Shown: positions 1-64,000 of the stretch, piece by piece
Position numbering within the stretch: the stretch's first letter is position 1
Layout: every line of letters begins with the position of its first letter
NCBI RefSeq assembly: GCF_003171515.1
Contig: NC_089397.1
Coordinates: 620,001-684,000 of the forward strand
Source of the DNA: Pyrenophora tritici-repentis
Lineage: Eukaryota; Ascomycota; Dothideomycetes; Pleosporales; Pleosporaceae
Reading direction: 5' to 3'
Length of the DNA: 64,000 bases
Notes under the pieces: generated by a model
Database searches by the model: none
The model's input: the letters and a program-made list of their open reading frames with translations, nothing else
Told to the model about the DNA's origin: nothing
Position numbers and translations under genes: made by a program

Positions 1-3000
1 ACTCAAACATCGAAAACGCTCTCCTTTTCGCAAGAAACAAGCTAAAATTTGATATGCTACCGTCATTAAATCAGAAGCCATAGTGACTGTAGACGAAAAT
101 CTTCGCGCCTCCACCAAGAATTAAGCAGGAACAGGGTTGGTTTTTGCAGTTTCCCGTTCTTTAGGTAGAGAGTGTAGGGTAAAGTGGGCAGAACAGGTTT
201 ATATAGAAACCAGTGACCAGCACTTCGTATAATTATTGAAAATTGTGTTTTCTTTGGTAAAGGAATAAGGGAAGCAATAACTAGGTACCATCTGCGTCTC
301 CTAGATATGTTGTCGGCCCGTAATAATTTTGGAAAGAGCCGGATCCATGACCTCCTCTATCTGCCGGTTTTAGTAATAACAGAATTTCAGTCAGTGCTGT
401 AAGGCAAGGGGGGTTGCGGTGGAAGAAGTTCTCCGTACTAGGTATATATTCCCACTTTTCACAAACATCAGAAGCAGGAAAAGGAAATTTTGATTAGAAG
501 GGGAACATCCATATTTGATTTAAGAAGTCCAGCCTCCTCCAAACATCCATAATGTCCTTCATGTATTTCAAGTAAGGACATAAAATAAGGTCCCTGAGAA
601 CAGTAGTTTTTGTTAGCATCTGCACCTACTTAGGAGTAGCGCGTTTTATCACTGATTATGTAACAAGAGGATATATATTCGCTCTCTACGATAGACTCTA
701 TCAATCAACCAACTTCTTCCACATTTCTCTTCACCCACTTGTTTACAGTTTTGATAGCAGGGTGGAACTTCCAGTAAAAAGAGAAGGCGGGAAGAGTATT
801 TACAGCAAGTTAATTTTCAGGTAGTATACCGGATATCTACTCCAACCACCCTAAGACATCCTAACTGCATTCGCGAGTTTTAAGCAACAGCACATCCTGG
901 ATGCACTATACTGGTAGATTAAGCAGTAAGGTAGGGTTTCGGGCATATAGAAGAGTGAGAAAGGAGGGAAGTATTTTGGGTCCTACAGACGAAAGATGAT
1001 TTAGGGACTTAACAGTCTTAACGGCAATCTCGAGCGCCCTCGACATACAGCCAGGGCAAGTTTTCTTTTTAGAACTGACAACACCACATCCCACTTTATC
1101 CACTTTGCTTAAGTTTTAGCAAGTAAAAGGAAGCTTTGCTCAGGAAGAAAGAAGGGGGAGAAAAACTGAACAGCGATGGCATTCCATATTTCCTCTAGCC
1201 AGTTCACTGATCTCGCCATCGCCCTCACTTTTGTTTAGACATATCATGTCTTCTCGCTATAATCCGTGAGCGATACCTCGGCCACACATCATCCATAATA
1301 CCTAGAGTTTCGGTTATTTTGAGGAAAGATAGGAACATTTTTCACAAGCGCAGCCCATGCATAAGTCTTCGGGGCGCAGTTCTGCTGCACATGTAACATA
1401 CCGTGCATGATTTTTCACTCGAATGCCAACCGCAAACTTTTAGCACCAGTAGTTTTCAGAAAGAGAAAAGGCAGACACACCATGTAAATTTCTCAGAGGC
1501 AACCCATGTATTGAGCCTTGATGTTATTTTTGTAAAATGAGTTTTAGAAGAGGGGGGTAAAAGCACAGTCTGTAGACAGGCGCGGAAGATCTTACATGTT
1601 TTGTTTCTCAGGCCGAGCGTCCGGCGGCATGATCGCAATCGAGTCTCATTTTAGACTTTCCAGCGTCCGTAGTGCCAGCCATCGGAATTTCGAATAAAGG
1701 GATGATAGCGAGATGAGAAAGAAGTCTTCACCCATCCAGACTACGTGGCAAAGTTTTAAGAAGGCAGGAGGCAACACGAGGACGGCTACAGAGATTTTAG
1801 AAAAAGAGAAGACAGGAACATACGGGTTAGTCTTTCCGAGCTTTCGCAAAAAGCAGAAAATAAGCTCCCAGAAATACTTTTTTGATAAACATAAGTTTTT
1901 GGGTGGGTTGGTAATAGGAAAAGAAGAAGAAGGCAGATGGTGGCATTTATATGTGTGCTCCGGTGGAAAGGCACTACAATAATTTGGGAAGAGCAGAAGA
2001 ATACGTGCAGCCATCTGGCTATTAATTTTGCAAAGGCACGACGGCACATGTGACCAAATCTCAATTATTTACGACAAATTTTAGAAAAACAGAGGAACAC
2101 ATATCTGGTTGAGATGGCAATTTTAGAAATGAGTAACCAGCATATCAACTGTCTGTTCGTATTTGTTTTAGTCGCATATCGTAGTGTCGTGTTAACAGAA
2201 CAATTTAGATGCTCTTAGTTTTTCTCTTAGGAAAGGCGCAGAAACCTAGCCCAACTTATGACTTCCAGCTTGTGGTTTTTCAAGAATAAAAGAGACAAAC
2301 GTATTCGTAATTTTATTTCGCAGTTTTGGAGAAACACCGCTCATGCACGGCTGACGTGGTATATTTTAGTTTCAATAGGAAAGAAATATTTGGAACGGTA
2401 GAGGAAGAAGTGCAGGAGGGAGAGCGAGATCTTATATAGACTCTCTGTACGCTAGTCCCAAACATCCGAAAGAGGTGGAACTTTTTGGAAAGAGCGGAGA
2501 CGGAGACATAGTGTGGTGTAGTAGCTTGTCACGTGTTCGGCGTTAGGTAATCGGCGCTAGGGTTGAGTATTTTAGGGCGACTCCGCGCGGAGAAGCTCGA
2601 CATCATCGGATCATCTTATCGTACACCATTTCTTAATACTACCGTTTATTGTTCGGATACCTTCTTGTTCTCTACTCTCTACCGATTGCGGGTCGGCAGC
2701 CTCTCTTCTGACTATTGAGGCTATCCCTCTACCACAATAGCTTTGGCGGCTACGTATTTTCAGAGAAGAACTAAAGAACACATGTACTCCATATGTGCGT
2801 ACTTTAGAGAAGAACAGAACATGTCGCGACTTGTATAATGATTTTAGTAGATTCAGAAATGTGTAAAGCTTGAGAGAAGAGCAGAGACGCACATGTCCCG
2901 TCCCTTATGTTGTTTTAGAGAAGAGCACAACATTTGTCTCCTAGATGTTAATTTTTTTCAACGCAAAAATTTGTAGAGTTTCAAAGAAAAGCAGAGACGC

Positions 3001-4000
3001 ACATCGCGTTGGCCATGATCATCTTTGAGAGAAGAGCAGACCATAGGTCCTCAGGTGGTAATTTTCAATCAATACAGAACTTTGCAAGGTTTTGGAAAAG
3101 AACAGAGACGGACACATCAACTCGTTCAAAATGCAATTTTGGAAAAGAGCTACCATATCTAGCTACTAGTTGTTTCCAAGGTTTGGGAAAGCCAGATCAC
3201 ATCTGAGGGATGTAAGTCCAATCTTGAGAAAGAAACTTCTCATCGTTCTGTTCCCAATCAACTTTTAGGTAAACAGAACCAATTTTTGTATAAGAAGGAA
3301 GACAAGGAGAAAAGTCAGTTAGAGGCTTTTGTATACAGCGAGACTAGCCGCACGGTCTAGCACATGTACTTCAATGCGGTAGCGTTTCAACATAAGAAGG
3401 ATGTCAACAGCGTTTTTAGAAGGGTCAGAAATACTAGAATTTTGGTAAACTCATACAATTGGTGCGCAGTTTTTTTAATCGAGGAACGGACGACATAGAC
3501 TAGGGATGTATAGTTTTGAAACGTCTGGAGAAGACAGACATTTCATGTAGCCTGGCTTTTTTTTCAGCGAGCAGGACATGACTCTGTATTGGCCATTTGA
3601 AAGAGAGAGGCGTATATGGAATGAGCAGGAGAAGAGAAGGAGTAGGTGAATATGGTTCAAATGTGCGAACCAGCGAACGCCATTTTTAGGGGTTCTGCAC
3701 CCATATACAAACATCGGACAGCGATGTCGCGGTTTTGGAGAACAACAGCAGCAGGAAAAACATGTGGTAGGGGTATCGTCCTTTCAGGACAGCAGCCCAT
3801 AAAAATCGCTGTGTAGTTTTTGGAAAAGAGGAAATAAGGAAATTTTATGTTCATTGAAGAGAAGCAGAGAGCGAGGAAGCAGACGTATTTATATCCAGCC
3901 TGTTGCCAAGACAAGCCCGTTTCCGAGAGGCTTGACTGGAATGTATCCCATGACTGACTCACGACCGATCATCCGAAAGCGTTTCTACCCACCAAGCTAG
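1..4000. repeat. Degenerate tandem repeat array, gene-free left end
   Basis: No convincing gene is seen in about 4 kb; the longest open frames (up to 133 codons) have no recognisable domain. A motif of the form TTTT-R-GA-AAGAGCAGA followed by ACAT recurs many times on the plus strand. Clear copies start near 325, 485, 1451, 1793, 2076, 2480, 2755, 2800, 2867, 2911, 2976, 3020, 3087, 3134, 3177 and 3730. Between 2755 and 3200 the spacing alternates at about 44 and 66 bp, so the unit is about 110 bp with two related half-units. Copies become weaker towards both ends. It looks like a decayed satellite. Whether it is subtelomeric or centromeric cannot be told from here; no telomere repeats are present. 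Confidence 0.6.
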
Positions 4001-4133
4001 TACAGTAAGTCGTAAAAAGTCGACCACGATGAAAGAAAGCAGTAGATATAGTACACGACATCAAGGCCTCAGCCATCCAATTCCAAAAACATAGCCGCAT
4101 CCCGCTCAAAACGGACAGATACCAGTACTGCAC

Positions 4134-5723
4134 TCACGCAACCTGATACTCATTCTCCTCCTCACTATCTTCCTCCGCCCTCTCTATCTCATCTTCAATC
4201 TCCTCATTCAACAACAACCCCATATCATACGTCTTTTCCCTAATGCCCTCTGCCATATGCTCATCCACCTTGCAGTCCTCCATAATCAGCAGTATCGCCA
4301 CTTCCGGCACCATAACAGCCTGTACAAACGCCGCGATACCGGAAGCCTGGACAACGCGGTCTTTGGACCTCTTCAGCTCTGATTTCAGCGTTTCCATTAC
4401 GTGCTCGGTGATGACGCGGCGGCCGTGGGGGCCGTAGTAACCCGGGTATGCGGCGCGCTCGTCGAGAGCGAAAGAGTCGAGCGTGTCTTGGGCGGATTGC
4501 GGGAGGTCTGTTCGCCGAGAGGGAACGGCAGCGGCTTTGCCGGTTAGGGCGAGGGGTTCGTAGCGGTCGCGGTGTATGCTGGAACTATCTTTTCCGAGGA
4601 GCTTGGTTAGGATTACTTTGTGGCGGCGTATTCGTCGAGGAAGCGCTTTCCAGTCAATGTCTGGATAGCCCTGTTGAGTGTATTCTTCTTGTGCTGACTT
4701 CTTCTTGTGGGCATGGCAGAATGCGGATTTGTTTTTTACCGTCTTCTCTTTGCCTTTCCAGAAGTCCCAGTAGTCTTCTTGTTCGACTGCTTGGCTACAC
4801 AGGTTGCATTGTGATCCTTCTTCTATTTGGGGGAGTCGGTCTATGTAATTATGCACTTCTTCTAGGTTCCCTTGGGGTGCGCTGGAATCTGGCTGTGAGG
4901 ACTCAGGTTCTAGGTTGGTCTTCCAGGTGTTGAGTTGAGTAAAGAACCCGGCTTGTTTCTCCTTATCTTCCATCTCATCGTCATTTGAAAATATAGACGC
5001 GGATTTGCTAGCCCCGGCTCTTGTGCGCTTCTTCTTAGATGGAACCGGAAGTAGTTCTGGGTCTTCTACAGGCTCCCATATGCCCGCTTCTTTCCCAAGT
5101 TCGTCCATCTCTTCTTCGTTCATCTCCTCACCCAACATTGAGATATTATCATCATCGTCTGAATCGGGAAATATGCCCTTTTCCTGCGACGGTCTTGTTG
5201 GCGCAGCAATCTTCGGCGCTGGCTTTCCGAACTTTCTCGGAGGTGGTGCGTGTATATTCTTCGGTTTTGACCCGTACCCCTTCCTGTTATTGCTGTTCTT
5301 CTGCGACACATGTTCCATTCCCCACCGAATCGGACCATCTCCAGCTGACCCAGCGGAGAAAATGGAAGCATTCTCCTTATTCTCGTCCTTCTTATGCGCC
5401 TGCCCAGTATGATATGCTCCTCTCGCTGGCGCCCTTATTACGCCCTTCTTGGCAGGCCTCTTTGGTGGTCTCTCCAGCTCTGTATCCTCCTTGGCTTTGG
5501 CTTTCGGCGCAAGTATGGGTTTCAATTCTTTCGGCGGCGGAGGTTTTGGGAGTTCTTCGTCGGACGATATGGGTTCGGCGTGTATGTCTTCTTCCTTTTC
5601 TGGCGATCTACTCTCAATCGCTCTCCTCTTCGGCAACGGCTCCTCGTGATCCTCATCGCGCGCATACGGCTTCCCATTGATGCTCTTCAGTAGCCGGGGT
5701 GCACGTCTCGTGAGTCCTGCCAT
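4134..5723 (-). CDS. RTC4: Restriction of telomere capping protein 4-like (RTC4)
   Basis: A single-exon 529-aa protein. The first 270 residues are basic and disordered, rich in Pro, Lys and Asp, with an acidic patch (SDDDDN) near residue 190. A conserved Cys pair (CNLC) lies near residue 307. The C-terminal 200 residues carry the RTC4-like domain, including YPGYYGPHGRRVITEHVM, and end in an acidic tail. In yeast RTC4 was found as a suppressor of telomere-capping defects; the biochemical activity is unknown, and a nuclear role is inferred. The start MAGLTRRAPRLLKS is 291 bp from the divergent RCL1 start, so the two probably share a promoter. Identification rests on recall of the family domain, not on a search. 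Confidence 0.75.
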   Translation of the reverse strand: MAGLTRRAPRLLKSINGKPYARDEDHEEPLPKRRAIESRSPEKEEDIHAEPISSDEELPKPPPPKELKPILAPKAKAKEDTELERPPKRPAKKGVIRAPARGAYHTGQAHKKDENKENASIFSAGSAGDGPIRWGMEHVSQKNSNNRKGYGSKPKNIHAPPPRKFGKPAPKIAAPTRPSQEKGIFPDSDDDDNISMLGEEMNEEEMDELGKEAGIWEPVEDPELLPVPSKKKRTRAGASKSASIFSNDDEMEDKEKQAGFFTQLNTWKTNLEPESSQPDSSAPQGNLEEVHNYIDRLPQIEEGSQCNLCSQAVEQEDYWDFWKGKEKTVKNKSAFCHAHKKKSAQEEYTQQGYPDIDWKALPRRIRRHKVILTKLLGKDSSSIHRDRYEPLALTGKAAAVPSRRTDLPQSAQDTLDSFALDERAAYPGYYGPHGRRVITEHVMETLKSELKRSKDRVVQASGIAAFVQAVMVPEVAILLIMEDCKVDEHMAEGIREKTYDMGLLLNEEIEDEIERAEEDSEEENEYQVA

Positions 5724-6014
5724 TGCGCAGACGTGGGGCGGAAACGTGTCAACTGATTACAACCATGCAACGTGAAAACGCACAACAAAGAAGCCGAAAT
5801 AGTAGATGAAGCCCTTCTGTACAAACTGTGAAAGTACCAGACTTGAAAGACTCAAGGGTTCATGCAATGCAAACGCGACCGACAGACGACACGCGAACAC
5901 CGCGTTCACGCTAGTGTTATCTTATCGGAGTTGGAGCTCGGCCAAAAAAAGTTCCCATCGCAACTCGAGCGCTTCCAACATTACACTTTACAACTCCCAA
6001 CGCTACCACCCACA

Positions 6015-7229
6015 ATGGCCCTAGATGAAGCCCTTCAGGCGCCTCTCAGCTTTACAGGCCACCGACACCTCATCTCACGCCTCATCCTCGCAACTCTCAC
6101 CGGTCGACCCGTGCGCATATCTCAAATCCGCTCTTCGTCTACCAACCCTGGTCTAAACCGCCATGAGACAAACTTCATTCGGCTGCTGGACGCTGTAACA
6201 AATGGCTCGCAGATCCAATTCAGCATGACAGGTACCACACTGGTGTACCGTCCCGGCCTCATCACAGGCAGCGCCGAGGGACTAGGAGCAAGCGGCGGCG
6301 TCATCAGACACGAGATACCACTCGAGTGCAGAAAAAAGGGCGTAAGCTGGTGGCTAATCCCGCTCTGCATCCTCGCCCCCTTCAGCAAAGGAAACATGAA
6401 CGTAATCTTCCAGGGCGAAGGCTGCGTCACCTCGTCGACCATCACAGGCGACGTCTCCGCCGACACCGTCCGCACCGCCATACTCCCCTTGTACAAAAAC
6501 TTCGCCATAGAACGCAACATTGAGCTGCGCATCCTCAAGCGCTCTGCCGCGCCCTCGGGTGCAAAAGCCGCAGGCGGCGAAGTCCAACTCGTCTTCAACC
6601 ACCAAGTCCGACTCCCCAAAACTCTGCACTTGCTCAACCCAGGTCGCGTCAAGAAGATAAGAGGTGTTGCGTATTGTGTCGAGGTCCCCAAGACAAACAA
6701 CGAACGTATGACCTTCACCGCAAGAGGTATTCTAAATAAGTTCGTGCCGGACACTTATATCTTCTCCGACGCTAGCGCCGCGCCTTGGATACCGAACACG
6801 GCGCCCGGCCAGAAAGGCAGCAAGACAAAAGGCGCAGTGGGTTTCGGTATTAGTCTCGTTGCGGAGAGTAGCACGGGTTGCATATACTCTGCAGACGTGT
6901 GCTCACCCCCCGACGGCGGCGTCCCTGCAGACGAAATCGGTAAACAATGCGCGTACCAGCTTCTAGAGAAGATTGCGCAGGGAGGTTGTGTGGAGAATGT
7001 GGCGGCGCCTACGGTGCTTATGCTTATGGCTATGGGCAGTGAAGATGTGGGTAGAGTGGCGTTGGGGAAGGATGTCTTAGGTAGCGAGGAGATTATACAA
7101 TTGGCAAGGGATGCAAAGGTTTTCGGGGGGAGTGGGTGGGGGTTCCGCGAGGCGGGGGGCGAGAAGGAGGAGATTGTTGTTAGTGTTGTAGGTAGAGGGG
7201 TTGGTAACGTGGGAAGGAAGGTGGCGTAG
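6015..7229 (+). CDS. RCL1: RNA 3'-terminal phosphate cyclase-like protein RCL1
   Basis: The chosen start (MALDEALQAPLSFTGHRHL) gives 404 aa, matching the family. An upstream in-frame ATG at 5862 would add 51 unconserved residues and is rejected. The protein has the RTC/RCL1 fold throughout: RHETNFIRLLDAVTNGS and YRPGLITGSAEG near the N-terminus, the insert domain with GEVQLVFNHQVRLPKTLHLL, and a C-terminal GVPADEIGKQCAYQLLEKI segment. RCL1 is a catalytically inactive cyclase paralogue that acts with BMS1 in the nucleolus in early 18S rRNA processing at site A2. There is no intron. It is divergent from RTC4 and convergent with kexin (308 bp between the stops). Confidence 0.93.
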   Translation: MALDEALQAPLSFTGHRHLISRLILATLTGRPVRISQIRSSSTNPGLNRHETNFIRLLDAVTNGSQIQFSMTGTTLVYRPGLITGSAEGLGASGGVIRHEIPLECRKKGVSWWLIPLCILAPFSKGNMNVIFQGEGCVTSSTITGDVSADTVRTAILPLYKNFAIERNIELRILKRSAAPSGAKAAGGEVQLVFNHQVRLPKTLHLLNPGRVKKIRGVAYCVEVPKTNNERMTFTARGILNKFVPDTYIFSDASAAPWIPNTAPGQKGSKTKGAVGFGISLVAESSTGCIYSADVCSPPDGGVPADEIGKQCAYQLLEKIAQGGCVENVAAPTVLMLMAMGSEDVGRVALGKDVLGSEEIIQLARDAKVFGGSGWGFREAGGEKEEIVVSVVGRGVGNVGRKVA

Positions 7230-7537
7230 ATTCGCTTTCCGGGCTTTTTCATTTGGGTTTGGATGGATGGGAAAAAAGTTAAAGTTCGTTGCAAATATGA
7301 TACCCCCGTTTTACCGTCACACATGCTTCTCTACCATGATGGGATTCTATATTCAAAGGCGTAAACGAACATACAAATATAAGCATCCCCAAAACATACA
7401 GAGCGTGTACAAGGAGCCAGAATAAAACGTATCAACACCACCCAATGATTGATTCGCACAGTCCCATTCTATAACAACAAAACAAGCCGGTCCATCCGCA
7501 AAAAAGGTTTCTTACACTCCTACTACCAAAGCCATTT
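7230..7537. other. Convergent 3' intergenic spacer
   Basis: This 308-bp gap lies between the stops of RCL1 and kexin. It holds the 3' ends of both transcripts, with AT-rich stretches near 7370-7400. No gene or repeat is seen. Confidence 0.6.
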
Positions 7538-10054
7538 CTACTGTCTCTTCTCCACAAGACTCGCCCCACTACCACTGCCTTCATCCTCACTCTCCTCATC
7601 TTCATCCTCATCCTGAGCATACTTTTCGTTAAACCTATCCTGATCCCTATACGGACCCTCATCATCCTCATCATCACTCAGCAGATCCTCATCCGACTCG
7701 CCAGCAAAAGCATCATATAGCTCACCACCCCTCTTGGCGCGCTTCTTCCTTCCACCAGCGGCCGCGCCACTAAGCAGACCCGCGTCGTCGCGGTCCTCGT
7801 CGCCATCCAGGACCTCGAACTCATATGCGTCTCGCGAATCCTTCATACGCTTACGTCTGGCGATGAAGAAGTAGGCTGCCAGACCAGCAATAAAGGCGAG
7901 GATGAGAGCGAGGGCCCCGTAGATCCAGATCTGAGTGCGCTTGGAAACACCAAAGGACGGGAAGGGGTTGGGAAGGAAGTTCTCCGGTGGAGTGCCAGAT
8001 GCTGTTGGACTTGATGTAGCAGATGCTGTGGTGGTACTAAGCACAACACTGTTAGTCTGAGTGGGTTTCTGGTTAATTGGACGGTCAGGGTGGTCGGAGG
8101 GAAGAGAGGTCATAGTAGGTGCAGTGCTGCTTGGAAGAGCCACACTCGTTGTCTGGGCTGGGTGGTTGTCAATCTTGTCGTGATCGTCGTCGTCGTGCTC
8201 GTCGGGAATGGGGCGGAGCTTGGCTTTGGAAGCGTCGATGCATTCGCCCCAGAGACGGAGTTTCCAGTCGGTGAAAGTGCCCGTCTTTTGATTGTTTGGC
8301 ATTATGTCTTTGACGATGACGGTCCAGTTGCCCACAGCGTTTTCACCCCAGTGGGCGACTGACATGAAGGTCCAATCGACGTAGCCATACGGAGCCTCGT
8401 CAGAGCGACGTGGGGTTGAGAGATGAGAAACCATGCCGCTCGGTGACCGAAGTTCGACACTAAGATCTCCGCGACGCTCATGCTCTATGTTCATGGTAAG
8501 CGTAATATGCTCGACACGTTCAAAGTTGACTTTCTTGAGCATCTCTTCCGTCACCTCGAAGGAACTGGCCAGACCCTGGTCGCCTTCGGGAATTTTCTGT
8601 TTGACGTGCATCCAGGGTGAGTAGAACCAGGCCTGAGGCTTGACGAGTTTCCATTCCTTGGCCTTTTCCACAACCGCCCATGCATCGAGCTTTCCATAAC
8701 CAAACTGGTGGCTGAACATGCGGCCGAGCGATGTCTTGGTCCAGTCGCTGGGTGTATCGAAAGGAATAGCTGTCATGACGGTAATCCATTGCACATCGCG
8801 CCAGGTCAGCTCGGGACGGGCCGACAGTGCTAGAGCAAAGACTCCTACACCAATTGGTCCAGCAGCAGATGTACCGCCATGCTGGGCAGTGCACTTGTTC
8901 GTGCCGACGTCTGTTGTGTGGATAGAGTCGCCGCCACCGCTACTGTAGGTAACGACCAGCTGCGCGGAACAGGCCTCGGAGTAGTATGGATGTGCATTGT
9001 TCATATCGATCGCTCCGACGGTAATACTGTAGATACTGTTGGTGTAGCCATCAAAATTGCAGTTGTCGTCGCTGGCAGCGCCGTTGCCCGCCGCGAAAAC
9101 GTAGATGGAACCCTTTCCACCACGGCCTTGCTGCACAGCGGTAACCATGGCCTTCTCAATAAGAATACCGGGTGCCTGCATCGTTTTTCCGTCGTCAGGA
9201 GGGCCCCAGGAGCAAGAGTAAATGTCATTCGCTTGCATCTCGTGGTTTATCGCGAGTGCCTCATCGAGATCGGTAATATCACCCGAGAGAATGCGAACAC
9301 CAGAGATCTTTGCGTCGTAGGCGAGCCCTACGCCACAGGCATCGTTCCTCCCTGCAGCGATTTCGCCGGCGCATCGTGTTCCGTGTCGATCGTCAGAGAG
9401 TTTCGGGGTCGGTAGGTCTTCGTGGTCGTTATAGTCGTGAGAACCTTGGGCGAAGAAGTTGTCCTTCAAGTCGTTGCTAGTATAATCCAAGCCATCGTCA
9501 ACTACGCAAGCGGTCACATTCTTGCCCGTGATGCCCTGCGTCCACACGCCCGTGACGTTGATGTCGTTTCCAGGGGTTTTTACGTTGAAGAGATGCCATT
9601 GCTCCTCGAAGATGGGATCCTTGATTTGCAGGAGGTTTGCGAATTCCCGCTGCGCCCTGATGGCATCGTTGATCGAGGGCGCTGCTCGAGGAGGTATGAC
9701 ACTGCGCTTCCAGTGCCGCGGCTTAAGCTTTTGCTTCTGAGTGAAGCGGACGCTGTCCAAAGGATGGTATTCCGACCCAACCTCTCGTTTCCGCCGCCGT
9801 CTCTTTAGTTCCTGCCGTGCGTCGTCTACGATGTCGTTGTCGTGTTTCGGGGCTTTGAAGACATGATGATCTTCGAGTGAGCCGAACGGGCCCTCGTATG
9901 TCAGGCCAAGATGCGCTGCAAGTTCTGCAGGGGAGGTCGAAGGAGATATGTGAATGGCGTAATAATCGTGGCTGGAGTAGTTGCGAGGCGGGAGGGAGCT
10001 CCCTGCCGTGGCAAGGCTCGCGGCCGACAGCAGAGCCCAGAGATGGATGCGCAT
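7538..10054 (-). CDS. kexB: Kexin, Kex2-type subtilisin proprotein convertase
   Basis: An intronless 838-aa type I membrane protease. It has a signal peptide (residues 1-18) and a propeptide ending at a Lys-Arg site near residue 117. The S8B catalytic domain has Asp186 (VVDDGLDY), His224 (DRHGTRCAGE), oxyanion Asn324 (AAGNGA) and Ser396 (GGTSAAGP). The P/homoB domain covers about 475-620 (ending TDWKLRLWGE). A Ser/Thr/Pro-rich stalk is followed by one membrane span near 720-745 and a cytosolic tail rich in Asp, Glu and Ser. Kexins cleave after KR or RR in secretory precursors in the late Golgi, including hydrolases, effectors and pheromones. All catalytic residues are intact. It is divergent from the PhoD-like gene. 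Confidence 0.97.
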   Translation of the reverse strand: MRIHLWALLSAASLATAGSSLPPRNYSSHDYYAIHISPSTSPAELAAHLGLTYEGPFGSLEDHHVFKAPKHDNDIVDDARQELKRRRRKREVGSEYHPLDSVRFTQKQKLKPRHWKRSVIPPRAAPSINDAIRAQREFANLLQIKDPIFEEQWHLFNVKTPGNDINVTGVWTQGITGKNVTACVVDDGLDYTSNDLKDNFFAQGSHDYNDHEDLPTPKLSDDRHGTRCAGEIAAGRNDACGVGLAYDAKISGVRILSGDITDLDEALAINHEMQANDIYSCSWGPPDDGKTMQAPGILIEKAMVTAVQQGRGGKGSIYVFAAGNGAASDDNCNFDGYTNSIYSITVGAIDMNNAHPYYSEACSAQLVVTYSSGGGDSIHTTDVGTNKCTAQHGGTSAAGPIGVGVFALALSARPELTWRDVQWITVMTAIPFDTPSDWTKTSLGRMFSHQFGYGKLDAWAVVEKAKEWKLVKPQAWFYSPWMHVKQKIPEGDQGLASSFEVTEEMLKKVNFERVEHITLTMNIEHERRGDLSVELRSPSGMVSHLSTPRRSDEAPYGYVDWTFMSVAHWGENAVGNWTVIVKDIMPNNQKTGTFTDWKLRLWGECIDASKAKLRPIPDEHDDDDHDKIDNHPAQTTSVALPSSTAPTMTSLPSDHPDRPINQKPTQTNSVVLSTTTASATSSPTASGTPPENFLPNPFPSFGVSKRTQIWIYGALALILAFIAGLAAYFFIARRKRMKDSRDAYEFEVLDGDEDRDDAGLLSGAAAGGRKKRAKRGGELYDAFAGESDEDLLSDDEDDEGPYRDQDRFNEKYAQDEDEDEESEDEGSGSGASLVEKRQ

Positions 10055-11033
10055 GGCGAAGACGCCAGTAAAGTGACTATGTGCAGCTGGCTGCGGTCAT
10101 ATATCGCGTGCGTGTTCGGGTGTCGTCGAGTATTGTTTTAGGAAGGAGCGCTGTTTGATCGAGTTAAGGATACTGTGGTGTGTTGAATGAAAGGATCCTA
10201 AGATAGGTACGTCGCAGCTGATTGTGAAATGGGGGCCCGGTTAAGAGGAACCAGGGTATTAGTGGACTCTGGAACGTCTTTTAGGTTGCACTTGGACAAT
10301 GGAGACCGGCCCGAGAGTACACGAAGTGGAGAACGAGCAAGAGCAAGAGCAAGACAGAAAGGGAGCGCTGCTGTGTGTGTGGAGATGAAGACGTGTGAAT
10401 GTGGAGAGAAGAAACGGCCCCTTTGGTTTACGTATGTAGTCGCAAGCACAGTGAAACGCCCTTGTCTAACCGTCGCTGTCTGAAGAAGCCACCATGGATG
10501 CAGGCTGCAGCAATGCAGGACTCGCGCCTAAATGGCGCCTTACCCCTTATGGATGGCTAGCCGCTGCCGCACCTGCCTCTACAAGCGAGCCTGGAGCCGT
10601 GGGTGTGTAGCAGCTTCCAAGATGCTGCCCTGCACCCAGGCGAACGCCAGCCACCACCCGCCATCTGATTTCTATGATGCGCTGGCTAACGGATATGTGC
10701 CGCGACCCTGCACCTGTCGCTACCGTTCTTCTAGTTGCCTTGTACATAGCTTTGCTCTCGTAGCGCTGCACATCATCGCCCTCGTAGCGCTCTGTTGCAC
10801 TTTTGTTCGCGCATTGCCCTATCCCAACATCTCCACCGTACTTCTGCACCGCCAGTCTTAGGTAGCTATCACAAATGACACCAATTGAGGCCTGTATCTA
10901 AGTAATCGTGTGATAGTGTAACCTGCATTATATAGCTCAAACTCGACATAGCTTCTGTCCCAATTCCCTCAAGACGGTATTAGGCCCCGCTTGCTTCACC
11001 GTCTCCAGCCTTAGGCTATGATCTCGTCGCAAC
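10055..11033. promoter_or_regulatory. Divergent intergenic region, kexin / PhoD-like gene
   Basis: This 979-bp spacer lies between two divergent starts. It includes a short GAGCAA tandem run near 10335-10355. Two open frames near 10532-10861 on opposite strands overlap each other, lack domains and look like chance. It is taken as promoter and 5' leader sequence; no specific operator is recognised. Confidence 0.5.
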
Positions 11034-14000
11034 ATGGACAACCGTAGGAACAGCGGCTCTTTCGCCGCGCGAGCAGTCAATCCTGCTCTCCCTCAACCAC
11101 CACCAGATAATCATGCGCAAAAACGAGCCAGCTATCGCCGTCCGGTCGAGGCGCAGCCCACTGTCATATCTTCAGGATCCCCGATATCTCCGCCCGAGCC
11201 CACCATGTCCAATGCGATACCCAGCAACACTGCACGCCCTGTCGCCTCTGGATCCTCGAACCGCCAGAGGCGGCGACATAGCCAACACATACCACCGCCT
11301 ACTACAGGCGCAATGAGCGAAAGTGTGCCCGCTGCCCCAGAGGTACCGCGTGCGCCACCCTCGTCTTACAGAGACCCATATGCCAAAGGTGTCAGAGTAC
11401 CTGCGCGCACGGCTTCTGGTCGGTCCCGCGATCCAGCCATCCAATTGAACCCGAGCAGACAGCAAGCGACCATACAAACAGCCGCCGATAGACTATACGA
11501 ACTACGCTCACCACCATACGCACCAGTCGAGCCATTGGCAGGTACTGTCGAGCGCCGCGGCTCCAGTCGCAAACCCTCTGTACCTGACCGATCACCACTG
11601 CAAAAACTAGAGGGGAAGCTAGATGACATCAGCAAAGAAGAGAGAAGAGCGAGGATACTCGAGGCGGAATTGGCAGCGCAAGAAAAGGCCGAGGCTGAGA
11701 TGCGGGCAAGGCGGGCGCGAGAGGCCGCGATTAAACAGCAACAAGAAGCCGCAATTAAACAGCAGCAAGAAGCTGCACTAAAACAGCAGCAGGAGGAAGA
11801 ACAACGAGCAGCAGCCAACGCAGCATCCGTGCCAGAGAGGTCTCCTAGGGTTCCAAGCGAAGCAAGCAGTGGCAATAACCGTGTCTCAATGCGAACGCCA
11901 GCCTTGCACCTGTCTCCGCAGATGAGTGAACTCGAATCCGACGACGGCTATGTCTATGACCTCAACGAACCCTGGGATCCTAACGGGGCACGGGCTGTAG
12001 CAGTCCAACCCATCCAGGCTGGGACGGTCCACAAGCGCCCACCTGTACCTTCAGGATACGACGCCTTTCCGCACAACAACGCCGCTAGTCCGCGAAGCAC
12101 CAGCACGAAGGGGAAAGAGCCAGTTGGAGTTGCACGAGGCAGTGGCAGCTACAGCGATCGAAGTGCCATGGCAAACATACACAGGAAGCCAGTCCCTGCT
12201 GCTGCGGGGCTTGGCTTAGTAGGTGTAGACGATACCTCGGCGGGTGCTGAAGTTGCTGGCTCGGACAGCAAGCAAGACCATGGCCGAAGAGACAGTCGGG
12301 GCATCATGGCGGCGCAGATGGAAATGCAACAACACTCTATTGATCACAAGGGAACACCCCGGAGTATTGAGAACCGACAACTAAAACCTCTAAAGCCTCT
12401 CATGCCTCCTGTGCCCCAAACCAACCGCAAGAGCGTCGTTTTTTCAGAGTCCGAATCGGAGTTGGAGGCACACGATCCAGAGAAGACTCGTAAACGCGAC
12501 TCCCGCCATTCCCGCCACTCGAGCCATCACAGCGACCCAGAACGGACATATACCCCTGGCCCGATGCTTGACGAGTGGAGGAATGCGCCTATTGGCACCC
12601 TGGGCGCAGATGATCTTGATCTGAACACCCCAGTCACAGCCAACAGCGGCAACAAAGCGTGGTGGGAAGAGAGCAAGGCCGCGCGGCGAAGACGTTCCAG
12701 CAGTCACGCATCTCCAACATACGATGGCTATGCTGACACTCCTACCCCGACTGCTTTCAACCCACCATTGTACCTCAAGTGTGGACCCCTTTTGCGCTAC
12801 ACGGGCCTTCGCAAAGACCGTAGCAGGCCAGGGCCAGGGAATGAGCGCGAGATATGGCGAGGCAGCGTCATGATTGTGACTGTTGACGCCTCTTCTTCTT
12901 ATGTCAAGCCGCCGACATTACGTCTGTTCAAGCAGCCAATGGACATATTGCCCCCACCGCCAGAAGAGGTCGATCAAGATCAACTAGACCCGTCCTACAT
13001 CGATCCTGTTGAAGGCCAAATCAAAGTCTCGCGCACAGGCAAGACATTGTATGTCAAACCGATCGATGAAATACCAGAAGACGAGGATCTATCTCGTATC
13101 GAAGATGACACCGGCCTTTTCTCCCAGACCCGAAGTACTACCAATGGCTCGGCTGCTAAGTCCACCCGCATTCATAAGAGAGACGGCGAAAAGCTCGGTA
13201 AAGTGCGTGACTTCCCCGGTATACGTCTATACGCTGAAAGAGGAGTCACCTTCTGGCGCTTCAACATTGAAGTCGAGCTCGGAACCAGTCAGACACGGAT
13301 TGCCTACAGGATCAATCAGGGTCCTGCAATTGGATTCTGGGTTCCTGCAAAGGGAGAATCTATGAACATCATGTTCCACAGCTGCAATGGATTTTCCATG
13401 AGCGTGGAGTCCAAGCAGTTCTGTGGACCTGATCCCATGTGGCGCGATGTGCTGAACACGCATCAGACCCGCCCTTTTCATGTGATGATTGGCGGAGGTG
13501 ACCAAATCTACAACGATGCGGCAATGAGACAGACTACCTTGTTTCGATCATGGACCGAGAGCAGGAACCCCTTGCACAAACACCATCAGCCATTCTCTGA
13601 GGAGATGCAGAATGAGCTGGAGCAGTTCTACCTTGATCGGTACTCGATGTGGTTCTCGCAGGGAATGTTTGGCATGGCCAACTCGCAAATTCCGATGGTC
13701 AACATGTGGGATGATCACGACATCATCGACGTAAGTTAACTTTGCACTGTTCCTTGGAGTCTGCTAATAATCTCAGGGCTATGGTTCTTACCCTCACCAC
13801 TTCATGCAAACGCCTGTCTTCACGGGCGTTGGCGCAGTCGCCTTCAAGTACTATATGCTCTTCCAACACCAGTCGGTGGCCGCTGAAACCGAGAAGACCG
13901 AGCCGTCATGGCTGCTTGGAAAAAATCCAGGACCTTACATCAAAGAGCGCTCCAGAAGCGTCTTCATGCAGCTTGGTCGACAGGTGGCCTTCCTTGGCCT

Positions 14001-16359
14001 TGATTGTCGCACGGAGCGACGGCGGGACGAGATACTCACTGAGGACTCTTACGACATCATATTCGATCGCCTAGAAGACGAGATCATCAAGGGCGAGACT
14101 AAGCACCTGATAGTACTACTTGGGGTACCCATCGCTTACCCTCGTTTGAACTTCCTTGAGATACTATTGACAAGTAGGATCATGGACCCTATCAAGGCCC
14201 TCGGTCGCACTGGTCTGCTAGGCAACTTTGTCAACAAGTTCGACGGAGGCGTGGAGATCTTGGATGATCTTGATGATCATTGGACAGCCAAGCACCACAA
14301 GGAAGAGCGCAACTGGTTCATTCGTGAGCTGCAACACATTGCTTCCACAAAGTCTGTTCGTGTTACTATTCTTGGTGGCGACGTACATCTTGCAGCTGTC
14401 GGTCAGTTCTATACCAACAAGAAACTCAACGTGCCCAAGGACAGGGATCACAGGTATATGCCAAACGTGGTTTCTTCCGCTATAGTCAACACGCCGCCTC
14501 CTGACATCATGGCGGACATTATCAACAAGCGGAACAAGGTCCATCATCTCGATCATTACACGGACGAAGACATGATACCTCTCTTCAGTCATGGCGTGGA
14601 CGGAAAGAAGAGAAATAACAACCATCTACTGCCACATCGAAACTGGTGCAGCATTCGCGAGTACAAGCCGGGCTCTACACCTCCAGACACTCCCTCACCA
14701 CCCTCGACACCGACAGATGGCCCTCGCTTGGGCAGAACCATGTCTGACTTCACGCCTGGTCAGCTGGTAAGGCGGTTAAGTGGTCAGCAGACGAGACCCT
14801 CTGCACGAGGTCGTGGTCCCCCTGTGTCATATCGCAACAATCCCGCATATGCTGCGGCCGATAATGAGCAGGTGGGCCACCACCATCAGCCGCAGTCTTC
14901 GTTCTCCCCGGATCGCTCTGATTCAGAGAAACTCACTCGTTCGCGTCGCAATTCTTTGTCTTCTCTCTTCCGTCGTCGTACCTCGGTCGACGGTGGCCGT
15001 CCAGGCACATCAGGGAGCATGTCCTCTCCTCGAAGCCGTCCCAGCATGTCACAAGATAGACCGTCGGGCTTCCACCGCCGTCCTAGTGTGATAAGCAAGA
15101 AGGGTGCATCAAAGCACGATGAACTCATCAACCTCGAAGGCGGTCTCGACATCTGTCTCAATGTCGAAGTATCGCAACACGACCCGGCAGGTATCACCAT
15201 GCCATATAGGCTTCTTGTGCCAGCTCTTCATTATGTCGAATCAGAGGATGGTGTCGTGGAAAAGGAACCTCGCAAGCCCAAGGGGTTCTTCGCTGCATTT
15301 GGTGGCAAGCATAAGAGTACGATTGGTGATGATGGGAACTCGATTTCAGGCAGCGAGAGTGGAAGTGAGCTTGGAGAGGTATCCAGCGAGGATGAGGAAA
15401 AGCGTGCGCGCCAAAGGTACACAGTCGGACCCAGGATACTCATCCCGGCGGCTGGGCCACAAACCCGGCGCGACTCTGCCTCTGCTCCTGCACCTCGTGA
15501 TAACCATCTCACTTCTGGCTTCCATGCTAACTCAGCTGCTAAATCAGGTTCGACGCCGACGGTCGGCGCGCCGCAGAATCTCGCTCCAGAAATCCACGGA
15601 CGACGAAGCCTGGATGTGGGTGCGGGTACATCCTCCAGAGCCTCAGCATGGGAAAACGCAGCAGCGAAACGACACGTCAGTGCGCTTCAGCATCCTCCCA
15701 TAACCCAGCTTGCGGTCCCGACGACAGCGGTTCCATCCCGCTCCAACTCCGCCCGCAGACAACCATCGTATAACTCATCGCACAAGTCCCAACTCCCTTC
15801 CCCAGAAGTAGACATACAAGTGAACAAGAAATCAAAGCGCCAATCTTACCCACCTCACCCAGCAATCGTCGGAGCCGGCCCGGGATCCCCCTACGCAAAA
15901 TACGGCCAAGGCCTCCAACCCAGACAAGACATTACAGGCGGTGACTACTTCAGCAGCGGCGGTCGCGACGGCCAACCTCACCCTGCAGCAGTCCATCCCG
16001 CAACAGCCGCCGCCGTTCATCCAGCCGCCGTCCACCCCGCAACCGCCCCCCGACAAGCCGTCGACCCAGAATACAACGAGAAACCCGTCCAACGCGCAGA
16101 CTACGCTCAACCCCAACGAAGCGGCTACGACCGCACCGCCGCCGCGTATCCGGCGTACCCCCAACGCAACGGCAGCGTGGGCGCCGGCGCTAGATATCTT
16201 GGTACAGGCAGGTATCAGGGCGGCGAGGATAGCTCTGATAGCCTTGGTGACGAAGATGATGATGAGGATGGTAGGAGTTATAGTGGGAAGGAGGAGCAGA
16301 ATAGTCAGGATAGTTTTGTTGTGCCGAAACAAAAGAAGAAGTGGCAGATTTGGAAGTAA
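11034..16359 (+). CDS. Large PhoD-like metallophosphatase domain protein
   Basis: Two exons, 11034-13730 and 13777-16359. The 46-bp intron starts GTAAGT, has branch point CTAAT and ends TCAG. The join is in phase 0 inside the conserved motif WDDHDIIDGYGSYP and gives 1759 aa. The N-terminal 570 residues are disordered and contain an eight-residue repeat, [AI][IL]KQQQEA, repeated three times near residues 234-257. The PhoD-like phosphatase region covers about 575-1180, with the metal-site motif above, LGLDCRTERRRDEI and VTILGGDVHLAAV. A long Ser/Pro/Arg-rich tail follows, with HPA-type repeats near 15979-16050. Substrate and location are unknown; the length is typical of the fungal members of this family rather than of bacterial PhoD. 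Confidence 0.85.
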
Positions 16360-16999
16360 ATGTGTCGGTCAGGATAGGGAGGGGGACTGAGAAATGAAAA
16401 AAAAGTGAAAATAGGTGGAAGGGATGGGCAATGCTATGGGTTTGGAAGGATATAGATTTGGATTGGAACGATGGTGGGTGGGTGGAGGTTGGTTAACGAC
16501 GTTATGATTCTGGTCTTATTGTTACAGTCCTGGGGCACTTGGTTTGGACTGGAACCTAGTTTTTCTTATCTGGTTATGTTTTGAGGACAGCACGAGCGTA
16601 TACCATGGAGCGTTTATTGTTTTTTATCTTTTCGATTAAGCAGAATTCTTCACAGCCGAGTAACGTTACTACTCGCTTCTTGGTAGAGGACTTTGGTCTT
16701 ACATATGTCTAATTGCAATATATTAGTGCTTATTATATCTTGCCATACATGCGTTAGTTCTATGCGTGTCTTCTTTCTGTAAAGTAACGATAACCAAAGA
16801 GTAGATGCAGTTTACATGCATGTGTGCCGGTAGTGCCAGTAGTGCAGAAACTGTAAAAAGAAACCCTGCGATAGCCGTAGCTACCATGCATCCTGTTGCT
16901 AACAGATACTTAGCTCCTTAATTAACCTAAGAAGATAAAAATGCTAAACTTCTATAAGAAGTTTATAAATAAAAAAGAGCAAAAAAAGAGAACAAGGTC
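16360..16999. other. Intergenic spacer downstream of PhoD-like gene
   Basis: This 640-bp stretch becomes AT-rich towards the right. Its last part, read on the minus strand, is the T-rich downstream flank of the tRNA gene (T7 and T6 runs just below 16990), suitable as a Pol III terminator. No protein-coding feature is seen. Confidence 0.5.
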
Positions 17000-17162
17000 T
17001 AGTCCTGGTGGGGCTGGAAAGAATGTTAGTAAAGGAGATCGAACAAAGCATCGATGTGGGAGAATCTTACTTCGAACCCACGGCATCCGCATAACCTGGA
17101 TGAGGTCATAAGAGTCTGACGAATCTTATAAGAACGGCGCGCTACCACTGCGCCACAGGACT
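17000..17162 (-). tRNA. tRNA-Ile(UAU) with two insertions
   Basis: Exonic pieces are 17127-17162, 17071-17092 and 17000-17013 on the minus strand. Joined they give a 72-nt cloverleaf. The acceptor stem AGTCCTG pairs perfectly with CAGGACT, with discriminator A. The D arm is GCGC-AGTGGTA-GCGC. The anticodon loop CTTATAA has anticodon TAT at 17128-17130. The T arm is GTGGG-TTCGAAC-CCCAC. The first insertion (17093-17126, 34 nt) follows position 37, where eukaryotic pre-tRNA introns sit, and contains CTTAT, which can pair with the anticodon region. The second (17014-17070, 57 nt) interrupts the T loop. A T7 run lies about a dozen bases downstream. The only flaw is a T31-T39 mismatch in the anticodon stem. 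The B box is broken by the second insertion, so function is uncertain. Confidence 0.75.
17014..17070 (-). other. Spliceosomal-type insertion inside the tRNA T loop
   Basis: Read on the minus strand, this 57-nt segment starts GTAAG, contains the branch-point match TTTACTAAC about 16 nt before its end, then a pyrimidine tract, and finishes TTTCCAG. These are the full signals and the usual length of introns in the protein-coding genes of this window. It sits between TTCGAA (positions 54-59) and C60 of the tRNA. Precise removal restores a seven-base T loop and a five-pair T stem. Confidence 0.7.
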
Positions 17163-17507
17163 GAACGTCCTTGGACTGGATTTTTAGAGTTTTTAAAATT
17201 AGACTTAATATGTACACCGCAAAAGTACTGGTAAAGCTGCAGCTAGGGAACCAACGGGAGTGTCGCGGTCGGTGTGACGATCAGAGTCATCGAATCGGGG
17301 AGGGGTCACCAGACTTTGGCGAATGATGACACGACGAGTGCCGCTAGTCGGTGGGGTAGCTTCCTGCGGCCTCGGGAACCAGGGCAACGACATCCGCCTA
17401 GTGACAAACGTGTACCACGTTGCTCCTTCCTTACAGTACAACCCTTTTGCATGACACTCCACGAGGTCAGCAACATTTCCGAAGATTTCATTCCTGCCAC
17501 CGCTGCC
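17163..17507. other. Spacer between tRNA and DPP V-type gene
   Basis: About 345 bp upstream of the peptidase start. In-frame ATGs at 17274 and 17451 extend the peptidase frame upstream, but the added residues (rich in Arg, Pro and Ser) do not resemble the family. Taken as promoter and 5' UTR. Confidence 0.45.
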
Positions 17508-19750
17508 ATGACGATTAGAGCTGCCAAGTTCACTCCAGAAGTGCTTCTTTCTGCGCCTCGCCGGTCCGAGGGCGCCCCAAACTCCGATGCGTCCAAGATA
17601 TTGTATGCGGTGTCGACATACAGCTTCTCAGAACATATAACAAAGAAAGAGATTCGTGTTTTGGATGTTGCGAGCCAGCAGAGTGGTCTTGTGACGGATG
17701 ATAAGTCGTACAGCGAGCCTACTTGGCTTGATGATGAGACGGTGTTGTTGCTGAAGTCGAACGATGATGGTACCACAGATCTTGTCGTCGGCTCTCCTCG
17801 GAAGTTCGAACAGAGGTATACATTTCCTCTGACGAGAATTAGAGACCTATACATTGACTCGTCGCTAGTAAACATACGGCAGGTACCATTCAAGGACCCG
17901 TCAACGATTTGAAGATCTACGACCTCGGCAGTGGCCACTTTGCGTTCGCGGTCGTTGGCAAAGCAAAGCCTGATGGCACGCTCCTTAATCCCGAGAAGGC
18001 TGAAAAACCGCATACGTCTGGGAAGCTGTACAAATCCGGTTTCGTCCGACATTGGGATCACTACGTTACGGAGAACCGCAACGCGATATGGCTCGGCAAG
18101 CTACGCCAGAAGAAGACTTCCGACTGCAACGTGTTCGTGTTGCAACATGAACCAAAGAATGCACTGAAAGGAACGCCTCTCGAGAGCCCAATTGAGCCTT
18201 TTGGTGGCAAGGATCATTTCGATATCTCAAGGCATGGTCTTGTCTTCACGTCCAAGGATCCAGACGTTAACCCTGCTACACATACCAAGACTAACATTTA
18301 CGTTTCCGCTTCTGAGAGCTTCTGGGATGATCTGCATTCGAAAGATATCCCGGAGATTCAAAAGGCAACGATTGAAGGCTTCGAAGGCGCTAGCACATCT
18401 CCAGTGTGGTCAAACTCAGGCAGTATGGTCGCCTTCCTGTCAATGAAGACTGACGGCTACGAGTCGGACAAGAATCAAGCCTTCATCATGCACGACTACA
18501 CGAAACCATCGCAACTCACTCCGCTATATGCTTCTCAAGATGGCAAAGGAAGGTGGGATCGGAGCCCACAGTCGATATCCTGGAGCCCTGATGACTGGAA
18601 ACTGTACTTCACTGCGGAGGAACATGGTAGAGGAAACTTGTACAGCGCTGGACCCCCCAAGCCTGGACCCGAGGAACAACCTTTGCCTTCGCTGCTCGTG
18701 AAAGGTGGGACTATCGGCTCAGTGCAAGTCCTCAAGAATGGCGACCTATTTCTCTCTTCAAACAGTTTGATCGAGAACTCCTTGTACTCGCTTCTACCTC
18801 TAAGCGCTCATCCCGATGGTGGGGTTTTGTACACCTTTCCCATTGATGACCGACCATACGACTCAGACGCTGACAATCTGACAACTAAGTACATTTCTTC
18901 GAACACGCGCTCAGGCTCTACTTTTGGCCTGTCGCGTAACCAGGTTGACGAGATTCATTGGGACGGTGCGGCCCCTGATACGAAGGTTCATGCATGGGTT
19001 GTGAAGCCTAGCGATTTCTCAGAAGATAAGACGTACCCACTCGCGTATCTTGTACATGGAGGACCACAAGGTGCCTGGACAGATGGTTGGAGCACACGAT
19101 GGAACCCAGCGGTATTTGCAGAGCAAGGCTATGTCGTTATATGTCCAAACCCTACCGGAAGTACCTCTTACGGCCAAGCCTTCACCGACGCCATCCAACA
19201 TCAATGGGGTGGTCTTCCCTACGAGGACCTTGTGCTAGGATTCGACTACATCAAATCACATGTTAATTACGTCGACACTACTCGCGCTGTGGCACTCGGC
19301 GCCTCATACGGTGGCTACATGATGAACTGGATTCAAGGCCACCCTCTTGGCCGCGAATTCAAAGCCTTGGTAACTCACGACGGTGTCTTCAGCATGACTG
19401 GCCAAATGGCGTCCGAAGAACTCTACTTCCCATTCCACGACATCGGCGGCACACTTTGGAAGAACCCTGAGAGCTGGGACAAGTGGGATCCTTCCAAGTT
19501 CACAGAGAACTGGGCAACGCCTCATCTTATTATTCATTCCGAACTCGACTACAGGCTGACTATCAGTGAGGGACTAGCCGCCTTCAATGTGCTGCAGTGT
19601 AAGGGGGTGGAGAGCCAGTTTCTGACTTTCCCGGATGAGAACCATTGGGTCCTCAAGCCGGAGAATGGGTTGATGTGGCATCAGGTTGTGTTGGATTGGA
19701 TTAACGAGCATGTTGGGTTGGAGAAGTACACTGAGAGTGGAAGGCGATGA
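17508..19750 (+). CDS. Dipeptidyl-peptidase V-type serine peptidase (S9C)
   Basis: Exons 17508-17815 and 17869-19750 with a 53-bp intron (GTATAC donor, TAG acceptor) give 729 aa. The splice restores AGTIQGPVNDLKIYDL, typical of the family. An N-terminal beta-propeller region is followed by the alpha/beta-hydrolase domain. The catalytic triad is Ser582 (GASYGGYM), Asp663 (HSELDYRL) and His695 (DENHWVL). HGGPQGAWTDGWSTRWNP matches the oxyanion region. With the start at MTIRAAKFTPEVLL there is no signal peptide, so this is probably the intracellular paralogue rather than secreted DPP V, which removes X-Ala dipeptides. An alternative start at 17451 adds 19 residues. The downstream exon does not begin with an ATG, so the intron is required. 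Confidence 0.88.
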
Positions 19751-20496
19751 GTAGTGGGTGAGGTTGCTGGTGGCATGACGGTATATGATTGATGAGACTG
19801 GATGGACATGATTGGCGTTTTTGCCATTTGAACTGCTGATAAAACTATGTCTCTTAAGTACACGATATCAAAAGATTGCTCTTGCTGTTCGTGAATTTAC
19901 TGCGCTGGTTTCTCGCGCTACTGTATAACCTTACAATGAAAAATAGTAAGTGTGACCAAATTAACGCTGAGAATACTGAGTTTCCATTTCTTCCATCACC
20001 AGGAGGTACACCTTGCTTGCGAACAACCAAGACTTGTTTAATTTGTACTAAAGACTAGTAAGTTGAAGACGGGATCAGATGTACTAGATGGAGCATATGT
20101 TCACGCCACTATCCCATTATGTGACTATATTCAGTCGCCTAATGTCCTAGTATAGCTGTTTAATTAGCCAGTTCAAATCTCTAAAGACCACTTTGGACCA
20201 TTTTTTACATACCAAAGCGGCTCACATTTTGCAGACATGAGGACGTGCGCGCGCTCTTAGCGCGAAAGCATTATCGATAAGAATTATTTTCTCGGAACCC
20301 TGGAAGCTCTCGCGACTGCCAGAACTTTTTGCGACCACTCTACATCCCGCCACAACACGGGCAGTAAGACCCGATCTACCGAAAACAAGCCGAAAAGCTT
20401 CCGCGATTCTACTACCAGTGAAACACTGATTGCGCTACCCGATACAAGCTCGCTGTCAAAGAAGAGGCGGAGACGCCCGCGGAGCTCGCTCTCAAG
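19751..20496. other. Intergenic spacer upstream of KRE33
   Basis: About 745 bp without a supportable gene; AT-rich in its left two thirds. A 112-codon frame on the minus strand at 20284-20622 overlaps the KRE33 start and is not supported. Taken as the 3' end of the peptidase gene plus the KRE33 promoter. Confidence 0.5.
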
Positions 20497-23400
20497 ATGC
20501 CTAAGAAGGCCATTGACTCCCGCATACCGGCGCTGATCCGCAATGGTGCCCAAGAAAAGAAGCGAAGCTTCTTTGTAGTTGTCGGAGATCGTCAAAAGGA
20601 CGTGATTGTCAACCTTTACCACATTCTGCTCAGCGTGGACGTCAAGTTGAACAAGTCAGTACTATGGGCATACAAGAACAAGCTTCTGGGCTTCTCGAGT
20701 CACCGGAAGAAGCGCGAAAAGAAGATAAAGAACGAAATCAAGCGAGGAGTCCGCGATGTCGATACCGATGACCCATTCGAACTATTCGTCTCCACGCAGA
20801 ACATTCGGTACTGCTACTACAAGGAAACCGACAAGATTCTCGGAAACAATTATGGCATGTGCATTCTGCAGGATTTCGAAGCCCTTACGCCGAATCTGCT
20901 CGCGCGTACGATAGAAACAGTAGAGGGTGGCGGGTTGGTCATATTATTGCTGAAGGGCATGAGCAGCTTGAAGCAATTGTACACATTATCTATGGATATC
21001 CACTCGAGATACCGGACCGAGGCGCATACCGACGTTGTTGCGCGCTTCAATGAGCGCTTCATACTATCGCTGGGCAAATGCGACAGCTGCCTGGTGGTTG
21101 ACGACGAGCTCAACGTGCTACCCATTTCCGGCGGAAAGCACGTCAAGCAACTACCGCCACCAGACACAGAGCTCGAAGGCAAGACACTAAAGGCGAAAGA
21201 GCTGGCTGAGATCAAGGAGTCATTGGCAGACACTCCTCCTACTGGAGACCTCGTCAAGCTTGCAAAGACTGTGGATCAGGCAAAGGCTCTGTTGACCTTT
21301 GTAGAGGCTATCGTGGAGAAGACACTGCGCAGTACGGTTACTCTGACTGCGGCCCGTGGACGAGGAAAGTCTGCAGCTCTGGGTGTTGCTGTAGCAGCAG
21401 CAGTCGCGCATGGCTACAGCAACATCTACATCACATCGCCAAGTCCGGAGAATTTGAAGACACTATTCGAGTTCATTCTCAAGGGATTCGATTCGCTCAA
21501 CTATGTAGATCACCAAGATTACACCATTATGCAGTCCACTCAACCCGAGCAGAACAAAGCCATCGTACGTATCGAATTACACCGCCAGCACCGACAGGTT
21601 ATCCAATACATCAAACCTGAAGACTCGCATGTTCTCGGACAGGCAGAGCTTCTGGTCATTGATGAGGCTGCTGCTATTCCTCTACCGCTCGTACGAAATC
21701 TCATGGGACCTTACCTCGTCTTTATGGCTTCGACTATCAATGGTTACGAAGGAACTGGCCGATCGCTCTCCTTGAAGCTTATTCAGCAACTTCGCGAGCA
21801 GTCCAGGAGCGGAACCGAGACATCGATATCAAGTAGATCGCTCCGGGAAATTACGCTGTCGGAACCTATCCGTTACGCTCAAGGTGACTCGGTTGAACGA
21901 TGGATGAACGATCTCCTATGTCTCGATGCAACCCTGCCACGGAAATCCAGCACCCAAGGATTCCCATTCCCCGACAAATGTCAGCTGCTTCATGTGAACC
22001 GCGATACCCTCTTTTCCTACAATCCGGCCGCCGAAAAGTTCCTACAGAAGATGATGGCGCTGTATGTTGCAAGTCACTACAAGAATACGCCCAATGATCT
22101 CCAGCTCATGTCTGATGCGCCTGCACATCAACTGTTTGTCCTCACTGGACCCACAGAGGAGAGCAAGCTTCCCGAGCCCCTCTGTGTTATCCAGGTAGCA
22201 CTTGAAGGTCAGATCAGCAAGGAAAGTGTGCTTAACAGTTTGAGACGAGGACAACGTGCAGGAGGTGACTTGATTCCGTGGATCGTGTCTCAGCAGTTCC
22301 AAGACGAAAACTTTGCCAGTCTCTCAGGTGCACGTGTAGTGCGGATAGCGACAAACCCAGAGTACGCCAACATGGGATACGGATCAAAAGCACTGCAACT
22401 TTTGGTCGATTTCTACGACGGCAAGCTCGCAAGCTTATCGGAAAACGAGCCCCAGGAAGTAGAGCAGATGCGAAGGATCACGGAAGAAGATTTGGAGGAG
22501 GTATCACTCCTCAAGGACAATGTCAAGATTCGAGAGGCAAACGAGATGCCACCGCTCTTTGCCCGACTACCAGAGCTTAAAGCACCGAAACTGGACTACG
22601 TCGGTGTATCCTACGGTCTCACACCACAGCTCCATAGATTCTGGAAACGTGCATCATTTGTGCCAGTATACCTCCGCCAGACGCCAAACGACTTGACAGG
22701 CGAACACACATGCATTATGCTGAGGTCTCTCGAGACAACATCGTCCGACGGCAGTTGGGTCGCGGCATTTGCCAAGGATTTCCAGAAGCGCTTCCTGTCG
22801 TTACTATCTTACCACTTCCGCACATTCCCCTCAATAACCTCACTCTCAATCGAAGAATCCGCCTCTGCCGGCTCCAAACTCGACGCTGATCTCGCCGCAA
22901 CACCAATAACAAAAGCCGAATTAGACGCCCTTTTCACTCCCTTCGACCTCAAGCGTCTAGAGTCCTATGCAAACAACATGCTAGACTACCATGTCATCCT
23001 CGACATGCTACCATCCATCGCCACTCTATATTTCACTAGCCGTTTCAAAGGCATCGTCAAGCTCAGCGGCATACAGAATGCGCTGCTACTCGCTATCGGC
23101 CTGCAGCGTAAGGAGTTCTCAGATGTGGAGAAGGAGTTGAACCTCAACTCTAGCCAACTCATGGCCATGTTCGTCAAGGTTGTAAGAAAATTTGCCACAG
23201 CCTTCCGCGGCATTGTCGAGCGCGCAGTCGAGGAAACTTTGCCCGAGGCCATGGAAGGTGTTACCGACGATAATGCGGCAGAGGCGGGCGCACAAGATGG
23301 AAATGTGCCCACACGTAGCTTCCAGCCACTAGAGAAAGATCTCCAAGAAGAGCTGAGAGAGGGCGGAGACGAATTCCTAGAAGAGGAAAAGGAGAGGCAG

Positions 23401-23707
23401 AGGAGTATGATTGACGCGCTGCCTTTACACAAGTATATTCCCACTCCCTGTCTCTAACACATGCAACATAACTAACCCACAACCTCCTAGGTACGAAATC
23501 GGCGCCACCGAAACAGACTGGCAAGACGCCGAGCGCGCTGTCAGCAAAGCAGCAAGCAAAGGCTCAAATGCAGCCAACATGACCGTAGCCGTCAAGACGG
23601 GCGAAAAGAAGCGCAAAGTAGGCGAGGCCGTAGAAGAGGCCTACAAAGAAGCGGAAAAGTTCAAGGAAAAGAAGTCAAAGAAGCATAAGTCGGGCAAAAG
23701 GGCTTGA
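20497..23707 (+). CDS. KRE33: RNA cytidine acetyltransferase KRE33/NAT10
   Basis: Exons 20497-23432 and 23491-23707. The 58-bp intron has donor GTATAT, branch ATAACTAAC and acceptor CTAG, and splits a Lys codon (LPLHK-YEIGATETDW). The product is 1050 aa, like yeast Kre33 and human NAT10. Domains: N-terminal DUF1726 and helicase region with Walker A AARGRGKS (residues 285-292) and LLVIDEAAAIPL as Walker B; a GNAT acetyltransferase segment with VVRIATNPEYANMGYGSKAL; a tRNA-binding C-terminal region; and a Lys-rich nucleolar tail. The enzyme makes N4-acetylcytidine in 18S rRNA and in tRNA-Ser and tRNA-Leu, using ATP and acetyl-CoA. Confidence 0.96.
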
Positions 23708-24433
23708 GTAGGCTAGTATCGTTGCGTCCATTGTATTCTCCATGGTCATCTATCGCGGTGTTTTATGGCGTTGACTTTTCTACCGTGTATTTGTCTTGTA
23801 AGGAGAAAAGCACTCGGGTAGTGGTGTGTATGAAGCTATTGAAGATATTCTCGTATACATGTGTCTGTTATAAGGGTGATGCTGATCATGTTGTTCGACG
23901 GATACATTGACGTTTTTACCTACATTACTACGATGATGCCTAGAAACTACTGTATCCTCTCTTCAACGCCTATCCATTATCGCTATGCATAGTCACCCTA
24001 GTGTAGATATCGTACCAACGTACAAGTTGCGTAAGATTGCAAGGACGAAAAAGGGTAAGAGGGAAAATCTAAATGTAGAAAAATATTATATAGATGGTAG
24101 TATCTTCGTCTTTCATCTCGTCCTCTCTTCTCAGTACTACTATGGCAGACAGACAGCGTTCATCATCAACGAAGCTCTTTGGATCCAATGGAAAGAAAAA
24201 GGGGGGGAGAAGAGGGGAGGTCGGCAGAGGGAGGAGGAAGACGAGGAGGGACTGGCGGGCGAGGGATATCATACACGAATGAAGACGAACATCCCACAAC
24301 ATCCCCTCACTACTGCTGCTGCGACAGGAAAAAAAATATCTCTCTAAACTTAACTTGACAAACATTCATCCTCTCCAAAGAAAAGAAATATTCGCGCCAA
24401 AACGACAGCATCAAAGACCCCATAACCTCTACT
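23708..24433. other. Convergent intergenic spacer
   Basis: About 725 bp between KRE33 and the CLIP-type gene, which converge. It has a purine-rich stretch near 24190-24260. Open frames here overlap each other on both strands and look random. No RNA gene is recognised. Confidence 0.5.
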
Positions 24434-24467
24434 TTAAAAGGCATCTTCATTAGGACAGGCCGTAACA

Positions 24468-26853
24468 TCATGCCCCCTCGCTCTCACACAACGCACACCA
24501 CTTATCCGGGTCAGCAATAGCGGCACCCTTTGGAGGAACGAGATTAGCGCTAGGAGAGGAGGAGTTGAAAGAAGGGTTTGGAAGGGGAGCGCTGGGGGCG
24601 GAGCCCGGGGGTTTAGAAGGGTTTAGGATCGAGGGGCGGGAGCGATCTGAGGAGACGGATAGGCCGCGGAGACCTTCTATGAGGACGTCTTTGCCGCCGT
24701 TGCGGAGGAGGGGGTCGTCTTGCGAGTAAGAGGATGCTGCGTCGCCGCCCATGGCGGAGCAGTTGAGGATGTCGTGGCCGCCTGTTTCGCAGATTTCGCA
24801 CCAGAGGGTGCTGCTGTTTGCCGACGAGTGGCCGCCGTCCGAGTCGGGGACGGTGGTAAGCGTGGGTGGGGTGTTGCGGCGCGTGTGTTGGGGTGTTTCG
24901 CGCCAGTTGAGGATCGTGTCTTTGGAGTCGCGCTCAGCAGGCTTTTCTTGCGTGGCTGTGTGCTCAGACATGCCGTTGCTGATGATGCTGGCGCGCTGCT
25001 CGGCGAGACCGAGTCGGCTTTTAAGTCTCTCAAGCTCGCGTTCTAGTTCTTCTTCTCGGTATGCCTTGCGTTCTACCAGACCACGTAGTTCCTCCTTCTC
25101 GCGCTCCAGACGTTCTGCAGTAGCTTTGGCGTTTTGAAGTTCTTCGTAGTCGACAGGGTTGGTCGGTAGAGGTGATCGGATACGGTCGTCTCCACCAGAG
25201 CTCAAAGAGTGGATAATAGCCTTGAGGCCTCGGATCTCGTCATCGCGTTGCTCAAGGTCCCTTTGCCCTGGTGCTGTAGGCGTATCGACCATGGCACCCG
25301 CGCCCTTGAGAGCCGCCGCAGCCTTTTCGCGCTCGCGACGGAGTTCCGATCGGCCACGTTCGACTTCCCCTCTTAAGAACTCAACTTCCCCTCGCGCTTC
25401 TGCCTCCCCCCTGCGTGCATCTTCCAAGCCTTCCTCTAGCTCTTGTACGAGTTCCTCTAGTTGCTTCAACTGCATAGCTACAGTCTCAACATCTTCGCTG
25501 CGTGACTGGTACTCACGTAGCTCTTCCTGCAGATCTTCTACCTTCTTCTCGTATACGCGCTCGGTTTCGGTGCTCGCTAGCTCAAGGGTATCAATGGTAC
25601 TTCGGAAGTCGGATCGATGCGCATCGAACTCGGACGTGAGCATGGCGATCTTATCGTTCTTCTCTCGGAGAAGTGCTCGTAGTTGCGCTACATCATTGGG
25701 CTCGTTGCTATGCAATGAGGCCATATCCATTCCATCCTCAGGTATCAGGCTCTGAATCTCCGACAAACTTGCTTCCATCTCGCTCAACGAGGAGGCCTGC
25801 TCCTTGAGTTGCTTTTCGCGCTCTTCTAGAAGCGCTTGGAGTCTCTGCACCTCTTCGTTCGGAGAGGAACCAAGTCGGGAGCCCGGCCGCCTGTTCTTGT
25901 AGCTTGACATTGAGTCATTGCTGCCACGCTGTGCGCCGACCGGCGTTGTCTCGTTGTCCTCGTCAATCGTGTCATGGTGGCCAATACGGGAGCTATTTCG
26001 CGAATATGATCGCTGTGGGCCAGGCGTTCGTGGCTTCTGTGGAGGAACCACTCTCGGCCCAGGGCTGGCGTAACGAGGGGGTGCCGGACTTGCGAATCGT
26101 GGTGGTGCGCCGATTGCGCTCTTGGAGAAGCCAGAGGGCGTAAGCCCGCCATTCCTTCCCGGAGTCACGCCTAGGCCTGGCTTCTGGCGATAGGGCGATT
26201 CAGGGCGCCGTACGCTGGTAGATTTGGAGCGAGGACTAGTCGCGCGAACACCAGGCCCGACGGATTGTGAGAACTTTGGCAAAGGCAGGGGAGGCGCATC
26301 GTCGGGGCTGAAGCTGGGCTTCTCCATGGTAGACAGGCTAAAGTTATGGTACGAGGGCGTGGTGGGCGTAAGAGGGAAGTCGGACGAGTCTGCAGAGACC
26401 CTTTTCTGCGCGCGATGAACAGGGAGAAAGATGCCGGAGCCAGGAATGGATGTGTTGAAGTACTGTGTGCTGCGTAGGAATCAGTATATGCGCCCGTCTG
26501 TTGCGTTGTTTGCATGCGTACCCGTCGACTGCGCCATCGTTCTTGCCCCGCGCTGCATACTCTCTGCTCAGTTCCACGCCCGCAAACACTCCCTGCTTGC
26601 CCCGAATGCTGCCTACAAACTTGACAACACCCATCATTCCGCCGGGGACGTCGACCGTGTCGCCGACGTCGATGTCGCGCCCATCTGCTCCCATTCTGGT
26701 GGATGTGGGCGAAGAGTTACCCCCTACTAGTGCTGAGAGCGAGGCTTGTCGGGCCATGCTCTTACTGGCGTTGAGTGAGAGGTTTGGCGATGAGGCAGTG
26801 GGGTGAAGAGCGGGTCGCGCCCCAAGACGCCTTGGAGTGTGCGGGTAAGCCAT
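24468..26853 (-). CDS. CLIP-170-type CAP-Gly microtubule plus-end protein
   Basis: Exons 26522-26853 and 24468-26469 (minus), with a 52-bp intron (GTACGC to CGCAG), give 777 aa. The CAP-Gly domain spans about residues 55-120 and crosses the junction (GVVKFVGSIRGKQGVFAGVE, then KNDGAVDGTQYF). A Ser/Pro/Arg-rich basic region and a long coiled coil (about 275-590) follow. A zinc knuckle WCEICETGGHDILNC lies near the C-terminus. A second knuckle begins (KWCALCESEG) but is cut off by the stop at 24468. In the frame reached by skipping one base of the C5 run at 24473-24477 it continues as HDVTACPNEDAF and stops at 24434. Relatives are yeast Bik1, S. pombe Tip1 and animal CLIP-170, which track growing microtubule ends and recruit dynein. 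Confidence 0.88.
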
Positions 26854-27886
26854 GCCAGACGGCTGTTGACAGGGCCAACCTGTGTAGTGTGTCACAAGGA
26901 AAGTAGGACGGTGTTTGTTTTGATGAGATGGTGGAGCAGGGGTCCAGTGGACTTTGTAACAGCGAGATGGCAGAGCATGATTATTTAACCGACCGCCGCC
27001 CAATCGATTGCGATCAGCTTTCTAAGGGGAAACCCCCTACTCCTTTTTATACCCAGACCTTCTATTCACTCATAAATCTCCTTCATTATCCTCCAAGCAC
27101 TGTTTGTGTACTGCCGCAGCCCCCATGACTCGTCGTGCAAAGTGTGGTACCGCCAGCAATGTCGAGCGGATACCAGCAAAAGAAATGTAGTCAGCACATA
27201 CTGCGGGAGTGCGCTTTGCGTAACGGTCGCTTCAAGGACCATACATTGAGGCCTCTCTGACGTGTGAATGTCGCGTGTACCTTGGCCTTGACATCATCTC
27301 CTCATCTCTAAACTGGTCTATCCAAAGAATAAGAACACATATCGCATGCCAACAAGCAGGATTTGGTACATGCTCATTGTTTGTTGACGTAAGCTGGGCC
27401 CTGCACATGTGCGTACCCAGGTAACGCGTGGCCACGTGCACGGGAGCGGGTCCCGGGTTCGGACAATTAAGCTCTCAGTTCAGGCAAGGTCGAATGTACG
27501 GGAACGAGGCATCTCAGTAAGCCAATGCTTGATGGGATGATATGCAGAAACTTTGTAGAGACAAGCTTCGGGAAGCTCGACAGCTACGCAACGAGCATCC
27601 GAAAACGCGAGAAGGCGTGAAGCACTGTCTCGTCATCTCAATCCTAATTATAGAACTTTCGTAACTATACAGAAACAACATCGATAAAGTTATTACAAGT
27701 TCAGCAGACCCAAACCCCCCATGTCTACCCCGACTCACCTCGCGGCGGAGGTGCAGCTCTTCCCGACTCGCCGAGCCCGTTTTCCCCATGTTGTACGATT
27801 TGCCGAGGCACCTTCGGTGAAGCTCAACCGCACCACCTACATGACTTGCGCGCGCCCACCATGCACCCTCGCCAGCGTACCCCAAC
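26854..27886. promoter_or_regulatory. Divergent intergenic region, CLIP / APH-family gene
   Basis: A 1033-bp spacer between divergent starts. Open frames at 27514-27912 (minus) and 27721-27957 (plus) overlap the start of the APH gene and have no family match. It is treated as promoter and 5' UTR; nothing specific is recognised. Confidence 0.45.
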
Positions 27887-29148
27887 ATGGCCGGCACTGT
27901 ACGGCAACCCATCGATATCGCCTCATTAGAGCGCTACATCAGCGCCAATATCCCTGAAATTAAAGTTCCGCTCGATGTAAAGCAGGTGCGTTTGCCGTTC
28001 CGAATGGCTCGGAAGCTTGGCTGACGGAATCACAGTTCGGATACGGACAGTCGAATCCGACGTACCAGTTGACAGATAACGATGGAAAGAAATATGTGAT
28101 GAGGAAGAAGCCGCCGGGTCAGTTGCTATCAAAGGTACGATGACTTGAATGTTAGGCAACTGCGGCAAGGCTAACAGATGGGTAGACTGCGCATAGAGTC
28201 GATCGCGAGTATCGCATCATTCATGCACTAGAGAAGACGGATGTGCCTATTCCACGAGCGCTATGTCTTTGTCAAGACGAGACCGTGATTGGAACAGACT
28301 TCTACATCATGGAATTTCTCGATGGCCGCATCTTCGAGGACCCAGCCATCCCAGATGTGACGCCTGAAGAGCGAACAAAGATGTAAATGCCCAGACTATA
28401 ACCTGTAAACTTCAAATACTGATTGAATCCCAGGTGGCACTCTGCCATAACGACCCTGGCGAAATTCCATCGAGTCTCCCCGGCTTCCGTAAACCTCGCC
28501 TCCTACGGGAAGAACTCTGGCTTCTACAACCGCCAAATCGCTACCTTCAACACAATCTCCCAGTCGCAGGCTGCAGCAAAGGACAAGGAGACAGGAATGC
28601 CAGTCGGCAAGATCCCACATCAAGACGACATGGTAGCTTTCTTCAGCGACCCCAAGACCCAGCCAAAAGACCGCGCGACATTCGTCCACGGCGATTACAA
28701 GATCGACAACGTCGTATTCCACAAGACTGAACCCCGTGTAATCGGAATCCTAGATTGGGAAATGAGCACCATCGGCCACCCACTTTCTGACCTGAACAAT
28801 GTCTTGCAGCCCTACGTGACGGCGTCTAGTGAGACTGCCATGACTATCGGACGCGCACACAAGGGTTTCCAGCCTGGTGCGACACCTGGGCTACCGTCAC
28901 GCGAACAGCTGGTAGCGTGGTATTCAGAGGTAGCGGGCTGGGACCCGCGACCAGATTTGACCTGGGGTGATGCATTTAGTACGTATAGGGGTGCGGTCAT
29001 CATGCAGGGAATCGCGGCTCGCTATGCTCTCAGGCAGGCGAGCAGTGCCCAGGCCCACGAGTATGCACAGCAGATGGCACCGTTTGCGGAAATCGCGTGG
29101 AGTCTGGTGCAGGAGTATATGAGCAATCACGAAAAGGCAAAGTTATAG
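27887..29148 (+). CDS. APH-family phosphotransferase (ACAD10/11 N-domain type)
   Basis: Four exons: 27887-27985, 28036-28134, 28186-28382 and 28434-29148, with introns of 50, 51 and 51 bp. Total length is an exact multiple of three, giving 369 aa. The kinase-like fold is clear: ATP-site strand [11 protein letters not shown], catalytic loop [12 protein letters not shown] (His217, Asp219, Asn224) and metal-binding ILDWE (Asp239). The C-terminal [14 protein letters not shown] matches the acyl-CoA dehydrogenase 10/11-type aminoglycoside phosphotransferase family. In animals this domain is linked to breakdown of 4-hydroxy acids through a phosphorylated acyl-CoA; here it stands alone without a dehydrogenase domain. 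Substrate is not determinable from sequence. Confidence 0.85.
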
Positions 29149-29613
29149 TCGTAGCTATGTTATCATTGATATGAGAATCGTCAGCAATCAAACTTCAAGT
29201 GTACTGCGACCAGTCCATGAATAGTTTTGGGAGCCGTAACGGTGGACTGTAGATTCTCTGATGTTGGTGGCAGCAGTAGCCCAAGCTTTTGCGTTTTTTC
29301 GGGAGACTTATTCTGCAATACAAGCCCGCCAATGTCCCACGAAGTGCGTCCAAGCTGGTATTTGGGTACAATGTGGTCCTGTAGATAGCGATATGTCAAC
29401 ATAGATCTCCCGTAAATGATCCCCCATATTTTTCTGGTGCTCGGAACACGCGGATGCGGAAAAAGGGCCTAGTGAGGCATACCCGTGAATGATCGCGCCT
29501 CAAACGCCAATGCGCCTTGTAATATCCATAATCAGCCAGTCTGCCTCGTCTTATGCGCCTATTCGATAATACCGCTGGTATTTTGGTAATCGTCGGGATC
29601 GCATACGGCTTCT
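29149..29613. other. Convergent intergenic spacer
   Basis: About 465 bp between the APH-family gene and SmG, which converge. Nothing beyond 3' untranslated sequence is seen. Confidence 0.5.
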
Positions 29614-30023
29614 TTATCGTCCGATCTTGGGTACATCTTGGTTGATACGGTCAAGCGCCTGGAAAAGCTAGTCAGCAATGTGCTTGGTATAATAGGGAGT
29701 GGGAGGGATCGTACTTCGAGCATGACCACGGCGTTTCCACGGATAACTACCATGCCGATGCGCACCTTTTCACCGCCGGCTACCTCCTCAAGCGCATCGT
29801 CGAGGACAATGTTCAGGTAGACCTGCGCCGGGTTAGCTTGATCCGTATGCGGTGAGAGAAGGGGGTTACATACATCGTATCCTCGGAGGATACCCATGAC
29901 CTTGCGACTGCCATTGAGCTGGACGAGAACGCGCTTCTCGAGGTACTTGTGGAGGTTAGGAAGTGGTAGCTTGGGTCGACTTTGGGGACTCACCTTCTTG
30001 AGTTCCGGCTGTGCTTGAGGCAT
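29614..30023 (-). CDS. SMX2: Small nuclear ribonucleoprotein SmG
   Basis: A tiny four-exon gene on the minus strand: 29994-30023, 29874-29945, 29715-29822 and 29614-29658. Introns are 48, 51 and 56 bp, each with CTAAC or CTGAC near the acceptor. All four joins are in phase 0 and give 84 aa. The Sm1 motif YLEKRVLVQLNGSRKVMGIL and the Sm2 motif IRGNAVVMLE are complete. SmG is one of the seven ring subunits that coat U1, U2, U4 and U5 snRNA. Without splicing the frame runs through intron 1, which is stop-free, so intron calls matter here. It is divergent from NTR2, another spliceosome gene, with 292 bp between the starts. Confidence 0.93.
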
Positions 30024-30315
30024 GTTGGCGGTAGAAAGCTGTTCGGGAGCTTTGGAGGTTTATTGCGAAGTCTTCCGGTGACTGCTCGGACTGGCTTTGC
30101 TTATCTTGGTCGCGTGGGAGCTTGGGTCGCGCGTGGTTGTTCACGGGTAAGCAAGAGTAATGGTGGGATAGGTAGCTCTAGGGCTTTTTGCGGAGGGCCC
30201 GTGCACCGGGCTGTAGGAACATGTGAGCGCGACTGTCTATACTTCTCCATTACAACCACAAGCTTCATGTAATAGAGGGATTACCGACTGTCTTTGCAAT
30301 ACTGAAATATACGGC
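30024..30315. promoter_or_regulatory. Shared SmG / NTR2 divergent promoter
   Basis: A 292-bp spacer between the starts of two spliceosome genes. No CCAAT box is seen. Co-regulation is plausible from the arrangement only. Confidence 0.45.
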
Positions 30316-31699
30316 ATGAAACGATCCGGCTCGACGCGCGTGGCGCGCAAAATTGGCTCCTACGATGACGACGAGTCCAACGAGAGCACGAGCTCGCAGA
30401 GCGAAGTGCAGAAGCCCACAGGTGAGTCCCATATTTGTCGCCATTGCCAGCTTTTCTGACATTGGGGAAACTCGCAGCGCATTTCTCCAGGCTTTAAAGC
30501 TAGCGAATCTGCCCACTAACTGGCTTGTAGTTGTCAAGCGGCCTGTGCTTGGCAAATCAAAGAAGCGGTCCTCCCTACGGGTATCCTTTGGCCCTGGTGA
30601 GGAAGGGAACGAGGGCGATGATTCGAGCGATGCCGCGCTTGTAACTCCGAAGAAGGCGAATCTCAACCGTATTGCGTTGGAGAAGAGTGCGAAGTTGCGG
30701 GCGCGGTCACCACTTGTGGCAGAAGCACGCAAGCCGACCGAGTACAGCAAAGATTATATAGAGGAGTTGCGCAAATCGACACCATCGACACCATCGACAC
30801 CTAGTGATCTGAAGGCCTCCGCGGACCCTTTTGAAGAGACGGAGCGTGCTCTCGATATCGCCTTGAAATTCGGGCCTGTCGCATCACTCGACTCTTCATC
30901 AGCAATACCTACCGATGCCGAGATCCGAGAGAAGAAAGCACGACGGAGACGCTTAGCACAGGAGGAAAATGCGCGCGATGATGACGACCGGGCATGGGCA
31001 TCAGATGATCAAGGAGAAGACGAGTTCAGACAGCACAGGAACGAGATATCTCTCCGACCAAAAGACAAGTATGGAGAGACGCGCTTGATCCATGATGACG
31101 AGGACATAGCAGAGGGCTTCGACGATTTCGTAGAAGACGGCAAGATATCACTCGGTCGCAAGTCAGAACGGGAGGCGCAACGAAGACGGCGCGCGGAAAT
31201 GGCAGAGCTCATCAACGATGCCGAAGGCTCATCAGGAGACGATGGTTCAGGCGATTCCGATGAAGAGCGAAACATTGCATTTGCCGCAGCTCAAGCGCGC
31301 GCAGGAAGATACGGCCAAAAGATCGAAGACGAAGACGACGGCTCAAAGACTCCACCACGAATCACACCTTTGCCAGACCTAGACGAGGTGTTAGAGGGAC
31401 TCACCATTGACATCCAAACGAAGCAGCAGAGAAAAAACATGATACTACAAAAACTCAAAGATCTCAAAGATGACAAAGTCCGCATCGAGGAACGGAAAAA
31501 GTACCTCCAGGAACAACTACAGGAAACAGGCGAGAAGTACGAAAAGTTACGCCAGGAACAAGGTCTTCCCGCTTTGCCTGCGAACGGTATAGAGGGAGGC
31601 CGGTTGATCACAGAGAGGGGGTTGGATAGCTTGGGTACCACACCTCTGGCTGGGACTACACCTGTTGGCGAGTCGAGTGAGGATTCAGATGATGAGTAG
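30316..31699 (+). CDS. NTR2: Nineteen complex-related protein 2 (NTR2-like)
   Basis: Exons 30316-30421 and 30531-31699. The 109-bp intron has donor GTGAGT, branch CACTAAC and acceptor GTAG, and the join gives 424 aa. The protein is highly charged. It has an N-terminal Ser/Asp patch, then KRPVLGKSKKRSSLRVSFG, a central acidic stretch and a coiled coil near residues 330-385. It matches the NTR2 / GCFC-associated family, whose yeast member joins Ntr1 and the helicase Prp43 to release the excised intron lariat. Low-complexity sequence makes the family call less certain than the gene itself. Confidence 0.75.
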
Positions 31700-31964
31700 T
31701 GTTGTAGTTCATATTTTATGGCTTGTGAAAGCTAGCTTAGCCATTTAGTAAGAGTCGATATAGGATAGTTCTTACCCTATTTTCCCAATGCTGTTTCTCC
31801 GTGAACGCCAGGAGTTGTTGGAATGATATGATACAAGAAGAAGAGAGGTTGAACCTCTGAACAGTACAAGTAGCACTGTGATAAACTCCTTTCCCTCATC
31901 TTACACTCCACTACCCTCCACTGCCTGTACAATATCCATATTCACATTTATCCCCCTCCCCTGC

Positions 31965-32270
31965 TCATTTGTTCTCATCCAACTCCTGCCATACTCTCTT
32001 TATCTTCTCGCGCTTGATCTTTGCCTCCTCGCGATTCTGCCGCGTGCGCTCCAGTCGCAGTCCGCGCAGACACATGTTAACCTGGTGTTTGGCATCGGTG
32101 CAGTTGCCTGTCAACTTCCAGAGAAAACCGCGTTCATGGCATTGTTCGAGGGCAGCGACGACTTCGGCGCAGTCTGTGGGTGGGGTGTGTTAGTTGGTGG
32201 AGGGGTGGAGAAGGAGGGACGGGGGAGGCGCACTCTTTTGGACTTCTTCGGTGTGGAGGTGGGGGTGCAT
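31965..32270 (-). CDS. CMC2: COX assembly mitochondrial protein 2 (CMC2)
   Basis: Two exons on the minus strand, 32234-32270 and 31965-32173, with a 60-bp intron (GTGCGC to CACAG), give 81 aa. The start MHPHLHTEEVQK is typical of the family. A twin CX9C motif is present: C-AEVVAALEQ-C and C-TDAKHQVNM-C. This folds as a disulfide-bonded helical hairpin imported into the intermembrane space by Mia40. CMC2 works with CMC1 in cytochrome c oxidase assembly and copper handling. A basic C-terminal helix follows. It is divergent from prefoldin 2. Confidence 0.92.
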
Positions 32271-32740
32271 CGTTGACGCAGCGCTTGGGGAAGTACTCGA
32301 TATAGCGTTATTTTTGTGGCTTTGTGGTCGCGGTGGAGTTGTCGTGAGCAATGTTGAAGTTGGAGATGAATGGTCATCGATCTTCCTGACGAATCGTTGC
32401 AACCATGTAAAGTCAGACGTCCGAGCGCGCGGGACAACCATCGACGACTAGCCTGAGAAGACGTCGACTGTGGTATCAAACCTCATCTTGCACTCTGCAA
32501 TCATACCCTCTCTTTCTCCTTTCTCGTGTTCATCTGCCACTTACAGGGACCCTTAACTGAGCGGCGTGCGCAGAATATTAGTGGTGTTCTCACATTCTTT
32601 TTCTTCTGGGGTCTCTTCTTCTTCTCTCTCCTCCGAGTTCCCCGCAACAACGCAGCAGCCGCAGCACACGCCAACGACAAACCAGCCTTTTTCAACTGAA
32701 ATCACCAGAATCTGATATTCGCCACTCAAAACGCGGAATT
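32271..32740. promoter_or_regulatory. Divergent intergenic region, CMC2 / prefoldin 2
   Basis: A 470-bp spacer between two divergent starts. The part near 32505-32640 is rich in CT on the plus strand. No other feature is seen. Confidence 0.45.
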
Positions 32741-33411
32741 ATGGCGTCTCAGGCGCAGTTGAGGAAGCAGCAGGGTATGTATACTTCATTTGAATACGAG
32801 TCCAATTCCAACGGGAAAGTCAACTAATGCGGTGTGTTGTAGAATTGCAAACTACATATCAAAACTACAAGAACACATTACAGACGATTGCGTCAAAGAT
32901 TGGGGACATTGAGCAGGAAGCCGAAGAGCACAAGTAAGTCACTAATCTACGCACTTTCTCCCTCTTTTGAGATTTCCTCGTCACACCGCTATCCGTCCCG
33001 CTACTCGGCCTTGTTTCCCTCGAAAGAGACTTGTGGCCTTGCCGCAAATACGCACCCCTCCATGACTTGCGCCCTTTTACCCGGAAACACACCGCTCTGT
33101 AGATTTTTCTTCTACTGACGTACTCTAGGCTTGTGTTGGAGACGCTGCAGCCATTGTCTGGAGACCGGAAATGCTTCCGCATGATCAACGGTGTCCTGAC
33201 TGAGCGGACGGTCAAGGAAGTGGTGCCTATCTTGCAGACCAACTCGGATGGGCTAAAGAAGGCGCTAGAAGAGCTAGTCAAGCAGTACAAGCTCAAACAG
33301 GATGAGATGGAGAAGTGGAAGGTGCGTCTGCCATTTCGAGACTGGAAGTGCAAAACTAACTTGACACAGAAGAAGAACAATGTCCAGGTTGTCCAACAAC
33401 CAGGGCAATAG
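32741..33411 (+). CDS. GIM4: Prefoldin subunit 2 (GIM4)
   Basis: Four exons: 32741-32774, 32843-32933, 33129-33321 and 33370-33411, giving 119 aa. The beta-type prefoldin pattern is clear: an N-terminal helix (LRKQQELQTTYQNYKNTL), the hairpin with GDRKCFRMINGVLTERTVKEV, and a C-terminal helix (KALEELVKQYKLKQDEMEKW). Prefoldin is a six-subunit chaperone that hands actin and tubulin to the TRiC chaperonin. The second intron is long for this genome (195 bp). The last one is 48 bp and has no stop in frame, so retention would insert 16 residues without truncation. Confidence 0.93.
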
Positions 33412-35553
33412 TTGGGTGTCGAGTCATACAACACCCCTTTGACAGGGTAGGCGCACGACATATGTATGGAGCCACATGGGGCAGCGTAGGTAGACGACAG
33501 GAGCCAGAATCGTGTCTATTGAGAAAGGGGTCGATGGATACGGCATCTCATCAAGTGTGGTGCTTGCCCCAGATCGGAGTATACTAAGACCCCCATGATT
33601 TGGTCTTGCACAGCATGTCACAGCAAGGCGGCACAGCCTTGCCACGGCAATTGTGGCCTGACTGGTAACGGACAGTGTATAATATAACTCCAACAATTAT
33701 ACCTCACACAACCCCAAAGGAACCTTGTATGAGCCAGCTACAGCAGGTCCAGGCACATCATTGCATCATAAATGCCCCACCTACGTATGTGCTTACCAAG
33801 TGCAAAAGCTTGAGCGCCGTACCTTTGTACCGGAACTGACAGTTGGCCCGGCACGTGTTCCAAATACCCGGAGTGATATCTGCATGATGAGCTGGCCAGT
33901 CGGCCCAACTGTTACTGACGCACTGATCTGCACCATGTTCCCATGGTCATGGACACGTAGCTCATAGGGTACCGGCAATTTCTTCCAGAGCAAAAGGACG
34001 GTGAACGGCCTCGAGTGGAGTCGCAGGTGGATGCTGACAACGTCATTGTCTGAGGGATTAGTGAAGCCTGAGCAAGGCTGTCTCAGGCATTCCGTATGCA
34101 GTTGAGCCCAACGATAACAGCAATATTGACGTTGGCAAGACGGACGGGGATGACGCTGGGACTGGTCTGGACAACACATGTTCCTGCCAGAAGCGATGCG
34201 GGCTGCAGTGACGAGCTGACGTTCAACTGGTCTGCCGTCCTGCCGCGTGGGAGTCGATGGACATGGGCATTGGTGTGTGCGTGTCGGGTGCAGCGAATTT
34301 CGACAAGTGCTCCAATAGGATAAAATAGCAGGGCGGAGGCGTGGAAGTCTGTGAGGTCTGTAGGGCTGCCGAATGAGGGCTGCTGACACGACTCGCATAC
34401 ACATGTAGGATCGCCAGCTAGGCCGGGGCATCATCTGCAGGACTGTTCAGACGGCATACCGGTGCTTGTAGCCGAGCAGAGCCGGATCCGGGACTTGTGG
34501 TAAGCATGTAAGTAATGGTGCATCGATGGCAGATGTGTGCGTTTTGTTGAGCTGCCGGGCTGTATGAGTGAGGTGATGAGTGAGGTGAATGGAGGGGTGA
34601 ATAGTGTAGTGACCGTCCCCGGGGAACCCATCCTCCGTTCGGGGCGGGCCGGAGTTTGTGCGGACTACCACGGTAACAGGACACGGATTTCTGACTGGCC
34701 GAATTTCCTTGCTTGTCCGCCTCTTCGATTCGCCGGTGCCGGTAAATTTAACCTCTCCACCACCGCTGGGCAACCACTCGGCGCTATCGTCGCACACGTC
34801 CAAGCTCCAAGCTCTCGCACCTGCCTTCCCCATCTTTCTCCTCGCACTCCTATTGGCAGGCGCGTCATCACCTCGCTCAGTCGCGACAACCACGGCACAG
34901 CGTGCTGCAATCGAATCGACAACACCCACGCCCCTTCTGCGCCCGAATAACGCCCTTGATTCTTGCCGGACCGTCCGCCAGCCCAGCTACCACCTGCATA
35001 TCCGTCGAATAGTCAGCCAATCCCCAGACAGTCGCCAGCCCCCCCCCCCTCCGCCCCGTCGCACACGGTATCGTGCCGTGAGCAGGTCAGTGACAGTCGG
35101 TGATACGCCTTCCTCGCCCGTGTATCGCACCTGCCCTCCCGATCGTGGTCGCGTCTGCTACATCCGCGCATCGCTCCTGCCACTGTGCCTCGTGCGTGCA
35201 ACCGGCAGTATCGCGACTCGCTGCCCCACCGTTCCCAGAACAGTTCGCGCGCCCGGCCTAGGCAGTCATAGGTAGTCAGAGGCAGTCATCAGGCTCAGTA
35301 GTAAGCCCTCCCTTGCGCCGTGCCCGCCGTGCCCGCCGTGCTCGCCGCCGTCGTTGAGCCCACCTTCCTTAGCTGCATCCCAAGCTGCCTCCTGCATGCC
35401 ACTAACCTATTCCCCCTCCAGGCTTTGAGTTACACCAGTGACCGCAGGTTGCATATTCGGTCGCCAAGCTGTCCCGTCGTTTACTCCCAGTGACGTGGTC
35501 GCCAACGAAATAGTCGCCAGCGCATACGCTTCCGAGCGCAACCAACCGATAAT
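33412..35553. other. Gene-free 2.1-kb region upstream of HAP3
   Basis: No supportable gene. Several long overlapping frames occur on both strands (for example 33793-34434 minus and 34658-35275 plus), but they are compositionally driven and lack domains. The right half is C-rich on the plus strand, with a C10 run near 35041, tandem GCCGTGCCC near 35320-35345 and short direct repeats of GGCAGTCAT near 35260-35290. A long regulated 5' leader or promoter for HAP3 is the likeliest use. Confidence 0.45.
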
Positions 35554-36615
35554 ATGTCGACCTCTCCCCCAAAGCAGGAGGGTGTGGAACCAGTCCAGTC
35601 GCCTGACGAAGAACAGCCCATGGACCGGAACACAGAAGAGAACACAGGTCAAGTAGGTTACGAATTCGAGGTCAAGGAGCAAGATCGATGGCTTCCAATC
35701 GCCAATGGTACGTCTATTTCCCTTGCTGTTTCCCGCTGTTTTGATTTGCGCACCGCAACCCTCCTGTCTGCACGTCGACGGATTGCTCCAACGGGCGTCT
35801 CTGGATGCCTACACACTCTCCACTCGCGCGTCTCTGCGTCGAATCACGCGATTTCGTATCCAAGCCCAGCCAGTCGGCTTCTTTGTGTGCCTGAAAAACC
35901 GCCGACGTGCAGCCTGCGATATGTCGTCCTCTTCTCCACACACGTCTACTTCCCCGCCACAATCCACGCCAAAGAGCACAAACCAAAATGCCGCTACAGC
36001 TTCGGATGCTAACATACGTAACTTTGCTCCAGTCGCCCGAATCATGAAGATGGCCTTGCCAGAAAACGCAAAGATAGCAAAGGAAGCAAAGGAATGCATG
36101 CAGGAATGCGTCAGCGAGTTCATCTCCTTCATTACCAGCGAGGGTATGTACCAAAATGCTTTCTTGGAAAACAGCCACTGATCTCGTATGCAGCCTCCGA
36201 AAAATGCCAGCAAGAGAAGCGCAAGACGGTCAACGGCGAGGACATACTGTTCGCCATGACTTCACTCGGCTTCGAGAACTACTCGGAAGCTCTCAAGATC
36301 TACCTCTCTCGGTACCGCGAAGTAAGCTGCCAACTTTTTCTTTCCCCCCTGTATACTTCTTTTGTTGCCTATTGTTTGGCGAAAACGTTTATCTGAACTA
36401 TTGGTATTGATTGGTGGTACGAGACCCTCCTCGCAAATCAGAACAAGCCACCCACTGGGCAGTATGCAGGCGGGCCCGGCGGGCCCAACTCAGGCGGCCC
36501 AGAGAGCCAGGGGCATGTACTGAACACGGACTCGGAAATGGGCGAAGACAACCAAGCTGCCTTTGGGTACCAGACGATCCATACCCACAACGGAAACGGC
36601 AATCCCGACTACTAG
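35554..36615 (+). CDS. HAP3: CCAAT-binding complex subunit HapC/HAP3 (NF-YB)
   Basis: Four exons: 35554-35707, 36033-36143, 36194-36321 and 36424-36615, giving 194 aa. The first join rebuilds the invariant start of the NF-YB histone fold, [20 protein letters not shown]. The fold then runs [20 protein letters not shown] and [21 protein letters not shown]. The Gly/Pro/Asn-rich tail ends HNGNGNPDY. With HapB and HapE it binds CCAAT boxes and controls respiration, iron and redox genes. Intron 1 is 325 bp, far longer than the others. Its 3' end is open in frame with exon 2 from an ATG at 35921, allowing an alternative N-terminus. The downstream introns are 50 and 102 bp. Confidence 0.94.
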
Positions 36616-37078
36616 TCGATTCGAGCTCCGATAGTCAGAATGAAGAAAGAGAAGGATATGCGTATTGGCGAAGGAGTTTAGTACGGCATAGGGACTACCG
36701 GATAGGAGGAATCGAAGAGACGGAAACGGACTTCTCTTGGCCAGACTCAGAATGTATGAAAGGGAAGTCTGTGAATCATATGCGGAGAGCCGTATGCAGG
36801 GTTATATGGCGGGGTGCCAGAGTGCATATGTACTTTGCAGGGTCTCATTCCAACATCTTGGTCTGGGACGGGTTACGGGTTGGAGCATATGAGGGGGAGA
36901 CTCAGTATACATGTGCACATCGATACCTTTGGATTCCTTTATTACTGGATTTCTGTATTAGAACTTTTCCCTCACTTGGCTCACACGAGCTCTGCAACAT
37001 TCATTACCGGAATATATTGTTACAAAAACACAACCTTTGTTGTTTAAATTCATACTCTGTTTGGGACTATGAAAGCTT
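36616..37078. other. Convergent spacer between HAP3 and PFA4
   Basis: About 460 bp of 3' sequence. A plus-strand frame through here (36411-37085) overlaps the HAP3 last exon in another frame and is a shadow. Nothing else is seen. Confidence 0.5.
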
Positions 37079-38604
37079 TCAATGAGTTGACATCGAAGCG
37101 GCTCGCTTCCTAGCAAGCAACTCGCTCAACGGCATGTCGTCATCATCTTGTTCATCGTAAAACTCGACATCTTCATCCACGCCAAAATCCTTCAACCGCT
37201 CTCCTTCAGAGTTCCGCCACGCCGCCACACTTTCCTGCTCGTCATCACCATGTTTGTTCTTCCTAGGCTCTTCTTCCTCCACTTCATCACTCCCATATGC
37301 ATACTCGTCCTCGTCCCCTATCCTCTCCCCATCCTCGTCCCCCTCCTCCACCTCATCATCAACCTGCACTTCGTATCCCCTCCGTCTCCTCACCGCATCC
37401 TCCGCCTGTCTCTCTTTAAACGCTTTAACCTCGTCTTCGCGACTAAGCTTCGAATCTACAAAGCGAAAAGCGTCCTTATCCACCGGCACCGCACTCCTCC
37501 TGTAATTCCTCTCAGGGTCAGGCGGCGGCCACACCTTATCCTTACTCTCAAACCCATTAGTTTCAAAGCGCAACCCCCTCTCCAACGGCACCGTCTTCGC
37601 CAACGGATTGAACCAATTCAACGGATTCCGCGACCCCATGCTTTCCACGATATTTGACCAGATGCCAATATCGTAGGGAAACTCTTGCTTGCGTATACGT
37701 ACTTTGACGCCATCGGGGGGCGGCGAGGTAGCCACCAAACTGCCTAGCGCGGCGTACCAGAGTGCGGTGACGTTCGATTTCCCAGCCTTCGATGGTTGTG
37801 GTGTTGACGGCCAGGCACCAGATGTTGCGCAAAAGCAGCACGCCGAGGACGAAGAGGGTGAAGGTGTTGACGATCAGGACGGTGAAGAGGTGGGCGAGTT
37901 GGAAGGGGGTGGGGCCGAGGTAGGAGGGAAGATCTAGGTTTTGCCAGAGGTGCAGGAGGCGGGGGAGGAGGAAGTATTGTAAGAGAGAGAGACCCGCGGT
38001 GGTGTAGAGGAGGAAGCGAAGGAAGTGGGGGGAAGGTTGTGGTGGATACGCAGTTGTTTGTCCAGGGGCAGTGGTGGTCCATTTTTGGGATACATCTTGG
38101 TGGGTGTGTTAGCGGGCGGTGGAATTGAAAACTTAGGAGTGGATGGGGATGTGGTGACGTTGATTTAACCATGGAAAAAGCAAACACCACTCAACTCCCC
38201 TGTGATAAGAAAAATATCACGTGACCTTAACGAGCAACCAGGAACAAAACATACCTCTTACACTCCTTACAATGATGTGCTCTAGGCGGCTTCGCAGCAT
38301 CACATTTCCGGCACCATTTCCTACTCTTTCCCTTTCCTCCCTCCTTTCCCTCCCCCTCTTCCTTCCCATCCCCACCACCAATCCTCTCCGCCCAATCCCC
38401 AGGTATCCTCCCCGCATCCACAAACACACTCCTTGTATACGTAATAAAAATCAACACCAACAACACATTCGCAATCCAAATCTCATTTTTATTCAGCGGC
38501 CGTGGTTCCAAGTGCATAAGCAAGTATTGCGAGGGGTAGCCCAGGAAGAGGATTAGTAGGTAAACGGAGGGGACGGCGAGGTTTTGGATTTGGAAGTCTG
38601 CCAT
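37079..38604 (-). CDS. PFA4: DHHC palmitoyltransferase PFA4, two +1 shifts
   Basis: Exon 1 is 38255-38604 and exon 2 is 37079-38095 (minus), with a 159-bp intron. The product has two N-terminal membrane spans, the Cys-rich domain (KWCRKCDAAKPPRAHHCKECKR, positions ~95-117) and the catalytic KMDHHCPWTNNCV, two more spans, then GWEIERHRTLVRR and a C-terminal segment QEFPYDIGIWSNI followed by an acidic tail. The frame changes twice, each time at a run of six G on the plus strand (38027-38032 and 37715-37720). Dropping one base from each gives a continuous 454-aa frame with family-conserved sequence on both sides. PFA4 is an ER palmitoyltransferase; in yeast it modifies chitin synthase Chs3. The shifts are probably assembly errors, but a real pseudogene is not excluded. 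Confidence 0.85.
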
Positions 38605-38911
38605 AGTTGAGGGGGCATTGGATGTTCTGTTGTTGTGGTGGGTGGGAGGTGGAAAAGGGATAGATGGGAGATGTTGATGTGGTTTGATGGTGGTTGATGT
38701 TGCTTGTTACGTGCACACCTACGTGCGCCGAGGTTTAGAGGCGCGTTTGGGTGTGGAGCGCGGGTTCACGTGATTGGCCCGACATTTGACAGGTTGCTTA
38801 CATACACGTTGCGCTAACGCGTCTGGCTTCACCCCTTCTTATCCTGCCATCAACTAAAAACAACACCATCAGCTTCAAGACCTTCAAGCAATTGCTTTTT
38901 GTTGTCTTGTC
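38605..38911. promoter_or_regulatory. PFA4 / ALG12 divergent promoter with CACGTG and CCAAT
   Basis: A 307-bp spacer between two divergent starts. An E-box CACGTG (38767-38772) abuts ATTGG (38773-38777), the reverse complement of a CCAAT box. This matches the layout of sites bound by bHLH factors and the HAP complex. Binding itself is inferred. Confidence 0.45.
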
Positions 38912-40745
38912 ATGCCTTCCTCGTCGCTGGCTACGTGGCCTTTCTTCCTGCTTATCCCTGCTTTCATTCTGATCCATCTATTTGTTTCGCCGTATACAAA
39001 AGTCGAGGAATCGTTTAATATACAGGCTGTTCATGATATCATCGTGCATGGTATACCGACGGAGAATGCAGCGGAGTTCCTGGCGAAGAACTACGATCAT
39101 GTTGCCTTTCCGGGGAGTGTGCCGAGGACCTTTGCGGGTGCATTGGTGTTAGGGGGGTTGAGTAGGCCTTGGGTTGGGCTGCTGGGGGGATATGGCGCAC
39201 GTGCAGCTGTTGGGTGAGTTTTTATTGGGAAAGAATTTGATTATGTCGATGCTGATTGTGAGGGTCATAGTAAGAGGAGTGCTTGGTTTGCTCAATGCGG
39301 CTGCCCTGGTGGCTTTTGGCAGGAGCGTGCAAAAGGCTTTTGGGGACGAGTGCGGGGATTTGGTATGCGTTGTTTCAGGCGAGCCAGTTTCATGTCATAT
39401 ATTACGCTTCCAGGACATTGCCGAATATGTTTGCTTTTGTATTCAGTAAGTTGGTGTTTAGTCTATTGAGGAGCTGTTGGCTTATCACGATACAGGCAAC
39501 CTTGCCCTACGAAGCTTACTGCTTGCTTACACAGTTCCTTGGACTACCTCGAATATCTCTGGCTACTACAGATTAAGTCTGTATCTGCTCACGATTGCTG
39601 GGGTTGTCTTCCGCTCAGAGCTGGCCATCTTGATCGGTACCATCACCATTTACTTGTTTTTGACACGGAGAATCTCTATCACGGGCATCATTATCCCTGC
39701 TGGACTTGGGGGCGCCGTCATAGGACTTCTCTCCACCGTTTGCCTGGATTCGTTCTTTTGGCAATCGTTTCCACTTTGGCCTGAATGGACGGGCTTCTAC
39801 TACAACACCATACAAGGACACTCGGCTGACTGGGGTGTCTCGCCATGGCACTACTATTTTGGAAACGCACTACCACGACTACTGTTGAACCCTGCGACTT
39901 ATCTGATCTGTATCCCAGTTGCGGTCCTAAACACATCCTCTCGTGGACGTAGTCTAGATCTACTTGTTCCGCTACTTAGCTTCGTGGCGATATACAGCTT
40001 CCTACCTCACAAAGAATGGCGCTTCATTCTCTACGTCATACCCGGTTTGACGGCAGTGGCAGCGGCTGGAGCAGCATGGATCTGGACAAGACGAACAAAG
40101 TCTCTCATCTACGCAGGTCTGAGCTTAATGCTTGTAGGTTCGGTCATGGTATCGTTCGTTGCATCGAGTGCCATCTTAGGCATTTCCAGTCTCAACTATC
40201 CAGGAGGCGAAGCACTCCAAGCTTTGCACAGGGACGTGGAGCATCCTGAAAGATCGCACTTTAACGTCTATTTTGATAACCTCGCTTGTCAAACAGGCGT
40301 TACACGTTTCCTCGAGAGCCACACAGGACCCCAGACCGTGCTCGATGTACTAGAAGAAGAAGAAGTTACCCTACAGAACAGAACGTGGACATATGACAAG
40401 ACGGAAGATCCGAGGACCCTTCTGGATCCCATGTTTTGGACTAAGTTTGACTACGTCCTCGCCGAGAAGCCAGAGAAGGTAATTGGGAAGTGGGAGGTCG
40501 TGCACGTAGTGTATGGCTTTGGTGGGGTCGTCAGGCTTTTGAAGCCCGGAGAGGAAAGCGGAAAGCTCGCTGAGCCCACGTATCCAAACACCAGTAAATC
40601 TACGGAGAAGGATAATTGGAAGACCAAAACTGCAGCGGTATGGCGTTCATTGGAAGGGGCGCTGAGGCATAGCGCTTTTAAGGGTTATTGGGTGGAGATA
40701 CGGATGGACCCCAAGATCTTGATTTTGGAGAACCAGGCGAAGTAG
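38912..40745 (+). CDS. ALG12: Alpha-1,6-mannosyltransferase ALG12, two +1 shifts
   Basis: GT22-family multi-span ER protein. Best model: exons 38912-39213, 39271-39445 and 39496-40745, with introns of 57 and 50 bp. The N-terminus has SPYTKVEESFNIQAVHDI with the GT22 catalytic acidic site, then DHVAFPGSVPRTF, QLLVRGVLGLLNA, FQASQFHVIYYASRTLPNMF and PHKEWRFILYV. Two single extra bases are needed for continuity: one in the G6 run at 39184-39189 and one in a G4 run (39342-39345 or 39354-39357). With both removed the exons sum to an exact 574-aa frame. ALG12 adds the eighth mannose to the dolichol-linked N-glycan precursor. The first shift could instead be avoided by a non-canonical GAG acceptor, which fits the family less well. 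Confidence 0.87.
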
Positions 40746-40971
40746 CTGAAGTAGTCCTAGCTACTCAGACGCAATTTCACTGAAAGTGCTTCGCACACGA
40801 TGTTGTATGGTGTGAATTGGGAAGCATGACAGAGGAACCCTTGTGATGCACTACTACCCCGCCACGCTCCCTCTGCCCCACTACGCTCTCTTTCGCGTCG
40901 AGTTCCCAACACTCAACGCAGCAACCTCGAGCTTGCACATTGGTCGAACAATTGCCATTGAGAATTCCACA

Positions 40972-41732
40972 ATGTCGGAAGAGACAGCATTACCGAAGCC
41001 CGTCATCTACTGCGGAGGTAAGTCACGCAGATTAGGAAGTATCCGCAGCGTTAGCTAACAAGATGCAGTATGCAGTCTACCACCTGAAGTAGGTACGACA
41101 CCGAGACGCGTCTGCGACGAATCTGGCACTGATGACAGGGTTTTTTTAGTACTGCGAGTTCGGTGGTACAACCAAAAAATGCGAGGAATGGCTTGAGGAG
41201 GCACATCCAGATCTGCACGCGAAGCTGTATTCAGCAGGTACGTTCAACCCAACATAGTGACGACCTCGATCAGCGTCATTACGTACGCCATAAAGTCTTT
41301 GCTAACCCTCTCCCAGAAGCGCTACAGCAGAACATGGCCTCTCTCTCCGTCGACGCCCAAAAACGAGCGGAAAAAGACGCGCAAAAGAAGGCTGCCAAAG
41401 CCGCAACCGCCGAAGCACGAGCAGCTGAGACGCGCGCCTCTTCCAAGATCCTGATCAAGCGTATCGAGCGCAACAAGCGGAAATATGTTACAGCTGTACA
41501 AGGTCTCGAGGCATTTGGCCTGGACATCAAAAAGGTCGCCAAGGACTTCGGCAAGAAGTTTGCGACAGGATCAAGTGTTACCAAGATCCCAGGCGGCGGC
41601 GAGGAAATCACAGTGCAGGGAGACTTGAGTGAGGAAATATTGGAATTCTTGGTGGACAAATACGAAGGTGTGCCAGAAGACAATGTGGAGATGATCGAGG
41701 ACAAGAAGAAGAAGAAGGCCGAGGGTGTTTGA
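40972..41732 (+). CDS. TMA22: Translation factor TMA22 (density-regulated protein, DENR)
   Basis: Four exons: 40972-41017, 41069-41088, 41150-41237 and 41317-41732. Introns are 51, 61 and 79 bp and the total is 189 aa. Exon 2 is a 20-nt micro-exon encoding part of VCSLPPE. The N-terminal Cys-rich zinc region runs IYCGVCSLPPEYCEF and KKCEEWL. The C-terminal SUI1/eIF1-like domain includes RNKRKYVTAVQGLEAFGLD and the GGG-containing EITVQGD. TMA22 pairs with TMA20 (MCT-1) to recycle 40S subunits and support re-initiation. Confidence 0.93.
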
Positions 41733-42371
41733 GGAGGTGCGAAATGAGTACATGGTGTGGAAGATTATGACTAGTAGGCGTTGAGATGGAGTACGGATGA
41801 TGGCATCTGTAGCAGCATAAATACTGGAGTTCGTTGCTAGAGATGGGCGCATGTGAGCGCGCTATGTACAAGAATAGTGGCTGGTAGCTAGAAGCAAATC
41901 AAGCTGCAGAGAGGAGCACAGAGTCAATGATAACTTCGTACTGAGTAAAGCTGGACTCGTTCTGGATTCCTTGTTTTGTGTGAAAGTGCTGTCTCCTGAT
42001 GACCAATTCATATCCCATCAGCTAGCATAACTTTTTTCTCTTATCTAGACTACGTGTACGTAGATTGGAGCAAGTTGCTGTACCCTTGTAGTGGCGGAGT
42101 TTGGGTGATGCGCGGTCACGTGCGACGCTGCAGCCTGTCCGAAGCTCCCTCGTAAGTTTTTGAGATCGCGCCGCCGCTCACTTGCATCCAACTTTAGGGC
42201 GCGTCCACAGCCCGACTTTATTCAATCGCATAACCCCTTTCCTTTTCTTGTACTTGGAGGAATACGGCGACTCAGTTTCTCGCAGTATACACTCTTTGAT
42301 CTGCGTGTACGTAACTCTAGAAGGCGGAACCAAAAGCGCAAGCCGCGCAAACAACGATACCCACCGCCATC
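41733..42371. promoter_or_regulatory. BRR2 upstream region
   Basis: About 640 bp between TMA22 and BRR2, which are co-oriented. A CACGTG E-box lies at 42117-42122. An upstream out-of-frame ATG occurs at 42182. No gene is seen. Confidence 0.45.
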
Positions 42372-45300
42372 ATGTCGAAAGACCAGAACAATTTGGCACA
42401 GTTCAAATATGCGGCCATGTCCAACTTGGTCCTGCAGGTGGACAGGCGCTTCACAAACCCGCGCCGACCGGACGAGCACACTGGCGATCCTGAGTCGCTC
42501 GCAGGCCGCATTAACATCCGAGACATGGGAGGACGGACAGGTCGTGACAGCGCAAATGCGCAAGCAAAGAAGCTCAAGGGACCTGGTGTCGAACGAGGAA
42601 ACCTGGGTGAAGGTGGCGACGTGCTGGAGCGTGAGCAGCGAAAGAGAAAACGGGACGACGGTACAAGTGGGTTTGGAGCTATCGCTACTGCCGACTTAAA
42701 CATCGAAGGCCTCACATACAAGCCACGGACGCCTGCGACCCGCCAGACGTTCGAGTTTATCACCACCATTGTGAGCAGAGCTCTCGGCGATGTCGACCCC
42801 GCGACCACGCGAAGTGCGGCCGACCAGGTCCTCGAGTATCTCAAGGATGACAACATGAAGGACTTTGACAAGAAGAAGGAAGTGGACGATCTCCTCGGAA
42901 CCTCCATGGGCGCAAAGGAATTCAACGAGCTTGTGAACCTGGGCAAGAAAATCACAGACTACGATGCGCAGGACGAGGATGAGGGAGGCGATGAAGAGAT
43001 GGCCGATGGTGAGGGTGCCGACAATGGCGACAACCAAGGTGTAGCTGTCGTGTTCGACGATGAAGAGGAAGACGAAGACGGGCCCCAGACGTTCGAAGTC
43101 CGAGACGGTGATAGCTCGGATGAAGATGAGGCAGCGGCGCCGATTGAGCAGATTGGAGAGGATCAGGATATGAAGGGTGGAGGCTTTGTGGATACAGAAG
43201 AGACGATAATACAGGGCGACACAGCTGCTGCGGATGCGAAGAGCGCCACAGACCAACTCATTCCTGCACACGAGATCGACGCGTACTGGTTACAACGGCA
43301 GATTGGACAAATATACGAGGATGCGCATATCCAGCAAGAGAAGACACGGGACGCGCTCAAGTATCTTGCAGGAGTCTCTGACGACGGCGAAGAGAAGGAG
43401 CTGCGCGAGATCGAAAACGACCTCATGGACCTGTTTGATTACGAACACCACGAGCTGGTTGCGAAACTTGTGCTCAACCGCGATAGGGTTGTCTGGGTCA
43501 CAAGGTGGCGAAGAGCTGCAGAGGACAACGACGAGCGGACGGCAGTCGAGCGGGAGATGAAAGCTGCGGGGCAGCAAAAGATCCTGCAAGAGCTGCGCGC
43601 ACGAGAGACTGGTATCAAGGCTGAGGATGGCGCTGGCGCTGGGAAGATGAAGTTCAACCTTAAGGACATCAGCCTCCCAGAACCCTCGAACGATGTGGAG
43701 ATGGCTGATGCGAAGCCTGAGGGCATCGTTGGCGGCCTGCAACCATCGAGTCGACTTGTCAACCTGGACAACATCGTTTTTGACCAGGGAAACCATCTGA
43801 TGACAAACGCTAGCGTAAAGCTGCCACAAGGCTCTACGCGACGACAGTTCAAGGGCTATGAGGAAATTCACGTACCTGCACCGAAAGCGAAGCGCGACCC
43901 CAACGAGCCGGCATTGATGCCTACCTCTGAGCTACCGGACTGGGCACGAGTGGGTTTCGGCAACTCGAAATCGCTCAATCGTATTCAGACTAAGTGTTTC
44001 CCGACAGCCTTCAATGATGACGGAAACATGTTGATTTGCGCGCCCACCGGATCCGGAAAGACCAACGTTGCAATGTTGACTATGCTCCGAGAAATCGGCA
44101 AGCATCGCAACCCACAGACCGGCGAGATCGCACTAGACGACTTCAAGATCATTTATATCGCTCCGCTGAAGGCTTTGGTGGCTGAACAAGTCGGTAACTT
44201 TGGCAAGCGTCTCGAACCCTATGGCATCAAGGTTTCTGAGCTTACTGGTGATCGCCAGCTCACCAAGCAGCAAATTGCAGAGACCCAGATCATCGTCACC
44301 ACCCCTGAAAAGTACGATGTCATCACTCGTAAAGCCACTGACACGAGCTACATCAACCTGGTTCGTCTCATCTGTATTGACGAAATTCATCTTCTTCACG
44401 ACGACCGTGGTCCAGTTATCGAGAGCATCGTCAGTCGAACCCTTCGACGCAGCGAGCAGACTGGTGATCAAGTACGCATTGTAGGATTGAGTGCTACTCT
44501 TCCCAACTACCGTGATGTGGCGAGCTTTCTCCGTGTGGACCCCGATAAGGGTCTGTTCCACTTTGACGCCACCTTCCGTCCTTGTCCGCTTAAGCAGGAG
44601 TTTATTGGTGTCACGGATAAGAAGGCAATCAAGCAGCTCAAAACTATGAATGACGTCTGCTACACCAAAGTACTGGAGCAGGTCGGTGAACACCGCAACC
44701 AGATGCTGATTTTCGTACACTCGCGAAAAGAGACTGCGAAGACGGCAAAGTACATTCGTGACAAGGCACTGGAGGAGGAGTCAATAGGCAAGATTCTTCG
44801 ATCAGATGCTGCCAGCCGAGAGATCTTGAGGGAGGAGTCAGAGTCAGTACAAAACGCCGACCTCAAGGATCTTATGCCATATGGTTTTGGTATACATCAC
44901 GCTGGTATGTCCCGAGCGGATCGTACTTCCGTTGAGGACTTGTTCGCCGACGGCTCCATTCAGGTCCTTGTTTGCACAGCAACATTGGCTTGGGGTGTCA
45001 ACTTGCCTGCGCATACCGTCATCATCAAGGGAACGCAGATTTACTCTCCCGAGAAGGGTAGTTGGGTCGAACTAAGTCCACAGGACGTTTTGCAGATGTT
45101 GGGTCGTGCCGGTCGACCTCAGTACGATACCTACGGAGAGGGTATCATCATTACCACACAAGCCGAAATCCAATACTACCTGTCGCTGCTTAATCAACAG
45201 TTGCCTATCGAATCGCAACTGGTCAGCAAGCTTGCAGATAATCTCAACGCCGAGGTCGTGCTTGGAAACGTACGTAACAGAGATGAAGCGGTGGACTGGC

Positions 45301-48300
45301 TCGGTTACACATACCTCTTCGTCAGAATGCTTCGATCACCGGCTTTGTACCGTGTGGGCCCGGAGTATGAGAATGATACTGTACTAGAGCAGCGGCGAGT
45401 GGACCTTGTTCATGCGGCTGCACACGTCCTGGAGAAGTGCAGTCTCATCAAATACGACAGGAAGACTGGAGCGTTGAACCCGACCGAGCTTGGAAGGATC
45501 GCTTCCCATTACTACATCACTCACAACTCCATGGCAACGTACAACATGCACATCCAGCCTGGTATCAGTGCTATTGAGTTGTTCCGGGTGTTTGCACTCA
45601 GCGAGGAATTCAAGTACATCCCCGTCCGTCAAGACGAGAAGATCGAGCTTGCGAAGCTACTAGGCAAGGTCCCGATTCCTGTCAAAGAGGGCGTCGAAGA
45701 GGCCCAGGCCAAGATCAACGTTCTTCTTCAAGCTTTTATTTCTCGGCTCAAGCTGGAAGGACTAGCGCTCATGGCTGATCTGGTCTACGTCACACAGTCG
45801 GCTGGACGTATCCTGCGTGCAATCTTCGAGATTTGCCTCAAGAAGGGCTGGTCTCAGGTTGCCAAGTTGGCTCTTGACATGTGCAAGATGGCTGAGAAGC
45901 GTATGTGGCCTACGATGACGCCACTTCGACAGTTCCCCACTTGCCCAAGGGACATTGTGCAGAAGGCAGAGCGTATCGATGTCACATGGCCAAGCTATTT
46001 TGGCCTTGACCCGCCAAGCATGGGTGAGCTACTAGGCATGCCCAAGGCTGGCAGACTTGTGTGTGGTTTGGTAGAGAAGTTTCCACGCCTACAGATCGAG
46101 GCCACACCGCGACCGGTGACTAGGTCCTTGCTCCGCTTGGAACTCACTATTCGACCCGACTTTACCTGGGACACGGAGTTACATGGAGCCTCGGAAGCTT
46201 TCTGGATTCTAGTAGAGGACTGTGACGGCGAGCAGATTTTGTTCCACGACACCTTCATTCTCCGACGGGACTACTCTGATGGTGATGCCAACGAGCACAT
46301 CATGGAGCTGACGGTTCCCATCGATGACCCGATGCCACCCAACTACTTCATCACTGTTCTCTCAGATCGGTGGATGGCATCTGAGACAAAGCTCGCTGTG
46401 TCTTTCCAGAAGCTCATTCTTCCAGCCAAGTTCCCTGCCCACACCCCTGTCTTGGACCTACAGCCACTGCCGGTTTCTGCCCTCAAGAGGAAAGAATACA
46501 TGGGCTTGTACGAGAACGTCGGCCGCTTCAACAAGGTTCAGACGCAGACATTCAACACGCTGTACACCACAGACGATAACACTCTTGTTGGCGCAGCTGC
46601 AGGTATTGGCAAGACGATCTGTGCTGAGTTTGCTATCTTGCGACACTGGGCTACCGACAATGAGGGTCGTATTGTGTACCTAGCACCGTTCCAGGAGCTC
46701 GTTGACAATCAGTACAAGAACTGGAACGAGCGGTTATCCGGTCTCAGTGGAGGCAAAGATATTGTCAAGCTCACTGGCGAAACCACAGCCGATCTCCGAT
46801 TGCTCGAGAAGGGTGACCTCATCTTGGCTACACCTTCACAATGGGATTCCCTCTCTCGCCAGTGGCAACGCAGGAAGAACGTCCAATCGGTAGCTCTGTT
46901 GATTGCTGATGAGCTACACATGCTCGGTGGTTCAAACGGCCATGTCTACGAGATTGTTGTTTCTCGTATGCAGGCAATGGCGATACAGATTGAGTCTAAG
47001 CTGCGCATTGTAGGCCTGGCTGTCTCTCTGGCAAACGCACGGGACATTGGCGAGTGGATCGGCGCGACCAAGCACACTATCTACAACTTCAGCCCGGCTA
47101 TCCGAGCAGTACCACTGGAGCTGAAGATTCAGTCCTTCACCATTCCTCATTTCCCATCTTTGATGATGGCTATGGCGAGGCCGACTTACTCTGCTATCAC
47201 ACAAATGTCTCCCGACAAACCGGCTATGATATTCGTCCCTAACAGGAAGCAAGCTCGAAATTCCGCCTCCGATCTCTTCAACGCTTGTGTTGCCGACGAG
47301 AACGAGGATCGTTTCCTCAATGTTGAGCTGTCGGAAATTCAACCGATCCTTGAGAAGATCAACGAACACTCACTCGCGGAGTCGCTGTCTCACGGTATTG
47401 GTTACTTCCATGAGGCTCTCAACACTTTCGACAAGCGGGCTGTTCAGCATCTGTTCAAGGTCGGTGCTGTACAAGTCATGATTGTGTCACGCGATTCCTG
47501 TTGGGAGGTTGACAGCAGCGCTCATCTCGTCGTTGTTCAAGGCACTCAGTTCTATGAGGGACGTGAACACCGATATGTGGATTACCCCATCAGCGACATA
47601 CTACAAATGTTCGGCAAAGCTGGTAGAGTCGGAGTGGACAAGTCTGCCAAGGGTGTACTCATGCTTCCTGCGGTCAAGCGCGAGTACTACAAGAAGTTCT
47701 TGAACGAGGCATTGCCTATCGAGAGTCATCTCCCCGATTACCTTCATGATGCCTTTGTCGCCGAAATCAGCGCAAAGACGATCGAATCCACACAAGAGGC
47801 TGTTGATTGGTCAACATACACGTACTTCTACCGTCGTCTGCTAGCCAATCCTAGCTACTACAACCTCCACAGCACTTCGCACGAAGGTCTCAGCGCGCAT
47901 CTGTCAGACATGGTTGAGCAAACGCTGAAGGAGCTGACGGATGCCCAGCTGATCGAGCACGATGAGGATGAAGACTCCATCACGCCTCTCAACCCATGCA
48001 TGATCGCCGCGTACTACAACATCTCCTTCATTACCATGCAGACTCTGATGATGTCTCTCAATGGCAGGACCAGCTTGAAGGGTGTGCTGGAGATTATCAC
48101 CGCCGCCACAGAGTTCGAAGATATTCAGATACGAAGACACGAGGACCACATCTTACAACGCATCTACGACCGCGTTCCTTTTAAGATGGCCGAGCCCAAC
48201 TTCGAGACGCCGCATTTCAAGGCTTTCGTCTTGCTTCAAGCTCACTTCTCGCGCATGCAGCTCCCGATTGATCTGGCCAAAGACCAAGAAACCGTGCTGC

Positions 48301-49049
48301 GAAAGGTGCTCAACATCCTCAGCGCCAGTGTTGATGTCCTCTCGTCCGAAGCTCACCTCAACGCCATGTCTGCCATGGAGCTCTCACAGATGGTGGTCCA
48401 AGCAATGTGGCAGAAGGACTCACCACTCAAGCAAATCCCCCACTTCGACGCCGACACGATCAAGGCAGCCCAGAAATTCGACATCAACGACGTCGACGAC
48501 TTCATCAACGCCATGGATCCCGACGAGAACCCAGACTACAAGAAGCTCATTGCGGCCCTGAATGTCGACCAGCGCCAACTCGCCGACATTGCAAACTTCA
48601 CAAACAACTTCTACCCCAACGTCGAGCTCGAGCTAGAACTCGTCGATCCAGAAAACATTGCCTCGAATTCGCCCGCCCAACTCAAAGTTCGCGTCACACG
48701 CAACATTGAGGAGGACGAGGAACTCAAGACAGAAGTTCACGCGCCGTTCTATCCTGTCGACAAGACGGAGAGTTGGTGGCTGGTCGTCGGTGACCAGAAG
48801 GAGCGCACGCTGTTGGCCATCAAGAAAGTGCCTATCCTGCGCAAGTTGCAGACCGTGCTCGAGTTTACGCTGGAGAAGCCTGGCAAGCATGAGTTGAACT
48901 GCTATCTTGTTAGTGATAGTTACCTTGGTGTGGATCAGGCGCCACCTTTTACTGTGGATGCGGCCGAGGGTATGGATGAGGATAGCGAGGAAGAGGAAGA
49001 TGAAGAAGATGAGGATGAGGATGTCAAGGACGTGAAGCCTGCGATCTGA
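42372..49049 (+). CDS. BRR2: Pre-mRNA splicing helicase BRR2 (U5-200 kDa)
   Basis: An intronless 2225-aa protein, close to yeast (2163) and human SNRNP200 (2136). An N-terminal regulatory and PWI-like region with acidic linkers (about 1-480) is followed by two Ski2-like helicase cassettes, each with RecA1, RecA2, winged-helix and Sec63 parts. Cassette 1 has Walker A APTGSGKT (557-564), DEIH near 669, SATLPNYRDVA and QMLGRAGRPQYD. Cassette 2 has degenerate Walker A GIGKT (1411-1415) and DELH, as expected for the inactive regulatory cassette. The C-terminus is acidic. BRR2 unwinds U4/U6 to activate the spliceosome. The start MSKDQNNLAQFKY is conserved. Confidence 0.97.
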   Translation: MSKDQNNLAQFKYAAMSNLVLQVDRRFTNPRRPDEHTGDPESLAGRINIRDMGGRTGRDSANAQAKKLKGPGVERGNLGEGGDVLEREQRKRKRDDGTSGFGAIATADLNIEGLTYKPRTPATRQTFEFITTIVSRALGDVDPATTRSAADQVLEYLKDDNMKDFDKKKEVDDLLGTSMGAKEFNELVNLGKKITDYDAQDEDEGGDEEMADGEGADNGDNQGVAVVFDDEEEDEDGPQTFEVRDGDSSDEDEAAAPIEQIGEDQDMKGGGFVDTEETIIQGDTAAADAKSATDQLIPAHEIDAYWLQRQIGQIYEDAHIQQEKTRDALKYLAGVSDDGEEKELREIENDLMDLFDYEHHELVAKLVLNRDRVVWVTRWRRAAEDNDERTAVEREMKAAGQQKILQELRARETGIKAEDGAGAGKMKFNLKDISLPEPSNDVEMADAKPEGIVGGLQPSSRLVNLDNIVFDQGNHLMTNASVKLPQGSTRRQFKGYEEIHVPAPKAKRDPNEPALMPTSELPDWARVGFGNSKSLNRIQTKCFPTAFNDDGNMLICAPTGSGKTNVAMLTMLREIGKHRNPQTGEIALDDFKIIYIAPLKALVAEQVGNFGKRLEPYGIKVSELTGDRQLTKQQIAETQIIVTTPEKYDVITRKATDTSYINLVRLICIDEIHLLHDDRGPVIESIVSRTLRRSEQTGDQVRIVGLSATLPNYRDVASFLRVDPDKGLFHFDATFRPCPLKQEFIGVTDKKAIKQLKTMNDVCYTKVLEQVGEHRNQMLIFVHSRKETAKTAKYIRDKALEEESIGKILRSDAASREILREESESVQNADLKDLMPYGFGIHHAGMSRADRTSVEDLFADGSIQVLVCTATLAWGVNLPAHTVIIKGTQIYSPEKGSWVELSPQDVLQMLGRAGRPQYDTYGEGIIITTQAEIQYYLSLLNQQLPIESQLVSKLADNLNAEVVLGNVRNRDEAVDWLGYTYLFVRMLRSPALYRVGPEYENDTVLEQRRVDLVHAAAHVLEKCSLIKYDRKTGALNPTELGRIASHYYITHNSMATYNMHIQPGISAIELFRVFALSEEFKYIPVRQDEKIELAKLLGKVPIPVKEGVEEAQAKINVLLQAFISRLKLEGLALMADLVYVTQSAGRILRAIFEICLKKGWSQVAKLALDMCKMAEKRMWPTMTPLRQFPTCPRDIVQKAERIDVTWPSYFGLDPPSMGELLGMPKAGRLVCGLVEKFPRLQIEATPRPVTRSLLRLELTIRPDFTWDTELHGASEAFWILVEDCDGEQILFHDTFILRRDYSDGDANEHIMELTVPIDDPMPPNYFITVLSDRWMASETKLAVSFQKLILPAKFPAHTPVLDLQPLPVSALKRKEYMGLYENVGRFNKVQTQTFNTLYTTDDNTLVGAAAGIGKTICAEFAILRHWATDNEGRIVYLAPFQELVDNQYKNWNERLSGLSGGKDIVKLTGETTADLRLLEKGDLILATPSQWDSLSRQWQRRKNVQSVALLIADELHMLGGSNGHVYEIVVSRMQAMAIQIESKLRIVGLAVSLANARDIGEWIGATKHTIYNFSPAIRAVPLELKIQSFTIPHFPSLMMAMARPTYSAITQMSPDKPAMIFVPNRKQARNSASDLFNACVADENEDRFLNVELSEIQPILEKINEHSLAESLSHGIGYFHEALNTFDKRAVQHLFKVGAVQVMIVSRDSCWEVDSSAHLVVVQGTQFYEGREHRYVDYPISDILQMFGKAGRVGVDKSAKGVLMLPAVKREYYKKFLNEALPIESHLPDYLHDAFVAEISAKTIESTQEAVDWSTYTYFYRRLLANPSYYNLHSTSHEGLSAHLSDMVEQTLKELTDAQLIEHDEDEDSITPLNPCMIAAYYNISFITMQTLMMSLNGRTSLKGVLEIITAATEFEDIQIRRHEDHILQRIYDRVPFKMAEPNFETPHFKAFVLLQAHFSRMQLPIDLAKDQETVLRKVLNILSASVDVLSSEAHLNAMSAMELSQMVVQAMWQKDSPLKQIPHFDADTIKAAQKFDINDVDDFINAMDPDENPDYKKLIAALNVDQRQLADIANFTNNFYPNVELELELVDPENIASNSPAQLKVRVTRNIEEDEELKTEVHAPFYPVDKTESWWLVVGDQKERTLLAIKKVPILRKLQTVLEFTLEKPGKHELNCYLVSDSYLGVDQAPPFTVDAAEGMDEDSEEEEDEEDEDEDVKDVKPAI

Positions 49050-49353
49050 TAGATGAGCTTGGTATGCACTCATATAAGGGAAAAATTTGGGGGGTAGGCG
49101 TTGGATTTGGGTTTTCTGTAAATTAGTCGTTGTTTTTTCGTATCATTTGCCCTGGTTAATACGAAGGTGACGTTCAAACTGCCGGCTTTGCTTTGTGATC
49201 TTCTTTGCCTTGCCCACGGGTTTGCTGCAGATCGTTGTGACTTGCACACATCATCCTCACTACTACAACCAAACACATCCCCTCTAATATAACTCCCAAG
49301 CCTTCTATCACCCCACTATCCACCCGCAACTTCCACCCTACCCCCTTCTTCCT
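49050..49353. other. BRR2 3' region
   Basis: About 300 bp; 3' untranslated sequence of BRR2 and 5' sequence of the small membrane peptide gene. Nothing else is seen. Confidence 0.4.
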
Positions 49354-49518
49354 ATGGACTTTGAATTCTTCTACATCCTCTTTAGCCTCGCTACCTACAT
49401 CACCTTTCTACTCGAACAACGCGTGCGCCCTCCCTCGCTATTATCGGCCCTTGTAGGCATCTTCTGTTTACTTATTTTGCTCGATATCTACGTCGAGAGA
49501 TTGGTGGATAGATCGTAG
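49354..49518 (+). CDS. Small 54-aa membrane peptide, hypothetical
   Basis: A short open frame starting MDFEFFYILFSLATYITFLL and ending RLVDRS. It has two hydrophobic segments (about residues 4-20 and 29-46) separated by EQRVRPPSL, a positive-inside-type hairpin. Composition is unlike chance frames nearby. Function is unknown; no family is recognised. It could be a real small ER or mitochondrial membrane protein or the last exon of an unseen gene. Conservation in related genomes is the needed test. Confidence 0.4.
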   Translation: MDFEFFYILFSLATYITFLLEQRVRPPSLLSALVGIFCLLILLDIYVERLVDRS

Positions 49519-49837
49519 CAGAATATGGTGGAGCGGCTGTTGGAGGGTTTACATGGATCAGCTGTTGTCGTTGGGGAAGGAGAAGGAAGAAGGGAATGGA
49601 AGTAGGCTGGAAGTAGGCTGAGAGGTGGGTGGTGGGGAGGCGCACTATGATTGATTTGGATAACCTTATGCGATGTAACGAAATGCCTGGTCTTTCAGAG
49701 TGCTAAATTGTGACTGCATTGATTCTCTATGTTTGGAAGGAGCGCCATTAGCTCGTGATGTCGCTTGATTGTGGAGACAGATGGCTATGAGGAGTTGGAA
49801 ATGTATATGAGGAATTGCTGTTGATTCGAGTCTATGG
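49519..49837. other. Spacer
   Basis: About 320 bp with a purine-rich stretch near 49575-49640. No feature is recognised. Confidence 0.4.
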
Positions 49838-50729
49838 CTACAAGGCACCTCTACAAACCACTTGAACAGGCGTAATCGCCTTTTTCAACTGCGTCAAAAC
49901 AGCTATCTTGAGTTTCTCCACCTCCTCGCTGGAAAGCCCATCTAGTCTCGTACTTTCCTTCCACCAAATACCCAACGTCACAGTCTGAGGAAGAACCTTT
50001 GCATCTTCCAGCGCAACCATGATTTCAGATCTGAACCTCCCTCCCCTCTCCATCTCACGCATTCTTTCATTCCCCCCTCTGCCAACACACCTTCCCCTCG
50101 CCCTCCCCTCTAACAACCTCCCTGACATCCACACCTACCCTAACCTCCCTCACCCCCGCAAACCTTCCTAGCCCCAAAAATACGCCTTGCAACTCCTCAA
50201 CCACCCACCACCTCCTCATCCTCTCCCCCGCGAAAACCGCCACCATACCCGCCGGATTTCTCACCACGTCCTCAACACTGAACTCTGGGACCACGATCTT
50301 CTTCACAAGCGACCTGTTGCTAGACCCGATTCTTCGGTAGAACTCGCGCACAATGAGGCGGGGGTACTGTTGGGTGGGGGGAAGCAAGTGGAAAGTGAAG
50401 TGCGTGAAGGTATAGATGAGGATCTCGGTGGAGAGGGTGCGGTAGGTGGTGAGAAGGGAAGCGATGTGGGAGAGGCTGTGGAGGGTGTAGGTTGTGGTAG
50501 ATGGGCGTTGGACGAGAGTTATGAGAAGGCGGTGCGTCCTTAGGGTGGGTGCGAGGAGGTTGTGGTAGATTTGTTGGCGGAGTTCAAGGGGGAGATTCAA
50601 GAAGGGTGGAGTTGGGATTGGGGTTGACATTTTTGGTAGTTGGGTTGGTGTGGTGGGTTGATAGGATGATGTAGTCGAAGATGAGTTTGTAGGTAGCAAT
50701 AAGTTGACGTTAGGGCGATGGATTGACAT
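49838..50729 (-). CDS. F-box/2EXR-like protein with one +1 shift
   Basis: The N-terminal part has FLNLPLELRQQIYHNLL, the usual opening of fungal F-box-like (2EXR) proteins; a start at 50630 (MSTPIPTPP) is as likely as 50729. The first frame stops at 50067 after a C6 run (plus strand 50072-50077). Dropping one base there continues into a coherent charged helix-rich segment ending at 49838, for 296 aa from the upstream ATG. Such proteins are a large, poorly characterised family in filamentous fungi; substrate-receptor function in ubiquitin ligases is only an inference. The shift looks like the others in this window. Confidence 0.55.
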
Positions 50730-50979
50730 TATAGTAACTAACTAGTCTACTGATGTAGCCGTAGAAATCGTCGATGGAAATTTTTTGTTGTGTGGATTTT
50801 GGGACCAGAATCTCGGTCGATGCAATCGATTAGTTTTCTTGGGGATGCAGGTGCATCCAGTCTGTGCTGTGCGACACAGTGCGGGTTTCTTACCCCACAT
50901 TCCGCGACTGTACCCTCACCCTGATCTATTGGAAGACTCAGCAAGCGCCATATTCTGTCTTGTTGGTACTCACGTGGCA

Positions 50980-53137
50980 TTAATCATGTAAACTGTCTTT
51001 CCGTTCGCCTTGGTGCGAGTCAACATGGAGTGCGCGTACTCTGACAATGTCGTCCCCTTTCCTCATGAGTAGGCCTTCATCTGTAAACAAAATGCCGTCC
51101 ACGGCTGTGAGTTCGGTCCACCTAGAGTCAAGGTTGATGGAATGATCCTTGGGTGTCGTCATTTCGTTACTCTCATCACTTCCAAGCCAAGTGACCTCGA
51201 TGGTGATTGCTACCAACATCTTTTCATGATTGGATGGTGGGTTTATATCAGCTAGTCTTTGCGCTTCCTCGTGGGATATTTCCACATGGATTTTGGGTGT
51301 ATGAAAGCGTAAATAGGGCTCGGTTTCGTCGAAGACGCATGTGAAAGGCTTGCCCTGTTGCAGGTATAGTATGGGAGGTGGGAAGATAGAAGCAGCCACC
51401 TGTACAGTTTCATCTGCAGATTGGAGTGGCTCTGGTTGTGATGGAGCGCCCTCTGGAATAGGAATGAGGATACCGAAGTTCTCTTATCGTCGCCCACTTT
51501 GTGTGAGCGGTAGCATAGACTCTGGTGTGCTGACTGTAGGCATGCCTGTGGGCGTACCCAAACAAGCCAGACTTCTCGATTCTGATGGCCCCCGAATAGT
51601 GGCATCGGAAGCAGCATATGACGAATGTACGAGGGAAAATATTCCGCTCTCATGTGGCTCCGGTATTGTTCGTTTTGCTCGCAGAGCTGAAGTGACGATG
51701 GTTTCCTCAAGGGCTCTGTTAAACACATCGGTAACGCGTACGAAATTCTTTCGGTGCTTCTTGCTTAGAGCAAGACTGTATAGGTCTGGTAACATCCAAG
51801 GGCTGTATACCTTTCCATGGGTTTTCGATATGTAGAATTTACCGTGTGTCTTGACAAATAGATTGCAGAGGAAGCATGCGTCCTTGCTAGATTTGAGCAC
51901 TCGGGGCGGATACGCTGTAATTGGATAATGCTCGTAGTAACAGAGTATCTGAATTTCAGCGTGGACTCTGAAGTGCCCCCCAGATTGAGCCTGTTTTATG
52001 TATGTTGTTACGTTCCTCTTACCATTAATCTTTGCATCTCCTAACTTCTGTTGCCAAGCGTTCGTCACTCTTAAACTCTGAGTCACCGCTTGTAAACGTT
52101 GTTGCTGGAGGTCCGATCTATGACGATCCAGGGCAATAGACAGATCGTACGGCTTGAAGTGAATTGGAAGTATCTGTATAGATCCAAAGACTCTGAATCT
52201 TCCAGCAAAGCTTAACAGTCGGCGTACTGTAGGTAGGTAGTGTCCTATATGGCCGAGTCGCAATTTGAGGCTGTCTCTCGCACATGGATCCATATCGAAG
52301 TTTGGCACGCTGGCAATAAGCTTGGGAAGCAGATCGCCATGGCGTTTCCACATCTTGCTTACGATCTTGGCAATCGCGACCAGGCTCCGGACACTGGAAG
52401 CTCCAGCGCTTTCATCATGATTTGATGTTACACTCAGCTGAGAAAGATAGCCGAATTCCTCTGCAAGGTTGAATAGATGACGACGTGACTGCTTCAGTTC
52501 GGGGTTGACTCTTTGTGCATAGTCTAAGACTCTTTTCAAGCGCCGGGCTGTGGTACTCTCCATTGCCTGCTGTGGATTGGAGGATGGGACATAGTTCAAA
52601 CGCCGCATGAACCGATCTTTACCCCGCATTATTACTTGACAGAGTAATGCATCTGATCTGTCCGCTGGGTTGTCTTTGCAAATAAGCTGCTGGGCAAAGT
52701 CTTTGGGGATGTAGTTACTGACCGTTGTTTTGCTGTTGCAGAACATCAGCCATATCTCGTAGGCCATCTTCCAAGCGTACTGTAGATCCTGTGTTGGTTG
52801 CGACCGTTATAATTAGACCTTTATGACTCGGCAGCTCTTCCATACATAGGGCCATGACTTCCCCAGGATGATCACTATAACTAGCAAGATAGTTGACACA
52901 ATTAACGATCTCTAGTTCTTCTTGGAAACTGACAGTTCTATCTCCCAGAACGTTAACTGCGATTGGGTCGTTGCGTGTTGGAAGCATAGGCTTGTCACAT
53001 ATCTGGCCGAGCAGAGCGGCATTTTCGGCGATTCGCAAGCCAATGTTTTCCATAATATGTACAACAGATATTCCTATCGAGCATTTCAAGCGCATATGAA
53101 GATTGGAGTATTGCAAAGATCGAGTGTGAGGTGTCAA
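50980..53137 (-). CDS. OTT_1508-type deaminase-like fungal protein
   Basis: Minus strand, two coding blocks, 51498-53137 and 50980-51452, with a 45-bp intron (GTGGGC to TTCCAG). One extra base is implied in the T4 run at 52728-52731. With it removed the total is an exact 703-aa frame. The central domain carries HAEIQILCYYE followed by RVLKSSKDACFLCNLF and THGKVYSPW, the pattern of the OTT_1508-like deaminase family (HAE and CxxC zinc site). The domain is related to toxin-type and nucleic-acid deaminases, but fungal members have no known substrate. The N-terminal third is helical with no known domain. Without correction the first frame ends after 140 codons. Confidence 0.65.
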
Positions 53138-54168
53138 CTAGGCTGTGATCAGATATATAAAGCTACCGCCCAGCTGAGTCTGCCATTGGCCATTGGTGTC
53201 ACACGACAGGCGACACCTGGCTGTGCATATGCATGAATGTGGCACTCATATTGAAATCTTTTGTGCTCAAGTCTACAGTACGCTCTGAGTCTCCATTTCC
53301 ACAGAGCACAGCCGGACGAGGACGACAAAAGTGGATCATAGGCAGCAGTTTGGAGCTGCAGGCAAGATCTGGCAGTTGTGTTACGCTCGCGCAATACGGC
53401 ATTTAACTAGCAGATATAAGCATAGAGATGAGGCTTATCAGTATGCGCTAAGGAACTAAATCGCACTATGGGAGAGAGTAACGTAGCAGCCAGGTAACAT
53501 AGAATACTTAACATGCTAGTGTACAAAGGCTACCGTAGTCGCTAGACACGGCTATTCGGTGCTAACCCACACTATTAAGTATTTTTGTCGCCCAGGTGCG
53601 CGATGGAATAGAGCGAGATTTGGGAAAAAGCGATCTTACGAAGAGTGAGCAGTCAAGAGCGTTGGGCAGACAAGAGGAGGTTGGGCCAATACGCTAATCC
53701 TAGTATCGTGATTCTGCTGATTGGCCCGCACGTACTCCTCCCACTGACGCAGCTCCACTACTATGTATCCTTTCATCGTGTCACGAACGAGCGCCACCGC
53801 GTAGCCAGTATAATCGCTTCGCATGTGTCTGCAGGTTGCACCTATCTGGTGTATCCGTATGAAGACCGCTTTTCATTCTCTCTCCATCATAATGGCAGCG
53901 TACGCCCTGAAATTTCTCGGGCACCTGGAGTCTTGAACGAATATAAGCGCAATCCTACCGGACTTCATTCCACCCCGGATGTTCGGATGCGTCAGCTCAA
54001 TTTACAGGGATGCGCTAGTCCGGGATAGATCCCCCCTTAATGTCTGCCGTCGTCGTCATCGTCGCCAAACTTGGATTCTAGTACTTTCTTTTGGCGATCA
54101 AGAGGTAGATATCTTATCTCAACTGACTAGAATTTTTTTGTAGCTGCAACCCAGAAACTTGCGAAAAT
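53138..54168. other. Gene-poor spacer
   Basis: About 1 kb with no supportable gene. A 127-codon frame at 53645-54028 (plus) has no recognisable motif and is not called. Composition shifts locally towards AT. Confidence 0.45.
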
Positions 54169-54969
54169 ATGGCTGTGATATCTGGATTGAAACGCGCAGC
54201 TTCCGAGGAGCCCGAACACCATGGGGCAGTACAACAGCCCATGGACATGAAGAGGCTCAAAGTCCCCAACGCTACTGAGCCGACCACGACAACCAGGAAG
54301 GATTCCACGACTGAATTGGAGAACAAAAGGACAGAAGTTGCCCAAGGAGAGCAGAATGAGATTGCAGCACAGCTCGAGGTCGCTGACGTTCCGACTACGA
54401 CCAAGATAAACTCTGAATCTGCAGACGTCCAACCAGAAGAAACTTCGAAAGCTCCAGACACTGAAATTGGGGTTCCAGCGGGTGAACATGCCGTGGTTCA
54501 CAAAGTACAATCCCCAAATGGTGGCAACAACGCTCCATCAGAAGTTCATGTGGAAGGAACATCCGGAATCGATGGAATCGGCGCAGAAACGGCTCAGCCA
54601 ATCACCGACCCAATCGTAATCAGCGATGATAACAGTGGAGAATATACCGAAGATGAAGATGAAGAGGATGAACTATCTGAGGAAGAGTATGACCACGAGC
54701 CTTACGGTTCTGGGCCGGTCTGTGATGCCGATTAAAGCGGTGCCTGGATCCCCACGGCTCACAATAACGACTTGGAGCTCGAAGCGGCGCTACAGGCTCA
54801 TGAAGATGAAGTTATGGATGCAATGACTATGGACGATGTCTATGACCAAATGGGCCTGGCTAGCGATTCCAATGATAGTGAGAGCGAGGTCGATAGGAAA
54901 CTGGCTGCAAGGGAAGAACTAGAGAACGACGATTGGAATGATGATGGCGATTATGGCAGCGATTTCTAG
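54169..54969 (+). pseudogene. Acidic disordered protein, broken by in-frame TAA
   Basis: A frame starting MAVISGLKRAASEEPEHHGA encodes 188 residues rich in Glu, Thr and Asp, ending in a run of acidic residues and a TAA at 54733-54735. The same frame continues without a further stop through 54969. The downstream part (LELEAALQAHEDEVMDAMTM, then DDWNDDGDYGSDF) has the same acidic character, so the two halves look like one gene. No intron with plausible signals removes the TAA. No family is recognised. It is either a nonsense-mutated gene or two abutting small genes. Confidence 0.45.
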
Positions 54970-55765
54970 CATGTATGCGATGATGAATGTATCGATTGGC
55001 AAGGCGCATACATCATCGTCACCACATCCTTTACCCTGCGGTTACATTTTTAGGTTAGACTGGCGATGTTATTGTTAATAGCTGCGCGGCCTTAAGCCCC
55101 CGCCTCAGCGCACTTTTGTAATCCATCATGTGTATCCATTTAATTCGTGGCAGTATTACATCATGTCATTCAACGATGACACGTGCTCCGTCATCGGGAG
55201 TTGTGCGGTGTAGTCCCGTGAATTCAGTGGAACAGTTGTTGTGTGCGACACGCATGTGTATGACTGTGTGGATAAGCACCCAATAGGCGTGCCTGAAGAC
55301 TACATCGGCCTTTGTACACTTGTATGTGAAGTGTTTTATGTCACCCGGGTGCCAACAAGACCGTCGTCGAACTCGACTATGACGAGGAAACTGATGACAC
55401 GTACCTTCGCCTTCACGATCTACACGACAAAGGTGAGCGCGAGAGCTCGTTATTGGCTTGAACAGAATCGTAACCATGGTTGTTCAAATAGCGGTGGAGC
55501 CTGAACCAAACGTATGATACCTTCTCGTCACTGCTCGTCACCCAAGCCCCCACCATAAACGGAAAATCGCGCATGTGACAGAACCAGCTCGTCACCTAAA
55601 CCCCCGCAATAAACGGATAATCGCGCATATAAGAGAAAAGTTTACCAGTAACAAGCATAGCATCTGCGCTCGGTATCGAGTACAAGTACTTGCATTCCCT
55701 AGCCTTAAGGTTCTTCCTTTTTTCTTGCACCTAACTTTGAAAGTTCAAACCTAAACCAGGCCAAA
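54970..55765. other. Spacer before the HNH gene
   Basis: About 800 bp. It contains a 44-bp direct duplication (listed separately). No gene is supported; a 103-codon minus frame at 55166-55477 has no motif. Confidence 0.4.
55533..55630. repeat. 44-bp direct repeat, two copies
   Basis: Copies at 55533-55576 and 55587-55630 differ at a handful of positions. Both contain GCTCGTCACC at the start and ATAAACGGA then ATCGCGCAT at the end. They lie about 135 bp upstream of the HNH gene start and could be promoter elements or simple duplication. Confidence 0.6.
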
Positions 55766-57106
55766 ATGTTATCATCCAAAAACACAAACCTACCTAAGCA
55801 TTCCAAATCTAGATCTTCCATGCCGCCTCCGGTTATACCAGACCGCACTTCAAGCAAGAGGCTTCTCGAGACAAATGACCAGCTAGACACTCAACTGTCC
55901 AAAGTCCGGGAAGACTTCAAGAAAATCAAATCAAATTTGAAGCCCAAGACCAGTTTCGACTCCGAATATTGGGCACAAACTGTGCAAATAGCCGCGTTAG
56001 GAAAAACCTCATCACAACTAGAGCTTCACAAAGCAGCAAACAACTACGTTGCGGTGGGACAAAAAAGTGAGGAGGACTTCATGAAACCCCCAATTGCTGA
56101 CCCCCTCAATGTACAAGTCAAGTTCTGGGAAAGTGAACGCAAGGTCTACCGTACAAGGGAGATAGAAATGAAGGTTAGCAGTAAGAACCCTGAGCGCAGA
56201 TCTCGGCATGTGTCTATGCAGCTGTTCACAAGCTCCCCATTAGGGCTCGGTATCAGAGAGACCATGGCAAGGCGTCGCGATGCAAAGAATCAAAGTGACT
56301 TTAAGAGTGAGGTTCTTCGGCAATATGATGTGGTACATCCTGATACTCCAAATAAATACTGGAATATGATTTCACGACAATACGAGCCTAGGACAGCCTT
56401 CACGGCCTCACACATTGTAGCCTGTCGACACGGCCAAGAGATGATGACGGCAATCTTCGTACTGGACGCAAAAGGCGAGCTTTTCTCGGCGTCAAACGGA
56501 CTCATGTTGCCGACTTTAGTCGAAGAACAGTTTGATAATGGTATGATGGCCATTGTACCAGCCATCAAAAATCCGTCTTCAAAAGCAGAAGTCGCATTAT
56601 GGCTGAACCAGGAACCGCGAAAGTACAAGATAAATTTTTTTGACAACGCACGGCGTGCCTTAGATGAGGATGTGTATGACGATATGTCTTCTGGTAAGGC
56701 CGTGCCCGTCAAGTTCAGAGACCTACACAACCAAGAGCTCCATTTCCGTGGAAATTTCCGGCCCCGGGCTCGATACCTGTACTTCCATTATTGCTGCCAA
56801 GTTTTGCGAAACGCTTGGAGTAAAGGCGCGAATGCAAAGAGTCTTTCTACGATGCAGGGTGAGCACCGTGTCTTCGCCTGGGGAACTGTGGGAAAGTACA
56901 TGGCTGAAGATCAAATGCGGGCGTTTTTAGAAGAGCTGGGACATGAATACAAGCCTTTGATGGCAAATGCAGATCCGGCACTTGAAATAGGCGCTGAGCG
57001 GCATGTATTTGTCGATGCTGCGGCTCGTCAGGTTAGCCTCGGTGCCAAGAAGGAACTGAAGGGTGGGTTCGATGAGGATGAGGATGAGGAGGATGAAGAA
57101 GAATAA
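55766..57106 (+). CDS. HNH nuclease domain protein (PF13391-type)
   Basis: A single-exon 446-aa protein. The N-terminal 190 residues are basic and helical (VREDFKKIKSNLKPK). The HNH_2-type domain spans about 205-270, with His216 (TASHIVACRHG), Asn244 (SASNGLML) and the EEQFDNGMMAIVP signature. A mixed segment with RYLYFHYCCQVLRNAW and an acidic tail (DEDEDEEDEEE) follow. These fungal HNH proteins are multicopy and of unknown role; nuclease activity is inferred from motif only. The stop is the first of two TAA codons embedded in a GAA repeat, so the tail length may vary between strains. Confidence 0.75.
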   Translation: MLSSKNTNLPKHSKSRSSMPPPVIPDRTSSKRLLETNDQLDTQLSKVREDFKKIKSNLKPKTSFDSEYWAQTVQIAALGKTSSQLELHKAANNYVAVGQKSEEDFMKPPIADPLNVQVKFWESERKVYRTREIEMKVSSKNPERRSRHVSMQLFTSSPLGLGIRETMARRRDAKNQSDFKSEVLRQYDVVHPDTPNKYWNMISRQYEPRTAFTASHIVACRHGQEMMTAIFVLDAKGELFSASNGLMLPTLVEEQFDNGMMAIVPAIKNPSSKAEVALWLNQEPRKYKINFFDNARRALDEDVYDDMSSGKAVPVKFRDLHNQELHFRGNFRPRARYLYFHYCCQVLRNAWSKGANAKSLSTMQGEHRVFAWGTVGKYMAEDQMRAFLEELGHEYKPLMANADPALEIGAERHVFVDAAARQVSLGAKKELKGGFDEDEDEEDEEE

Positions 57107-57109
57107 GAA

Positions 57110-57140
<31 letters not shown>

Positions 57141-57175
57141 AAGAAGAAGAAGAAGAAGAAGAAGAAGAAGAAGAC
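57090..57175 (+). repeat. GAA/AAG microsatellite at the 3' end of the HNH gene
   Basis: A run of about two dozen GAA-type triplets spans 57095-57173. Two interruptions of the form GAATAAG place TAA codons in the frame of the upstream gene. On the minus strand the same repeat gives chance phenylalanine- or leucine-rich frames. Confidence 0.85.
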
Positions 57176-57361
57176 AACGAGTAGCTCTGAGGAGGATGGG
57201 GAGGAGGATAGGAGTGATGGAGAAGACAAGGAGTAGTCCTTGGAAAAGCCTTTGTCTACCGGTGCCATGACATGAGCAAGTTATGACTGTTTCCACATGT
57301 ATACTAGGTATACAAGTATTCAACATATCCCACTTGAACGCCTCTCCTTTTCCCATCACTC

Positions 57362-57958
57362 TCACTTCTGATGTAAGCTCTCCCAGGTGGAGGTGTCGAC
57401 AGACCACCCACCACCCGAGTAAATGTCATCGTTCAAGTCACTCTCCGGATCGAAACCTGCGTCCAAGCTATTAATGATACTTTGCTCTTCGCTCTCTATA
57501 TCCTCCTTCCAGGGCGGCGGACAACACGACGACTACACAAACTTGATCAGCCAGAGACACTTCGCGTTCAAACTCTCCACTCACAGTATAATCAATCACA
57601 ACTTTCCTCATACTCTTCTCATAGAAGCACCCTATGTTGCCCAACTTGCCATTGTTGAACGGAACCCAAGCCGACACCCCCCACTCGTATTGGCAATTAC
57701 GTTTTTCTACAAACGGAATATTCGTCATAGGTTCTTCGGCCGGTATCCATTTGCCCTGCGTGAAGTGTTAGAGCTTTGAATCTTAGGTTACAGGGGAGGA
57801 GGCGTTACGGGTTCAATCTCGGTGCAGTCGATCCAGAACCTTCGGGGGATGCATGGTGGTTGAAATGGGATGAAGTAATCAAATCCTATTTCGTTCTTTG
57901 AATCCGTGGCAGAGACTTTTAGGGCGATCAAAGGGAGGAGAAGCGATAGAAGGTGCAT
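57362..57958 (-). CDS. Small secreted Cys protein, family member 1 (intact)
   Basis: Three exons on the minus strand: 57809-57958, 57585-57755 and 57362-57532. Introns are 53 and 52 bp, both in phase 0, and the product is 163 aa. The signal peptide is MHLLSLLLPLIALKVSA. Cysteines lie at about 36, 45, 71, 93, 110 and 111. Exon 2 begins GKW and contains the spacing C-x21-C followed about nine residues later by VIDY, where intron 2 falls. Exon 3 ends GGGWSVDTSTWESLHQK. The same exon layout recurs in the three genes to the right. Size, secretion signal and tandem copies fit a candidate effector, but no function is known. Confidence 0.65.
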
Positions 57959-58515
57959 GATTGTGTTTGTGTGTTGTGTGCGTGGAATGAGAGAAGAAGG
58001 GAGAGTATGTAGAGACAAGTAGGAAATGGAATATTTATTACATTGTAACATAGGTCCCTTATTGAGGCAAGTTTGGATGAGCTTGGTAGAGCATCTCGTC
58101 GAGACTACGTAAAAAATTGTGGTTTCCAAGTCAGTACGCCAAGGATAGTACCTAGGTACCGTGGTACTATTTCAGGGCTTAAGTGCTCTTGGCACAGCCA
58201 TTGGGTGCCTGGACTTCAATCATTTTCGTCACAGGGAAAAATGACGTTTGGTCCGGCTATAGCACCCATGACTACCGACATATGGTATCTCCATATCTAC
58301 CTAGCTTTCTTGTTGAGATTCCAAGGTGGAGAAGAGGGTGTACTAGGCGATCATAGAAATGGACCCTGCAAGTCAACATGCACGGCACCTGCATCTAATA
58401 TCCAAAAAAGACGCAGGATCCTGGAGTGATGATGACATGCGAGTTTTTGATGATGCAAGAATTGGCGCAATCGAAGTTTTTGGAAAGTGAGACGAGTTTT
58501 CAATCAAATGACGGT
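57959..58515. other. Spacer between family members 1 and 2
   Basis: About 555 bp. The part next to member 1 is its promoter; the rest has a TACCTAGGTACC-like near-palindrome near 58149-58161. No gene is called. Confidence 0.4.
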
Positions 58516-59248
58516 CTAAGGTGCTAAGACTATGATGCCTATGTCGGCAGGTAAGACTGCCGGATCATGTACGGATATCAATGCAAATACGGGGCTACCT
58601 TCGATCATCATCAGGATGTTGTTTGTCTGCATATCCAGCGATCGACCCAGCGATTCATACTGTGTGTATGACATGAATTTTTGACTCGAGTTGCCGAAAC
58701 CCCAACCCCAGCCGCTATGCCTGTACCCGTTCCTGGTAGTAGCCCAAGAAAGTGCTTACTAGCACTAAAGCATACCCCATATCATGACTTTTGTGCATTA
58801 TCTCGCCCCTAAAGCCTAGGATTACTATCGTTCCTAATACTGTAGCACTTTCCCTACATACGCACGTATTAACTACAAGAACTGGATAGCAAGCCTAAAG
58901 TAGATGTACTCACCTTCCAGGTGCGAGTATAATCTTTGCCTATGTATCCTTGGTAAGGCTCCGGATGGAAAGCGTCTGAGTCGACTTTGAATGTGAAATT
59001 TGGTCTGTACATGACTTTGCATTAGGCGTCAGATGCATTCGGAAGGTCGTCAAAGGTTTTCTGGCTGATTGCGTAATTGCCCTGCGTAGGTGGCGTTAGA
59101 AATAATGGATTCTATTTGTAGCAAGACAGGGACTCTTACCGCTGCATCCTCAGTCCAGGGGGCGAGTACCACTAGAGTTTTATTACAGGGTACATCTTGT
59201 GCCATAACTGCCACGGCGAGAGCGAGGAGAGTTGGAGAGAGATCGCAT
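58516..59248 (-). pseudogene. Small secreted protein, family member 2 (decayed)
   Basis: Same layout as its neighbours: exon 1 59140-59248, intron 58 bp, exon 2 58914-59081, intron about 181 bp, exon 3 about 58516-58732. Three lesions are visible. One extra base lies near 59231-59234 in the signal-peptide coding part, shifting the ATG frame away from the hydrophobic stretch. A TAA at 59022-59024 sits directly before the conserved exon 2 Cys. An apparent extra G lies near the start of exon 3. Exon 3 is otherwise open (RHSGWGWGFGNSS to GIIVLAP). Taken together this is a relict rather than a working gene. Confidence 0.5.
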
Positions 59249-59312
59249 GATGTTATGAAGTTTTGAAAGGAATGGGACACAGAAATGACATTCAAGAAGC
59301 AGCTGCTCACGT

Positions 59313-60034
59313 TCATATACCCAGGTACCTACTGTAGGTACGTAATCTCTCCTCGTATTTACAGGCAGCCTCCAAAAGTCCACGTAAGTAAGCATTCAGT
59401 GGTAAGATAGTGAGATCTCTGGTGATCGCGCTTGTCTGACTAGACGCGTGCCATTTGCGCCGATCCACGACATCTTGGGTTGAAACCCCTGACTCGCCCC
59501 GATCTCCTTGATGAAAAGCGCCTTCCTCCTCACATCTCTGATACTTCACGTTAGTATCAATGTACAAAATGTACATATAAACTGTGTATACCTAGGAGGC
59601 TCCTAACGAGGAACACAACATTGTGCCTAAACACATACGCATTAATGATAAGTACTGCTTACACAGACTAGAGTAGGCCTTCTTACATCGTAATAGCGAA
59701 TCCACTGCTTATCAACTTCGCTACATTGTTTGTCTCCGTAAGCGCCTGAGACGTAATATACATCATTAGATGGATATCGTTGAATGCACAGTTGCTCGAG
59801 TCGGGCAGGAAGGTCTCGAGATGTCTCCGAGCTAACTTGGTACCCCTACGAGTGATCTCAGAAACGGTACGGTAGTTCGGATGGAGTCGCGAATTTTCTT
59901 ACATTCCCAATACGTTCGCATGGGACGGTGGCGTACAGATGTACAATGCCACCACTACCGCCACTACCACCACGGAGAGGGCAAAACTGTGCAGTGACAG
60001 TCATGGCGAGCACGAGGAGGGATATAGGGTTCAT
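59313..60034 (-). CDS. Small secreted Cys protein, family member 3
   Basis: Exons 59903-60034, 59687-59845 and 59313-59591 (minus) with introns of 57 and 95 bp, both phase 0, give 189 aa. The signal peptide MNPISLLVLAMTVTA is followed by a Gly/Ser linker (GGSGGSGG). Exon 2 starts GYQ and has C-x20-C then WIRYYD at the splice site. Exon 3 includes YQRCEEEGAFHQGD and GVSTQDVVDRRKWHASSQ. Part of exon 3 aligns with the next copy in the same frame with a 3-nt indel, supporting coding. The exon 3 stop overlaps the TATATGAAC element upstream of member 2. Function unknown; candidate effector. Confidence 0.55.
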
Positions 60035-60515
60035 GGTTGTATGAGAGGAAGTGGTATTGTGAGAAGTAGTAGTGGTGTAAGAAAAGAGGACGCGGAGAGG
60101 AAGAGGAAGTTGCGGAGAAGAGATCCAGGAAACGGCTCCTCATGTTCATACATATAAGCCCCCGCTCGTATTCGCATACGCTTCACCAACTCATCGACGT
60201 CCCGTCCACATGAGTAAGCACTTTAGTGGTAAGATGGTAGGATCTCTGATGATCGCGCTTATCTGACTGGACGCATGCCATTTGCGCCGATCCATGACAT
60301 CTTGGGTTGAAACCCCTGACACCCCCCCTCCCCCAATCTCCGTGATAAAAAGTGCCTTCCTCATAGTTCTGATACTTTGCGTCAGTATCAGTATACTAAC
60401 GGTGCACACAACTGTATATACCTAGGAGGCTCCTAAGCACAGCATTCTGCCTAAAAACACACGAATTAACAACAAGGAATACATTGATAAGTTGACCTAG
60501 GCCTGCTTACCCTGT
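59380..60515. repeat. Duplicated ~300-bp segment in the secreted-protein cluster
   Basis: 59380-59690 and 60206-60515 align over most of their length. Shared landmarks are TGGTAAGAT, GCCATTTGCGCCGATCCA, ATCTTGGGTTGAAACCCCTG and ACCTAGGAGGCTCCTAA. The offset is about 825 bp. A weaker third trace occurs near 60990-61180 (CGGTGGTAAT; GATCCATGGCGTCTTGGG). The segment covers intron 2 and exon 3 of members 3 and 4, so the genes were copied as units. Confidence 0.75.
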
Positions 60516-60822
60516 ATCTCCTAAAATGGTCGTCACCAGCTCGGACGCAGGTTTTGTCTGCAAATGTGCCCTTGTTCATCCATTTACCTTGACCGAAAGC
60601 GAGGCACCGAGCGTTAACTTTTTCAGAAAAATCAGCTTCGGCTTTCTTGCTACTGTATTTGTTGTCCTACGGGTACTGTCAGAAACAATTGAATTATGAG
60701 GATAGGTAGAGTCGAGAATTGCTTACTCCAACCTTTTCGCATTCAAACTCGACGTTCACAATACCGCATCTATTTGCTGTAACAGTCGCGGCGAGCATGA
60801 GGAGGAGAGATAGAGGATGTAT
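60191..60822 (-). pseudogene. Small secreted protein, family member 4 (start codon lost)
   Basis: Exon 1 60727-60822 and exon 2 60511-60666 (minus), with a 60-bp intron in phase 0, align with member 3. The position of member 3's ATG reads ATA here (60820-60822). An internal ATG at 60798 would leave a very short leader before the first Cys (MLAATVTANRC). Exon 2 starts DNK and has C-x18-C then FRRYR at the splice site. Exon 3 lies in 60191-60420, but its frame is ambiguous: a 7-nt indel in a G-rich run against member 3 changes the frame. It may be a pseudogene, or start at the internal ATG with a weak signal peptide. Confidence 0.45.
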
Positions 60823-61404
60823 AGTGGTGTGAGAGGAAGTGGTGGTGTAAGAAGAAAATGATCATGATCATGATCATGATGCGGAGAAGAAATCCAGGGA
60901 ATGTGTCCGCAAGTTCGTACATATACAAGCTCCCCCTCGTATTCGCATATCACCTTCACCAACATTGCACAACTCACCGCCGTCTCGTTCACAAGCACGT
61001 GAGCGTTCGGTGGTAATATTCATGTTTGATTTCGCCATGTCTGACTAAGCCAGTGACGTAGCAACTGGCCCCAAACAACCATCTAGTTTTGGAGTGGGCT
61101 TGTTTGACAACCTTGGGAATACATCAGGTAACCACGAGAGTGGTAATGGCAAATCAATTGATCCATGGCGTCTTGGGGTTGATAGTCACGGTCCACCTCA
61201 CACTTTAGCTATCAAGAGATCGGCACTGGGATTAGCGCTAACGTTAATTTCACATCGTGTGTAGTAGTGAACGTGAGGACAAGAAAACTGACAAGTCCTG
61301 GAACCTTCTTGTTGTGATTCTATACAAGCCGCTAAATGCATGACACCGCCTCCCATTCCTATTCCTTCTCTAACTACAAGACCAATCCAAGCTATCCTCC
61401 TCAT
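60823..61404. other. Spacer with ATGATC repeat
   Basis: About 580 bp. It contains a self-complementary ATGATC tandem run at 60858-60880 (about four units), the promoter of member 4 and the 3' end of RanGAP. No gene is seen. Confidence 0.5.
60917..60930 (-). promoter_or_regulatory. TATA-like element shared by family members
   Basis: On the minus strand TATATGTACGAAC lies about 100 bp upstream of member 4. Member 3 has TATATGTATGAAC (about 60145-60157) and member 2 has TATATGAAC (59311-59319). The element and its flanks (CTCGTATTCGCAT) are conserved between members 3 and 4, consistent with a duplicated core promoter. Confidence 0.45.
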
Positions 61405-62746
61405 CTATTTAATCTCCGTCTTACTCATCAAATCGGCCAAATCATCAACCTTCTTATCTTTGTCCTGCGGCACGTTGGCCTCCTCGGCCTTGTTGTCATC
61501 TGCAATTTGTCTGGCAGCCTTCTGCTCGACCTCCACACCGGCCTCATCATCGTCGTCACCTTTCTTCCCCTCCTCATCACTCTCCTCTTCATCCTCGCTC
61601 TCGTCTTCAAGCTCGTCCAGCTCATCAAGACCCCAGTACTCCTCGTCATCAGCATGCTTCCCCGACTCTTCTTTTCGTGCATCGAGCACATCGCGAAGTT
61701 TCTCGATACTGGGGTCCTCTTCGTCAAACTTGTTACCATTGATTTCTACACGGCGGAGCAGAGGAAGTGCAGTTGAGGAAGCGGAGGCGAGACCAGCCAG
61801 ACCTTTTGCATTGATATCATTGAATTGGAGGCGGAGCACTTCGACTTTTTTGTTGTTGCCTTTTTCGAGGGCAGCGGCAAGGGCGATACCACCGCGGCCG
61901 CTGAGGAGGCAGTCGCCTACGCCGAGTTCGCGGAGTTCGGTCCAGTTGCCCACGGCTTTGCTGAGGGCGTTTGCGCCCATGGCTGTGAAGGTGTTGTCTT
62001 GGAGATCGAGCGTGTCAAGCTGGGTGAGGTGGGCCAGGCCGTTTGTGATGAGATGTGAGATACCTTCCTGCCGGATACCATTTTGTGTCATCTTGATGGT
62101 CTTGACTCCCTTGTTGGCTGCATAGGCTTTTGCCCATGCGGCCATACTGCCGTTTTCCAATCGGTTACGACCACAGATGACGAGCTCGAGATCTGGTACA
62201 TCCTTGCCTTGTTTTCGTGCGGCTTCCTTCTTTGCGGCAAGCGCAGTGAGCGCATCGGCAACGAGCACACCAGCAGCTGGGCCGAGACCGTTGTTGTTTA
62301 GGTAGAGGTAGCGAAGTGGCGTATGTTGCGATAAGAAGTCGACTAGCGGTGCAACAGTGTTCAGACCAAACGCATTGTCGGAGAGGTCCACCGTGTGCAG
62401 GTTTGGTAGGGTAAGGAGCGAAGTAAGTAGATGTGACAGCGCAGGTGGGATCTCAGAGAGAAGACGTGAGGTGAAGATGTCGGCAAGATTGGCGATCTAG
62501 TGTCGTGTGAGTGTTTCCAAACTACCAGTAATGGTTCGAGAAGAGAGAGCATACTTGCAAGTTCTTCTTGCTCTCAAGGACCTTGGCCAACGCTTCACTC
62601 GCCCCAATACCTAGAGTGTTTCCTAGAAATTTAATCTCCTCCACACTGTCATTACTCTTCAAGTCCTGAATGTGGGGTTCAATATCCTCTGCAGTGGTGA
62701 GTTTGAGGCCCTTGCCCTCAATAGAAAAGACCTTTGCACCGGCCAT
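61405..62746 (-). CDS. RNA1: Ran GTPase-activating protein RNA1
   Basis: Exons 62555-62746 and 61405-62496 (minus) with a 58-bp intron (GTATGC to ACTAG) in phase 0 give 427 aa. The start is MAGAKVFSIEGKGLKLTTAED. Leucine-rich repeats of the RanGAP type run through residues about 30-345 (VDLSDNAFG, RYLYLNNNGLGP, CGRNRLENGS, LDLQDNTF, LRLQFNDI), including the catalytic-arginine-free asparagine-containing loop GNTLG. A strongly acidic tail (about 350-400) follows. It stimulates GTP hydrolysis by Ran in the cytoplasm, maintaining the nuclear transport gradient. Divergent from COX17. Confidence 0.95.
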
Positions 62747-63000
62747 TTTGTCTACAACGTTGGTTTTCCGTGGTAAAAATGTTCAAGAAAACGAGCTGAG
62801 TAAACAAAGGGGGCGAGGGTTTGTCTGAGTCGCAGGCGCAATGTTTTGGCGGGCGTAGTGGGGGTTCATTGTCTAGACCCTTGCCAATCGGGGCCGCGGG
62901 AGTGAGTGCCAAGCAAAGCCCGGCCGATGACATGATGGCCGGAACTTTTGGAGCGCAACCCGATTGCTAAGCACCGTCAATTCACCACGACACACCCGAA
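62747..63000. promoter_or_regulatory. RNA1 / COX17 divergent promoter with a CCAAT box
   Basis: A 254-bp spacer. CCAAT occurs at 62884-62888, about 115 bp upstream of COX17 on its coding strand. HAP complexes activate respiratory genes through such boxes; binding here is inferred. Confidence 0.45.
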
Positions 63001-63332
63001 ATGTCTTCAGGTACGCATTCACGCCGATTGGACTCACCATGCGACGCAGATTCGCTAACCAGTGACATGTAGCACCGCCAACCGCCGCCAACATGGGCGC
63101 AGACCTCAAGAACACCGCTGCGCCTGCCAAAGTAAAGGTACCGATTGCGATATCTGGTAATTTCAAGAAATTCACGCTGACCTCGCACAAGCCCTGCTGC
63201 GTATGCACCGACGAGAAAGCGAAACGCGACGAGTGCATGCTCTTCTCCACCTCGAACGATGCGCAGAAGGAATGCGCCGACCTCGTTGGTCAGTACAAAC
63301 AGTGCATGGCCGGATACGGCTTCAAAATATAG
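63001..63332 (+). CDS. COX17: Cytochrome c oxidase copper chaperone COX17
   Basis: Exon 1 is only 10 nt (63001-63010); the 62-bp intron 1 has branch GCTAACC. The conserved core is KPCCVC (copper site) and the twin CX9C helices (RDECMLFS, KECADLVGQYKQCMAGYGF). Between them and the N-terminus lies 63138-63191 (54 nt, or 63132-63191, 60 nt), which has GT and AG ends, a CTGAC branch point and no stop. Removing 54 nt gives 71 aa ending KVKPCCVC, the normal size; keeping it gives 89 aa with an unusual insert just before the copper site. The spliced form is preferred. COX17 passes copper to SCO1 and COX11 in the intermembrane space. Confidence 0.93.
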
Positions 63333-63539
63333 CTACCTATGGCAGCGGTGTATATACTAGACGAACACACAATACTTGTACAACAAAGGCATATGGGTGG
63401 CGTTGAGCGATAGATGGTTTCATGCTTTGGATGGTTTCATGTAGTTGAGTATATGAATGAAACCGGAATCTTCCCTCCAAACCTTTCGCCGGGGTATCTT
63501 GAAGAACTGCTGAAATGTGATAATGTACATCCTCTAGTT
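63333..63539. other. Convergent spacer COX17 / ALG6
   Basis: About 200 bp of 3' sequence; nothing recognised. Confidence 0.4.
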
Positions 63540-64000
63540 TTACTGTTTCTTGCTTTTCGCCCCTCCAAACAACTCGCTCTTGACCACCAATTGCCACAAG
63601 CACCACAGGTAGCAAATGCCAAACCCGCCAGTTCCGACAATCGCGTTTGCAACAACCCAAAGGTCTGGCTTGCCAGCAGGAGGAAGAAAGAAAGCCTCTG
63701 CGATATGCCATGCGACCATCACAAGATATATGCTAGTATGGAGCATTTTGCTGAACACATTCAACCCACCTCGACTACCTTCATGGAATGTAGAGAAAGA
63801 GACTGGAGGAAGACCAAGTAGGTAGGCCCACAGAAGAGATATGATAAAGTATGGGACCCGTAACTCGTCCCGCTTCAGCAGTGGGAACATGGTCCAGATT
63901 CCTAGCATGTTCGCAAGACCCACCCATGCGCGAATAGAAGGTAAGAGACCATCATTTCCGCCTAGGAGCAGTGTCATAGGCAGAAGTGGGAGTAGGACGT
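63540..64000 (-). CDS. ALG6: Alpha-1,3-glucosyltransferase ALG6, C-terminal part
   Basis: A minus-strand frame runs off the right edge of the window; an ATG at 63977 exists but the open frame continues upstream of it (VLLPLLPMTLLL). Multi-span hydrophobic sequence with WTMFPLLKRDELRVPYF, LLWAYLLGLPP, WHIAEAFFLPPAGKPDLWVV and a Lys-rich end matches the C-terminus of the ALG6/ALG8 family. ALG6 is favoured over ALG8 by the length after the presumed HEK region, but this is from memory. The enzyme adds the first glucose to the dolichol-linked glycan in the ER. Only about 150 C-terminal residues are present. Confidence 0.75.
   Translation of the reverse strand, partial: VLLPLLPMTLLLGGNDGLLPSIRAWVGLANMLGIWTMFPLLKRDELRVPYFIISLLWAYLLGLPPVSFSTFHEGSRGGLNVFSKMLHTSIYLVMVAWHIAEAFFLPPAGKPDLWVVANAIVGTGGFGICYLWCLWQLVVKSELFGGAKSKKQ

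Follow-up and report, generated by a model that had tools for sequence, protein, structure and literature searches.

The tRNA-Ile(UAU) gene described here raises the question of whether a nuclear tRNA gene can carry a spliceosomal intron in addition to an ordinary tRNA intron. In the textbook view, eukaryotic tRNA introns are removed by the tRNA endonuclease and GT-AG introns by the spliceosome. The gene is located on the minus strand at positions 17000-17162 (163 nt, with a mature tRNA of 72 nt) of our window, the whole 64,000-nt stretch of Pyrenophora tritici-repentis DNA that was analysed. A sequence-only reading of this window had placed a spliceosomal-type intron in the T loop of the gene, beside an anticodon-loop intron of the ordinary kind, and its coordinates and sequences for the gene, the 57-nt insert and the 34-nt intron are correct. 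According to our analysis, which is based on sequence comparison and structure prediction, the 57-nt GT-AG insert is very likely (rough probability 0.87) a U2-type spliceosomal intron, and the tRNA-Ile(UAU) gene that holds it a working one, possibly without a second copy. It would belong to a set of at least five introns of this kind in the fungus, the other four being in tRNA-Ser genes. The gene is built as follows.

17127..17162 (-): exon 1, nucleotides 1-36, with the acceptor 5' strand, D arm, anticodon stem 5' strand and anticodon (ARAGORN)
17093..17126 (-): ordinary tRNA intron, 34 nt, directly 3' of the anticodon region (ARAGORN intron position 36-37)
17071..17092 (-): exon 2, with the anticodon stem 3' strand, variable loop, T stem 5' strand and TTCGAA of the T loop
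17014..17070 (-): 57-nt intron of spliceosomal type (GTAAG...TTTCCAG), at 59/60 of the T loop; C8:637014-637070
17025..17029 (-): CTAAC, the match to the branch site, contained in TTTACTAAC and separated from the intron 3' end by 11 nt
17000..17013 (-): exon 3, with the last T-loop base, T stem 3' strand, acceptor 3' strand and discriminator A
17145..17155 (-): intact A-box match TGGCGCAGTGG, found by reading against the consensus
17071..17078 (-): GGTTCGAA, the first eight B-box bases; the 57-nt intron displaces the remainder
16981..16987 (-): T7 followed by GC, Pol III-terminator-like; T7GC starts at +13, and a similar run lies 3' of most other nuclear tRNA matches examined

On the minus strand the gene thus reads AGTCCTGTGGCGCAGTGGTAGCGCGCCGTTCTTATA, the 34-nt segment, ATGCGGATGCCGTGGGTTCGAA, the 57-nt segment and CCCCACCAGGACTA. 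In the intact segment ARAGORN made no tRNA call, whether or not introns were allowed, and it made none after removal of the 34-nt intron alone. When the 57 nt were taken out, it called tRNA-Ile(tat) with a 34-nt intron, and when both segments were taken out, an intronless 72-nt tRNA-Ile(tat). The comparison with and without 17014-17070 that had been proposed as a check thus yields the tRNA only upon removal, and together with the GT-AG signals these calls bear out the arrangement of two introns of different type in one gene. In the intact window, the gene was missed by the Rfam gathering search as well as by ARAGORN. A covariance model derived from 11 tRNAs, the mature Ile sequence included, scored the intact locus at 22.7 bits with the anticodon stem and the T arm broken.

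Compared with a functional tRNA gene, the Ile gene possesses a cloverleaf (after excision), an anticodon and a T7GC terminator, along with one stem mismatch: in the ARAGORN structure, the anticodon stem contains a U31-U39 mismatch and a U30-G40 wobble, and the remaining stems are paired. In the best RNAfold structure of the mature 72-nt RNA the acceptor stem is formed and the anticodon stem is not, the centroid contains the acceptor, D and T arms, and the folding energy was equalled or bettered by 18 of 200 shuffles. When the whole precursor is folded by prediction, the 34-nt segment pairs with the anticodon loop, an arrangement that suits an ordinary tRNA intron. Two further features of the 57-nt intron may be due to chance: GTTCGATCTCC at window positions 17034-17044 is B-box-like apart from one additional base, and a CCCAC inside the intron is able to pair with GUGGG of the T stem in the fold of the unspliced RNA.

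The borders of the 57-nt insert are set by its splice signals. The tRNA fold alone accepts six of the seven tested phases of 57-nt removal (offsets -3 to +2, ARAGORN), and GT...AG borders occur at offset 0 only. The insert begins with GTAAG, carries TTTACTAAC with CTAAC 11 nt from its end, and closes with TTTCCAG. Messenger RNA introns of the same genome were sought in 161,663 nt of nuclear sequence (33 sequences) as GTRNG...CTRAY...YAG joining two open frames and closed in both. The strict scan (exons of at least 60 and at least 35 codons) returned 14 introns as opposed to 0 in reversed/complemented controls, and with shorter exons 25 versus 5 and 29 versus 12; a looser scan was dropped, as its 114 clusters were no better than the 105 of the control. 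Among the 14 introns, lengths range from 45 to 75 nt and the distances between branch motif and AG from 8 to 20 nt, and the Ile insert lies within both ranges (57 and 11 nt, respectively).

GTAAG combined with CTAAC 3-20 nt from a YAG end was encountered in 2 of 639,128 sampled 57-mers (161,663 nt in four orientations) and in none from the reversed and complemented halves. The two are the Ile insert itself and a stretch of L064, which is one of the 29 candidates for mRNA introns. A looser test with GTRNG, CTRAY and YAG was passed by 15 of the 639,128. We rejected a chance origin of the signals in the Ile insert, as the only strict matches are the insert and a likely mRNA intron. The predicted ensemble of the Ile precursor leaves GUAAG 90-97% and the branch region 86-97% unpaired. 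An Rfam search of the window gave zero matches over the cut-off, and a length of 53-57 nt is too short for the known catalytic core of group I or II introns.

The Ile gene is accompanied in this genome by four tRNA-Ser genes (UGA, AGA twice and GCU) with GT...CTAAC...AG introns of 53-57 nt after nucleotide 13, in the D arm. The intron lengths are 56 nt in Ser(UGA), 57 (L110) and 54 nt (L111) in the two Ser(AGA) genes and 53 nt in Ser(GCU). The Ser(UGA) gene emerged from an excise-and-call scan whose purpose was to obtain the chance rate of a tRNA after excision. In 84 sequences (273,114 nt), 290 intron-like candidates were removed, upon which ARAGORN made four tRNA calls; two of these spanned the junction, namely those of the window gene and of Ser(UGA) at L040. 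The scan required CTRAY and YAG, and was therefore blind to introns ending in AAG. A genome query with the excised Ser(UGA) sequence matched four places (L032/L108, a single uninterrupted Ser(AGA) gene, and L040, L110 and L111), L110 and L111 from nucleotide 10 or 13 onward only. In both, the first and the second exon are again the same, and the 57 or 54 nt that separate them differ in sequence and include GTAAG, CTAAC and a terminal AG. Two of the genes are given here in detail.

C2:2046695-2046831 (-): tRNA-Ser(UGA), L040; GGCGTTGTGGCGG, a 56-nt intron GTACG...GGCTAAC...TTTGCAG, then AGTGGTTATCGCGC and the remainder
G000:C1, 16 nt upstream of Ser(AGA) (-): tRNA-Ser(GCU), L111; a 53-nt intron GTAAG...CCGCTAAC...CTCTAG after nucleotide 13

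At L111 (G000:C1, about 8051452-8051760, minus strand), Ser(GCU) and Ser(AGA) form a tandem with 16 nt between them, each with a D-arm GT-AG intron of its own. A T run lies behind the second gene only, so that one transcript may carry both.

After excision, the Ser(AGA) genes of L110 and L111 each show 0 differences in 81 positions from the uninterrupted L032, and Ser(GCU) of L111 shows 0 in 98 from the uninterrupted L037. Ser(UGA) differs from L032 at 3 of 81 positions, one of them in the anticodon. ARAGORN called all four excised genes; unexcised, three gave no call and L040 a displaced one. The intron of Ser(UGA) was found by its splice signals, the other three by paralogue identity or by reading beside such a match. 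For these three the paralogues define the borders with an uncertainty of one base, since the exon before the intron and the intron itself both end in G, and all three carry GTAAG and CTAAC though the search ignored splice signals. The sequence-only reading had treated the Ile gene as a single case, which was too narrow; its core holds and is strengthened by the four tRNA-Ser genes, three of them with exact uninterrupted paralogues. We posit that these genes, together with their paralogues in one genome, make intron gain and loss directly testable.

All five introns share the design of the mRNA introns. The 5' splice site conforms to GTRNG (GTAAG, except for GTACG in Ser(UGA)), the branch site is CTAAC in every case, 10-16 nt from the end, and the 3' end is CAG or TAG in four, the exception being AAG (not YAG) in Ser(AGA) of L111. 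Their lengths of 53-57 nt compare with 45-75 nt in the 14 mRNA introns, and their exact removal restores the Ile cloverleaf (ARAGORN), three genes identical to uninterrupted paralogues and a fourth Ser gene that is 3 of 81 positions off. GTAAG is found in 4/5 tRNA introns as compared with 3/14 mRNA introns, and CTAAC in 5/5 versus 4/14 (Fisher p 0.011, or 0.051 when only the three tRNA introns found independently of their signals are counted).

Beyond the signals the introns are dissimilar. Among the ten pairwise alignments, each set against 300 shuffles, the score of the closest pair (Ser(UGA) and L110) was reached by 6 shuffles and those of the other nine by 14-242; since the shuffles keep both ends and not CTAAC, the shared CTAAC alone raises the pair scores. 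We infer that the five introns may be old enough to have diverged while selection kept their signals, the alternative being repeated gain at one site. Introner elements, or introner-like elements, are a source of intron gain in Dothideomycetes and are defined by many near-identical copies. The sequence-only reading had thought of a mobile copy of this kind. In the present case, by contrast, a non-exhaustive similarity search of the genome revealed no second copy of the 57-nt insert, and the five introns have little in common apart from the splice signals, which led us to reject a copied introner origin.

Four other explanations were weighed. One is that the tRNA splicing endonuclease cuts the insert out as a non-canonical tRNA intron, in the manner of archaea, red algae and nucleomorphs. 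Position 59/60 would fit, being a known non-canonical site in archaea, and algal and nucleomorph cases exist (PMC4090602 and PMC3978253). Yet no bulge-helix-bulge was found at the borders of the Ile insert, and in none of the five introns does the strict form (4-bp central helix, two 3-nt bulges) attain more than 3 of 4 pairs. The best counts were reached by 701 to 2000 of 2000 shuffles, and a looser arrangement gave 4 pairs in Ser(UGA), two of them G-U. As the motif is no better than in shuffled sequence, and GT, CTAAC and AG in five introns would be left unexplained, we rejected the endonuclease-type identity as very improbable. Still less probable is an error of assembly or a strain-specific oddity: a single assembly was examined, but the same design with clean boundaries recurs in five genes, which occupy four loci, each on a contig of its own (C8, C2, C3 and C1). 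The genes could also be dead, with chance insertions whose signals are accidental or relics of introns copied from mRNA genes. Short insertions in the D or T arm of eukaryotic tRNA genes have mostly been noted in one of many synonymous genes and are supposed pseudogenes (PMC4090602), the Ile(UAU) gene has its stem mismatch, and uninterrupted copies of Ser(AGA) and Ser(GCU) exist, so that the interrupted ones could be dispensable. Against this stand five inserts of 53-57 nt that all carry the 5' site, CTAAC and AG in register, and three Ser genes with exons identical to those of intact copies and intron bodies that differ; neither signals nor terminator need persist in a dead gene. Furthermore, similarity searches of the genome found no intact Ser(UGA) gene and, with the whole gene and the mature sequence as queries, no other Ile(UAU) gene, intact or otherwise, a second intact copy being part of what the sequence-only reading had named as a refutation; these searches were non-exhaustive. 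We consider it unlikely that the genes are dead. tRNA-Ile(UAU) and tRNA-Ser(UGA) may be sole copies, and if so, the reading of AUA and UCA would depend on the spliceosome.

The remaining explanation holds that the introns are spliced in Pol II transcripts running through the tRNA sequences, such as a host non-coding RNA or a read-through mRNA, with the mature tRNA little used. In its favour, spliceosomal introns usually sit in Pol II transcripts, and the internal promoters are interrupted, the B box being incomplete in the intact Ile gene and the A box split by the introns in the Ser genes. Regarding the Ile gene, the claim of a split B box is accurate for the GWTCRANNC core, which is lost in the unspliced gene and present in 22/22 other nuclear tRNA matches among the matches listed, but not for GGTTCGAA, which stays contiguous. 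These 22 come from an RF00005 family search that is plainly incomplete (63 of 1172 first-look candidates were scored and listed); they remain after exclusion of the 22 matches that lie on C41 and of 19 with equal scores that belong to a tRNA-headed repeat, and include L040. TTTGC follows within 45 nt in 19 of the 22, again among the matches listed. T runs lie just 3' of the Ile, Ser(UGA) and both Ser(AGA) genes, and TTTT is absent from the Ile gene and from all five introns (versus 3/14 mRNA introns with TTTT, numbers too small to mean much); the ordinary tRNA match L028 has an internal run of four T. The T runs behind the genes and the lack of TTTT in the Ile gene and the introns speak against Pol II run-through, as does the use of AUA for 64 of 370 Ile codons in eight window ORFs when no other Ile(UAU) gene was found. 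We regard this explanation as unlikely, at about the same low level as dead genes or slightly above it. Since T7GC follows the Ile gene much as TTTGC follows most of the other tRNA matches, and the Ile gene contains no TTTT, transcription by Pol III with a weakened promoter appears likelier for it than transcription by Pol II, an idea of the sequence-only reading that is thereby weakened and doubtful. Introns in fungal U6 genes, as cited in PMC5832005, suggest by analogy that Pol III transcripts can be spliced.

If the 57-nt insert is a spliceosomal intron in a working gene, we infer the following pathway for it. The Ile gene would be transcribed, probably by Pol III, from the A box and the weakened B box to the T7GC terminator. 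The nuclear spliceosome would then recognise GTAAG, CTAAC and CAG and remove the 57 nt, which would rebuild the T arm; end trimming by RNase P and RNase Z would be possible only afterwards, and the tRNA endonuclease would likewise take out the 34-nt anticodon intron only after the 57 nt have gone. Because the genes are broken by introns of the mRNA type, production of the five interrupted tRNAs probably needs the spliceosome. We think it somewhat probable that in tRNA-Ile(UAU) and tRNA-Ser(GCU) two splicing machines act in series, the spliceosome on the D or T arm and then the tRNA endonuclease on the anticodon intron. This class may also be widespread and have been overlooked in filamentous fungi, since tRNA finders drop such genes or the genes are taken for pseudogenes; tRNA annotation restricted to introns at position 37 misses them. 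If true, natural spliceosome-dependent tRNA genes would couple mRNA splicing to the capacity for translation and set the order of steps by which tRNAs mature; they would also test whether Pol III transcripts without a cap or a Pol II tail reach the spliceosome.

A literature search by title or start of abstract, with most subscription papers outside it, found no report of spliceosomal introns that occur naturally in tRNA genes. Kohrer et al. (EMBO J, 1990) reportedly placed a pre-mRNA intron in an engineered yeast tRNA precursor and saw it spliced by the pre-mRNA machinery; that construct was artificial, whereas the present introns would be natural. Non-canonical introns in eukaryotic tRNA genes are supposedly rare, with nucleomorphs and a red alga as exceptions (PMC4090602). 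The five genes described here are an argument that spliceosomal introns account for some of the short insertions seen in the D or T arm. In archaea, Cyanidioschyzon and the Guillardia nucleomorph, tRNA introns are described outside position 37/38, including archaeal ones at 59/60, and sometimes beside a canonical intron (PMC4090602 and PMC3978253). Those of archaea and C. merolae have motifs like the bulge-helix-bulge and depend on the endonuclease according to the same sources, whereas ours have no such motif and full spliceosomal signals; those of Guillardia measure 3-24 nt there, compared with 53-57 nt here.

Further parallels are the U6 and U3 genes of fungi, in which, as in the tRNA genes presented here, an mRNA-type intron interrupts a structured non-coding RNA gene, although the hosts are not tRNAs. 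A reference title in PMC5832005 speaks of U6 intron insertion multiple times in fungi, and the same paper treats U3 introns as normal spliceosomal ones; U6 is a Pol III transcript (PMC10484740). The full-length U6 gene of the present genome is intronless, which counts against our reading of the tRNA introns, as U6 is the usual Pol III host of such introns. Spliceosomal introns are also known from the rRNA genes of ascomycetes (a title cited in PMC2586383), thus from a structured RNA of translation in the same phylum, but these are Pol I transcripts and not tRNA.

Searches for additional tRNA introns by pattern pointed back to the genes already described. In the T loop, GGTTCRADGTRAG had 15 sites (25 for the reversed-pattern control) and GGTTCRADGTRYG 29 (38 for the control). 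Read individually, the GGTTCRADGTRAG sites leave the window gene as the only one that sits in a tRNA, and it alone also remained after excise-and-call at all GGTTCRADGTRAG and GGTTCRADGTRYG loci except L073 (the window's own duplicate) and L076. The D-arm pattern AGAGYGGTTADSGC had 8 sites, four of which are the Ser genes; the other four gave no tRNA call after excision. The single site of AGARTGGTAGMGCG was not a tRNA gene by reading, a tRNA-Leu query matched three places, each over most of its length, and a pattern search of viral contigs gave zero matches.

Several other RNA genes and repeats were observed along the way. At L053-L056 there are several U6-like genes, among them the full 99-nt intronless copy, altered or truncated copies (L054, L056) and, about 280 nt from the full copy on the opposite strand, a 66-nt partial one (L055). 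The U3 snoRNA gene at L077:1420-1540 has GCTAACAGCGCGCAG just before its conserved 5' region, which suggests that U3 may have an intron, as in other fungi. A dispersed repeat with a tRNA-like head (G000, e.g., L039, L041-L051) accounts for at least 19 equal-scoring RF00005 matches. A SINE with tRNA-Ser (GCT) has been described in P. tritici-repentis (PMC3538342), and the repeat may or may not be this element; we did not adopt the identification, as ARAGORN calls tRNA-Arg(tct) in 12 of 12 copies read. Protein comparison places the DNA in Pyrenophora: over its first 400 residues the Kre33 query shows 100% identity to a cluster named from P. teres, and an RTC4-like protein shows 92% identity to P. 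teres and 77% to P. seminiperda. The 183-kb contig G000:C41 holds 22 of the 63 tRNA matches, among the matches listed, some of them apparently duplicated, and is probably a large mitochondrial genome.
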